In this document: piece after piece, positions 1-40,972 of the stretch
Layout: each line of letters opens with the position of its first letter
Numbering within the stretch: position 1 is the first letter of the stretch
Virus record (IMG/VR): IMGVR_UViG_3300018080_000060
Location: 1-40,972 of that record
Origin: a virus
DNA length: 40,972 nucleotides
Direction: 5' to 3' (one strand)
Notes under the pieces: generated by a model
The model's input: only the letters and a program-made list of their open reading frames with translations
Databases searched by the model: none
What the model was told of the DNA's origin: nothing
Position numbers and translations under genes: made by a program

Positions 1-123
1 CGCCTGCCACCGGTTTGGCATAGAGCTGGTTCGGGCTGCTGAACCCGGTGTTGTATGTCTGGCTCAACGCCTGGACATTGCCGGGCGTGCCAATCCCCTG
101 GCGAGCCATTGCGTTTTGATCAG
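1..123. repeat. Terminal direct repeat, left copy (circular join)
   Basis: These 123 bases are identical to 40850-40972. The overlap is most simply the redundant end of a circular assembly, or of a circularly permuted terminally redundant phage genome. A true short terminal repeat is possible but less likely, because the overlap lies inside a coding sequence that reads through it in frame. Confidence 0.95.
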
Positions 124-346
124 TGAATCGGTAATAACTTGGTTGTTGACCGCCTGACATGGCTGCATTTCCACCGCCATAAGGCTGTGTGTAATAGCTG
201 ATGGCAGGTTGTGAGTGGGGCATATAGGGATTGTGATAGGCGTAGTAAGGATTGTTTTGTAAGTCCCGAACCTCATATGCCGCACCACTTGGAGCTGCCC
301 CCTGAATAATCCTCTTGGGATTGATGTATTGTGTCGAAATTGCCAT
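1..346 (-). CDS. Internal virion protein, N-terminal part (gene spans the circular join)
   Basis: This is the N-terminal part of a 519-residue protein whose remainder is encoded at 39636-40972. The ATG at 344-346 follows a GAGGT ribosome site and opens a frame (MAISTQYINPKR...) that stays open to position 1 and, through the identical repeat, joins the frame ending at 39636. The previously obvious ATG at 107-109 is internal; using 346 adds 79 residues. The added segment is rich in Tyr, Pro, Gly, Gln and Asn, like the next 100 residues. The gene follows directly on the 363-710 gene in the late block and precedes two other large virion genes, so an ejected or internal virion role is inferred from position and composition only. 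Confidence 0.85.
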   Translation of the reverse strand, partial: MAISTQYINPKRIIQGAAPSGAAYEVRDLQNNPYYAYHNPYMPHSQPAISYYTQPYGGGNAAMSGGQQPSYYRFTDQNAMARQGIGTPGNVQALSQTYNTGFSSPNQLYAKPVAG

Positions 347-362
347 GTCTGTACCTCATTGC

Positions 363-710
363 TTATTCGTAGGTGTCAAAGACAGCAGTTATAGGGAGAA
401 TGTCAAGTTTGTCACCTACAGTGCCAATGGCATACCAGTCTTTCAGGTCGGTGACGTTACCGCCATCAAGCCTTATAAATGGAAGGCTAAAACCCTGGCC
501 AGGCTCTATGTTTAAGCCATTGCCAGCGGTAACAGTGGAATCACCAATCGTTATATTCGCTGCGTTTGTGCTTGCCGCCTTCACTTGCACCATGTCTGAT
601 TTTGCTTTTGAGAATGATGTTCCCAACTTGGTATTGTAGAGCGCCAGTAATGTAGTAGCTGACGCCAAAATATCAACAGTTGCTGCGGTTTTTGGTTTTG
701 CGTCTCCCAT
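363..710 (-). CDS. Small virion-associated protein, hypothetical
   Basis: A 115-residue protein of unknown function with AAGGAG ahead of the ATG. The sequence is rich in Ala, Thr, Asn and Asp, has no Cys, and ends in a beta-type stretch around LNIEPGQGFSLPF that resembles small capsid or tail decoration domains in general character. It lies between the fibre genes and the internal virion genes in the late block, so a structural role is likely. I do not recognise a named family. Confidence 0.75.
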   Translation of the reverse strand: MGDAKPKTAATVDILASATTLLALYNTKLGTSFSKAKSDMVQVKAASTNAANITIGDSTVTAGNGLNIEPGQGFSLPFIRLDGGNVTDLKDWYAIGTVGDKLDILPITAVFDTYE

Positions 711-720
711 GTGTTTCTCC

Positions 721-1143
721 TTAAAGTCCTAGCCCAAACACTTCCCCGATAAATGTTTCTTCACTTCCAAGCCTGTTCTTAAACGTGTATGTTCCGTCTC
801 CGTCAGCAATCATACACATCCTGCCATCTGTATCAGATGTTGCACATTTTGGCGGCGTCTGAGTATCACTGATAAGTTTCACAGTATTCGCGTCACCCTG
901 GATATGCCACATGCAAGCGCCTTGAGATGTATCCCCATCTGATACCACAGTGACTACAGCGACGCCGTTTGCGCTCCATAGTATCATGTCAACTGTTCCA
1001 TCATCTGCAACAATCTCCTTGCCGTATGACTTCATTACTCCAACGCCTTCAGTGCCGACACGGATTCCTCCTCCAGCCACCTGAATGGCGTAGCAACAGA
1101 CTATGGCAAGTAAAAACAATAGAAATGTATTTAAGTTTTTCAT
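721..1143 (-). CDS. Signal-peptide-bearing fibre-region protein
   Basis: A 140-residue protein starting at the ATG 1141-1143, one base after the stop of the upstream fibre gene; an upstream in-frame ATG at 1227 lies inside that gene and is rejected. Residues 1-25 form a signal peptide-like segment (short basic start, then LLFLLAIVCC). The double Cys does not fit a standard lipobox. The last 80 residues resemble the C-terminal domain of the 852-residue fibre next door: both have AC...HI.G..NT, spaced cysteines, then a G.Y...N.LG pattern. It may be a duplicated fibre-tip domain released as a separate, possibly exported, protein. The function is unknown. Confidence 0.75.
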   Translation of the reverse strand: MKNLNTFLLFLLAIVCCYAIQVAGGGIRVGTEGVGVMKSYGKEIVADDGTVDMILWSANGVAVVTVVSDGDTSQGACMWHIQGDANTVKLISDTQTPPKCATSDTDGRMCMIADGDGTYTFKNRLGSEETFIGEVFGLGL

Positions 1144-1144
1144 G

Positions 1145-3703
1145 TCAATTCCCCAGGATCTCAATTGAGAATGTAACAGTGGCACCGAGATTGTTTTCCA
1201 TCTCATACTTGCCAATGTCTCCGTCATAATAAAGATTGAATGATGATGCCGTAGTTGAAGTCACTGAACAACTATCTGCGGAATCATATATTTCAACAGA
1301 AGTGTTTCCAGTCCCCCGGATATGGAACGAACAACATGCGGGCTGTCCATTTGAATTGGCAACGATATCAACTCGCGCTATTTGGTTGGTAAGCCAGTCA
1401 CCAAGCGCCTTCACGTCAGTTGCGGCCCCAGAGTCGGTAAGTTGTTGAATAAAAAACCGCTTCGCAACAACCGTGTTTGCGTGGATCTCCATACCGTCAG
1501 TGCTGTTGTTGTATTTGATAATACCGGCATCGTCGTCGTCGGTATCACCAAGAAGAACGCTTGCTGTATTCGATGTGCCTGACACTACTGATACATTTGC
1601 GTCACCTGATGAATTTTCAATGTCAAGCAACCTATTTGGCTCAGTTGTCCCAATACCAGCCTTGCCGGATGAGTCGAGAACTATATTGCCGCCAACTGTA
1701 ATATTTCCGGTTGCGTCAAGTGTCGCAGTATTTACATTGGTTGTCGTTACCGTTGCAAACCCGGATATCACTTCTGTTCCAGACAACCCTGATACGTTGC
1801 CGCCAACGTTCACATTGCCGGTAAGAGCAGTCGTTCCAGTTAATGTTTTGTCTCCATTAATCGTAGCAGTTTCTTCAGACATCACAAAATTAGATGCGCC
1901 TGATTGTGACGGTATTGTTAATGTCGCTGTTGATCCACCTGTGCCATATATCAACCGAGCCCAATTACCTCCTCCTTGAGCCTGTATCTCAAAAAGAGCG
2001 CCGTCTTGAATGTCAAGAGCAGCAACACCACCTGCTTCGTCAAGTGTATATGTTCCTGATAATGTTTGTGTACCTTCTGATATAATCACATTTCCAGATG
2101 TGCCTGTCCCTGTTGGCAATGTCCATGTATATGATCCACCGGCAGAACTTGATTTAAGCAATAATGTGCCGCCACCTGGATTGTAAAACTCAACACCGCT
2201 TGTCGTAGAAACAGTAACCTTTTCAGCAAAAGTTGTGTATCCAGTAAACTCCTGGCTTGCATTCAATAACGCAACATTGGCTGAAAGCGCACCGTCTGGA
2301 ATACCAGTGAAATTCGTACCATCAAGTACCGGGCTTGATCCACTGCTCGTATCCTGGTCAATGGTAGCGTTGCCTTCAATGGCCAGTGATCTATCTCCAT
2401 CATTGACAGTAATGTTCAGAGTTTTGTCTCCGGTCAAATCCTCATTAAGTGTGACGGTAAGCTCATGGTCTTTACCAGTGTCAACCAGATCAACGCTCGT
2501 GGTTACAACTGTATCAACACCGGATATCACGCTTGTGCCGGCAGTTCCTGTTATGTTGCCCACTATGATCTGATTACCGCTAACCGCTAAAGCTGACGTG
2601 TTAACCGTAGTGGTTGTCACAGTCGCAAAGTTCGAGATGGTCTCGGTCCCAGCAGTACCAGATATGTCGCCAGATACAGTGGTGTTGCCATCAACATCAA
2701 CGTTCCCAGAGGCATTCAAAGCCCCGGTGTTTACAGTGGTGGTGGTCACTGTAGCAAAGTTACTTATCGTTTCAGTGCCTGCCGTACCAGATATGTTCCC
2801 GGACACAGTTGTGTTACCGTCTATGTCAACATTCCCGGTTGCGTTTAACGCTTCGGTGTTTACGGTGGTAGTGGTTACCGTGGCAAAGTTGGATATTGTC
2901 TCTGTTCCTGCCGTACCGGAAATGTTTCCTGACACAGCGGTGTTGCCATCTATATCCACATTACCAGTTGCGTTTAATGCTCCAGTATTTACAGTGGTAG
3001 TAGTTACTGTGGCAAAATTGCTTATCGTCTCTGTTCCCGCCGTACCGGAAATATTACCGGACACAGATATTCCACCGTCTTTAAGTAGCACACTGTCAAC
3101 GGTAACCCCAGTTCCAGCGGTTTGCTCTGCAATTGAGTTTGTTTTGGGTGCAACATTAAAAGTCTTTACTCCATAAATAATTTGCGCTCCAACATCCATT
3201 ATGAAATCAGCATCACTTGATACATTGGGCAAAAAGAAGTTTTTATCTGCTGTTATATCGTGACCCTTTATCCCAAATGTATTACTATTGTCAGAATCAA
3301 ATATTCTTAAATATGTGTCCTCAAATGTTATTGTCGTATGTACAGTTTGTGCTGCTCCAGTTGTCATTAAAAACGACGCGTTTGCTCCAGCATCAGGGAC
3401 GGTGTATACCAAGTCAGTGGCTGGGTTGGCAGCGTTAATGGTTATGTCGCCGTTTATCGTGTGATTGAATATCAGGCCGTTGGTTCCTGGCACCGTGACT
3501 GGTGTTGAGTAGGTAGTGATGGGCGACAATAGGCTTGAATCAATTTTTCCATCGGATGCTTTAATCAAGACTGGAAGACTGGTACCTGCACCTGGTGACA
3601 CTGATTGAAACGTCGAGCGGGGATAAGAAGAAGCGGGGGTGAGTTGTGCATCAACCGCCGCCGTTAAAGTAAGCGCGATTACTAAAAACAAAAAAGTTCT
3701 CAT
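1145..3703 (-). CDS. Large repetitive tail fibre protein with signal peptide
   Basis: An 852-residue fibre-like protein with AAGGAG before the ATG. Residues 1-19 form a textbook signal peptide (MRTFLFLVIALTLTAAVDA, cleavage before Gln20), which is unusual for a tail fibre. Residues 215-383 hold four near-identical 43-residue beta-rich repeats (core SGNISGTAGTETISNF), with degenerate copies later. A KAGIGTTEP motif followed by LDI, near residue 690, is typical of the shaft-to-tip region of phage and bacterial fibres. The C-terminal 80 residues are Cys-containing and shared with the 721-1143 protein. The likely role is host-surface binding as a trimeric fibre. The alternative is an exported surface protein carried by the phage. 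Confidence 0.85.
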   Translation of the reverse strand: MRTFLFLVIALTLTAAVDAQLTPASSYPRSTFQSVSPGAGTSLPVLIKASDGKIDSSLLSPITTYSTPVTVPGTNGLIFNHTINGDITINAANPATDLVYTVPDAGANASFLMTTGAAQTVHTTITFEDTYLRIFDSDNSNTFGIKGHDITADKNFFLPNVSSDADFIMDVGAQIIYGVKTFNVAPKTNSIAEQTAGTGVTVDSVLLKDGGISVSGNISGTAGTETISNFATVTTTTVNTGALNATGNVDIDGNTAVSGNISGTAGTETISNFATVTTTTVNTEALNATGNVDIDGNTTVSGNISGTAGTETISNFATVTTTTVNTGALNASGNVDVDGNTTVSGDISGTAGTETISNFATVTTTTVNTSALAVSGNQIIVGNITGTAGTSVISGVDTVVTTSVDLVDTGKDHELTVTLNEDLTGDKTLNITVNDGDRSLAIEGNATIDQDTSSGSSPVLDGTNFTGIPDGALSANVALLNASQEFTGYTTFAEKVTVSTTSGVEFYNPGGGTLLLKSSSAGGSYTWTLPTGTGTSGNVIISEGTQTLSGTYTLDEAGGVAALDIQDGALFEIQAQGGGNWARLIYGTGGSTATLTIPSQSGASNFVMSEETATINGDKTLTGTTALTGNVNVGGNVSGLSGTEVISGFATVTTTNVNTATLDATGNITVGGNIVLDSSGKAGIGTTEPNRLLDIENSSGDANVSVVSGTSNTASVLLGDTDDDDAGIIKYNNSTDGMEIHANTVVAKRFFIQQLTDSGAATDVKALGDWLTNQIARVDIVANSNGQPACCSFHIRGTGNTSVEIYDSADSCSVTSTTASSFNLYYDGDIGKYEMENNLGATVTFSIEILGN
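2555..3061 (-). repeat. Four tandem 129-bp coding repeats in the fibre gene
   Basis: The units encode 43 residues each at residues 215-257, 258-300, 301-343 and 344 to about 383. Protein identity is much higher than DNA identity: many third positions differ, so the repeat is old and kept by selection or exchange. The last unit decays at its C-terminal end. Confidence 0.85.
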
Positions 3704-3715
3704 GTCCGATTCTCC

Positions 3716-4687
3716 TTATAACGAAACGTCGTCGTCATACTCAGTTATGTTGGCTCTTAGGCTCACGTCTGTATTGGATGTGATGTAGTGGAAGTTGATG
3801 CCTGCCTCACCAGGATCAATTGGCAGTATCTTGGATACAGTCTCTCTGAAGTAGACATTTCCGCCAGCATCAGTTGCGCTCTCGATCTGAAGGAATCTAT
3901 TAGTGGCGCTCGCCGTCTGGCCATGGAGCGCGATGTTTACGGACCCGCTCTTGCTGACGCCGGTTGCATAACATGCAAGCTCTACAGTAAACGCCTTTGC
4001 GGTGGCTGGAACGATACCGCTGCAATCTACGGTAGTATCAACTGCGCCTGTTGCGTCGTTGACCTCGAAAGGTGAGGCAAAGTGGTTGACTCCGGTAAAT
4101 GTGGTTCGCCTGACAAATCCTATCGCCTGCTGGATGAACTTGTATCTGTTTGCTGATCCGTCTGTCCTGATGCTGCCTAGCCTTCTGGCCTTGTCATAGC
4201 CCGGAGAACCACCCAGCGTAGTATTCAGATTGGATGCAACTGTTGCCGCGACAGTCGATGTGCTCAACACAAAAGTTACTGAAGTGTTGGCGATCACCCG
4301 TCCGACAGCTGCTCTAGATTTGCCGACTGCCCAGACATGATAAAACGTGTCATTTGCGGCTGCGCCAGTATCAAGACCTAGTTCGCCAGCGCCACTAAAA
4401 TCAATGGTACCAGCAGTATTCTCCAGTATGTAGTTTCCGGTGGAGTCCCACGCTACACCAAGTGCGACCTCTATCTCCTGGCCGTTGGCATTATATGAAA
4501 CCTCATAACCCTTGATAGAATCATTGATGTTGTCCAAAGCTGTTATCGCGTTGCTGGCCGCGTTAAGATCTGTCTGGACGTTGGTGAAGTTAGTGTTTAT
4601 TTTTGCGATCTTCGCGTTCCATGAAGGATAGTCGTTCGCAACATCGTCATCTACCCAGTCGTTAATTGTTTGCGGTGTAAACGCCAT
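3716..4687 (-). CDS. Tail fibre / tail-spike anchor protein, putative
   Basis: A 323-residue protein with no Cys-rich or enzymatic motif. Residues 1-55 look alpha-helical (NDWVDDDVANDYPSWNAKI... then NTNFTNVQTDLNAAS), which suits an N-terminal attachment or trimerising helix. The rest is Ser/Thr/Asn/Gly-rich beta sequence. The ATG overlaps the TAA of the upstream 101-residue gene by one base, and the fibre gene follows 12 bases downstream. A structural, tail-attached fibre role is inferred from position and composition. Confidence 0.7.
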   Translation of the reverse strand: MAFTPQTINDWVDDDVANDYPSWNAKIAKINTNFTNVQTDLNAASNAITALDNINDSIKGYEVSYNANGQEIEVALGVAWDSTGNYILENTAGTIDFSGAGELGLDTGAAANDTFYHVWAVGKSRAAVGRVIANTSVTFVLSTSTVAATVASNLNTTLGGSPGYDKARRLGSIRTDGSANRYKFIQQAIGFVRRTTFTGVNHFASPFEVNDATGAVDTTVDCSGIVPATAKAFTVELACYATGVSKSGSVNIALHGQTASATNRFLQIESATDAGGNVYFRETVSKILPIDPGEAGINFHYITSNTDVSLRANITEYDDDVSL

Positions 4688-4992
4688 TATGCCACCATCA
4701 CTAATATTTTCGTGTTTGCTGTACTACACTTAAAGTAAATCTTGCTTGTCGTCCATGCTGTGCCGCTGTCGTACACTACGCCGCCCTTGTTGATATACAG
4801 CGTGATAAACATCTTTGGCACATAATCATAAGGCCAGTCGAAATCAAACTCTGTGTCTGCAACGCCTGTGTCTGCCTTGTAAAAGGAAACCCAATTTGTT
4901 GGCGCTGGCAGCTGCTTTTCATGCAGGTCGGCTATCGTGCTAACCGTCAGGTTCTGCGGGTATGCCTTTATGGTGCTGCGGCCTTCCATCAT
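4687..4992 (-). CDS. Small tail protein, hypothetical
   Basis: A 101-residue protein. The ATG at 4990-4992 overlaps the TGA of the upstream tail-hub gene (ATGA), which fits the spacing of this operon better than the longer frame beginning at 5013. The middle has beta-type sequence (NWVSFYKADTGV, then FDFDWPYDYVPKMFITLYI). It sits between the tail hub and fibre genes, so it may be an adaptor or fibre-associated protein. I do not recognise the family. Confidence 0.7.
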   Translation of the reverse strand: MMEGRSTIKAYPQNLTVSTIADLHEKQLPAPTNWVSFYKADTGVADTEFDFDWPYDYVPKMFITLYINKGGVVYDSGTAWTTSKIYFKCSTANTKILVMVA

Positions 4993-6560
4993 CTGCCCGC
5001 CTGATCGTTCCATCTCTGGGTAGCATAATAAATCAACTGAACCTCTAGTATTTCAAATGTCTCGTTCAATCCTTCCTGTTCCAGCGTTATTGTGAAGTCG
5101 CGTCCAACGATATCAAGCTCTTCTGACACGCGCCTGGTCCCTGCTTTTCTGAAGTAAAACGGGGTTGCTGGTGGATTCCCAAAGTATGCGGCACCCGGAA
5201 GTGTCGGGTTATTCGTATAATCATGGAAGATCATTGTGTTGGGGGTCGCCATATTGAAGCTGAACTCTTTCGAGTTCTTGGAAGGGTCGAAGCCGTCTTT
5301 ATCTGACCACTCGATTTTGACATTCATATCGTAATCGCCTTTCTCTTGAAATTTGAATACGATCTGTGTCACATGCTTGTCACCGTCTATATCGCCCAAC
5401 AAGCGAGGGATCACATACTTCCCTTTTATCGCTGTTGTCAGGTCGGCTTTGGCCTCGTATGTGAGTTTTGTAAGGTTGCCGTCGTTTGTCCCTATGTAGA
5501 TCGTCTGTTTCTCGTCTGGGGCTCTCTTAACATATCCAGACGTTGGTACCGGTCCCTCAAACTCGTCGAGTGTGATAGCTCCGGTCGCCACGTCCAAGTT
5601 GATGCAACGAGTTGTTTCTGTCTGGTTAATGCCAGGAACGAACAGCTTATAGAGCTGGTGCTGATGATCATAGATAGCATGTGATTTGCTCAGATCTTCC
5701 GCCAGGTTGTTTGTCCAGAATCGCCCTATCTCGTCGGTCATCTTTTGGGGCTCGTCCATGCCTGGCCGCCACCACCAGATTCCTCTGAGGTCTGCCCACA
5801 TTATCCCGGTCCTGATCTTCTGGATAGTTGCCGCCGAAACGCACCCGTTATCGCTCCACTGCAGACCCTTGATAAAACTTGTTGGGCCGATGTTCTGACC
5901 GTTCCATTCCAGGAACCAGGTCGAAAGCTCTTTCATTACCAGGAGCCTGCCGCGTACCCTGTCGCCTACTGCTACCAGACCGACGCATACATCGCCGGCT
6001 GGCGAGTCAAAAGGGAACTGGTTCACTGCTGGCCATGCGGTTACCCTGTCACGAAGCTCGCTGAACTTAACCAATAGCGGGCTCGCAGCGTCAATGGCAA
6101 ACATCCAATCAACATATAGTTCTATGTGTTTCGCAACAACCGATGTGGCACCCCAGTTCCCCATCGCAGAGCCGTCATACTCCTGTATCCTGGTTGTGCC
6201 GTCGCAAAGATATCCGTAATTGAGCCAGTTGACCCAGTATGTCGGCTTATTGGTTGTCAGTCCTGACCCCACAAATACGCTTGTGCCGCTGCTGTCGCGA
6301 TACAGGTTATTGTTGGAGGTCATCATCAACTGCCTGGTACCGTCAGTCTTCACGTATTCGTGGATACCGTATATCTGATTGTTGGTAACGTTATCGATAT
6401 ACGATTGGAGGCCCTGCCGCTGTCCCCAGACATTAACGTAATCTAGCCTGGAGTTAAGAATCTCTTCGGCATATTCCAGCGGCTGCGACACAGGCGAATA
6501 CTTGTCGCTCATCCCGGCATACATTGGCACCTGAAGTATCTGCTGCTGCTTACGATTCAT
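4989..6560 (-). CDS. Tail hub / nozzle-like protein
   Basis: A 523-residue protein that begins MNRKQQQILQVPMYAGMSDKYS and runs as regularly spaced beta strands, with repeated short motifs such as YLCDGTTRIQEYDG and LMMTSNNNLYRDSSG. This pattern resembles the beta-propeller hub or tail-needle-collar proteins found just after the neck adaptor in podoviruses (compare P22 gp10). The ATG overlaps the stop of the neck protein at 6560. The role is inferred from repeat pattern and gene order; a homology search would settle it. Confidence 0.7.
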   Translation of the reverse strand: MNRKQQQILQVPMYAGMSDKYSPVSQPLEYAEEILNSRLDYVNVWGQRQGLQSYIDNVTNNQIYGIHEYVKTDGTRQLMMTSNNNLYRDSSGTSVFVGSGLTTNKPTYWVNWLNYGYLCDGTTRIQEYDGSAMGNWGATSVVAKHIELYVDWMFAIDAASPLLVKFSELRDRVTAWPAVNQFPFDSPAGDVCVGLVAVGDRVRGRLLVMKELSTWFLEWNGQNIGPTSFIKGLQWSDNGCVSAATIQKIRTGIMWADLRGIWWWRPGMDEPQKMTDEIGRFWTNNLAEDLSKSHAIYDHQHQLYKLFVPGINQTETTRCINLDVATGAITLDEFEGPVPTSGYVKRAPDEKQTIYIGTNDGNLTKLTYEAKADLTTAIKGKYVIPRLLGDIDGDKHVTQIVFKFQEKGDYDMNVKIEWSDKDGFDPSKNSKEFSFNMATPNTMIFHDYTNNPTLPGAAYFGNPPATPFYFRKAGTRRVSEELDIVGRDFTITLEQEGLNETFEILEVQLIYYATQRWNDQAGR

Positions 6561-7453
6561 CAGGTTATCGTCCCTGGCCAGGTGCGCGGATATTCTTCGC
6601 CATAGTAGTCGTCTAACCGGCCAGAATACGGAGAGCGCCTGGTAATGACGGTACCTGCTGGCGGTTTGTTGTTTGATTTTAATTTTTCGATCATCCGATC
6701 GTATTCTTTCTGTAGCTTTGATTTTTCAAACGTAGTTTCATACGTGTCGGCCAGGAATATCATGGCACCAGTGATAATAGCGTTATGGAAATCATCGTCC
6801 ATGAGCGCCCGATCATCATTGTTCACTAGTGGCGGGTGATTCCTGAAATATGTGAGCATCAGTGTCCTGGCGTCTTCTGGCGCAGGATATATCCGAACAA
6901 GGCCCTTAGTGTCGGTGTTAAATGCCCACGGGTCGCCGCTGTTGAATGATGTGAAGTAAGCGCGGTCCATATCGATATCTTCCATGTATGGAAGTGGCTC
7001 GTATGTTCCGTTCGGGTCTCTAATATAGTTGCCGCGCTTCATGTCTGTGGGGGCGATGTATGCGTCCTGGAACAACTGGTATCCTTGCCCTGCCGCTGTC
7101 GCCAGACCATACGGGTATTTCAATTCTATTTCCGAATTGCTGACGCGCTTCCTGACCTCATAGAAGGAGCTGTCGCCGGATATTTTCAGCTTTGTGCCAA
7201 GGTTCCCGGCGGTTGACGGCCATGTGCCTGTCGCTAAAACTACACTTCTGCTGGCCTGGGTTAGTGTGATCGTGCCGGTGCTGTAGATCCCTACAGTGGT
7301 AATAGGGTAGTCTTTGATCTGAAGCCATTCCCAGCTAGTGTCTTCGGACGCTATCTCCCTTATCGCCCAATTGATAGCAGCCTTCTGGGCAGCGTCATCA
7401 GTGTTTCGGCTTACTTTCAGCTTCAGCGTCCTCAATAGTTCCGCGAAATTCAT
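6560..7453 (-). CDS. Neck / tail adaptor protein
   Basis: A 297-residue protein. The ATG at 7451-7453 has AAGGA seven bases upstream, so it is preferred over the GTG two codons earlier, which would be only one base from that site. The N-terminal helices (FAELLRTLKLKVSR, AAINWAIREIASED) are followed by TSWEWLQIKDYPI, beta strands, and a C-terminal helix pair around YDRMIEKLKSNNK. This layout is common in head-to-tail adaptors of podoviruses, and the position between capsid and tail hub fits. Assignment by pattern and order. Confidence 0.7.
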   Translation of the reverse strand: MNFAELLRTLKLKVSRNTDDAAQKAAINWAIREIASEDTSWEWLQIKDYPITTVGIYSTGTITLTQASRSVVLATGTWPSTAGNLGTKLKISGDSSFYEVRKRVSNSEIELKYPYGLATAAGQGYQLFQDAYIAPTDMKRGNYIRDPNGTYEPLPYMEDIDMDRAYFTSFNSGDPWAFNTDTKGLVRIYPAPEDARTLMLTYFRNHPPLVNNDDRALMDDDFHNAIITGAMIFLADTYETTFEKSKLQKEYDRMIEKLKSNNKPPAGTVITRRSPYSGRLDDYYGEEYPRTWPGTIT

Positions 7454-7520
7454 CGGCACGTCCTTGGCGGTTGTAGCCAGGCCCTACCAGGAAGATAGAG
7501 CCCGGCACACAACCTAAGTA

Positions 7521-8081
7521 TTAAGGAGAAGCGGGACAATCGAGGATGACTGCCACATCCTGATCTGCTACAGCTTCTGATTCTGTAGAAGTCCCGATAA
7601 TTCCATGGATAGATACAAGGGTAGCGTTAACGTTGGTCTGGTTAACGGTGGCCGTCACGTCCAGGTTAACGCCGCCGATCTTACCGGTGTCGGCATCGTC
7701 GTCAAGTACAATTCCTTCACCAGCTACGATGGCACGTGCGCCGTTCCCTGATACCAGGGTACACAAGCCCTTCGTCTGAATCCAGAAGTAATAGTTGATG
7801 GTGATGGACACGGTAGGCATACACTTACCAGCCACATACCGATTTGCCAAAGTATTGTCAGTAGTAACCGTAAATGCAGACCGGTCACTCCAGACTACCA
7901 GGCACTTGTCAACATTAAGTACGGCAGTACCGGTATCAGTGATAGCGGCAGCTGCTTTGACGTACATGTACTCCTTGCCGTCAGTAGTACGAATGGTGGT
8001 ACCAAGATCGTGGAGCTGGGTAGCTCCAACATCAGTGATGGCACCCCTGATTTTTATCGTATCGATAAGCTGCAAAGTCAT
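7521..8081 (-). CDS. Capsid-associated (decoration-type) protein, putative
   Basis: A 186-residue protein with a very strong ribosome site (AGGAGGTGA), as expected for an abundant virion protein. The sequence is beta-rich, with an N-terminal IKIRGAITDVGATQLHDLG and a Val/Thr-rich C-terminus, and has little charge. It lies directly downstream of the major capsid gene. A head decoration or minor capsid role is inferred; a tail-tube-like protein is the alternative. Confidence 0.65.
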   Translation of the reverse strand: MTLQLIDTIKIRGAITDVGATQLHDLGTTIRTTDGKEYMYVKAAAAITDTGTAVLNVDKCLVVWSDRSAFTVTTDNTLANRYVAGKCMPTVSITINYYFWIQTKGLCTLVSGNGARAIVAGEGIVLDDDADTGKIGGVNLDVTATVNQTNVNATLVSIHGIIGTSTESEAVADQDVAVILDCPASP

Positions 8082-8099
8082 TTTGTCATCACCTCCTTT

Positions 8100-9146
8100 T
8101 TATGCGGTAAAGCTGTGGAATACGCCCTGGCGGTTCAGACCTTCACATACGAGCTGTCCTTTGGTGACGAACAGGCTGACGGATGCAAGCTGGTCAGTTG
8201 GCCGCTGAGGAGGATGGAAAAGGAAATGCTTCTTCGGGTCCCAAATGATGTACAGGTACTCGGTATTGATCATGTAGATCCGAAGCGCCGGGAAAGCAGA
8301 ATCCCAAATGTACTCAACGCCTTTGAACAGAAGTGCATTGGCAGAGATACCCGGATCGTGGATAGCTTTGTTGGCGTCCTTTACATACCGCTCCTGGGTG
8401 GTCAGTGAAGTCTCATAAAGTTCATGAGAATCACTGTTCGATACCAGCAGGTCAGGGTTGTCACCGTTCGAGCCGCCTGAGCAGTCGTTGAACAGGGTAC
8501 GAAGTTTGGTTATACCAGCACTGTTGTTACCAGTACCGAACGATGAACCGCCGCCAGTCTGGACCCTGTTGAACCATGGACCGACGCCGCTATTATAGTT
8601 CCTGGTGATACCGCCTACAGTGCCAGAAGTCTGTGAGGCTTCTGCCGTGGTGACGATATACTGAGGAATGCCAGCAAAGTTTTTGCTGGAGGCCAGGGCA
8701 TCAGCAGTCAGATGTTGGGTCAGAACCTTGCACGCTGATTTGTGTGCATTGTTCATCTTCTTCTGTGCCAGCTTCATCAGCTTTGCTTTGCCGCTGTTCT
8801 GGTCCATGTCCTCGTCGCTCAAGGTCACAGATCCGGCAACATAGCGCGGAAAGTACTGTGCATTCTCGAACTCAGAGTCGTTGTGAGTGGTATCGATCTT
8901 ATCAATATTGGAATAACCGGCCATGGTAGTGTTCTCGTTGGCAGTGATCGGCAGCAAATAGCTACGCCCGCCATCAAAAAACTTACCGAACTTTTTGCCG
9001 GTGTATTTGTACTCGTCCCTCATCGCCTTACAGAACCGTCCCAGGAAGGAAAACTTTTTGAAATAAGTGTCCCTCAGTTTAGTGCTGTAGTTGTTCATCG
9101 TAGTGACAACAAGGGAGCTGGCAAGATTCTCTGTCAGAGTTGCCAT
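8100..9146 (-). CDS. Major capsid protein
   Basis: A 348-residue protein preceded by GAGGTGA. Features typical of HK97-fold coats are a helical N-terminal arm (residues 1-50), a middle with YFPRYVAGSVTLSDEDM followed by a long helix rich in Lys and Ala, and an ending of beta strands (YLYIIWDPKKHFLFHPPQ). It lies directly after the acidic scaffold-like gene and before a decoration-like gene, the classic capsid order. Identification rests on order, size and this pattern. Confidence 0.8.
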   Translation of the reverse strand: MATLTENLASSLVVTTMNNYSTKLRDTYFKKFSFLGRFCKAMRDEYKYTGKKFGKFFDGGRSYLLPITANENTTMAGYSNIDKIDTTHNDSEFENAQYFPRYVAGSVTLSDEDMDQNSGKAKLMKLAQKKMNNAHKSACKVLTQHLTADALASSKNFAGIPQYIVTTAEASQTSGTVGGITRNYNSGVGPWFNRVQTGGGSSFGTGNNSAGITKLRTLFNDCSGGSNGDNPDLLVSNSDSHELYETSLTTQERYVKDANKAIHDPGISANALLFKGVEYIWDSAFPALRIYMINTEYLYIIWDPKKHFLFHPPQRPTDQLASVSLFVTKGQLVCEGLNRQGVFHSFTA

Positions 9147-9163
9147 TTTTTATTCACCTCGCT

Positions 9164-10273
9164 TTATTCGCTGAAACCGATGCCCAACTTTTCAGCAGTT
9201 TCATTGAACACCTTGGCGAAGTCCAATGATTCGTAGCCCGTAGAAACAAAGTTGGTGTTTTCGGGCTTCTTCTTACTGCTGGCCATGCTTGGCTTTGCGT
9301 GGGATTTCGGTTTCATTGTCTTGGCTATAACTTTTTTTGTCGCATCGCTTTCCCAGCGGGCACGTTGCTTGTCCATATTCTGGCCGAGGGCCAGGTTATA
9401 GGCGACTGTCGGTGAATAACCCTGCTTTACCAGGGGCATCATGTCAGCCTCAAGCTCTTTACGCGGTATCAGGTTGTCTTTCTCAATTGCCTGGTCGATT
9501 TGCAACAGCTCGTTATTGAATGCGTTATCTGCTTGCATCTGCTGAAATTCGTTCAGCCGCAATTGTACGGGGGCCATGGCGCTTTGGAACCGCTGATTGA
9601 TCTGGTGTTCCAGATACCTGTCAAGATTCCGCTGCAGCTCCCGGCCCTCCTCAGTCTCCGTATCGAAGATCTGCGGGGCTCCCTGAAGTGCTGGTTGTTG
9701 ATGTGACTGGATTGGATCTTGAGGTCGCGGCGGTTGATGCTGTTGCCGGACAGGCAATTCCTTGCCTTGAAGCAACAAATCCCAATCGCTCATGAAATCG
9801 GGATGTCTTTCCCCAAGAACGCCCATCGCGTTAGCGATTTCTTTCTTGAAGGCCGCAAGCTCTTCGGTTTTCTTGTTAATCAACCGGTCAGCTGATTTAA
9901 GTTTGGGCTCAAGTCTCTTCAACTCGTCTGGAGTGAAGTCTTTCGCCCATTCATGATTCAGCCAAGACTCGTCCCGAGTTCCTGACATTGCGTCAGGCTG
10001 CCCAGGTTCTTGCAAGGCGCTTTCATCTTGCTCTTCATCACCGTCTGAACGCTCCGTGTCCGCCGGTTCTCCGGCAGTAGGCTCACCTTCGTCCTGTGAT
10101 TCGGGGTTAGGTTGTGCGGGCTCTGGCTCACCACTGTCGCCTTTGCTGGAATCAATAACAACCAATCCGCCGGCGTTCAGATCTTCATCTGTGACACCGA
10201 CCTCTTTCATTGAATCGTTAAAGACTTCATCAAAGTCAACAATCGCTTCAGAATCTGCTTGGTTAGGGTCCAT
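9164..10273 (-). CDS. Capsid scaffolding protein
   Basis: A 369-residue protein. The ATG at 10271-10273 has AGGAG five bases upstream; the longer frame from 10357 crosses a hairpin and lacks a site. Residues 1-130 are acidic and low complexity (Asp, Glu, Ser, Pro, Gly, Gln). Residues 130-330 are helical and rich in Gln, Glu and Leu, and the C-terminus is basic (KKVIAKTMKPKSHAKPSMASSKKK), which would contact the coat. This acidic-helical-basic layout just upstream of the coat gene is that of a phage scaffold. Confidence 0.8.
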   Translation of the reverse strand: MDPNQADSEAIVDFDEVFNDSMKEVGVTDEDLNAGGLVVIDSSKGDSGEPEPAQPNPESQDEGEPTAGEPADTERSDGDEEQDESALQEPGQPDAMSGTRDESWLNHEWAKDFTPDELKRLEPKLKSADRLINKKTEELAAFKKEIANAMGVLGERHPDFMSDWDLLLQGKELPVRQQHQPPRPQDPIQSHQQPALQGAPQIFDTETEEGRELQRNLDRYLEHQINQRFQSAMAPVQLRLNEFQQMQADNAFNNELLQIDQAIEKDNLIPRKELEADMMPLVKQGYSPTVAYNLALGQNMDKQRARWESDATKKVIAKTMKPKSHAKPSMASSKKKPENTNFVSTGYESLDFAKVFNETAEKLGIGFSE

Positions 10274-10302
10274 TTTAACTCCTGGTGAGGGAGCAAAATG
10301 AA

Positions 10303-10348
10303 AAGCACACCAGCCCCTCCACCCGTGAGTGGAGATGCCAATGTGCTT
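10303..10348 (-). terminator. Two-tier hairpin ahead of the capsid genes
   Basis: On the minus strand an outer stem AAGCACA/TGTGCTT encloses an inner stem CTCCAC/GTGGAG, and the outer stem runs into TTTTCATTTT. It lies between the 59-residue gene and the scaffold gene. It could be a leaky intrinsic terminator, an attenuator, or a 5' stem that stabilises the capsid mRNA. It also lies just downstream of a candidate promoter at 10372-10400. Confidence 0.5.
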
Positions 10349-10371
10349 CACCGACATCTATTTATACAAAT

Positions 10372-10400
10372 AATATGGTATATCTGGCGCTATTTGTCAA
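10372..10400 (-). promoter_or_regulatory. Candidate leftward promoter for capsid genes
   Basis: The minus strand has TTGACA (10395-10400), 17 bases, then CATATT (10372-10377); a TATTAT at 10370-10375 would give 19-base spacing. A second TTGACA lies further upstream. The -35 element overlaps the stop of the 59-residue gene. The -10 match is only fair. Confidence 0.35.
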
Positions 10401-10576
10401 CTTCTCTTGTTGTCAAGTAACCAGTTCTCCTGCTTTACAACGCGATATAAACGCCCCTCCTTGAATTTCAGGGTGTATTCGCTCCAGGTATCCTTGTTGA
10501 CATCTTTGATAATGTTGTCCAACACCTGGCGCAATATCGCTACATTTTGCCTTTGTCTGTCTGTAAACTCTTTCAT
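10397..10576 (-). CDS. Small hypothetical protein (59 aa)
   Basis: A 59-residue protein, MKEFTDRQRQNVAILRQVLD at its start, rich in Lys, Asn, Asp and Gln and probably helical. The ATG overlaps the TGA of the upstream zinc-ribbon gene (ATGA), so it is translationally coupled in the terminase-to-scaffold run. No family recognised. It is one codon shorter than the usual 60-residue cut-off and is easily missed. Confidence 0.75.
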   Translation of the reverse strand: MKEFTDRQRQNVAILRQVLDNIIKDVNKDTWSEYTLKFKEGRLYRVVKQENWLLDNKRS

Positions 10577-10911
10577 GTTTTCTTCATATTGAAAAAGTGT
10601 TTTTGCTTTTTATCTATTCGCTGTGGCGGCCCTTCATCCTTTACTCTAAGGTTCCTTTTGTTCAGCTCGTCCCGGAAATGTTTGCGGCTCTTTATCCAGA
10701 CACCCTCCTTGCTCATGTGCTCTGCAAAGAACCCTTTGCCGGACAGCTCGCTATATGGGTCGTCAACCAGGCTGCTGGCATAGTTTGTAAAGTCTATCTT
10801 CCTGCGACTCCCACATTTTGGACACGCTGGGAGATCGCCTTGCGTTGTCATCACGTATTCTTCAGTCTCGCCACAGTCTGGATTCTGGCATTTAAGGTCA
10901 TGAAAAGGCAT
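10573..10911 (-). CDS. Zinc-ribbon protein (FmdB-like)
   Basis: A 112-residue protein with an N-terminal zinc ribbon: MPFHDLKCQNPDCGE gives C-x4-C, and ACPKCGSRR gives C-x2-C about 16 residues later. The remainder is charged and helical. Small FmdB-like zinc ribbons often lie beside phage terminase genes; their exact function is not known. The gene overlaps the end of the large terminase by 14 bases. Confidence 0.7.
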   Translation of the reverse strand: MPFHDLKCQNPDCGETEEYVMTTQGDLPACPKCGSRRKIDFTNYASSLVDDPYSELSGKGFFAEHMSKEGVWIKSRKHFRDELNKRNLRVKDEGPPQRIDKKQKHFFNMKKT

Positions 10912-12301
10912 ATCCGTCGTCCTCCATATCGTCCCAGCCCATCAGATCATAGTTCTCCTGCTGGCCGCTTACCATGTCCATGTACTCAATCGTTCCGAAC
11001 TCTGGCATCCGGCGCATCTTTGGCCTGCGCGGTCTGCTCATGATAAAGTACCGGAAAGCGTCACAAGCATGATCGTTTACCTGGACCGGTTCCTCTTTGT
11101 TGCTCTTGAGGCCGCTTGAGTCCAGCTCGGCCCAGCGATAGTTCATTATCTCTTTGATAGTGTTCTTGCAGTGGTTGAAGAAATAAACATTCGCGTTGCC
11201 CTGTTTGTCCAGTTCCAGATGTTCTTTACACCGCATGATGCCCGGCATACGCTCGTTATGGCCCAGCCTGATTGGTATGCCCTGCTCCTGAAACTGCGAC
11301 AGAACACTTTCCCTGCCGTATACCTGCTTGGTAATGCTGGGGTCACCAACATTGTATTCGTATACTTCGTCAGGATACTTGGAGTGGACATATGCCGCAT
11401 GTTGACGCGGTTCCATGTTCGACTGATAATGCTCGTCATAGCAATATAGCCGACCGGTGGCCGGGTCCATAGTCCACCATAAAAACGCTGTCGGGTTGCG
11501 GTAGCCCCAGTCCATGGCACGCCACCGTTTCCAGCCGACAGGGATCTCGAACGGCTGTATCACATGCACGTTCGGATTAAATTCCTCGTATATCTGCCCC
11601 TCGAACGCTGACCAATCACCCTCTACAAACCGCCTTACCCAGCTATCTGGATGCAAGTCTCTGAGCCTGTCTACATAGCCTGCTGGCAGGTTGGGGTTAT
11701 CGGTAGGGAGTGCCTGAACAAATGCGATGTTGTCCGGCAGCGTACCCATCATATACCGGTCATAAATCAACTTCTTGATCCAGCCAGGGCCAGGGTTGGC
11801 TGTGAACAGCCCCTGATACCTTGGCCGCACACCCTTCATCGGGCCATGTGGAAGTACTATACGTAAGCGTGCCGCCATCTGACTGAAAGCATAGTACGGT
11901 AGCTCAGCAGCTTCGTCCCAGCCGAACAGACTGATGCTTGGACCTTGCAGCGACTCCTCTGAATCCGCACCTATAAAATGTGTCTCTGAACCGTTGATCC
12001 ATTTCACTATGAACTTCGACTCTAACCACGTATACAGGTCAGGTGGCACCACATCCATGTGCGCCTTCAAGATTGTCTTACGTATGTCAACCTTCTTATG
12101 ACGGCCTAGCATAGTCATTGTGTACGGATAATGCATACAATGCCAGGCGTTATGACGGGCCAGCCACCACGACTTACCGCCACCGACCGCGCCTCCATAG
12201 AATATAAACTCTTTATCGAGGTTGTGCGCGTACATCTGTTTCTGCGATGCACGAATGTCATATTCAAAGTCGATGTTTATTTCGTTGGATGCGCGAGTCA
12301 T
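10898..12301 (-). CDS. terL: Terminase large subunit (DNA packaging ATPase/nuclease)
   Basis: A 467-residue packaging motor. Residues 36-44 are the Walker A loop (GGAVGGGKS). Residues 124-130 with D129 and E130 (SLFGWDE) are Walker B plus the catalytic Glu, and LFTANPG at 165-171 is the coupling motif. The C-terminal RNase H-type nuclease has D264 (MDWGYRNP), D320 (NVGDPS) and D410/D414 (NDHACDAFRY). It pumps DNA into proheads through the portal and cuts concatemers. The ATG overlaps the end of the portal gene by 4 bases. Confidence 0.95.
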   Translation of the reverse strand: MTRASNEINIDFEYDIRASQKQMYAHNLDKEFIFYGGAVGGGKSWWLARHNAWHCMHYPYTMTMLGRHKKVDIRKTILKAHMDVVPPDLYTWLESKFIVKWINGSETHFIGADSEESLQGPSISLFGWDEAAELPYYAFSQMAARLRIVLPHGPMKGVRPRYQGLFTANPGPGWIKKLIYDRYMMGTLPDNIAFVQALPTDNPNLPAGYVDRLRDLHPDSWVRRFVEGDWSAFEGQIYEEFNPNVHVIQPFEIPVGWKRWRAMDWGYRNPTAFLWWTMDPATGRLYCYDEHYQSNMEPRQHAAYVHSKYPDEVYEYNVGDPSITKQVYGRESVLSQFQEQGIPIRLGHNERMPGIMRCKEHLELDKQGNANVYFFNHCKNTIKEIMNYRWAELDSSGLKSNKEEPVQVNDHACDAFRYFIMSRPRRPKMRRMPEFGTIEYMDMVSGQQENYDLMGWDDMEDDGYAFS

Positions 12302-14430
12302 ACGTCAAATGCCATCTGCATACCTTTCATTTTAATGTCGTCTGACATCTCCTGTTCTCTGGGCTCTATAGGGAGAACTTCTGGCAGAGGCGCCATTGGT
12401 GCTTCCATTGGCGCTTCTTGCGGGATCATCTCCTGCGTCTCTGGCGGGAGCATGTCAGGGCCTGGCGGCAGCTGTGGTGGCATTGCAGACTCCATAGGAG
12501 CCGACTGGGCCTCAAGGATCTGGCGGCATCGGCTCTTCAAGTCCTTCATGACCTGCATTACCTCGCTGTCCTCTGATATGCCCCAGACCGTTTTCGCCAC
12601 AATGGTAGCCATGCTCAACGACATCAACAAGCTGTTGGCACTGGCCAGAGAAGCTATAGGGTTCGGCTGGTTCGGGTCGTTGACCATGTAAATGCCTAAT
12701 ATCCAGTTGTCGAGCCCCATAAGATAGCTCTGGAAATCCTGGAAATAAGCCTTTTCCAGCTCTGGCGGCCTGCGCAGCGTTTCGCTGGTGTCTATCCTGA
12801 ACCGGAACATGTTCCTGATCTCTTCCTTGGTCCAGTCGGGCCACATTGCCGCACGCTCTGGGCCCAGGATCTTTTCAAGGATCGGGTACGGAAGATCATT
12901 TTCCATGATCAGCTGCGCCCAGCCCGTAAAAATCTCATGGAAGAATTGGCCGACTATCGACCGGGTGCTGATGTTCCTGTCTGCTCGCGACTGGTCTTCG
13001 CTCACTATCTGCGTAGCTGTCTTCCTGTCGCCCTGCGTACTCTCATGACCCTGTGCTGAATGGCTTATGCCAGCGCCACGCTGCAGCTCGTCGTCGACCT
13101 TACGCATGATATTGAACGATGTGGAACTCATCTCAGTACCACGGGCCTGCCAGACCATATCGCCCAGCCGCTTGCCGCCCTCAACCTTGACACCTAACAC
13201 CTTATCGCGATTAGGCTGCCTGATGGCGTACTGCGCCTCCTTGGGCAGCGAATCATCCATCAGTGTCATGCCGCTTGGGTTCTTGGTCACTGACTCGGCA
13301 GAACTGCTCAACATGTCATTCTTCAAATCAATGAGCTTGGTCTGCCCTTCCCACATGTTCAAGTGGTTCCAGCTCTCGTCGCCCTCAACCATGATCAAGA
13401 ATATGTAAGGATCCAGCAACTCAGTTGCGCTCCACGCATAAGGGCGCGGCGGCTTCACGAACTCCTGGCGACCGTCCATGACATAGCTGACCTCGCGGTT
13501 AACACAGTCCCAACACTCATAAATATAGATCCGCTCGCTGTCTGGATCGGAACAAATGTTGTCGCCCTCGTCACCGGTCATGTAATACGAGCCTTCGTCG
13601 ATATACCGTTTCCGGGGAGTCAGATAGTGTTGGATCTCTTCCCAGGTAAGATCATAATCATCGTGCGCTTCCTTGGGCGTCAGCTCCAGCCGCTCAATGG
13701 CCCAGCGCCGGTACTTGGGTAGCCGACAGTGAGGATCAATAACAACACTCTCGGGCGCACATGAGTAAATCCACGGGCCGTAACCGGTCATGTCCATGCC
13801 GTGACGCATGATGGTCTGGTGGGTCAGGTAATTGTCCTCCGCCTCCATAACGTCGATCTCGTCGTTCGCCTCCTGGATATAACCGCCCATCATCTGCCGG
13901 AACATGCCGGCGTCTGGCGGCTCCTCCATAGACTGGAACTTCTCCGCAACGAACTCCTTTAAAAGCTGGCCGCGAGTCTGGTCCATAAGATCCTTGTCTG
14001 GCTCTACGCCGTCAAACCCGATCTTGGCCACACTCCAGCGACGCATAGAACTCTGCTTAACACAGTCCTTGGCCGCGCTGATCATGTCCTTTTCCTGGAT
14101 ATAATGCTGCATCACATTCTGGAAATCATGGCCTAACGCACGCGCCTCCTCAGTGTTGCGCTTCGGAACCATGAACATCTCCAGCTGATAGCGCGTGAAC
14201 TGTGTCAAGTAAATGCTCACATAGTGGAATATCTCGTTGATACTCACCTTGTCCGGGCGCTTCCGCTTGTCGCGCTGCATCTCGAACATATACCGCTGCA
14301 CTATCTCACGGTCACGGCGGTCCTTTTCCTCGTAAAGACGACGGGCATGCTGGTTCCGGTCCTGCCAGATCCGTACCTTGCCCTTCTCGTCCTCTTTCTC
14401 GTAAATGTATAAGCGCCCTTCTTCTCTCAT
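12298..14430 (-). CDS. Portal protein
   Basis: A 710-residue portal of podovirus type. The N-terminal half is highly charged and helical (DRNQHARRLYEEKDRRDREI, then FHYVSIYLTQFTRYQLEMF). The middle has the wing/stem-like sequence with SSSAESVTKNPSGM and RQPNRDKVLGVKVEGG, then a long helix through GISHSAQGHEST. The last 60 residues are Pro/Met/Glu-rich and low complexity. It forms the dodecameric DNA channel at the head vertex. Identified by size, the 'EMFMVPKRN' style N-terminus and position next to terL. Confidence 0.85.
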   Translation of the reverse strand: MREEGRLYIYEKEDEKGKVRIWQDRNQHARRLYEEKDRRDREIVQRYMFEMQRDKRKRPDKVSINEIFHYVSIYLTQFTRYQLEMFMVPKRNTEEARALGHDFQNVMQHYIQEKDMISAAKDCVKQSSMRRWSVAKIGFDGVEPDKDLMDQTRGQLLKEFVAEKFQSMEEPPDAGMFRQMMGGYIQEANDEIDVMEAEDNYLTHQTIMRHGMDMTGYGPWIYSCAPESVVIDPHCRLPKYRRWAIERLELTPKEAHDDYDLTWEEIQHYLTPRKRYIDEGSYYMTGDEGDNICSDPDSERIYIYECWDCVNREVSYVMDGRQEFVKPPRPYAWSATELLDPYIFLIMVEGDESWNHLNMWEGQTKLIDLKNDMLSSSAESVTKNPSGMTLMDDSLPKEAQYAIRQPNRDKVLGVKVEGGKRLGDMVWQARGTEMSSTSFNIMRKVDDELQRGAGISHSAQGHESTQGDRKTATQIVSEDQSRADRNISTRSIVGQFFHEIFTGWAQLIMENDLPYPILEKILGPERAAMWPDWTKEEIRNMFRFRIDTSETLRRPPELEKAYFQDFQSYLMGLDNWILGIYMVNDPNQPNPIASLASANSLLMSLSMATIVAKTVWGISEDSEVMQVMKDLKSRCRQILEAQSAPMESAMPPQLPPGPDMLPPETQEMIPQEAPMEAPMAPLPEVLPIEPREQEMSDDIKMKGMQMAFDV

Positions 14431-14945
14431 TTGCCTGCCTTCTTCTTCTTACCCTTGAGATGGTCGATCAGTGCCTCAGAAAGCTCCACAGCGAAGTCCC
14501 AGCCCTGGCGCATGCAATAAAAATCACACTGCCGGTCATACTGAGGCATCGACGCCTGGTCGTAGTCCTTGCCGATCTCTAGGAACATGGCGATAATCGC
14601 ATCGATATCCTTCTCGTCGATCCGGTCGCCGTCACGGTCCCTGGCCTTGATGAACTCCTTGCAACGCATTACGAATGTCTCATAGCCCGCACGGTGCGCG
14701 TTCTTGCCGCTGTAGTGCTCCGCTATGTCGGCATGCTTTACCTCGTTGTAAGCGCGGCCAATTATGTTGATCACTACCTCCCAATAGCCCGCGTGCTGGT
14801 TGCTCCAGAACCGCTTGTCGCCTGGGTTCATCTTAGGCAGACCGCGATCCTTGATCATCTGGTCGTTCCAGCCGTTATGAGTAAAAATCACTTCCCGGAT
14901 TGCGTGCGGTACGCCGCCGTCTGCTGATGTCTGATTGAGTGTCAT
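14427..14945 (-). CDS. Hypothetical protein near portal (172 aa)
   Basis: A 172-residue, mostly helical, acidic-to-basic protein ending in GKKKKAGK. It contains a DRDGDRIDEKD stretch and many aromatic residues (FTHNGWNDQMI, FWSNQHAGYWEVV). The ATG and stop overlap or abut both neighbours (ATGA into the portal). No family recognised; the packaging-gene context suggests a packaging or head-assembly accessory role, but this is inference only. Confidence 0.7.
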   Translation of the reverse strand: MTLNQTSADGGVPHAIREVIFTHNGWNDQMIKDRGLPKMNPGDKRFWSNQHAGYWEVVINIIGRAYNEVKHADIAEHYSGKNAHRAGYETFVMRCKEFIKARDRDGDRIDEKDIDAIIAMFLEIGKDYDQASMPQYDRQCDFYCMRQGWDFAVELSEALIDHLKGKKKKAGK

Positions 14946-14946
14946 G

Positions 14947-15276
14947 CTACTTCTCCTTCTTGGCAGATTTCTTGGCTGCCTTCTTGTCGCGCTTCTGGAC
15001 CTCTTTCTCCTCGTCGTACTCCTCGTACTTCAGACGTAAACCGTTCTCGGTCTCCAACTCAGTGATGCCCGATATCTGCATGATCCACATGCCTGGACAT
15101 ACAGGCCGTACGCCCTCGCGGCACAATGCGATGCCATGATCTTTCATAGGCTTGTGGCATAATGAGCACAAATCAGTCGAGTTCTGGTCATACGGAGAGA
15201 TGTGGTCCAGGTCGCCATGCTTCTCCCACTTGTTGCCATCGTATATCTCTGGCGGTTGCTTTTTCTTGAATTTCAT
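14947..15276 (-). CDS. Small Cys-containing hypothetical protein (109 aa)
   Basis: A 109-residue protein with a lysine-rich start (MKFKKKQPPE), a central possible zinc site (LCSLCHKPMKDHG, then C and C in LCREGVRPVCPG), and a C-terminal basic tail of Lys, Ala and Glu repeats. It may bind nucleic acid through the zinc site and basic tail. No named family. It lies in tight order between the 129-residue and 172-residue genes. Confidence 0.65.
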   Translation of the reverse strand: MKFKKKQPPEIYDGNKWEKHGDLDHISPYDQNSTDLCSLCHKPMKDHGIALCREGVRPVCPGMWIMQISGITELETENGLRLKYEEYDEEKEVQKRDKKAAKKSAKKEK

Positions 15277-15280
15277 TTGT

Positions 15281-15670
15281 TCACTCCTTTACAATTTTGA
15301 TCGTGATGGTACCTTGTGTGTCTTCTGAGAATGCCAATATTGGCTTATTGTCTGTCAGCCGCCGCAGGCGGGAGTTTTCTTCTTCGAGGTGTTTGGCAAA
15401 TGCAACGTTTTCATCATTGTTTTTTTTTACGCTCTTTAGCAATGTAGTTAAGTATGAAACCTCTTGTTTTAATTGAACTATCTCGTCTGCCAAGGACTGA
15501 TTGGTTTTCAGGAGGTCGCCTTCCTTCGCGGCCTTGAATAGCTCGGAGTCTTTATAGGCCGCCGGGCCAGTGAATTCAGCTAATACAATGAAGTCGTTGT
15601 CCGCAGTTGAAATCCTTTCGTAAACCGCGTATTTGCCGACACCATGTCTTTCTGTCTTGTAATTACTCAT
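15281..15670 (-). CDS. Coiled-coil hypothetical protein (129 aa)
   Basis: A 129-residue protein. The middle (about residues 55-105) has heptad-like Leu spacing and many Glu/Lys/Asn residues (LADEIVQLKQEVSYLTTLLK), indicating a coiled coil; the C-terminus is a short beta segment (GTITIKIVKE). Its ATG overlaps the stop of the proline-rich gene. The function is unknown. Confidence 0.7.
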   Translation of the reverse strand: MSNYKTERHGVGKYAVYERISTADNDFIVLAEFTGPAAYKDSELFKAAKEGDLLKTNQSLADEIVQLKQEVSYLTTLLKSVKKNNDENVAFAKHLEEENSRLRRLTDNKPILAFSEDTQGTITIKIVKE

Positions 15671-16128
15671 TGATTCCTGCCTCCTGTAATTACCTTGTTA
15701 TACAGCCACCTGCATACCCGTTGTTTGCCAAGCTGTATTTGTATGTCAATATCTCGCTCCCAACGAGCCCAGTCGTCAACTGGTTGGAAATACCATGTTA
15801 TCGGTACGTTACCGTAAGGGTTTTGAAAATTTGGAATCTGTGTTGAGCCGCTAGTACTATAGGGGGGCTGGGGCCTCGGGGGGGCGGTGGGGGGCGGGCA
15901 GGAGGTTGAGGAGGGGGCTACCGATTCCGGGCCGTTTCCGGCGGCCTCCTGCCTGCTGCGCTCGTCGCCTGCACGCGTTAGGCTCGACTCGCTCTGGGAT
16001 CGCTCTTCTCTCTTTTTATATTGCATTTTCTTTCTCTGTTTTGTCGGGAAGGGGTGGGAGTAAAAGCCTCCGGCGGAGGTGGTGATCTGTGGCATTTTCC
16101 AGCGTATGCGATACATTATCTCATTCAT
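15667..16128 (-). CDS. Proline-rich-linker hypothetical protein
   Basis: A 153-residue protein. I start at ATG 16126-16128, which overlaps the end of the small terminase; the longer frame from 16275 lies wholly inside that gene. The order is a basic N-terminus (residues 1-50), a Ser/Arg/Glu stretch, a Pro-rich linker near residues 76-90 encoded by a C-tract-rich run, and a C-terminal domain with VDDWARWERDIDIQIQLG. The start is uncertain: ATG near 16027 is an alternative. The function is unknown. Confidence 0.55.
   Translation of the reverse strand: MNEIMYRIRWKMPQITTSAGGFYSHPFPTKQRKKMQYKKREERSQSESSLTRAGDERSRQEAAGNGPESVAPSSTSCPPPTAPPRPQPPYSTSGSTQIPNFQNPYGNVPITWYFQPVDDWARWERDIDIQIQLGKQRVCRWLYNKVITGGRNQ
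15862..15918 (+). other. G-rich tract with G-quadruplex potential
   Basis: The plus strand has many runs of three to seven G within about 57 bases, separated by one to six bases. It lies inside the proline-rich gene read from the opposite strand, so the G-rich strand is the template for the late mRNA. Confidence 0.6.
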
Positions 16129-16720
16129 TGCCTTTAGTGGCGGGAGTCTCTTCAATTTTACGTGGATTTTTACGTGAATTTTTACCCTTTTCTTGCTTCT
16201 TAGCCTTGTTTGCCTCATTTGTAACGTCGATGACAGTCTGAGCATCTTCCCCAGCACCAGGAGGTAAAGCGCCACCCAGGAACGGGATCTTATTGTTTAT
16301 TACAATGACCGGGGCCGGCTTACTGTTACCAGTCGGCACGCCCTGTTGTCTGTTAAGTATATCCTTAGCTACCTGTATCGCAACATTTTCGATCTTGGGG
16401 TCGACCTCTTCCCCTTCTCTCATCGATAAATACTTGCGGAGAACCCGGCCATACACTTGCAGGGCCTGGGTTTCGAGTACCTTGAGTGCGTCGGGGCCTT
16501 CGTATGTAAGGGCCTGGACGCGTGCTTGCACTACAGGCCGTTTCAGTGTCTGTCCTACGTGGGACAGATCTTTCTTTAATTCTCTAGCTATTTCAGACCT
16601 TGTATAGCCAAGGGCGTAGAGAAAAGCGACGGCCTCCCAATCAGGATGAGCATAAATTGGAGTATATGCCTCACTAGTTGGTTTGGTCCCTGCTAATGCC
16701 CTACGACCGCGACCAGACAT
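16121..16720 (-). CDS. terS: Terminase small subunit
   Basis: A 199-residue DNA-recognition subunit with AGGTGAG before the ATG. Residues 27-62 form a helix-turn-helix (EAVAFLYALGYTRSEIAREL), then a central helical oligomerisation region (LETQALQVYGRVLRKYL). The C-terminus is low complexity and basic (KAKKQEKGKNSRKNPRK), suited to contacts with DNA or the large subunit. It is near the 5' end of the late block, with terL about 4 kb downstream rather than adjacent. Confidence 0.85.
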   Translation of the reverse strand: MSGRGRRALAGTKPTSEAYTPIYAHPDWEAVAFLYALGYTRSEIARELKKDLSHVGQTLKRPVVQARVQALTYEGPDALKVLETQALQVYGRVLRKYLSMREGEEVDPKIENVAIQVAKDILNRQQGVPTGNSKPAPVIVINNKIPFLGGALPPGAGEDAQTVIDVTNEANKAKKQEKGKNSRKNPRKIEETPATKGNE

Positions 16721-16756
16721 ATCTCACCTAGCTTGTAGAGGATTTGTTATAACACC

Positions 16757-16774
16757 GGGGCGAAACGCCCCACT
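16757..16774 (-). other. Hairpin GGGGCG/CGCCCC upstream of terS
   Basis: A 6-bp GC-only stem with a 3-base loop in the terS leader. It has no T-run, so it is not a standard terminator. An almost identical 18-base sequence occurs on the plus strand at 20487-20504. Confidence 0.55.
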
Positions 16775-16812
16775 TACATCCAAGATAACACAAAAGACCT
16801 AAATAACAAAAC

Positions 16813-17010
16813 TTATGTAGATTCTACCGGCTTATCATTCGGTACCTCACCCGGAGGCATGTCAAGCTTGGTCAGCTTCCCATCTCTTTTTAAGTACCTC
16901 CGCCTACAGTGAAAACAGACGTAAATATCTGTCCCCCCTTGGGGATCACCAGTTATCCATGACATATCTATCACAACGCAATGAGGACATTTCACTTTAT
17001 TATCTTTCAT
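16813..17010 (-). CDS. Zinc-ribbon microprotein (65 aa)
   Basis: A 65-residue protein with two Cys pairs (KCPHC at the start and VCFHC in the middle), the spacing of a small zinc ribbon, followed by a basic stretch (RRRYLKRDGKL). No Shine-Dalgarno is obvious before the ATG. It is the first leftward gene after the intergenic region that also carries the rightward promoter, so it may be a late-block leader gene or regulator. The function is unknown. Confidence 0.65.
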   Translation of the reverse strand: MKDNKVKCPHCVVIDMSWITGDPQGGTDIYVCFHCRRRYLKRDGKLTKLDMPPGEVPNDKPVEST

Positions 17011-17024
17011 GCGATTATTTTACC

Positions 17025-17042
17025 ATGAAAAATTATTTTCAT
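17025..17042. promoter_or_regulatory. Palindrome, possible operator
   Basis: ATGAAAA, four bases, TTTTCAT: a perfect 7-bp inverted repeat. It lies 15 bases before the leftward gene at 17010 and 17 bases before the -35 of the rightward promoter, a position from which a regulator could control both. Confidence 0.45.
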
Positions 17043-17059
17043 TATTTTAATATTTTTAC

Positions 17060-17088
17060 TTGACATCGCATTACATATGGATTATAAT
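17060..17088 (+). promoter_or_regulatory. Consensus sigma70 promoter, rightward
   Basis: TTGACA (17060-17065), 17 bases, TATAAT (17083-17088): both hexamers match consensus with ideal spacing. It faces the small gene at 17114, so expression can start at once with host RNA polymerase. Confidence 0.85.
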
Positions 17089-17113
17089 GTATATACAAGA
17101 AAGGATAAAACCC

Positions 17114-17299
17114 ATGACATTACAAAAACTCGACAATGTAGCAGTAAACCTATGCCTGCTTCCCCAAACACAAATCGAGGCCACACGAGCCGAGATTCTC
17201 AATAAAATTTGCATTAGCGCCCTCGACAAGATTGAGATGCTTCATGTGATCAACCGAAAGATTGCCCAACGCAAAGAGCGCGGACTCTGGACCTATTAA
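17114..17299 (+). CDS. Small early protein, hypothetical (61 aa)
   Basis: A 61-residue helical protein. The ATG at 17114 has AAAGGA nine bases upstream; the frame also opens at 17060, but that lies on the promoter. It has no Cys pair or membrane segment, and the C-terminus is basic (NRKIAQRKERG). As the first gene behind a consensus promoter it is a candidate early host-takeover or regulatory peptide. No family recognised. Confidence 0.7.
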   Translation: MTLQKLDNVAVNLCLLPQTQIEATRAEILNKICISALDKIEMLHVINRKIAQRKERGLWTY

Positions 17300-17318
17300 G
17301 CAACATCAATACCACCAA

Positions 17319-17338
17319 CTAACCAAACAGGAGAGAAT
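17319..17338 (+). repeat. Junction cassette A, copy 1
   Basis: The 20 bases CTAACCAAACAGGAGAGAAT, carrying the AGGAG ribosome site of the gene that follows. Copy 2 at 17671-17690 is identical; copy 3 at 17882-17901 differs at one base. Confidence 0.9.
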
Positions 17339-17342
17339 GACA

Positions 17343-17651
17343 ATGAAAAAAGCACAACCTGGAACAGTAATACATGGAAGCATGAGAACAGAAGATTTGA
17401 TTCACATTTTCATGGCTACATTAAAGGTACACAGACATCCAAGCTGGCTTAAATTTTACAACGAAAACATCAAGACCATTAAAGCCATACAGGAAAACGA
17501 CTTTATCCCCCAAGAACTCGACATGGAAGCCAACGACTTTCTTATGGAAGACCTTTTCCCAGCCATGGACGAACTATCACCGAAAAATCACTTCTTTGGT
17601 TCACATCCTGGCAATGGTAGTGACTACGGATACTGGCCGCTTGATGACTAG
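17343..17651 (+). CDS. Hypothetical protein (102 aa)
   Basis: A 102-residue protein. Two in-frame ATGs follow junction cassette A; the second (17343) matches the start position used in the other two copies of the cassette. The sequence is acidic toward the end (EANDFLMEDLFPAMDEL) with aromatic Trp/Phe/Tyr residues and no Cys. No family recognised. Confidence 0.75.
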   Translation: MKKAQPGTVIHGSMRTEDLIHIFMATLKVHRHPSWLKFYNENIKTIKAIQENDFIPQELDMEANDFLMEDLFPAMDELSPKNHFFGSHPGNGSDYGYWPLDD

Positions 17652-17670
17652 AACAAGACAATACTCACAG

Positions 17671-17690
17671 CTAACCAAACAGGAGAGAAT
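17671..17690 (+). repeat. Junction cassette A, copy 2
   Basis: Identical over 20 bases to 17319-17338 and again placing AGGAG just before the next ATG (17694). Confidence 0.9.
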
Positions 17691-17693
17691 AAC

Positions 17694-17876
17694 ATGAACT
17701 CACCATATGGGATGAGCATGAAAGATGACTATTCAGACTGCTATAGTGAGCCGTGGTGGCTATGGTACTTTTGTGGAACATGCCACACGACTAAAGACCT
17801 GGTTGAGTACCAGCCAGACTGCTACATATGCCCCAAGTGCAAAGCAAAATACGACGCCGAGTACACAAAGCAATAA
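17694..17876 (+). CDS. Zinc-ribbon microprotein (60 aa)
   Basis: A 60-residue protein. Its second half holds a zinc ribbon: CGTC near residue 27, then CYICPKC about 15 residues later. The first half is acidic and aromatic (DDYSDCYSEPWWLWYF). It probably binds protein or nucleic acid through the ribbon. Read from cassette A copy 2. Confidence 0.75.
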   Translation: MNSPYGMSMKDDYSDCYSEPWWLWYFCGTCHTTKDLVEYQPDCYICPKCKAKYDAEYTKQ

Positions 17877-17881
17877 CCCAG

Positions 17882-17901
17882 CTAACCAAACAGGAGAAAA
17901 T
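17882..17901 (+). repeat. Junction cassette A, copy 3
   Basis: One base differs from copies 1 and 2 (GAGAAAAT for GAGAGAAT). It supplies the ribosome site for the gene at 17906. Confidence 0.9.
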
Positions 17902-17905
17902 GACC

Positions 17906-18364
17906 ATGAAAAGAACAATCGAAATTGATGATGATTTACAAGAAAGAATTGACGATGCTTGCGAAGAACTTAAAATTGAGGTAATCGAATACCTTAAAAA
18001 ATCAGGGCCTTTCACAGACGAAGATGAGTTATATCAAGAATTTAGTGACCGAATAACGGAGCTTGCTGATTCTTACGTTCCTATCTACTATTATGAACTC
18101 CGAAATTTGTGGTACTTGCACAGCGACCTTTTAACAGAAGCATACGAATCGGTCGGGATAGGCAGTGATCCATTTGAAAAAGACGGTGCGGTTGCTATTT
18201 ATTGCCATATTGACCAAGAGGTGCGCTGGTGGCTTGCGGAGAATGCAGACCAGTTAATTGCCGAACACTGCCCACAAGAATGCGAAGACTGTGGCCTGGA
18301 GAATGCCAGCCATTACAATTCAGTAACTCACCTACATGTTTGCGATGACTGCATATCAGCCTAA
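17906..18364 (+). CDS. Hypothetical protein with C-terminal zinc ribbon (152 aa)
   Basis: A 152-residue acidic protein. The N-terminus (MKRTIEIDDDLQERIDDACE) resembles the strand-helix start of small antitoxin-like DNA-binding folds, but the rest does not. The C-terminus has two Cys pairs (CEDC and CDDC, with His between), a likely zinc ribbon. The start is the second ATG after cassette A, as in its neighbours. The function is unknown. Confidence 0.75.
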   Translation: MKRTIEIDDDLQERIDDACEELKIEVIEYLKKSGPFTDEDELYQEFSDRITELADSYVPIYYYELRNLWYLHSDLLTEAYESVGIGSDPFEKDGAVAIYCHIDQEVRWWLAENADQLIAEHCPQECEDCGLENASHYNSVTHLHVCDDCISA

Positions 18365-18375
18365 TCGCAGAGCGG

Positions 18376-18392
18376 AGCCCTTCGGGGCTTTA
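18376..18392 (+). terminator. UUCG-loop hairpin terminator, candidate
   Basis: AGCCC-TTCG-GGGCT followed by TT and an AT-rich run, 12 bases after the stop at 18364. The C(UUCG)G loop is unusually stable. The T-run is short, so termination may be partial. A second stem (GCGGG 18395-18399 with CCCGC 18416-18420) follows. Confidence 0.55.
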
Positions 18393-18441
18393 ATGCGGGT
18401 AAGAGCGGTCGCAACCCCGCCGAACCAGGTCAGCTGCACAG

Positions 18442-18462
18442 GCTGATAATACTGCGGGCTCC
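18442..18462 (+). repeat. Junction cassette D, copy 1
   Basis: 21 bases (core TGATAATACTGCGGGCTCC) followed at once by AAGGAGG, the ribosome site of the gene at 18476. It is identical to 18878-18898 and two bases different from 18632-18652. Confidence 0.85.
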
Positions 18463-18475
18463 AAGGAGGACCACA

Positions 18476-18658
18476 ATGGCAACAAAATCGAAACTACTAC
18501 AAATCAGGCTTACCGAGGGAGAGCATAAAGACCTTCAGGCCCAGGCAAAGCTCGAAGACCGGACAATCAGCAATATGGTAGTTCGGATCATGAACGTCTA
18601 TTTACGCGAGAAGGCCAAAGAAAGAGCGGAAGCTGATAGCACTGCGGGCTCCATATGA
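18476..18658 (+). CDS. Ribbon-helix-helix-like DNA-binding protein (60 aa)
   Basis: A 60-residue protein. KLLQIRLTEGEHKDLQAQA is a beta strand followed by a helix, then DRTISNMVVRIMNVYLREK is a second helix: the Arc/MetJ (ribbon-helix-helix) pattern. Such dimers bind operators or act as antitoxins. There is a strong AAGGAGG site. The last residues are encoded by copy 2 of cassette D. The likely role is a transcriptional regulator of this early block. Confidence 0.7.
   Translation: MATKSKLLQIRLTEGEHKDLQAQAKLEDRTISNMVVRIMNVYLREKAKERAEADSTAGSI
18632..18652 (+). repeat. Junction cassette D, copy 2
   Basis: 21 bases, 19 matching copies 1 and 3; here it lies within the last codons of the ribbon-helix-helix gene. 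Confidence 0.8.
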
Positions 18659-18701
18659 TACAATAACCTGTAGGTTTTATCCTGCCTTCTTGTAATACGA
18701 G

Positions 18702-18732
18702 ACCGCCCTAGCATAGTTGCCGGGGCGGTTTT
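18702..18732 (+). terminator. Intrinsic terminator candidate
   Basis: ACCGCCC (18702-18708) pairs with GGGCGGT (18723-18729), followed by TTT. It lies after the ribbon-helix-helix gene and before the 43-residue gene. Confidence 0.55.
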
Positions 18733-18750
18733 CGTAAAAGGACTTAACTA

Positions 18751-18882
18751 ATGATCACCCATGAATACACCGAACACGGGCCTGTGTGGCAACTGAAACT
18801 AGACGGTGTCACCGTTGAGCTGACAGCAACAGTCGGGAACTATGAAATACTTGACAACATCAACAAACAAAGCGCCAGCTGA
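18751..18882 (+). CDS. Small hypothetical protein (43 aa)
   Basis: A 43-residue protein (MITHEYTEHGPVWQLKLDGV at its start) with AAAGGA nine bases before the ATG. It has mixed beta-type sequence, no Cys and no membrane segment. Its stop codon lies inside copy 3 of cassette D. It is the last gene of the short rightward block; a terminator candidate separates it from the previous gene, so its expression may be lower or separate. The function is unknown. Confidence 0.6.
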   Translation: MITHEYTEHGPVWQLKLDGVTVELTATVGNYEILDNINKQSAS

Positions 18883-18898
18883 TAATACTGCGGGCTCC
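18878..18898 (+). repeat. Junction cassette D, copy 3
   Basis: Identical to copy 1 over 21 bases and followed by AAGGAG, but no convincing gene follows; the next gene is convergent. It may mark a deleted gene. Confidence 0.85.
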
Positions 18899-18920
18899 AT
18901 GCAAGGAGTGCAGGGAGTGC

Positions 18921-19421
18921 CTAACACGGCACATCCACTTCTGATTCATCTTCCCCTGTCATATCCAAAATTTTGGCCCTGTGAGCCATTATAATCGATT
19001 CTGCGCGGTTATGGTCTGATTTCCTTTGCAAGCTCTCCCGAACCTCAGGATAAAGGTTTGCAGCCACCTCACGGGCCTGCTCCTTCCTTTCCTCCCCTTT
19101 CCTGGTGATGATCCCCTTCCCCCACTGTGCTGGCCGAAGCCTGGCGAATGGAATCCCGGCCATTTCAAGCCATCCTTTCCAGGTGGCCCAGTTGGTGTGA
19201 TATCTAAACGCTGACGTTCTCCCCTCGCGCTTACATCTGGTAACGACCACTTCCTCGATGACTGCGAAGCATTCATGCTTTTTTACCATAGCTCGGAGCG
19301 CTTCACAGCAGGCGATGGGATCATAATCAATCACTTGGGCTTTCTGGCCTTCTATGATCCACGCCATTGCGCCAGACACCCCAGGATCAATCCCTATCCA
19401 GCATCTCTTTGTATTACTCAT
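18921..19421 (-). CDS. RuvC-like Holliday junction resolvase
   Basis: A 166-residue RNase H-fold nuclease. D12 lies in GIDPGVSGAMA, E56/E57 in FAVIEEVVV, and D136 and E141 in KSDHNRAESIIMAHRA: the RuvC active-site acidic set and helix. Such phage enzymes resolve recombination and replication branches before packaging. It is the last gene of the leftward early block; its ATG overlaps the end of the 114-residue gene. Confidence 0.9.
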   Translation of the reverse strand: MSNTKRCWIGIDPGVSGAMAWIIEGQKAQVIDYDPIACCEALRAMVKKHECFAVIEEVVVTRCKREGRTSAFRYHTNWATWKGWLEMAGIPFARLRPAQWGKGIITRKGEERKEQAREVAANLYPEVRESLQRKSDHNRAESIIMAHRAKILDMTGEDESEVDVPC

Positions 19422-19758
19422 TACAAATCCCCTTGGTTATGTTTTCCTGCGCCTGATCTACCAATTTTTTGAGAAAGTCGCCAATTTCGGTAATTTTACC
19501 CACAAAATTTTTATCCTGGCACAACTCTGCCTCTAAAGAAAGCATGTTTTCCACGGATTGAATGTAATTTCCATACCAACCTTTAACTTTCCACCTAAAT
19601 TTATCTTTTTCAACACCACTTGATTTTACATGTTTTTTTAAGTGTTCTGGTATCTCCCCACCCTCACACTTCATCTCCACCCTTAAATACTTGTCCGGCT
19701 GCCTGATTAGTCTGGTATGTTCTGTTTCAATCAATACTTGCTCTATGCTCTTGCTCAT
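19414..19758 (-). CDS. Hypothetical protein (114 aa)
   Basis: A 114-residue Lys/Glu-rich protein with a long C-terminal helix (IGDFLKKLVDQAQENI). It overlaps the resolvase gene by 8 bases. No family recognised. It lies just downstream of a strong leftward terminator at 19770-19799, so its transcription depends on read-through or a local promoter. Confidence 0.7.
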   Translation of the reverse strand: MSKSIEQVLIETEHTRLIRQPDKYLRVEMKCEGGEIPEHLKKHVKSSGVEKDKFRWKVKGWYGNYIQSVENMLSLEAELCQDKNFVGKITEIGDFLKKLVDQAQENITKGICNE

Positions 19759-19769
19759 TCTTCACCGCC

Positions 19770-19799
19770 AAAAAAAATCCCCTGAGCGCAGCCCAGGGG
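19770..19799 (-). terminator. Strong intrinsic terminator, leftward
   Basis: On the minus strand CCCCTG and CAGGGG form a 6-bp stem around a GC-rich loop, followed by A and eight T. It stands between the 185-residue gene and the 114-residue gene. Confidence 0.75.
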
Positions 19800-19847
19800 G
19801 TGTTCCCATGATTACTAACCTAAAAACAGGTTCTATCATTATACCAT

Positions 19848-20405
19848 CTACGCTTTTGCTTTTTCGCATTGTTTAAGCGCCCACTTGTGCGCGTCCACAA
19901 ACCTGGCTGCCAGGCGCTTACACTTATTCATTGCTCCGTCTTTTATAGCCTCCTGCCATTCTGTTTCTATGGCCCTGAGCCGCGGTGCGGCTTCTTTATG
20001 GGTCATCAGCAGATCAATAACTTCGAGCACTTTATCCCCGCACACTGCGGCAGCGTCCGTGTATGCCTGCTTCAGTATCCCTATACATGTCGCTTCGCGC
20101 CAGGTCCAGGCCCTGAACAGTCCAGGCGACTCGTATGTAGGCCCGAACGTTTTGCGGAGCTGGTTCATTCCGTTGATTATTTCTTTTCCTTCCGGCTCCT
20201 GTTCGATGGCGATCAGTTGATCAATCTCATCGACGCACCATATAGCCTTCCCCTTGTGCGCCTCCCAGGCTCGTTTCATATCCTCGCGTCTGTATACCAG
20301 CACCACTATCTCCCCGACCTCTTTGGACAGGAACTCGGCCCACTTCTCCCCTGGCGACGGCAGATCATCATCTGGTTTCCGTATCAACATATCTGGATAT
20401 CTCAA
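19848..20405 (-). CDS. Hypothetical protein with TTG start (185 aa)
   Basis: A 185-residue protein. AGGAGG lies eight bases before a TTG at 20403-20405; the first ATG (20390) is too far from it, so TTG is the likely start. The sequence has an AIWCVDEIDQLIAIE segment that superficially recalls a Walker B strand, but there is no P-loop. The rest is helical (KRLAARFVDAHKWALKQ). No family recognised. It lies between the candidate origin and the resolvase, so a replication role is possible. Confidence 0.7.
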   Translation of the reverse strand: MRYPDMLIRKPDDDLPSPGEKWAEFLSKEVGEIVVLVYRREDMKRAWEAHKGKAIWCVDEIDQLIAIEQEPEGKEIINGMNQLRKTFGPTYESPGLFRAWTWREATCIGILKQAYTDAAAVCGDKVLEVIDLLMTHKEAAPRLRAIETEWQEAIKDGAMNKCKRLAARFVDAHKWALKQCEKAKA

Positions 20406-20447
20406 TATTCCGGCCTCCTTTTTGCCTACGGCGTTTTCAATTCCGTC

Positions 20448-20462
20448 GGCGGCTTCGCCGCC
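20448..20462 (+). other. Hairpin GGCGGC-TTC-GCCGCC
   Basis: A perfect 6-bp GC stem with a 3-base loop in the leader of the leftward TTG-start gene. Confidence 0.6.
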
Positions 20463-20486
20463 TCCTCCCGATCATCAAAATCATGG

Positions 20487-20504
20487 AGTGGGGCGTTTTG
20501 CCCC
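20487..20504 (+). other. Hairpin GGGGC/GCCCC, second copy
   Basis: It shares 17 of 18 bases with the reverse strand of 16757-16774 (the terS leader). Both fold into the same short stem. Confidence 0.55.
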
Positions 20505-20856
20505 ACCAGGGAAAAATTCCCTACATTTACCATTTTCACCTCTTTCACCCTTTTCGACCTTATTTAACTTATTTACCCCCCCACACCTTGGAAAACCACC
20601 AAAAATCAGCTCCTGCAGGAAGGGGGTAGGTAAATAAGTATAAAAAGTATATATTATATATAATAATTATTATCTTACCCTTACTGGTGGCGGGTTTCAG
20701 GCCCATACCTTTTTGCAAAAAAAAAGGGTAAAAAAAGGGTGCAAAAAGGGTCGATAAGTATTCCTGACTCCAGACTCAGCATTGATTTTCATGACCTTTC
20801 AGACCTTTTTGACCCTTATTGATTAAATAAGTAAACATCTTTAATTGTAGACTATT

Positions 20857-21129
20857 CTACAACCTACAAGACACACGCCCATAGAACTGATCTAAAGCGC
20901 CTGCCCGATAACCTCTGAAAAACGCTTCGAGTTCTTCAAGTGTTGTAAATTTGCCACTACTGAAAACCACTTCTTTTTCGTCTGGCTGCCACCTTCTGAC
21001 GGTGTAATGTCTGTGTTCTTCTTCGTAGTTGTATGCGGATATGATTTCCAGGTCGAACTGATCTGCCAGTGAGTATAGTTTCATGAGCTTTTTGTCATGT
21101 TCGGCCTCTGGATGGGTTGGTGCTTTCAT
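20857..21129 (-). CDS. Hypothetical protein (90 aa)
   Basis: A 90-residue protein. The ATG overlaps the stop of the primase-helicase gene (ATGA), implying coupled translation. It has helix-strand-strand-helix character (LMKLYSLADQF, HYTVRRWQP, then TLEELEAFFRGYRAG). The function is unknown; it may assist replication given the coupling and adjacency to the candidate origin. Confidence 0.7.
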   Translation of the reverse strand: MKAPTHPEAEHDKKLMKLYSLADQFDLEIISAYNYEEEHRHYTVRRWQPDEKEVVFSSGKFTTLEELEAFFRGYRAGALDQFYGRVSCRL

Positions 21130-23312
21130 CTGTTTTCTCCTTTCGGGATGGCATAGAACAGCTTTGGTCTGCCACCTGTTTCTTCTTTAATTAGCACTAT
21201 CTCTTCTTCTTCTAGTAGTTGCTCGATGATCTGGGCACGGCGTTGTTTATTCCACTGGCCACATAATCGGCTGATGTCCCTGGAGGCCAGCATCTTCTTC
21301 TTGCTGGTGATTGATCTTCTGATGATAGCCATCATTTCCTTACATTCTTTCTGAAATGGTGATGCTGCCATCCGCTGATCGACTTGGACCATGAAGCTGT
21401 TAAGACACCATTCTGCGATGTCGATGGCCCACTTCATGTCCTGGTGTGTTATGTGGCCCTTGCCCATGTTGTGGCGCATCCGGCTACAGTGGTGTATGAG
21501 TGCCAGCTTGTCGGCGTACTCTGCTGACCGGCTGTATAGGGCGGCCTTGGCCTGTGATGTATCAAATGCCAGGTTCTGTTTGCGGACGCATGAAACATAA
21601 TACTCTCTGTAAAGCTCGTCGGCGTGCTGGTCTCGTGGCACTACGACAGGGATGGGCGGAACCAGGTTCTTTGACAGATCAATGTCGCCGCTGGCTTCCG
21701 GGTATATCAACGGCACGTCAGCCAGTGCTTTCATGGCCGATATGAACTGGGCCGATGGCGTAGACACCCCGCGTTTAGGTTGCTCGTCCTTCTTATGATG
21801 GCTCTCAAATACCAGGAACCTCGACAAGAACCCGTCCTCGCTGTCCTGAGAATAGACAGACTCCCAGAACGTCTGCGGCACTGTAGCCCCATATACGCTG
21901 AAGTGTGCGTATGGCAGATCATATGATTTCAGGTCGTCAGCCGTGTTCTTCTGGTATCCCATCTCAGGATCACTGTAGATTGTCTTGAGTATGGTGGGGA
22001 TAGTTGATTTGTGGCTGCCCGCCACCTTGAGCGCTTTCATGAAATCGCCGAACTCATCGACTACTGATATCTTGATCGGGTACTTCTTCAGCATGTTCAA
22101 GAGCGCTGTATCACTGGTGAACGTGCTCCCTCCATATAAGTTGCTTCTATCTATCGCCCGTAGTGTTTTCGGGATGACCGAAACGCCGCCGTTTTTGCCT
22201 GTGCCACTGTATCCCAGGGCCGCGATGTATATATTAGTGTGGCTCCTGGTCTCTGTCACTACCTTGAAGCCGGCCAGCGAGCCCAGCAACGCTATCGCCG
22301 CCGCGCATTCGTATATAGGGTGCGACACAAACGAGCACCTGCCTATCTCCTCCATGATCTCCTGTATGGCGCCACCTGGTTCAGATATGAACGGAGGCAC
22401 TATATCAACCGTGTCCTGATCGGCAGGCACCCATATTTCAGTTTTGTTGACATCCATCCCAAAATCATTTATGATCATGGGGTCAACAAAATATCCTTCA
22501 CGAACGTCTTGTTGATGCTTCATTTTGTAGGCAGATGATATAACGCTTCGAAGCTCTCTTTCACCCATCGGCGGCTGACAATACTCCAGATTCCATTCCA
22601 TCAGGTCAGCTGCCGCCTGTTTCCGATCTATTCTGAGCGCAGCGAACTTGCCAGCATATTTAACAGCCTCCTGGTTCCTGCGTCCGTGCGGCACTGGCTT
22701 CTTTTCAAGGTGTACGAACGGTCTATCACTTATGTCTATGTCTGCCAGGTTGATGTTAAGATTACCTGTCGGCTCGTCTACAGTCTCAGACCACGGGCTT
22801 GATTTAATCGGGTACGTTTCCAGTTCGTTCCATAGCTGATCGTTGTATGGCTGACAGTCGATCCCGGTATTCCATTGATAGTTTCTGCCACTCCCCGCAT
22901 GCCATGACGGCGGCACAACAATAAACCCACCGTCTCCACGAACGTCTATCCCTTCCCGGACAAATGCCTTGGTTTTGACTTTGACGCCAGGGTGTTTGAA
23001 CCATATATGGTAACCGCGTCCGGTCCTGGAATATATAGTCGTTGGCGGCAGGTTCCTGAGCGCCCACTCAGCAGAGTTTTCTGAATCACAGTCCACAACT
23101 ACTACTCCTGACAGAGCTCCGGTCACTATCCCTATGTTATAGTTGTCGCCGAGCTGATCGTGCCATTGCTCCCACTCTTCATGAGTTGGCAATCTGTTCT
23201 GAAACTGTTTCCAGGCAACTTTAGGCCGCTTATCAATGGGAGAAGACGGGACTACCGAGAGCCCTTGATCAAGCAGAACCATGGCCGCGTTGAACATATC
23301 ATCGCTGCTCAC
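21126..23312 (-). CDS. Primase-polymerase / helicase (replication protein)
   Basis: A 728-residue replication protein. Residues 1-165 are a bifunctional primase-polymerase (Prim-Pol) domain: VVVDCD gives D74 and D76, SRTGRGYHIWF has H102, and GDGGFIVVPPSWH completes the site. Residues 205-270 resemble a PriCT linker domain. Residues 310-580 are a DUF3987-like ATPase with Walker A GYSGTGKNG (367-375) and Walker B SVVDE (D419, E420). It should prime and unwind the phage origin. The start is GTG at 23312, with GAGG seven bases upstream, overlapping the repressor gene by 14 bases. Confidence 0.85.
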   Translation of the reverse strand: MSSDDMFNAAMVLLDQGLSVVPSSPIDKRPKVAWKQFQNRLPTHEEWEQWHDQLGDNYNIGIVTGALSGVVVVDCDSENSAEWALRNLPPTTIYSRTGRGYHIWFKHPGVKVKTKAFVREGIDVRGDGGFIVVPPSWHAGSGRNYQWNTGIDCQPYNDQLWNELETYPIKSSPWSETVDEPTGNLNINLADIDISDRPFVHLEKKPVPHGRRNQEAVKYAGKFAALRIDRKQAAADLMEWNLEYCQPPMGERELRSVISSAYKMKHQQDVREGYFVDPMIINDFGMDVNKTEIWVPADQDTVDIVPPFISEPGGAIQEIMEEIGRCSFVSHPIYECAAAIALLGSLAGFKVVTETRSHTNIYIAALGYSGTGKNGGVSVIPKTLRAIDRSNLYGGSTFTSDTALLNMLKKYPIKISVVDEFGDFMKALKVAGSHKSTIPTILKTIYSDPEMGYQKNTADDLKSYDLPYAHFSVYGATVPQTFWESVYSQDSEDGFLSRFLVFESHHKKDEQPKRGVSTPSAQFISAMKALADVPLIYPEASGDIDLSKNLVPPIPVVVPRDQHADELYREYYVSCVRKQNLAFDTSQAKAALYSRSAEYADKLALIHHCSRMRHNMGKGHITHQDMKWAIDIAEWCLNSFMVQVDQRMAASPFQKECKEMMAIIRRSITSKKKMLASRDISRLCGQWNKQRRAQIIEQLLEEEEIVLIKEETGGRPKLFYAIPKGENR

Positions 23313-23535
23313 GCTTGGCCCTCGCTTTCTCTACCTGTGAGTTGTGATTAACTATTTGTGTTAGTGGCACACCAAACGCCTGCCAGTATGCCTGAGCAGC
23401 CGCGAAATCAAGCGTTCTCGCCCCTGACAAGTGTCTGCTGACAGCCGCCTGTGAAAGCCCCGTTCTGGCCGCTATCTCTTCCTGTGTGGCCGGCGCTCCC
23501 CGCGCCTCCAACTCCGCCTGAAGTATGGTCTTCAT
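23299..23535 (-). CDS. Cro/CI-like helix-turn-helix repressor (78 aa)
   Basis: A 78-residue DNA-binding protein. The ATG at 23533-23535 follows AGGAGGAG; the longer frame runs through the promoter. Residues 16-42 are a helix-turn-helix (TQEEIAARTGLSQAAVSRHL), close in type to Cro/CI or plasmid-copy regulators. It has no dimerisation or cleavage domain, so it is more Cro-like. It is the first gene of the leftward block, reading out of the divergent promoter pair it probably controls. Confidence 0.85.
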   Translation of the reverse strand: MKTILQAELEARGAPATQEEIAARTGLSQAAVSRHLSGARTLDFAAAQAYWQAFGVPLTQIVNHNSQVEKARAKREQR

Positions 23536-23554
23536 ATCTTTTTTCTCCTCCTGC

Positions 23555-23583
23555 TTGACATCGATTATACCGCATGGTATATT
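23555..23583 (+). promoter_or_regulatory. Rightward promoter of the recombination/accessory block
   Basis: TTGACA (23555-23560), 17 bases, TATATT (23578-23583). It drives the block from 23657. It shares CTTGACATCG with the promoter at 17060. Confidence 0.8.
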
Positions 23584-23592
23584 TTTAGTCAA
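23564..23592 (-). promoter_or_regulatory. Leftward promoter of the repressor/replication block
   Basis: On the minus strand TTGACT (23587-23592), 17 bases, TATAAT (23564-23569). It overlaps the rightward promoter almost completely, so the two cannot be occupied together. Confidence 0.8.
23566..23581. promoter_or_regulatory. Palindromic operator candidate
   Basis: TATACC, four bases, GGTATA: a perfect 6-bp inverted repeat that covers most of both -10 elements. A dimer of the adjacent repressor bound here would block both promoters. Confidence 0.7.
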
Positions 23593-23656
23593 GGCCAGGA
23601 TTCCGGGCATTCCGGGCAAAATCCAGGCAACAAACTACCGTAGGAGGTTATTTGTA

Positions 23657-24373
23657 ATGGCGTTAAGACCATTGGAAGTAAACAAGGTCCAGCGATTCAC
23701 CGCCCTGGTGATAGGTAAGGCTGGCATAGGCAAGACCTCTCTCCTTAGAACTATACCAGAGACTGAAGGCGTGTGCGTGATCAACGCTGAGTCTGGTCTT
23801 TTGTGCGTGGCCGATCTCGTTGAGTCTGGCCGGGTTCAAGGTTACGAGGTTGAGACTGTAGAGGAGCTAAGGGAGGTATACAAGGCCCTCACGACTGACG
23901 AGTTCAAGGAGAAATACAAGTGGGTCTTTATTGATTCGCTGACTGAAATCAGCAGCCGTGTTGTTGGCCAGATGAAGGCCAAGTACACGGATCGCAAGGA
24001 TTCATTTGTAATGTGGGGTGAATATACAGACGTCATGACCAACATGATCAAGGTGTTTCGTGACATCGAGCATTACAACGTCGTGTTCACCTGCCTTGAC
24101 GACATCGACAAGGACGACAACAACAAGCGCTATGTAGCGCCATCTATATCTGGCTCCGGGCTTAAGAACCGGCTCACCAGCTACTTTGATGAGGTTTTTT
24201 ACTACACCATGGTAACTGGCGAGGGCGGTAAAGAAGTGCGTGGGTTCATTACACAGCCGACAGCACAATACCCGGCCAAGGACCGCAGCGGCAAGCTGGG
24301 GCATTCTGAAGAGCCTAACCTGGGCAAGATCAAAGAGAAGATCGTGAGGATAAAGAAAGGAGCAAAGAAGTAA
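23657..24373 (+). CDS. Sak4-like recombination ATPase
   Basis: A 238-residue P-loop ATPase. Walker A is GKAGIGKTS (20-28) and Walker B is YKWVFIDSL (D93). The RecA-type core and the pairing with a DUF669 gene match the Sak4 / phage nucleotide-binding (AAA_24) family, which supports single-strand annealing with an SSB-like partner. AGGAGG precedes the ATG at 23657; the frame also opens at 23525, but that passes over the promoters. It is the first gene of the rightward block. Confidence 0.85.
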   Translation: MALRPLEVNKVQRFTALVIGKAGIGKTSLLRTIPETEGVCVINAESGLLCVADLVESGRVQGYEVETVEELREVYKALTTDEFKEKYKWVFIDSLTEISSRVVGQMKAKYTDRKDSFVMWGEYTDVMTNMIKVFRDIEHYNVVFTCLDDIDKDDNNKRYVAPSISGSGLKNRLTSYFDEVFYYTMVTGEGGKEVRGFITQPTAQYPAKDRSGKLGHSEEPNLGKIKEKIVRIKKGAKK

Positions 24374-24816
24374 TGGTAAATATTGGAATTAATCTCGGCG
24401 ACATAGACGGCGGCAACGACTTTGACCTTATGCCCGACGGATGGTACAAAGCCAGGGTAAACGACAGCGAGTCAAAAACCTCGAAAGCTGGCAACAATTT
24501 CATCAAGTGGGAGTTCTTGATCGAGGGGCCATCACATGCCGGGCGCAAGGTCTGGGATAACATGGTCCTGAACAATGAGTTCGCATTGAAGCGGCTCAAG
24601 GCCATGGCAATAGCCTGTGGCTTTCTTGAAGACACGAATCTGGCCGATTCTGAAGAGCTCCACGGCAAGCTGCTCCAGATAAAGCTCGGCGTAGAAGAGG
24701 GCAAGGACGGCTACGACGACAAGAACAAGGTGGTTGCTTTCCGCAGCTATGACAATGAAATCAAACCTGTCAATAAGAAGGCCGAAGTGGCGGATGATGA
24801 CCGCCCTGGTTTCTGA
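24373..24816 (+). CDS. DUF669-like protein (SSB-type partner)
   Basis: A 147-residue protein. The start (INLGDIDGGNDFDLMPDGWY) followed by VNDSESKTSKAGNNFIKWEF and a beta-barrel-like middle is typical of DUF669 proteins, which travel with Sak4-type ATPases and are thought to bind single-stranded DNA. The acidic C-terminal tail ends in DDDRPGF, like the protein-interaction tails of SSBs. The ATG overlaps the stop of the ATPase gene by one base. Confidence 0.8.
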   Translation: MVNIGINLGDIDGGNDFDLMPDGWYKARVNDSESKTSKAGNNFIKWEFLIEGPSHAGRKVWDNMVLNNEFALKRLKAMAIACGFLEDTNLADSEELHGKLLQIKLGVEEGKDGYDDKNKVVAFRSYDNEIKPVNKKAEVADDDRPGF

Positions 24817-25682
24817 TGGCAGAGATAGAAACCATAGATCCTGTCGGTGACAGGATAAAGTGCGAGATATTCGAGGCTGCAACGCGCCAGCCTCGTCGCA
24901 CATCTCGATCAGTATCAATGAGCACTATCGGCCATCCTTGCGAAAGACAGGCGTGGTATCGGTTCAGGAACTTTGATTCCTTGCCGATGGATGGCCGAGT
25001 GCTGCTGTTGTTTACTGTCGGCGATGTAATAGAGGATTTGGCTGTCAAGTGGTTGTCTAACCGCTACACCATAGCTCATGCGGGCACTGATCAGATGATG
25101 TTTGAGGACCATGGCGGCCTGTTCAGGGGTTATGCTGACGGGATCATACATGGCGTTATGGGTGGCGACGAGCGATGGATCTTGGAGATCAAATCAGCCG
25201 GCGCGTCCAGCTTTCGCAAGTTTAAGGCGAATGGCGTAGAGGCCAGCAAGATTGAATATTATGTTCAGTTGCAGTGTTACATGGGGTATGCGTCGCTGCA
25301 GTGTTACATGGGGTATGCGTCGCTGGACAAAGCGCTATTTGTTATGGTCAACAAAGACAACAGCGACCTTTACTGCGAGTGCGTCCAGTTCCAGCCAGGC
25401 GTATTTTACGAGGCCAAGCAGAAGGCGGCCAGGGTAATACGGTCACAGTCGCCACCTGACCGGACTGGCGTCAAGAAGTCTGACCCGATATGTAAGTTCT
25501 GTGATTACAAGAGCTGGTGCTGGGACAAGAACATGATGGTCCAGTACACAAAGACTTGCGGCAGTTGCAAGTATCTTCTTGTGAACAATCTGACAATGTG
25601 GTGCGATCATCCAGACCATCCGTTCCTGATAGACAAGTGGGGGCAGGGCTGCGATGATTGGGAGGAGATGGATCACGCATGA
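24816..25682 (+). CDS. PD-(D/E)XK nuclease (Cas4/RecB-like) with Cys cluster
   Basis: A 288-residue nuclease. D108 (GYADGI), E124 and K126 (ILEIKSA) and Q151 (YVQLQCY) are the PD-(D/E)XK active site. C42 near the N-terminus together with C226, C229 and C235 (CKFCDYKSWC) has the spacing of the iron-sulphur cluster of Cas4 and AddB nucleases. Residues 248-268 add a second Cys/His site (CGSC...WCDHPDH). It probably resects DNA ends for the annealing pair upstream. A 9-residue segment (LQCYMGYAS) is duplicated in tandem just after the Q motif. Confidence 0.85.
   Translation: MAEIETIDPVGDRIKCEIFEAATRQPRRTSRSVSMSTIGHPCERQAWYRFRNFDSLPMDGRVLLLFTVGDVIEDLAVKWLSNRYTIAHAGTDQMMFEDHGGLFRGYADGIIHGVMGGDERWILEIKSAGASSFRKFKANGVEASKIEYYVQLQCYMGYASLQCYMGYASLDKALFVMVNKDNSDLYCECVQFQPGVFYEAKQKAARVIRSQSPPDRTGVKKSDPICKFCDYKSWCWDKNMMVQYTKTCGSCKYLLVNNLTMWCDHPDHPFLIDKWGQGCDDWEEMDHA
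25270..25323 (+). repeat. 27-bp in-frame tandem duplication inside the nuclease gene
   Basis: Two exact 27-base copies, encoding LQCYMGYAS twice (residues 152-169). The frame is kept. Exact identity indicates a recent event or strong constraint, or possibly an assembly error. Confidence 0.9.
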
Positions 25683-25888
25683 ACTGGACAACAGAGATCG
25701 TAAAAACATGTTCATTTTGCCGCTGGCTCAATGAGGATGTGGCCTGCAAGGATGTGAGCCCGTTCACGTGTCCATGGCACAAGAAGAAGAAATCGAACCA
25801 TGTGTTCGGCTGGGACTATAAAACCCCATCATTCAATAAACTGTGTGAGGAAACGGAGACAAGGTACCAGTTTTATGATGGTGAATAA
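25679..25888 (+). CDS. Zinc-finger microprotein (69 aa)
   Basis: A 69-residue protein with C11, C14, C23 and C31 (KTCSFCRWLNEDVAC, then TCPWH), a likely zinc site. The first part resembles the extra Cys/His segment at the C-terminus of the upstream nuclease (KTCGSCKYL...WC), suggesting a shared module. The ATG overlaps the nuclease stop (ATGA). It may be a partner of the nuclease. No named family. Confidence 0.75.
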   Translation: MNWTTEIVKTCSFCRWLNEDVACKDVSPFTCPWHKKKKSNHVFGWDYKTPSFNKLCEETETRYQFYDGE

Positions 25889-26078
25889 CAACAGAATATC
25901 ATACAGCCTGGCGCACAAGCAGCTCAAGACCGGTGACAAGGCGTGGACCATGTACATAATGGTCGGAGAATGGCACGTCTATTGTGTTTTCCTTGGATAT
26001 GACGAGCTGCCGCGCTGGGACCGGTGGCGCAGGTATGAGCGCGAGTTTTGGGAAAGGAGGTTCAAGGTATGCTCATAA
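25875..26078 (+). CDS. Hypothetical protein (67 aa)
   Basis: A 67-residue basic, aromatic protein (DKAWTMYIMVGEWHVYCVFL, then RWDRWRRYEREFWERRF). It begins at ATG 25875 (a second ATG follows directly) and overlaps the previous gene by 14 bases. The Trp/Arg-rich end could contact nucleic acid or membrane. No family recognised. Confidence 0.65.
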   Translation: MMVNNNRISYSLAHKQLKTGDKAWTMYIMVGEWHVYCVFLGYDELPRWDRWRRYEREFWERRFKVCS

Positions 26079-26200
26079 TGATAGGGATAGTGGGAGAAGA
26101 GATGAAGCTAGATATACCAGTCCTTTACGGCTTCGTCGGCGACGAGCTGGTATGGACAGAGGCGGAAAATAACCAAGTGTTAGGAACAGGTGGACGATGA
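26069..26200 (+). CDS. Small hypothetical protein (43 aa)
   Basis: A 43-residue protein (MLIMIGIVGEEMKLDIPVLY at its start) with a strong AGGAGG eight bases before the ATG. The hydrophobic beginning is short for a membrane segment. Its stop overlaps the ATG of the next gene (ATGA). The function is unknown. Confidence 0.65.
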   Translation: MLIMIGIVGEEMKLDIPVLYGFVGDELVWTEAENNQVLGTGGR

Positions 26201-26829
26201 GCAGTAAACCAATACAAGCATGGCATTTCGTGAAGGACAACAGAGCAATCCTGCATCTCCACCATGGCAAGGAGGTGAAGATCAGGAAGGGCCTGGTTTT
26301 AACCTGCGACCCAGACAGACTTGAGATGCTTAGATACGGTCTTCATGCGTCGGAAAACATAATTGATGCGTTATGTCATGCCCCAGGAAGCGTTATTTGT
26401 CGCGTAGAGTGTTCCGGCTCTTGGGTTAAAAGCGATGACAAGCTGGTTTGCAGTGAGCGTAGAGTACTGTGGTGGATTAACGTAGAACACATTTTGCATG
26501 AGTTTGCTTGCCGATGCGCTGAACGGGCTATTAATAGAGTCAAATTGAACGACCCGGTGTTTGCAGATGCCATCAAAGCAAAAAGGAAGTGGCTAAAGAA
26601 GCAGATAAGTGATGATGAGCTGGCCGCTGCTGGGGCCACTGCTTGGGAAGCTGCTAGGGTCGCTGCTTGGGAAGCTGCTAGGGAAACTGCTAGGGAAGCT
26701 GCTTGGGCCGCTGCTGGGGCCGCTGCTTGGGACGCTGAGAGAAAATGGCAATCCCGCTGTTTAACGCAGATGGTGTACGCTGAAAACGTTTTGAAAGACT
26801 TGGAGGTGGCCACCAATGGCGAAGGATAA
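26197..26829 (+). CDS. DUF7666-like protein with Ala-rich pseudo-repeats
   Basis: A 210-residue protein. Residues 7-92 fit the DUF7666 type found in phages: AWHFV, a G-x-V-x2-G region, YGLHAS (47-52), DALCHAPGS, then DDKLVCSERRVLWW. Residues 143-180 are alanine-rich with repeated AAWEAAR / AAAWAAA-like units, forming a long helix. Proteins with this head and tail are common in phage and bacterial accessory regions; their role is unknown, and some may be toxin-like or interaction domains. The ATG overlaps the previous stop. Confidence 0.75.
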   Translation: MSSKPIQAWHFVKDNRAILHLHHGKEVKIRKGLVLTCDPDRLEMLRYGLHASENIIDALCHAPGSVICRVECSGSWVKSDDKLVCSERRVLWWINVEHILHEFACRCAERAINRVKLNDPVFADAIKAKRKWLKKQISDDELAAAGATAWEAARVAAWEAARETAREAAWAAAGAAAWDAERKWQSRCLTQMVYAENVLKDLEVATNGEG

Positions 26830-26995
26830 GATAAGGGTGCGGGAGTGGAAATACATGGATGATTGCTGGGACGGGCCGCATATTGTCAGCAAATACAATG
26901 CCGGAAATGAGCAGACTTGTCTGGAGTCAGCAGTAGCCGAACACAATGCCCTGGTTCGGGCATACCGAGAGCTGCTGAAGGAGGCGAGGGAATAA
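26816..26995 (+). CDS. Small hypothetical protein, IRVREW family (59 aa)
   Basis: A 59-residue protein sharing IRVREW near the N-terminus and AVAEHNALV...YREL near the C-terminus with the 86-residue protein at 27396, so the two are paralogues. The ATG overlaps the end of the DUF7666-like gene. Its last codons include cassette C, which also gives AAGGAGG for the next gene. The function is unknown. Confidence 0.75.
   Translation: MAKDKIRVREWKYMDDCWDGPHIVSKYNAGNEQTCLESAVAEHNALVRAYRELLKEARE
26969..26984 (+). repeat. Junction cassette C, copy 1
   Basis: GAGCTGCTGAAGGAGG, coding the end of one gene and supplying AAGGAGG to the next. Identical copy at 27630-27645. Confidence 0.85.
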
Positions 26996-27372
26996 TGGGT
27001 ATATTTTCAGATGGTGTAGATGAATTGCAATGGGATCTACAAGAGGCCGATAGAAAAATAAAAAGTCTGACAAAAACAGCGGACGTTTATGCGCGCAGGA
27101 TTTTGGAATTGGAAACGCAACTGAAAAAGGTTAATGCTACAAATAAAAAATGCATCGACTGCCACCAGAAAGACCAGAAATTAGCGGAGCTGAAAGAGCT
27201 GAACGACTCCCAGGAGCGAACGCTCCGAAGTTTTGGTCAGGCAATGGTAAAACTGGAGGATGAGAACCGGGAGCTGAAAGAGGAAAACAAGAAGTTGCGG
27301 GCAAAAATCATTAGGCAAAGGGATAGCGACGATGAAAGATTTGGCAAAATACATGCAGACACCGACGAATAG
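26995..27372 (+). CDS. CxxC coiled-coil protein (125 aa)
   Basis: A 125-residue protein, coiled coil along most of its length, interrupted near residue 48 by KKCIDCHQKDQK, a CxxC motif followed by a KDQ motif. The same module appears in the proteins at 27801 and 32030. The C-terminal coil has ENRELKEENKKLRAK. The ATG overlaps the previous TAA by one base. It may form oligomers that share partners with its paralogues; the function is unknown. Confidence 0.7.
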   Translation: MGIFSDGVDELQWDLQEADRKIKSLTKTADVYARRILELETQLKKVNATNKKCIDCHQKDQKLAELKELNDSQERTLRSFGQAMVKLEDENRELKEENKKLRAKIIRQRDSDDERFGKIHADTDE

Positions 27373-27395
27373 TCTGTTTAAGGAGGCGGCCACTG

Positions 27396-27656
27396 ATGAA
27401 GAAGATTGATATTCGGGTGCGGGAGTGGACTGACATTAAATCTGTTTCTGAAGGAATCCCCGGCTGTTATCAACTGCGGGTATATTATCCAGGTTCTTGG
27501 TTAAATAAGGATGTTGCTATCGACGAACACAACGCCCTGGTGGATTACTGCCGGGAGCTGGAGGCCCGTTTCAATGAGCTGGCATCGAGTAGCCGGGGCA
27601 GGATTAATAGGCTTGAGCGTGAGAACCGGGAGCTGCTGAAGGAGGTGAAGGGATGA
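27396..27656 (+). CDS. Small hypothetical protein, IRVREW family with coil (86 aa)
   Basis: An 86-residue protein. IRVREW and DEHNALVDYCREL match the 59-residue paralogue at 26816; the C-terminus adds LERENRELLKEV, the same coiled-coil end as the CxxC family. It thus joins two accessory modules. It ends in cassette C copy 2. The function is unknown. Confidence 0.75.
   Translation: MKKIDIRVREWTDIKSVSEGIPGCYQLRVYYPGSWLNKDVAIDEHNALVDYCRELEARFNELASSSRGRINRLERENRELLKEVKG
27630..27645 (+). repeat. Junction cassette C, copy 2
   Basis: Identical to 26969-26984. Again the sequence codes the last residues of one gene while placing AAGGAGG before the next start. Confidence 0.85.
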
Positions 27657-27796
27657 CACTTAAATGCCTAAATTGTGGCGGCACATTCTATCGCCTTGAG
27701 AACTGGCTGTGTCGTGACTGCAGGGAGTGGTATAGGAAGTTCGCTGACTATGATGGGCCAGTTAAACGGGCTTTTATGACATGGTATGGGCGGTGA
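27653..27796 (+). CDS. Zinc-ribbon microprotein (47 aa)
   Basis: A 47-residue protein with LNCGG-type CxxC at residues 5-8 and CRDC near 20-23, a minimal zinc ribbon, then a basic aromatic tail (REWYRKF). The ATG overlaps the previous TGA (ATGA). Too short for many gene callers. The function is unknown. Confidence 0.7.
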   Translation: MTLKCLNCGGTFYRLENWLCRDCREWYRKFADYDGPVKRAFMTWYGR

Positions 27797-27800
27797 AGAG

Positions 27801-28391
27801 ATGAGTTGTCTGCATTGCGGAAGAGATTGTTATCATGATTACTGTCAAGACTGTGAACCTAGGAAGGTTCCACCGAAGCGGGTAAAGCTAATGTGCCTTG
27901 ACTGCCAACAAAAAGACCAGCTCATCCAGGAGCTTGAGCGTGAGAACCGGGAGTTGAAAGAGAAGGTGAAGCAGGAAGAGAAGCGTAATGCGAAGCTAGA
28001 TATATTTCAGAGCAAGTTGATGGACGAGAACGATGAGCTGAAAAACGAGTTATCCACCATAACGGCTGCGCTGGCGAACAGTGAAAGCAGGGAACGGAAG
28101 CTGAAAGAGAAGGTAGCGGAGCTGGAAGAGCCGAGAAAAAGGATTTTGATCCTTAGTGATAATGAAACAGTGAACCTAGAGCTGCAATCTGTCATCGCCG
28201 CCATGCATCAGATCATCAAGAACTTCAAGGCTGTGGTGCGGGAGAGGGTGAAGCTCGATCTAGTGGCTACGGCTCACGCCCATCATATAATGCGAAGGGT
28301 GGGGCTAGGAGATTACGTCGAGATGAGTCTGGAAATCAATGATAGAGAAAACTCCCTGCTAGCCAGGGTCGAAGGGGGCGGGGATGATTAA
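27801..28391 (+). CDS. Zinc-ribbon plus coiled-coil protein (196 aa)
   Basis: A 196-residue protein. Residues 1-20 form a Cys-rich ribbon (CLHCGRDCYHDYCQDC). MCLDCQQKDQLIQELERENR follows: the CxxC-KDQ module shared with the 26995 and 32030 genes. A long coiled coil runs to about residue 115, then a helical C-terminal domain. It ends EGGGDD through cassette B. DNA identity with neighbours in the coil (22 bases with 27611-27632) shows recent exchange. Confidence 0.75.
   Translation: MSCLHCGRDCYHDYCQDCEPRKVPPKRVKLMCLDCQQKDQLIQELERENRELKEKVKQEEKRNAKLDIFQSKLMDENDELKNELSTITAALANSESRERKLKEKVAELEEPRKRILILSDNETVNLELQSVIAAMHQIIKNFKAVVRERVKLDLVATAHAHHIMRRVGLGDYVEMSLEINDRENSLLARVEGGGDD
28368..28387 (+). 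repeat. Junction cassette B, copy 1
   Basis: GTCGAAGGGGGCGGGGATGA: codes the EGGGD tail of one protein and contains the start codon of the next. Copy 2 (28747-28766) is identical; copy 3 at 29290-29306 matches 17 bases. Confidence 0.9.
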
Positions 28392-28521
28392 ACAATGCCA
28401 AAACTGTGGAAACCTTATGTGGCCTGCTACATCGTTATATTTGTGGGGAAATATCTGGGTATGCGGCTGGTGTTATGACAACTTACGTGAATACAGTGAA
28501 TGGATTCGTGGAACTGCATAG
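28384..28521 (+). CDS. Zinc-ribbon microprotein (45 aa)
   Basis: A 45-residue protein with CQNCGN at the start and CGWC in the middle, a minimal zinc ribbon, with Trp-rich spacing. Its ATG lies within cassette B and overlaps the previous gene by 8 bases. The function is unknown. Confidence 0.65.
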   Translation: MIKQCQNCGNLMWPATSLYLWGNIWVCGWCYDNLREYSEWIRGTA

Positions 28522-28536
28522 CGGAGGGGGCGTGGA

Positions 28537-28782
28537 GTGAAAGAGATAACTTGTGATATATGCGGAAGAAGATTAGACGACAGAGCCGCCAGTGGCGATA
28601 ATTTCATGGTGCTTGAAATATTTTTGCCCAGTGAATCATGGGGATATAACAGCACCTGCAACGGGAACGACGATATATGCACAGCCTGTATGGAAGCCTT
28701 GGTCTTTACGCTTCAGCGACTGTCTGATCGGACATTTGATGATCTTGTCGAAGGGGGCGGGGATGAAAACTATAACAAGTGA
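28537..28782 (+). CDS. Cys-pair protein with GTG start (81 aa)
   Basis: An 81-residue protein starting at GTG 28537 after a GGAGGGGGC stretch related to cassette B. CDICGRRL at the N-terminus and CTACMEAL near residue 50 give two Cys pairs, a probable zinc site, followed by a helix. It ends VEGGGDENYNK through cassette B copy 2. No family recognised. Confidence 0.7.
   Translation: MKEITCDICGRRLDDRAASGDNFMVLEIFLPSESWGYNSTCNGNDDICTACMEALVFTLQRLSDRTFDDLVEGGGDENYNK
28747..28766 (+). repeat. Junction cassette B, copy 2
   Basis: Identical to 28368-28387 over 20 bases; contains the ATG of the pentapeptide-repeat gene. Confidence 0.9.
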
Positions 28783-29314
28783 CGAGCTGAAATTAATTCT
28801 TGAAAAACATGAAAAATGGCTTAAGGGTGAGGCCGAGGGAGAACGGGCAATCCTGATAGGATATGATGTCAGGGGCAGTGATCTTAGGAACAGTGATCTC
28901 AGGGGCAGCGTTCTCTGGGGCAGCGATTTCAGACACAGTGATCTCAGTGGCAGTGATCTCAGGGGCAGTAATCTCAGATACAGTGATCTCAGGGGCAGTG
29001 ATCTTAGGAACAGTGATCTCAGGGGCAGCGTTCTCTGGGGCAGCGATTTCAGACACAGTGATCTCAGTGGCAGTGATCTCAGGGGCATCGATCTTGATTT
29101 TTATTCATGGCCATTATGGTGTGGAACGCGCAACGTCAAAGTGGATGAGAATATCGTTTATCAATTATTGCTGCACATCAACTGGTTAGACAATGATTGT
29201 AAGGTTTTGCAGGACATTCGGGCATTACCTTCATTTCAGCGGGCGATAAAGAAGGCAGCAAAGAAGCGAGATGTAAGTCATGAAAGAACCGAAGGGGGCG
29301 GGGATGCAGATTGA
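28763..29314 (+). CDS. Pentapeptide-repeat protein (183 aa)
   Basis: A 183-residue protein. Residues 35-112 are about 15 pentapeptides of the A(D/N)Lxx type (GSDLR, NSDLR, GSVLW, GSDFR, HSDLS), which form a right-handed quadrilateral beta helix; in some proteins this mimics DNA. An N-terminal helical cap (LILEKHEKWLKGEAEGE) precedes it, and a helical C-terminal domain follows with WCGTRNVKVDENIVYQLLLH. It starts within cassette B copy 2 and ends EGGGDAD by copy 3. A role such as protecting or inhibiting a DNA enzyme is a guess. Confidence 0.8.
   Translation: MKTITSDELKLILEKHEKWLKGEAEGERAILIGYDVRGSDLRNSDLRGSVLWGSDFRHSDLSGSDLRGSNLRYSDLRGSDLRNSDLRGSVLWGSDFRHSDLSGSDLRGIDLDFYSWPLWCGTRNVKVDENIVYQLLLHINWLDNDCKVLQDIRALPSFQRAIKKAAKKRDVSHERTEGGGDAD
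28869..29087 (+). repeat. 99-bp exact repeat pair with 120-bp period
   Basis: 28869-28967 is identical to 28989-29087, inside the pentapeptide gene. It gives two copies of 33 codons separated by 7 codons. Exact identity at synonymous sites shows a recent duplication. Confidence 0.9.
29290..29306 (+). repeat. Junction cassette B, copy 3
   Basis: CGAAGGGGGCGGGGATG, 17 bases identical to copies 1 and 2, ending with the start codon of the next gene. Confidence 0.85.
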
Positions 29315-29645
29315 ATTTAAGTGGATAGAGATCGGTCAGCACACCTATCGGGCCAGGGTCTTTGGCGGTTGGCTTGTGGCCACAAATTATTATTCAGATA
29401 CAGCGAGTATGGTATTCGTGCCAGACCCAGAGCATAAGTGGATGATAGGGCCGGTTGCCACCCACGGCGACGGCTACGTGAAAAAGCGGGACTGGACTGA
29501 AGAGTTGATTGATCTGCTTAAAGAAGTCACACATGATTTTCGTGACTCCCCGCCAGTAGCAGATGGCCGAATGAACGGCTGGTATTATCACAACAGATTC
29601 CACAGGCTGCTCGAAGAAATCCAAAAAGAAAGGGGCGAAACATGA
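29304..29645 (+). CDS. Hypothetical protein (113 aa)
   Basis: A 113-residue protein with beta-type N-terminal half (QIEFKWIEIGQHTYRARVFG) and a helical C-terminus (FHRLLEEIQKERGE). Start inside cassette B copy 3. No family recognised. Confidence 0.7.
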   Translation: MQIEFKWIEIGQHTYRARVFGGWLVATNYYSDTASMVFVPDPEHKWMIGPVATHGDGYVKKRDWTEELIDLLKEVTHDFRDSPPVADGRMNGWYYHNRFHRLLEEIQKERGET

Positions 29646-29935
29646 GTAAGAATTTAAAACCTTGTCCGTTCTGTCGCTCTTACATAAAGAACGGTATAAC
29701 CAAGCATGAGCCTGGCTGTTTCACACAAAATCTCCAATATTGGGGTTCGTATGATAATGAGCAACACGACAGGCAATGGAACCACCGTCCGATTGAGGAT
29801 GATTTGATAGAGATAATCGGCAGGTATAGAGGGTATTATAGACATGATTATTGTCCTGATGATATTGAATGTGATTTGTGCGACTTCAATTCCAAGGTTG
29901 ACGAGATTCTCAAGAAAGCGAGGGGAGAAGCATGA
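29642..29935 (+). CDS. Lar-like zinc-ribbon protein (97 aa)
   Basis: A 97-residue protein. LKPCPFCRS at the N-terminus and QWNHRPIED later match the layout of the Lar restriction-alleviation-like family (LKPCPFCG...WNRR), small zinc proteins common in phages. Its extra C-terminal part has a second Cys pair (CDLC). A role against host restriction is known only for a few family members and is not shown here. The ATG overlaps the previous stop (ATGA). Confidence 0.7.
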   Translation: MSKNLKPCPFCRSYIKNGITKHEPGCFTQNLQYWGSYDNEQHDRQWNHRPIEDDLIEIIGRYRGYYRHDYCPDDIECDLCDFNSKVDEILKKARGEA

Positions 29936-30066
29936 CTGACCCTAGCTCCCCGTTGAAATCGGGTTACGGTGGTGCGGCAATGATCGAGGGGATATTTGTG
30001 GTTGGCGGTTGTCTTGGCGGCTGGCTATTTGTAATGTGGGTTATATGCGGGGCGGTGTTTGGATGA
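29932..30066 (+). CDS. Small membrane protein (44 aa)
   Basis: A 44-residue protein with one hydrophobic segment (about residues 20-42: IFVVGGCLGGWLFVMWVICG), which should span the inner membrane. The ATG and stop each overlap a neighbour (ATGA both sides). The function is unknown; candidates are membrane disruption or superinfection effects. Confidence 0.65.
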   Translation: MTDPSSPLKSGYGGAAMIEGIFVVGGCLGGWLFVMWVICGAVFG

Positions 30067-30362
30067 TTGACAATGCGGTGATACTTGGGTCGAAGTATGT
30101 TGTCAGGGTGATCGACTTGAGACAACTTGGTCTTGTTGGCAGGGTGCTAAACTGCGACCAGGAAATTCAGATATGTGAGTCTAACCACCCGGAAAACATA
30201 AAGGCTGCTTTTTTGCATGAGCTTACCCATGCGATAGATTTCAGGCTTAGTTTGGGGCTGACAGAGCAACAGGTGCAAGGCGTGGCCGCCGGGATGTTTG
30301 ACGTAATGATGAATAACCAGTGCCTACATAGCTGGTTATTTGTAAGAGAGGATGTTACGTGA
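30063..30362 (+). CDS. HExxH metallopeptidase-like protein (99 aa)
   Basis: A 99-residue protein. LHELTHAIDF gives H52, E53 and H56, the zinc-binding HExxH helix, and E68 in LTEQQVQGVAAG is placed as a third ligand 12 residues on, as in gluzincin and ImmA-like small peptidases. Short length suggests a minimal catalytic core. The next gene also has HExxH. The ATG overlaps the previous stop. A substrate is unknown; possible targets are a repressor or host protein. Confidence 0.75.
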   Translation: MIDNAVILGSKYVVRVIDLRQLGLVGRVLNCDQEIQICESNHPENIKAAFLHELTHAIDFRLSLGLTEQQVQGVAAGMFDVMMNNQCLHSWLFVREDVT

Positions 30363-30811
30363 GCGAAAGAGAAATCAACAAAATCCATGAGCGGATAGTG
30401 AAGGACATTAAGACGGTCAACTGGATGCCACCATGCACCAAATTTGGCTTCATCGCCATCTTTGGCCGGGTGTTCGTGGCTAAGAGGTGGCGGGGCCGGG
30501 AGAACCATCTTGACTATCGCTGCTGGGTATATGGGCATGAAGGCTATCACCTGGCGCAACAGGAGTTCTGGAGTACGTTCGGCTATCTTTGGTGGTGGTG
30601 GTTCTCGGAGCCCAATAAGAAATGGCTGGAGCTGCAGGCATATGAATCCCAGATCCGGTGGTGCTTGGTGGTGGAACAGAAACAATTGCCGGAGTTGATG
30701 CGACAAGAGATCGTGCGGGACATCAGCATTGTCTACGGGTTCATGGAGAAATCAGAAGCGACCAGGTGGGTCGATGACATGGTTAAGAAATGGGGGCCGA
30801 GTGATGAGTGA
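30359..30811 (+). CDS. Second HExxH metallopeptidase-like protein (150 aa)
   Basis: A 150-residue Trp-rich protein. WVYGHEGYHLAQQEF gives H60, E61 and H64, and ELQAYESQIRW at 91-101 offers E91 or E96 as the third zinc ligand. Start is GTG 30359, overlapping the TGA of the other HExxH gene (GTGA), so the pair is coupled. The two proteins are not obvious copies of each other outside the motif. The function is unknown. Confidence 0.7.
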   Translation: MSEREINKIHERIVKDIKTVNWMPPCTKFGFIAIFGRVFVAKRWRGRENHLDYRCWVYGHEGYHLAQQEFWSTFGYLWWWWFSEPNKKWLELQAYESQIRWCLVVEQKQLPELMRQEIVRDISIVYGFMEKSEATRWVDDMVKKWGPSDE

Positions 30812-31193
30812 AAATATACCCGTTACCACAAACGAAAATACTGCTCTGGTGTACATTGCTGATCCAAGTAATTATCCGGCGGTCGATCTTATTGCTAATG
30901 ACTCAACAACATTTAACAGTGATCTTGTACTCCAGAACGATATGTCTAGTTGCAACATAGTTGTCGGGCCAAGCAAAGAAGATATCACGATTGACATGGT
31001 TGAAGTGGCGGAACACATAAAACACCCACTTGTGGTAACCAATAACCATGGTTGGGAAGGCTTTTTCCCTGGGGTTATATTTGGCTTGGTTGCCGGTGCC
31101 ATGTATTCAACATATCGACGCAAGCTCAGAGATGCACGATTGCAGTATTTTGACGACGAATCAATAATGCTGAAAGAGAGATGGCGAAAATGA
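30804..31193 (+). CDS. Membrane-anchored hypothetical protein (129 aa)
   Basis: A 129-residue protein with one membrane segment at about residues 86-102 (FFPGVIFGLVAGAMY), followed by a basic tail (YRRKLRDARL). The N-terminal 85 residues are soluble with a hydrophobic-polar beta pattern and no signal peptide, so they may lie on either side of the membrane. The ATG at 30804 overlaps the previous gene. No family recognised. Confidence 0.7.
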   Translation: MSENIPVTTNENTALVYIADPSNYPAVDLIANDSTTFNSDLVLQNDMSSCNIVVGPSKEDITIDMVEVAEHIKHPLVVTNNHGWEGFFPGVIFGLVAGAMYSTYRRKLRDARLQYFDDESIMLKERWRK

Positions 31194-31273
31194 GTACTGT
31201 CGATGACATGATTGACGAATCAATCAACTCGATCAAAAACGGCAAGTGCCAGAACTGCGGAGGTAGCGAATGA
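31190..31273 (+). CDS. Very small Cys-pair peptide (27 aa)
   Basis: A 27-residue frame (MSTVDDMIDESINSIKNGKC at its start) ending CQNCGGSE. Its ATG overlaps the previous stop, and its TGA overlaps the ATG of the next gene (ATGA), just as in real neighbours. The single CxxC suggests a degenerate ribbon or a zinc-binding dimer. It may be a coupling leader. Confidence 0.5.
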   Translation: MSTVDDMIDESINSIKNGKCQNCGGSE

Positions 31274-31665
31274 TCGGCAGTGAAATCAAATACTGTGAAC
31301 TAGCCTGCGACAAAGAGCTTGTGAAATACTGGGCCAGGTATGAGCTGGTTAAAAACAATCTTTGGCTGTCGTGGTCACCTATTCAGTGGGCTGGCAACTT
31401 GAAGTCAGGATTCCATTTTTGCGTTTACCATTTTTCATCCGGCAGCGTTATCAACTGTGATTCAATATATGATCCAGAGCTTCATGTTGATGTGCTGTTT
31501 GAGGGCACTGCTTATTTTGATGGTGTGCGGCACATGTACTGTAACACTCGCGATGAAGATCCATACTTCAGGGGTTACCTGTACTATTACCAGCCCTGGG
31601 AAATGGTATTGATATTCAAGAAACTTGACGAGCTTGTAAAGCGACATTGCTCTGATCCTTGTTAG
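31270..31665 (+). CDS. Hypothetical protein (131 aa)
   Basis: A 131-residue aromatic-rich protein with beta strands (HFCVYHFSSGSVINC) and a C-terminal helix (VLIFKKLDELVKRH). Several Cys are scattered without a zinc-ribbon pattern. The ATG overlaps the previous stop. No family recognised. Confidence 0.7.
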   Translation: MIGSEIKYCELACDKELVKYWARYELVKNNLWLSWSPIQWAGNLKSGFHFCVYHFSSGSVINCDSIYDPELHVDVLFEGTAYFDGVRHMYCNTRDEDPYFRGYLYYYQPWEMVLIFKKLDELVKRHCSDPC

Positions 31666-31675
31666 GAGGTAATGA

Positions 31676-32020
31676 ATGAAAGCATTATACGAAGACAAAT
31701 ACGGGATCGACTATCAGTTTTATGAACCAGCGCCAAAGCTGTACTGCAGAAAGTGTGGGGCGCATGGAACCGTATGGCAGTATGAGGTTGACTGTTGTGA
31801 CTGTGGCGGGTATACCGAGGACTACTGTTGTGAATGCGGCGACAACAAGCAAGTAAACGAGCAGCTAAAGAACAAATGCCCTGACCTGGATATGCTGAGG
31901 GACTATCATCATCAATGCTGTTGGAAAAAGCTATGCGTTTATCCAAAGCCAAGTACGGTTTACAGTAAAGACGCAATTGGTTTTTTGGCATGCATATATA
32001 GTAACTGGGTGTCTAAATAA
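31676..32020 (+). CDS. Multi-cysteine zinc-binding protein (114 aa)
   Basis: A 114-residue protein with at least three Cys pairs in 45 residues (CRKC, CCDC, CCEC) and a further CC in HHQCCWKKLC, suitable for one or two zinc ribbons. It has a strong AGGAGGT site before the ATG at 31676. The function is unknown. Confidence 0.7.
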   Translation: MKALYEDKYGIDYQFYEPAPKLYCRKCGAHGTVWQYEVDCCDCGGYTEDYCCECGDNKQVNEQLKNKCPDLDMLRDYHHQCCWKKLCVYPKPSTVYSKDAIGFLACIYSNWVSK

Positions 32021-32029
32021 CAGGGGGGA

Positions 32030-32854
32030 ATGATGAGTAATTACAAGATTGAAGATGACGATTTATACAAGGCCGCAAAGGGTGTCAAAGGGGCGCAAGG
32101 AAGGCATGTGTATAAGCATGAGAAGGGGCACTATGAATGCCGTTGTTTGTCCTGCGACGGTGTATGTGTGTGCGAGATCCCGAAGATGCTGGAGGAAAAT
32201 GAGAAAGAAAACGACAAGCTGAACAAGGAAATCAAATCAACCAGAAGGGTGAAAGAGCTGGAGGAAAAAATCAATGTTTACACAACCGAGATAGGCGAGC
32301 TGAAAGAAACGATAAAAATCAACGACCAGCTTACCACCGAAATAAGTAGGCACCATGACAACGTTATTGAGGAGCTGGAGTGCGAAATTCAATCCTTGAA
32401 GGCCAAGATTTTAGAGCAGGGAGATAAGCTAAATATGGCGAAAGAGTATTATGCCAGACTGCATACCAGATATATTGATCTGTATAATAAATTCCAAGTT
32501 AAGCGACTGGAGAAGGAGAACGCAAAGCTGGAAAAGGAGAACGCAAAGCTGGAAAAAGATCTAAATAATTGGAAAAGCATCTCAAAAAGAGCGGTAAAAC
32601 AACAAAACAAAGCGGCTGAAGCATATGCAGAAGCTGCCGAGAAACTAGCTGTTCTGAATGAGGAAAACGCAGTACTAAAAAAAGAAAACAATGATCTTGT
32701 GGTCAAAGTAATTGATATGGAGGCCAGAGAAATCCACGGGCCGTGCGCTGACTGTGATAAAGACAAGAGAATAAGCGAGCTTGAAGATTGGAATGACAAG
32801 ATCCAAGACGAAAACGAAAAACTGGAAAAAGAGTTGGAGAAAAAAAACCTATAG
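32030..32854 (+). CDS. Long coiled-coil protein with CxxC module (274 aa)
   Basis: A 274-residue protein, almost all coiled coil from about residue 55 on, including a tandem LEKENAKLEKENAKL repeat. The N-terminus holds CRCLSCDGVCVC, a Cys-rich site. The C-terminal CADCDKDKRISELEDWNDK is the CxxC-KD-ELE module shared with the 26995 and 27801 genes. Two ATGs (32030, 32033) follow a GGGGGGA stretch; the second has the better spacing. The last gene of the rightward block. The function is unknown. Confidence 0.75.
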   Translation: MMSNYKIEDDDLYKAAKGVKGAQGRHVYKHEKGHYECRCLSCDGVCVCEIPKMLEENEKENDKLNKEIKSTRRVKELEEKINVYTTEIGELKETIKINDQLTTEISRHHDNVIEELECEIQSLKAKILEQGDKLNMAKEYYARLHTRYIDLYNKFQVKRLEKENAKLEKENAKLEKDLNNWKSISKRAVKQQNKAAEAYAEAAEKLAVLNEENAVLKKENNDLVVKVIDMEAREIHGPCADCDKDKRISELEDWNDKIQDENEKLEKELEKKNL

Positions 32855-32873
32855 CAAGTAATCAACAAGGAGG

Positions 32874-33031
32874 CTGGGTAGCTTAGTTGGTAGAGCGTAT
32901 GATGTGAGCTATACATGGGAGATGTACATTACCTTGTGGCAGGCGAGCAGTGGAAAGACTGCCTGTAGACGACCGGCCAGAGTCCCGATTTGTTAAGCCC
33001 GGACATGTGGACTGAGACCTGCTAGCTCATA
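32874..33031 (+). ncRNA. Structured RNA-like element, tRNA-like 5' part
   Basis: Between the convergent ends of two blocks. TAGCTTAGTTGGTAGAGC (32879-32896) is very close to a tRNA D-arm. It is followed by stems TACAT/ATGTA (32912-32926), CAGG/CCTG plus CAGT/ACTG (32940-32965) and AGTCC/GGACT (32981-33013). A 9-bp helix joins 32903-32911 to 33023-33031. No T-arm or matching acceptor strand is visible, so it is not a normal tRNA. It could be a degenerate tRNA, an RNA gene or a convergence element. Confidence 0.35.
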
Positions 33032-33443
33032 TCTTCAGAATCAAAGCCTTGATCACACCATAAAGCATGTACTTCTCCATGCCCCGCTCGATACCTTTGC
33101 TGATGTACCCACGCTGAACAGCCTTTTTTAACTCTCTCTCAAGTCGCTTCTGAGATTCCAGCATTTCAAGCAGCATCTCTTTCTTCTCGGCTATCTCCTT
33201 GTCCCTGGCCTCCAGCTTCAGCTTCAATTCCACTACCAGCTTATCTTGGGCATCAAGTGCGGCCTGGAGCTTGTCTTTATCCGTCTTATACTTTACCGCC
33301 AGGCTCTTAGCTGTCTTCAGTTGATCCGGCAGACTCCTGCTCTCTGCGCCAACCATCCACAATGGCGTCGTCATCAGTATCAGTAACAAGGCCAGTGCGA
33401 TAGTGCTTGATCTTGGCTTCGTATTCAGCGATTTTTTCGTCAT
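33027..33443 (-). CDS. Coiled-coil lysis-region protein with signal sequence
   Basis: A 138-residue protein. I start at ATG 33441-33443, with GAGGAG about ten bases upstream; an ATG seven codons earlier (33464) is also possible. A hydrophobic signal or anchor (ALALLLILMTTPLWMVGA) is followed by a long coiled coil (LVVELKLKLEARDKEIAEKKEML) and a basic, hydrophobic C-terminus. It overlaps the spanin-like gene in another frame. It may be a second spanin component, but it lacks the lipobox Cys of an outer-membrane spanin. Confidence 0.6.
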   Translation of the reverse strand: MTKKSLNTKPRSSTIALALLLILMTTPLWMVGAESRSLPDQLKTAKSLAVKYKTDKDKLQAALDAQDKLVVELKLKLEARDKEIAEKKEMLLEMLESQKRLERELKKAVQRGYISKGIERGMEKYMLYGVIKALILKI

Positions 33444-33612
33444 GGATTCGATGCTCCTCTGCATGCAGGTCTTCCTGGTCCTTCAGCTTCTTCTCCAGCC
33501 CCTGCCGCCTGGCACGCTCCTCACGGTACAGGTTTGGTGTGCTCCTGTTCTTATACCAGATGGCAGCCAGGGCAGAGAACACGCCCAGAACGAATATGAT
33601 GAAGTTATTCAT
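33307..33612 (-). CDS. Inner-membrane spanin-like protein (Rz-like)
   Basis: A 101-residue protein. An N-terminal membrane segment (residues 3-20: NFIIFVLGVFSALAAIWYKN) precedes a charged coiled coil (EERARRQGLEKKLKDQEDL) and a C-terminus with DDDAIVDGWRRE. Such spanins link the inner and outer membranes at lysis of Gram-negative hosts. The ATG overlaps the end of the holin-like gene by 8 bases with no Shine-Dalgarno, so translation is probably coupled. The 3' part overlaps the next gene by 137 bases. Confidence 0.7.
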   Translation of the reverse strand: MNNFIIFVLGVFSALAAIWYKNRSTPNLYREERARRQGLEKKLKDQEDLHAEEHRIHDEKIAEYEAKIKHYRTGLVTDTDDDAIVDGWRREQESAGSTEDS

Positions 33613-33796
33613 TGGGAGGGAGCTTCTTCTGGGCACCGTTCTTGGTGATAGCCATCATGTCGGTTCCACCATGGACACCAATTACGCCGCCGACAATAAC
33701 AAGCCAGGTGCTCTGGATAGATATGTCAGCGTTCAGGTAAATCAGCGCCAGCAGGAACAGGCCGCCAGCTATCATATACATCATCTTCTGGGTCAT
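33605..33796 (-). CDS. Holin-like protein (63 aa)
   Basis: A 63-residue protein with two hydrophobic segments (about residues 5-21 and 28-45: MYMIAGGLFLLALIYL and TWLVIVGGVIGVHGG) and a short charged tail (KNGAQKKLPPNE), the layout of a class II holin. Holins open the inner membrane to time lysis. It lies between the endolysin and spanin genes. The 34323-34553 gene is an alternative holin candidate. Confidence 0.6.
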   Translation of the reverse strand: MTQKMMYMIAGGLFLLALIYLNADISIQSTWLVIVGGVIGVHGGTDMMAITKNGAQKKLPPNE

Positions 33797-34323
33797 TGTT
33801 CAACCACCTCTTTAACTAGTTTGTAAAACATTTCTCGCTGCATTATATCGTCAAGGATTTTATTGGGATACATTACTTTCAGCTTTTCTGGATCTGTTAC
33901 AGGGTTCCCGTACTTGTCCGGCATCTCTGTGACATACTTGCATTCGACAAGCGTAGCCAGGTATCCCCTTGTATCTTTGTTGCATTTGCGTGCTTTTGCG
34001 TACCTTTTCTTGGCCAGGAGCCCAAAATACAAGCGCGGCCAGTGCCAGATAGATTCCAGGTCTGCATAGTCGTCTGTCTTGCCGTTCCAGTCGGTATAGG
34101 TGAACGGTACCACGCCATAACTGGCCTGCCAGGACCGGTACTTCATTCCACCAAAGTTGTTTGTCTCGGCTGCCAGGCATACGCCCTGACGGTTCTTGGC
34201 AGTACCCCAGCCTGACTCCAGGCACCATTGTCCGAGTATGGTTTCAAAGCATGTTATCCAGTGCGGTTTATGTCTCAGAATATATGTCAGCAGCTCTTTA
34301 CCAGGCTCAATCATCTTTTCCAT
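33793..34323 (-). CDS. Endolysin, glucosaminidase-type
   Basis: A 176-residue cell-wall hydrolase. GQWCLESGWGTAK carries E36, the expected catalytic Glu; NNFGGMKYR (55-63) and YADLESIWHW (86-95) complete the N-acetylglucosaminidase (lysozyme-like) family pattern. It cuts peptidoglycan at the end of infection. It has no signal peptide, so it depends on a holin. The ATG overlaps the stop of the upstream membrane-protein gene by one base. Confidence 0.85.
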   Translation of the reverse strand: MEKMIEPGKELLTYILRHKPHWITCFETILGQWCLESGWGTAKNRQGVCLAAETNNFGGMKYRSWQASYGVVPFTYTDWNGKTDDYADLESIWHWPRLYFGLLAKKRYAKARKCNKDTRGYLATLVECKYVTEMPDKYGNPVTDPEKLKVMYPNKILDDIMQREMFYKLVKEVVEQ

Positions 34324-34553
34324 TATTTACCTGCCGGGACTAGTACAGCTTTGTCCAGTTTTTTTTCTATCCGTGTAAGACTTTTTGATATATGCCTCAT
34401 CTCTGATTGGAAGACTTCTTTGCTGACAAATTTCGTTTCAGCCTTCTCCATAATCGAGGCCGGCAAAGAAGCCCATGTTATGCCTAGCCCAATAAGCAAA
34501 GATATCACAGCTATCCACTGCCCCCAGTTGATTTTCTCTAAACTCTTAGTCAT
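34323..34553 (-). CDS. Single-pass membrane protein, possible holin (76 aa)
   Basis: A 76-residue protein. Residues 12-32 form one membrane span (WIAVISLLIGLGITWASL), then a helical, coiled-coil-like tail (MRHISKSLTRIEKKLDKAV). Class III-like holins and lysis-timing proteins can look like this. It stands just before the endolysin in the lysis cassette. The function is inferred from position. Confidence 0.6.
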   Translation of the reverse strand: MTKSLEKINWGQWIAVISLLIGLGITWASLPASIMEKAETKFVSKEVFQSEMRHISKSLTRIEKKLDKAVLVPAGK

Positions 34554-34951
34554 CAGTTTCCAACCACCATTTCGAACACGGGCATTCCATAAGAATCTCC
34601 GCCGCTGGGGGTAATGATTGTCTTGACATAGTATGGTTCGCTTCGGACCAGGAGCGCGGTTTCAGTGTCTGCGATATCCAGCTCAAACTGGCCAGTTGAG
34701 CCGCTGGTAATTGTTAGCCCTGAGCCTACCGTGTATGTCTTGATTGCTGACCCTAGGTTATCGTCAGTATTCTTGAGGATGTACATTGATATCGCGCCGC
34801 CTGTGATGGTTAGCGGCTCAGTATAACGCTCATTACCTCTGTCGTCCCGAACGATGCCAACGACTTGAAATTCATAGTTCTCGTCGGTCGAAGGAGAATA
34901 GTTAATTGTGTCTCTGATTTCCCCACCTATCAATAGTTTATAGATCGACAT
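34553..34951 (-). CDS. Beta-sandwich virion protein, putative (132 aa)
   Basis: A 132-residue beta-rich protein with no Cys: LTITGGAISMYILKNTDDN, an ITSGSTGQFELDIADTET stretch and Y-x-V-x3-ITPSGG. This order resembles the small Ig-like domains at the N-terminus of phage baseplate upper proteins (BppU). It lies between the largest virion protein and the lysis genes. Probably a virion or fibre-attached component; assignment is weak. Confidence 0.6.
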   Translation of the reverse strand: MSIYKLLIGGEIRDTINYSPSTDENYEFQVVGIVRDDRGNERYTEPLTITGGAISMYILKNTDDNLGSAIKTYTVGSGLTITSGSTGQFELDIADTETALLVRSEPYYVKTIITPSGGDSYGMPVFEMVVGN

Positions 34952-37821
34952 TAGAATCCTCTCCTCCTTTGAGCCGCCTGCCGTTGCATCTCTTCACGAT
35001 ATCCGGTTCTCTTCTCGCCTAACGCGTCCCTTAACCGCTCTATGTACATCCGGTTATCTTCAAGGTACTCTTCCTTCTCTGGATCCATTATATCCCGGTT
35101 CTTATATCGGATGTCGCGCCTAATCTTCTCAATATCCTTCAGAATCTTGTATGCTTCCCTGCGCCGATTCTGGTCAAGATCAACCTGGTAGGTTCGCGCT
35201 ATAACAAATTGTAAGATTTTATTGATTGGTGACAAGTCGTTAGGCACGCCGGCTGTCAACGTACCGCGCATCAGTTTGTTTAATGAGCCCAAGAGTGGCA
35301 CTATACCCCTTGCAAAGTGCGCTGTGGTCTTAGGTACCATGAGCCCCATCAACGGCTCTACGTCGGCTGAATGGCGCATTAGCGGCTGTTCTTTGTATTT
35401 CGAGTAGTTGCTGATGGCTTCGGTGATCGCGTTGTATGCCGGGAGTGATGATTCAAGGCCGAACTGGAGCAGCGGTGAGCCTGGGAACCTGGATTCTTCT
35501 CCGGTCACTGTTTTCTTGGCCGCTGTCAAGAACCTCAGGGCTGTTGAAGGGGCGAGGAACCGTTCCATACCCATCATCTCTAGCCGCTTCTTGTCGCCAT
35601 ACTCTTGCTGGAACGGCGTGAATATAGGCATTTGCTCTCGATAGTATTCCGGGATATCCTTGGTTTCCAGTCCTGGGTATGCCGCCTGCTGGAGTGCGCC
35701 CCTGGCCTTGAAGATCCGGTTGAATGTCTGCGGGTGTTCCAGCATAGCTTGGAGGTATACCGGTACCGATTTTCTAACCCACGCATACCATGGCAAGATT
35801 CTTTTAAATAGCTCGCGTTCTGCATTTGTAAGGTCTGAATAGTCCACGTGCCACTTGCTTACGTCCAGGGCTGCTTTCTCTGCCGCTTCGCTCCAGCTCT
35901 TGTTTGCTCTTGGAAGCGACTTGTAATGCTTCATAGCGTTATTGATGAACAGGCTTGTCCTGAGCGTATCTTCAGTAAACTGGCCAGCTTTGGCAGATGC
36001 CTGCAAATACATAGATTTTGTCGGTGATATTGGGGTAACCCTGGCAGCTACTTCCCAGGCTGCTTTTGCTTTGCCCTTTGCTCCTTTTCCCGCAAAGACA
36101 TTCTTCACTTCTTTAGCTAGCCCCTTCACCATGTTCTTACTGTATTTGTTGTTCTGCGCCATCTCTATGACATCGCCCATCAATGATCTGTCAGCAGAAA
36201 GCACGCCATGATCGCGGGCCATAAACAGCCAGTCCAGCATGTTCCGGCCTTCAACGTTGCCCATCTTCTTGATCTGGGAGAATTTGCCCTGGCGGTACAG
36301 GTTCGCGGCCTTGGCTATTTTGGAATAGAACATCGCTGTCTTAGGCTTCAGAAGGTTTATACCGTTAAGGTGGTTCACCAACAGCCCTGACATTCCGTTT
36401 GCTACATGAAACGCTGGTCTGGCCAGTGCAGACGCTTTCCAGTACTTTGAGAAGTCATCCCAGATTTTGAATGCCGCACCCAGGTCTTTCTTTGATTTGA
36501 CAGCGTCGATCATTCTTTCTGCGTCATCGACGAAATTGCTGTCGAAGTATTTACCTTTTAACAGCTTTGATACTCGCGAGTTTTTCATCCGCTTGGGCAG
36601 TACGAACTCTCTCATGCCCTTGCCGCGTTTGGTGCTGTAGAGTCCGTCGTTTACAAGGCCGGTAAGGAAATCGTTGGCTGCAAACTGCTGGGATACTTCG
36701 CCGCCTTTCTTTTGGAAGATATCAACGATATCGTTTACATACTTTACACGGCCAAATCCATCGTGTAACGAGTCTGCGTTCAGTTCTGACAGCTTCCTGA
36801 TATCTTTTCTTCTGAACGCTCCGGCACCAGCTTTATCAGTAGTCCCTACAGCAGCGCCTCTGGATATCCCGTGATTGAATCCCTGGTAGTGTTCGTCGTA
36901 TTTTGTCGGGTTTCTAAACAGTCTCATCACTGAGGACATTATTGATTCTTCTTCTGCCGGAACAACAATATGCGGCATGTACGACATCTTGTCTTTGAAT
37001 CTGACATCTTCAGGGTTCAATATCCCGCGCTTGTTCATGCCCTTTTCGATCATTTCTTCTATGTCGCTTTGGATTGCGCGGCCCCACTTAACAACGTCGT
37101 CAGGCGTTCCTGCTGGGATATCGTCAAACCGTTCAGCAACTGTCTTTCCAATATTTATGTTTTCGGACATGGCTGTTGCAGCGTTACGTAGCTCCGTGTC
37201 CGGTATCAAGTTCTCGTACTCCGCAGCCTTCTCCATGAACTCAGTAGCATGTTTTGATTCTGCTGTCCTCATCTGACGCAATCGGCGGTAATACTCGCCA
37301 GAATGTTCCATAGGGCCTGCGGCACCGATACCCATCTTGGTAAGGTATTGAGGCGTGAATGTAGTGCCAATTGCCTGCCCCACTCTTGTCTTTGGTAGGT
37401 TGGCAGCCACGTTAGCAGCTATATCTGCAGCTCCTGTTGCTCTTGCGACGGCACCCACGCCCCTACCTGCAAGTTGTAACCCCTTCTTTGCCAGCCCGAA
37501 CCCAGGAACGTCGGCAGCCATTTCTATCCCAAGGCCAGCCAGCGCTCTTTTAATGGCTTCCGGTGACCATCCTTCTTCTGGCTTCAGTGGTTCCTCGTCC
37601 ATCGCCAGCTCGTATATTTTCTGCCCAGGATACTTTCGGCCTTCTCCCATGGCTGCGGAATAAAGCCCACGCCCAGCAGCACCAAGGTAATCAAATGGGT
37701 TTAATTGCTTGCCTTCTTTCGACGCTTCCATCCCTTCAATTATTGGTGCGCGAATAGTCCTGCCAGGGACATCGAGGATGTCCGCAAGCATTTCCCATGC
37801 TGTTCTTGTGGGTTCTGCCAT
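34951..37821 (-). CDS. Large internal virion protein (LPD38-like, 956 aa)
   Basis: A 956-residue virion protein. The N-terminal 200 residues are Gly/Ala-rich with short amphipathic helices (AGLGIEMAADVPGFGLAKKG), suited to membrane insertion. The middle and C-terminal parts are long helices. KYWKASALARPAFHVANG with a later YAWVRKSVPVYLQAMLEHP resembles the LPD38 domain of large polyvalent proteins and podovirus ejection proteins. It is probably ejected with the DNA to form a channel through the cell envelope. Confidence 0.75.
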   Translation of the reverse strand: MAEPTRTAWEMLADILDVPGRTIRAPIIEGMEASKEGKQLNPFDYLGAAGRGLYSAAMGEGRKYPGQKIYELAMDEEPLKPEEGWSPEAIKRALAGLGIEMAADVPGFGLAKKGLQLAGRGVGAVARATGAADIAANVAANLPKTRVGQAIGTTFTPQYLTKMGIGAAGPMEHSGEYYRRLRQMRTAESKHATEFMEKAAEYENLIPDTELRNAATAMSENINIGKTVAERFDDIPAGTPDDVVKWGRAIQSDIEEMIEKGMNKRGILNPEDVRFKDKMSYMPHIVVPAEEESIMSSVMRLFRNPTKYDEHYQGFNHGISRGAAVGTTDKAGAGAFRRKDIRKLSELNADSLHDGFGRVKYVNDIVDIFQKKGGEVSQQFAANDFLTGLVNDGLYSTKRGKGMREFVLPKRMKNSRVSKLLKGKYFDSNFVDDAERMIDAVKSKKDLGAAFKIWDDFSKYWKASALARPAFHVANGMSGLLVNHLNGINLLKPKTAMFYSKIAKAANLYRQGKFSQIKKMGNVEGRNMLDWLFMARDHGVLSADRSLMGDVIEMAQNNKYSKNMVKGLAKEVKNVFAGKGAKGKAKAAWEVAARVTPISPTKSMYLQASAKAGQFTEDTLRTSLFINNAMKHYKSLPRANKSWSEAAEKAALDVSKWHVDYSDLTNAERELFKRILPWYAWVRKSVPVYLQAMLEHPQTFNRIFKARGALQQAAYPGLETKDIPEYYREQMPIFTPFQQEYGDKKRLEMMGMERFLAPSTALRFLTAAKKTVTGEESRFPGSPLLQFGLESSLPAYNAITEAISNYSKYKEQPLMRHSADVEPLMGLMVPKTTAHFARGIVPLLGSLNKLMRGTLTAGVPNDLSPINKILQFVIARTYQVDLDQNRRREAYKILKDIEKIRRDIRYKNRDIMDPEKEEYLEDNRMYIERLRDALGEKRTGYREEMQRQAAQRRRGF

Positions 37822-39623
37822 TATTTATTTGCCTCTATAAATGCCAGCGCATCCGCCAGTGTAGCATTACCGTTCCGTATGGCTCGCTTCATTTCGTTTC
37901 CGCCTGGCACTGAATTGAAGATATCAAGTGCGCCAGGGATCTCCAGGATAATGTCGTATGCCTTGAAACCAGTCTCATTAAGATTGTCCTGGATTCTCCT
38001 GATAATCTTCTGGCCGGTTTTTCCTCGGCGGCCTACCATCGCATCAAATGGCGATGTTTTATTTTTTCCTGTAATTGATGCTAGTGGCGCTGTTATTAAC
38101 TTGGATAACGCTTCTGTCGGTTTTCCAATCCACTTTTTTGCTGGGATAGTCTCAGGCGCATATTCTTTTGGGTCTGGTACCAACTTGTTGTATCTTGCCA
38201 AGGCACTGTCTATTGGCTCCTCTATGTCTCGCAATGCCCGCGTTGGCAGATAATCATATGCTTCTTGAACAGTCATTTCTGGAAGACCAAGCTCTGGCGC
38301 TGCCTGTAGAGTTGGCTTCAATATAACCTCTTCGAATCCTTTCTTTAATCCTCTGCCAATTGCCGGATAAAACTTTTTCGCCGCTTCTGTTGCGACTGCT
38401 GCTGGAGCATATTGCGGGATTTGTGAGACAAAGTTGAAATAATCTTCAAGCAGATTGGTTTTATCCTGTGGCTCTGCCTGCATTACCTCGTTTAGCTTTT
38501 GCCATTTCCTGACAAAATCTTCTTTGGTCTTTATTTTGTCTCTGTTGCGCTTTTTCCAGGCAATTTCTGGATCTATCTTTGAGCTGATTGCTGGAGTTTG
38601 CATTTTCAGGTCTTCAAATGCACCGGTGGCTATTTCATCCATGCCAGTCCCGGACGCGTCAATTGTTGGCATTTCCATCTCTATGCCATAGCGCTTTGCT
38701 AAAACTGAGCGATTCCTGATGATGCCGCTTATATCTCTATTGGCTTGGCGCAGCGCAATCTGATACGACCTGTTGTATATGTCTGCTTTTTCCTTATCTG
38801 TCATTGGAAAGGCGTTTTCTTTTGCAAGTCTTTTCGATTCAAGCTCGTCAACTCGCATCTGGGCCCTGTATTCTGCAAGCCTCTTGATCATATCATCAGG
38901 CGTTCCGCCTTCTTCGTAAGCTATATACGCATCATTTCCATACTTCCTGGATAGTATGTTTTCAACAGCCTCGCGTTTCTTCAGTGTTCTCTCAAAGTCT
39001 TTGTATGTGTATTCTTTTCGTTTTAAGCGCTTTTGTTCTTCTATCCATGCCTCTTGTTTTTCATAGGCATCTTTAATGGCGTCCCATTGCGCTTTAGGCA
39101 TAAGTTGGCCAGTACCTTTATGGCGCACATAGCCCATAGCTTCCTTTTCTTTTTCGGCATCATAAGCTGCCCTAGCAAGCCGCTTTGTTTCCATGCTTTT
39201 TTTGCGCTGTTCCGTAGCCTCAGTGATAGGCATTCCTGTTTCAGTGAAGCCAATTCTTTGGCCGGTCAATTCAGCGGGAACAGGAGGCGGCTGTATTGGC
39301 TGTGGAGGCATTGCGGGCATAATCCCAGGCGGCATTCCTGCCATACCAGTAAGAGCTTGTACGTTTTGAGCCATCCCTGGTATGGCTGTTTGTACCTTCT
39401 CCCCTACTTCATCCCACCGCTGGCCAAGCCTGGCTCCTCTGGCAAGCTCTTGGATTGCTTCCTGGTCTTTTCGCTCCCGAATCTTTTTGGCGCGGTATGC
39501 AGGATCTGTTTCCATGCGTCTGGTGTGACGCCTGTACTCTCTGTCTTCCTTTTCTTCTCGTGCCTCTTTTGCGCCGCCAGCAGCCCCTAGTACAAGAGCA
39601 AGCAATTCTTTCATTTTTGCCAT
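37821..39623 (-). CDS. Internal virion protein, putative (600 aa)
   Basis: A 600-residue protein. The N-terminal 60 residues are highly charged (KEDREYRRHTRRMETD), followed by a Pro/Met/Gly/Gln linker near residues 75-120 (MPPGIMPAMPPQPIQPPP) and mostly helical, coiled-coil-like sequence rich in Lys, Glu and Ala. It lies between two other large virion genes and overlaps the next gene by one base, the order of podovirus ejection-protein genes. Assignment by position and composition. Confidence 0.65.
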   Translation of the reverse strand: MAKMKELLALVLGAAGGAKEAREEKEDREYRRHTRRMETDPAYRAKKIRERKDQEAIQELARGARLGQRWDEVGEKVQTAIPGMAQNVQALTGMAGMPPGIMPAMPPQPIQPPPVPAELTGQRIGFTETGMPITEATEQRKKSMETKRLARAAYDAEKEKEAMGYVRHKGTGQLMPKAQWDAIKDAYEKQEAWIEEQKRLKRKEYTYKDFERTLKKREAVENILSRKYGNDAYIAYEEGGTPDDMIKRLAEYRAQMRVDELESKRLAKENAFPMTDKEKADIYNRSYQIALRQANRDISGIIRNRSVLAKRYGIEMEMPTIDASGTGMDEIATGAFEDLKMQTPAISSKIDPEIAWKKRNRDKIKTKEDFVRKWQKLNEVMQAEPQDKTNLLEDYFNFVSQIPQYAPAAVATEAAKKFYPAIGRGLKKGFEEVILKPTLQAAPELGLPEMTVQEAYDYLPTRALRDIEEPIDSALARYNKLVPDPKEYAPETIPAKKWIGKPTEALSKLITAPLASITGKNKTSPFDAMVGRRGKTGQKIIRRIQDNLNETGFKAYDIILEIPGALDIFNSVPGGNEMKRAIRNGNATLADALAFIEANK

Positions 39624-39635
39624 TTTATGTCCTCT

Positions 39636-40972
39636 TTAGAATTTGAAAGCTTTGCCAAGCATAGAGCCAAGGCTTGCAAAGTCGCCTATTGAGCTGCTTT
39701 TTTCTCTTGGCTGCGGTGTGTTTCCTCTGACTACTGCCTCTGCCTGTATGATTTGGTTGAGATAAGAATCAAGGAGCTCCTGCATAGCTGCGAACCTCGT
39801 TGCTTCCTGAGTGTCGCCCTGCGCTCTTGCGTCTTCTTCCAGCCTGGCAAGTTGCTCTTTCCGGTCAAGTGCACGCTCACGCTGTGATACCATCCTGGTA
39901 TATTGCTCTTTCTCGAAATCACTGAGCCCGGCAAGATCAGCCATCTGCTGCGCTTCCTGGACCTCGCGTAATGATTGTACGTCCTGTAGTGCACGACGCT
40001 GCATGTCGATATCGGCCAGCCTGCGGGCGTCTTGCTCGCTTACCAGTCCTTGCGCCTCTTGCCTTGCCTGAGTGCCAAGATCATAGATCTGACGGCGTAC
40101 ATCTCGCCTGGCGGCCAGGTATGGCTCTGCGATCTCTTCAGATCTGCGGATTCCTTCGGCGCCTGAGCCGTATGCACCTGTCAATGCCAGGCTTGCGCCA
40201 AGAATATCTTCTTGCCGCTTACGCTCACGCTCGACATTAGCCAACATCCCGCGCTCTATCTCGCCCAGCCCGGTTTTCAGGTTGCCAAGCGTCTGGTCGT
40301 ATATCGTTCTCTCAAGCTCTGTCTGTGGTCGATCTCGATACCTGCCAGCAACATAGTCTTCCAACTGCTTGGCTATGTCGCCGTAAGCGTCCGGCCTGTC
40401 CACCCTTTGCTGATATAGCTGCCCTACCCTTGAAGCCTGTGGGCTCGGCGTATACGTGCCCGGAACAGCATCAACAGCTTCACGGTATGCCTGTAATCCT
40501 GGGCTGATCGTCTTAGGCTGCATATATCTCTGCATAGCCATCCTGTTCAGGATATCGAATTGCGGCAGTGCCAGCCATGAACGTGGGTCCATGGTAGTGG
40601 GGATCTGACCATAAGCACTGGCCTGGCGCGGATCTGAGCTTGGCTCCCCTGTCTGTGTGCCAGCCTGTAGCTCGGCCCAGCTCTGCTTGCCAGGGCCCGA
40701 TCCGCCTTCCTGGTAGTATTGTAACGGTGGTCCGCCATAGGGCGAGTACACTGTCCCACCATAAGGGTTTCCGGTACCAGCCCCATAAGGCGAATAGCTG
40801 CCGCCACCCAGCATAGGCTGGTAAGGGTTAAGAGTAGGCGCACGCCCACCGCCTGCCACCGGTTTGGCATAGAGCTGGTTCGGGCTGCTGAACCCGGTGT
40901 TGTATGTCTGGCTCAACGCCTGGACATTGCCGGGCGTGCCAATCCCCTGGCGAGCCATTGCGTTTTGATCAG
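39636..40972 (-). CDS. Internal virion protein, main part (gene continues from 346 across the join)
   Basis: The remaining part of the 519-residue protein that starts at 346. Up to about full-length residue 230 it is rich in Gly, Tyr, Pro, Gln and Ser (GGGSYSPYGAGTGNPYGGTV), low complexity and probably disordered. After it comes a long helical region rich in Arg, Glu, Gln and Ala (LARLEEDARAQGDTQEATRF). The C-terminal segment is short and neutral (SIGDFASLGSMLGKAFKF). Probably an ejected or scaffold-like internal virion protein; the family is not recognised. Confidence 0.75.
   Translation of the reverse strand, partial: DQNAMARQGIGTPGNVQALSQTYNTGFSSPNQLYAKPVAGGGRAPTLNPYQPMLGGGSYSPYGAGTGNPYGGTVYSPYGGPPLQYYQEGGSGPGKQSWAELQAGTQTGEPSSDPRQASAYGQIPTTMDPRSWLALPQFDILNRMAMQRYMQPKTISPGLQAYREAVDAVPGTYTPSPQASRVGQLYQQRVDRPDAYGDIAKQLEDYVAGRYRDRPQTELERTIYDQTLGNLKTGLGEIERGMLANVERERKRQEDILGASLALTGAYGSGAEGIRRSEEIAEPYLAARRDVRRQIYDLGTQARQEAQGLVSEQDARRLADIDMQRRALQDVQSLREVQEAQQMADLAGLSDFEKEQYTRMVSQRERALDRKEQLARLEEDARAQGDTQEATRFAAMQELLDSYLNQIIQAEAVVRGNTPQPREKSSSIGDFASLGSMLGKAFKF
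40850..40972. repeat. Terminal direct repeat, right copy (circular join)
   Basis: Identical to 1-123. The unique unit is therefore 40,849 bases. Confidence 0.95.

What the first reader, a model, noticed from the sequence alone, without database searches (positions are those of the whole stretch)
1145..3703. A tail fibre with a classical signal peptide
Virion fibres normally stay in the cytoplasm until assembly, yet this 852-residue fibre-like protein begins with a clean secretory signal (AVDA before Gln20). It could be an exported decoy, a protein fixed on the infected cell surface, or a fibre gene that captured an export signal from a host surface protein.
Basis: partly seen in the sequence, partly recalled or inferred. 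Interest (0 to 1): 0.65.

Follow-up and report, generated by a model that had tools for sequence, protein, structure and literature searches.

The report
Secreted phage fibre with signal peptide
An uncultivated phage carries a tail-fibre-like protein that begins with a classic secretion signal, next to a small second gene that shares the same end domain and also starts with a signal, and a first survey finds the same fusion in unrelated phages, suggesting that some phages send fibre-type proteins out of the cell they infect, perhaps to block rivals.

Summary
The 852-aa ORF at 1145-3703 lies on the minus strand and starts behind a good ribosome site with a textbook signal peptide (MRTFLFLVIALTLTAAVDA|Q). 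Its body matches virion fibres of cultured phages. New here: the next gene (721-1143) also starts with a signal-like segment and repeats the fibre's last ~100 residues, so this is a two-gene exported cassette. It follows a signal-less fibre-like gene (3716-4687). The phage (circular, ~40.8 kb, podovirus-like, Rz-like lysis genes) has no close relatives, and ~130 distant capsid relatives show no such gene. Two motif samples of viral contigs nevertheless gave fibre-like ORFs with signal peptides in unrelated phages: 10/208 versus 12/1163 other large ORFs (p=6e-4), 0/103 after shuffling. Several lie inside virion operons, carry ordinary fibre parts (fibre tip, endosialidase chaperone, phage fibre N-terminal domain) or are paired with a second exported gene. 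Best reading: a fibre gene that gained an export signal; the product acts outside the cytoplasm, most likely occupying receptors (superinfection exclusion or adsorption control). Export is well supported; function is inferred. An uncleaved virion anchor is not excluded.

The parts
1145..3703 (-). Fibre-like protein with signal peptide, 852 aa
   Evidence: fibre matches; GC3 0.38 against 0.50-0.67 for most other structural genes
3647..3703 (-). Predicted Sec signal peptide, residues 1-19, cleavage VDA|Q20
3712..3717 (-). Ribosome-binding site AAGGAG, overlapping the TAA stop of the upstream fibre-like gene
   Evidence: sequence
2598..3066 (-). 129-bp tandem repeats (3.6 copies) encoding the repeated shaft
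1148..1471 (-). C-terminal ~108-aa domain holding the only Cys residues of the protein (790, 791, 812)
721..1143 (-). Second, small exported protein (140 aa): signal-like N-terminus plus the same C-terminal domain
   Evidence: similarity to fibre residues 769-851, E=1.2e-7, 36%; signal-like start
1087..1143 (-). Predicted signal peptide of the small protein (MKNLNTFLLFLLAIVCCYA|IQ)
   Evidence: one search's cleavage matrix scored it weakly (0.04)
3716..4687 (-). Signal-less fibre-like gene directly upstream, same reading frame, 323 aa; candidate virion fibre
   Evidence: 35% over 133 aa to the Bradyrhizobium phage ppBjS10J-1 fibre-region protein, pairwise E=6e-11; phrog_17105
363..710 (-). 115-aa ORF downstream without signal, similarly low GC3 (0.42); possible end of the exchanged segment

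Best explanation
A phage fibre gene that gained a Sec signal peptide. The protein is made with the virion operon, exported by the host Sec machinery and cut after Ala19 together with a small partner that shares its C-terminal domain, and acts in the periplasm or on the cell surface. The most likely role is occupying or masking phage receptors on the infected cell and its debris (superinfection exclusion or adsorption control), while a separate signal-less protein (3716-4687) serves the virion. Shown: the signal-like N-termini, the shared domain, the fibre modules, the operon position and the recurrence of such fusions in unrelated phages. Inferred: export, cleavage and location. Hypothesis only: receptor masking.
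For: Signal peptide of canonical form and a clean start site. The second adjacent gene also has a signal-like start and a homologous C-terminal domain. Both have lower GC3 than most neighbours, as an exchanged cassette would. Fibre-like ORFs with such signals recur and are enriched: 10/208 versus 12/1163, Fisher p=6e-4, with 0/102 and 0/103 in shuffles. Their contexts are phage virion operons: portal, terminase and head genes in L358, tape measure in L402, baseplate wedge in L317, tape measure in L291. They carry ordinary phage parts: L317 tip homologous to a signal-less Bradyrhizobium phage fibre (E=1e-15), L349 with Peptidase_S74, L358 mature N-terminus aligning with the very N-terminus of a signal-less protein, L402 with a tail-fibre family. 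In L317 the partner gene, with a DUF4376 domain, has a signal too. Precedent: T5 Llp, an exported exclusion protein encoded next to the receptor-binding protein (PMC9586334).
Against: No SignalP run and no experiment. The exported C-terminal domain is not shared with the candidate virion fibre 3716-4687, so masking of the same receptor is unsupported. No relatives, so conservation of the signal could not be tested. Crossing the outer membrane is unexplained. Signal-bearing neighbours are only weakly commoner beside signal-bearing fibres (3/10 versus 18/198, p=0.07). Cysteine content does not separate exported from ordinary fibres.
Confidence: 0.5

Rival explanations
1. It is a virion fibre after all: the hydrophobic N-terminus is not cleaved but anchors the fibre to the tail, or the fibre is exported, folds outside the cytoplasm and joins particles at lysis.
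For: Position right after tail genes; in L402 and L358 the signal-bearing fibre is the only fibre seen near the structural genes, though those loci are partial.
Against: The 14-residue core followed by VDA|Q is signal-like rather than a coiled docking helix; a separate signal-less fibre-like gene exists in the window; matching cultured fibres have no such N-terminus; in L317 a signal-bearing pair sits between the baseplate wedge and further signal-less structural-looking genes.
Confidence: 0.25
2. It is a surface adhesin that changes the host cell (lysogenic or pseudolysogenic conversion), like phage-encoded PblB.
For: PblB of a pneumococcal prophage is a tail-type protein with a predicted signal peptide that mediates adhesion (PMC4508584).
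Against: No integrase was recognised among the genes examined (not searched exhaustively); placement in the late virion operon suggests expression shortly before lysis.
Confidence: 0.12
3. It is a captured host surface protein and not a phage fibre.
For: Lower GC3; secreted proteins with GIGTT motifs exist in bacteria (general knowledge).
Against: Best sequence matches are phage fibres; no relative among ~85,000 species genomes with the patterns used; comparable signal-bearing fibres carry typical phage modules.
Confidence: 0.08
4. The hydrophobic N-terminus is a chance feature with no role.
For: About 1% of other large ORFs in viral contigs pass the same rule.
Against: Two adjacent homologous genes both have it; enrichment among fibre-like ORFs.
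Confidence: 0.05

Closest known systems
Bacteriophage T5 Llp and Cor lipoproteins (superinfection exclusion)
   Same: Small exported phage protein encoded next to the receptor-binding protein gene; blocks the receptor (PMC9586334)
   Different: Llp is a small lipoprotein without fibre modules; here one of the two proteins is an 852-aa fibre, and no lipobox is evident in the small one
PblA/PblB of streptococcal prophages
   Same: Phage tail-type protein displayed on the bacterial surface; a signal peptide was predicted for PblB of strain NTUH-P15 (PMC4508584)
   Different: Gram-positive prophage; PblB carries a prophage endopeptidase tail domain, not seen here
Lambda Lom and Bor (exported proteins encoded by a tailed phage; from own knowledge)
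   Same: Secretory signals on phage accessory proteins
   Different: Not fibre-derived
Ordinary phage tail fibres (S-CBP4, CRP-823, Bradyrhizobium phage ppBjS10J-1)
   Same: Shared repeat and tip modules
   Different: N-termini without signal peptide

Membership tests
Sec/SPase I-exported protein | positively charged n-region, hydrophobic core of about 8-15 residues, AxA-like cleavage site | tested here: met
   rule-based, not SignalP
Sec/SPase I-exported protein | cleavage and export in vivo | not testable with these tools
   needs fusion assay or proteomics
Phage tail fibre | sequence modules shared with virion fibres | tested here: met
   (residues 663-763), repeats; no PHROGs or Pfam family hit
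Phage tail fibre | presence in virion, tail-docking N-terminus | tested here: inconclusive
   structure prediction failed, pLDDT 34
Superinfection-exclusion protein (Llp type) | lipobox and small size | tested here: not met
   852 aa; small partner has AIVC at its first Cys, not a lipobox (sequence)
Superinfection-exclusion protein (Llp type) | blocks phage receptor | not testable with these tools
   needs adsorption or superinfection assay
Captured host surface protein | closest relatives are cellular | tested here: not met
   none found in genome contigs; phage matches instead

The most novel reading that the evidence does not exclude
A recurrent, apparently undescribed strategy: tailed phages add Sec signals to full fibre genes, often with a second exported gene nearby, and insert these cassettes in the virion operon to place receptor-binding fibres outside the cell before lysis.
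Probability: 0.4. Interest if true: 0.8.

Novelty: new variant of a known kind. Interest (0 to 1): 0.58.

Why it matters
Fibres are expected to stay in the cytoplasm until assembly. If several percent of fibre-like genes in environmental phages are exported, calling a gene 'tail fibre' from its modules alone will misassign host-range determinants, and exported fibres would be a large new pool of candidate exclusion or surface-modifying proteins, testable with simple signal-fusion and adsorption assays.

Tried and rejected
No relatives of the fibre or the small protein in viral or genome contigs; terminase and capsid single-sequence scans empty. The capsid alignment gave 160 relatives, none with a similar fibre; the large signal-like hits there were judged host transporters or host genes from their N-termini and position. 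Both structure predictions failed (pLDDT 35 and 34), so no fold search was run. The S-RIP/KBS-P-1A match to the C-terminal domain (E=5) was judged chance: it overlaps the start of an unrelated small ORF. Cysteine content as evidence of export was not discriminating. PDB sequence matches were weak and unrelated. Paper searches found no report of signal-bearing tail fibres as a class; the library lacks most subscription journals, so this is not proof of absence. My first cleavage matrix, trained on 22 E. coli signals, was too narrow and was replaced by a rule.

Full report
What is there. The window is a complete virus record with a 123-bp terminal direct repeat, i.e. a circular genome of about 40.85 kb. 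Capsid, terminase, SU10-type adaptor and primase genes mark it as a tailed phage. Its capsid protein is distantly related (24-32%) to podovirus-like phages and to prophages mostly of Alphaproteobacteria and other proteobacteria. The lysis region has a glucosaminidase, a weak Rz-like spanin match and small membrane-anchored ORFs, which fits a host with an outer membrane; the host itself is not known.

The observation. The finding lies on the minus strand. The ORF 3703..1145 has an ATG behind TAAGGAG, whose TAA is the stop of the upstream gene, so translation is probably coupled. The first 19 residues form a canonical signal peptide. A rule (positive n-region, uncharged core of 8-16 residues with mean hydropathy of at least 2.2, small residues at -3 and -1) was applied throughout. 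By it only six ORFs of the window pass: this one, the next one, and four in the lysis region. Shuffles of the first 40 residues reach both its hydrophobicity and its cleavage score in 0.05% of cases; the cleavage score alone is unremarkable.

The annotated-looking ORF 721-1227 really starts at 1143, just after the fibre's stop: 140 aa with a signal-like start (MKNLNTFLLFLLAIVCCYA|IQ), whose C-terminal part repeats that of the fibre (E=1.2e-7, 36%). All Cys residues of the fibre (790, 791, 812) lie in this shared domain, and one Cys column is invariant between the two. Both genes have GC3 0.38, against 0.50-0.67 for most structural genes; one other virion gene, 37821-39623, is also low at 0.40. 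Directly upstream, 3716-4687 encodes a signal-less fibre-like protein that shares a region with a fibre-region protein of Bradyrhizobium phage ppBjS10J-1; it is a candidate virion fibre, though alone it found no match in cultured phages.

Is it a fibre? Residues 663-763 match fibres of S-CBP4, S-PRM1 and CRP-823; the N-termini of the S-CBP4 and CRP-823 fibres lack signals. Tandem 129-bp repeats build the shaft. No Pfam or PHROGs model is hit, and structure prediction failed for lack of relatives, so the fold is not established.

Is it conserved or recurrent? No close relative exists in the collections scanned. In 133 capsid-related loci none of 970 downstream same-strand genes is a comparable signal-bearing fibre. 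The trait is therefore not ancestral to that capsid group as sampled. But two motif samples of viral contigs gave signal-bearing fibre-like ORFs: 4 of 102 and 10 of 103 (one locus, L282, is in both), with none in shuffled N-termini. With a stricter score and non-overlapping ORFs the figures are 10 of 208 fibre-like against 12 of 1163 other ORFs of at least 250 aa (Fisher p=6e-4).

Are those cases real phage genes? L358 has terminase, portal and major head protein upstream of it; L317 a baseplate wedge immediately upstream; L402 a tape measure upstream and a tail-fibre family in its C-terminus; L291 tape measure and tail proteins. Their parts are ordinary: the L317 tip is homologous to the signal-less Bradyrhizobium phage protein (E=1e-15); L349 carries the endosialidase chaperone domain and has the same VDA|Q sequence after its core; the mature L358 N-terminus (residues 2-95) aligns with residues 3-96 of a signal-less protein, as if a signal had been put in front of a complete fibre. 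A second exported gene lies nearby in several: L317 (with DUF4376), L289, L296, L227 and L291, although the formal test is weak (3/10 versus 18/198, p=0.07), partly because many loci are fragments. Some contigs may be cellular or archaeal (L251, L223).

How it may work. Signals on both proteins of a pair are best explained by selection for export. Since the body is a fibre, the natural role is binding surface molecules from outside or from the periplasm: masking receptors against superinfection or against loss of progeny on debris, as T5 does with the exported Llp encoded next to its receptor-binding protein (PMC9586334, read). This step is inference. The exported tip is not shared with the candidate virion fibre, and passage through the outer membrane is unexplained. 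A virion role of the N-terminus, or a surface adhesin as proposed for PblB (PMC4508584, read), remain possible.

Verdict. Observation confirmed (strand corrected); interpretation partly supported; a new variant of a known kind (exported phage proteins, tail fibres), interesting mainly because of its recurrence.

Noticed in passing
window 18366-18420 (+): Twister-P5 ribozyme (RF02684, 53.3 bits against a gathering score of 37.6) in a low-GC stretch just after ORF 17828-18364.
   Followed up: no
window 28592-29314 (+): Pentapeptide-repeat protein (PF00805, E=2.5e-22), with 15-bp tandem repeats at 28864-29087.
   Followed up: no
window 26197-26829 (+): DUF7666 protein with a 12/36-bp tandem repeat giving an Ala-rich tail.
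   Followed up: no
window 3716-4687 and 1145-3703 (-): The signal-less and the signal-bearing fibre-like genes are in the same reading frame, separated by one TAA and four codons; read-through would fuse them.
   Followed up: no
window 33027-33464 and 33310-33654 (-): Overlapping membrane-anchored ORFs that look like an Rz/Rz1-type spanin pair.
   Followed up: partly
L093:3684-4241, L099:7424-7864: Small signal-bearing protein of a shared family inserted close behind the capsid gene in rumen Alphaproteobacteria prophages; a similar ORF lies at L099:424-822 (-).
   Followed up: partly
L317:2339-2923 (-): DUF4376 protein with its own signal peptide, directly behind a signal-bearing fibre.
   Followed up: partly
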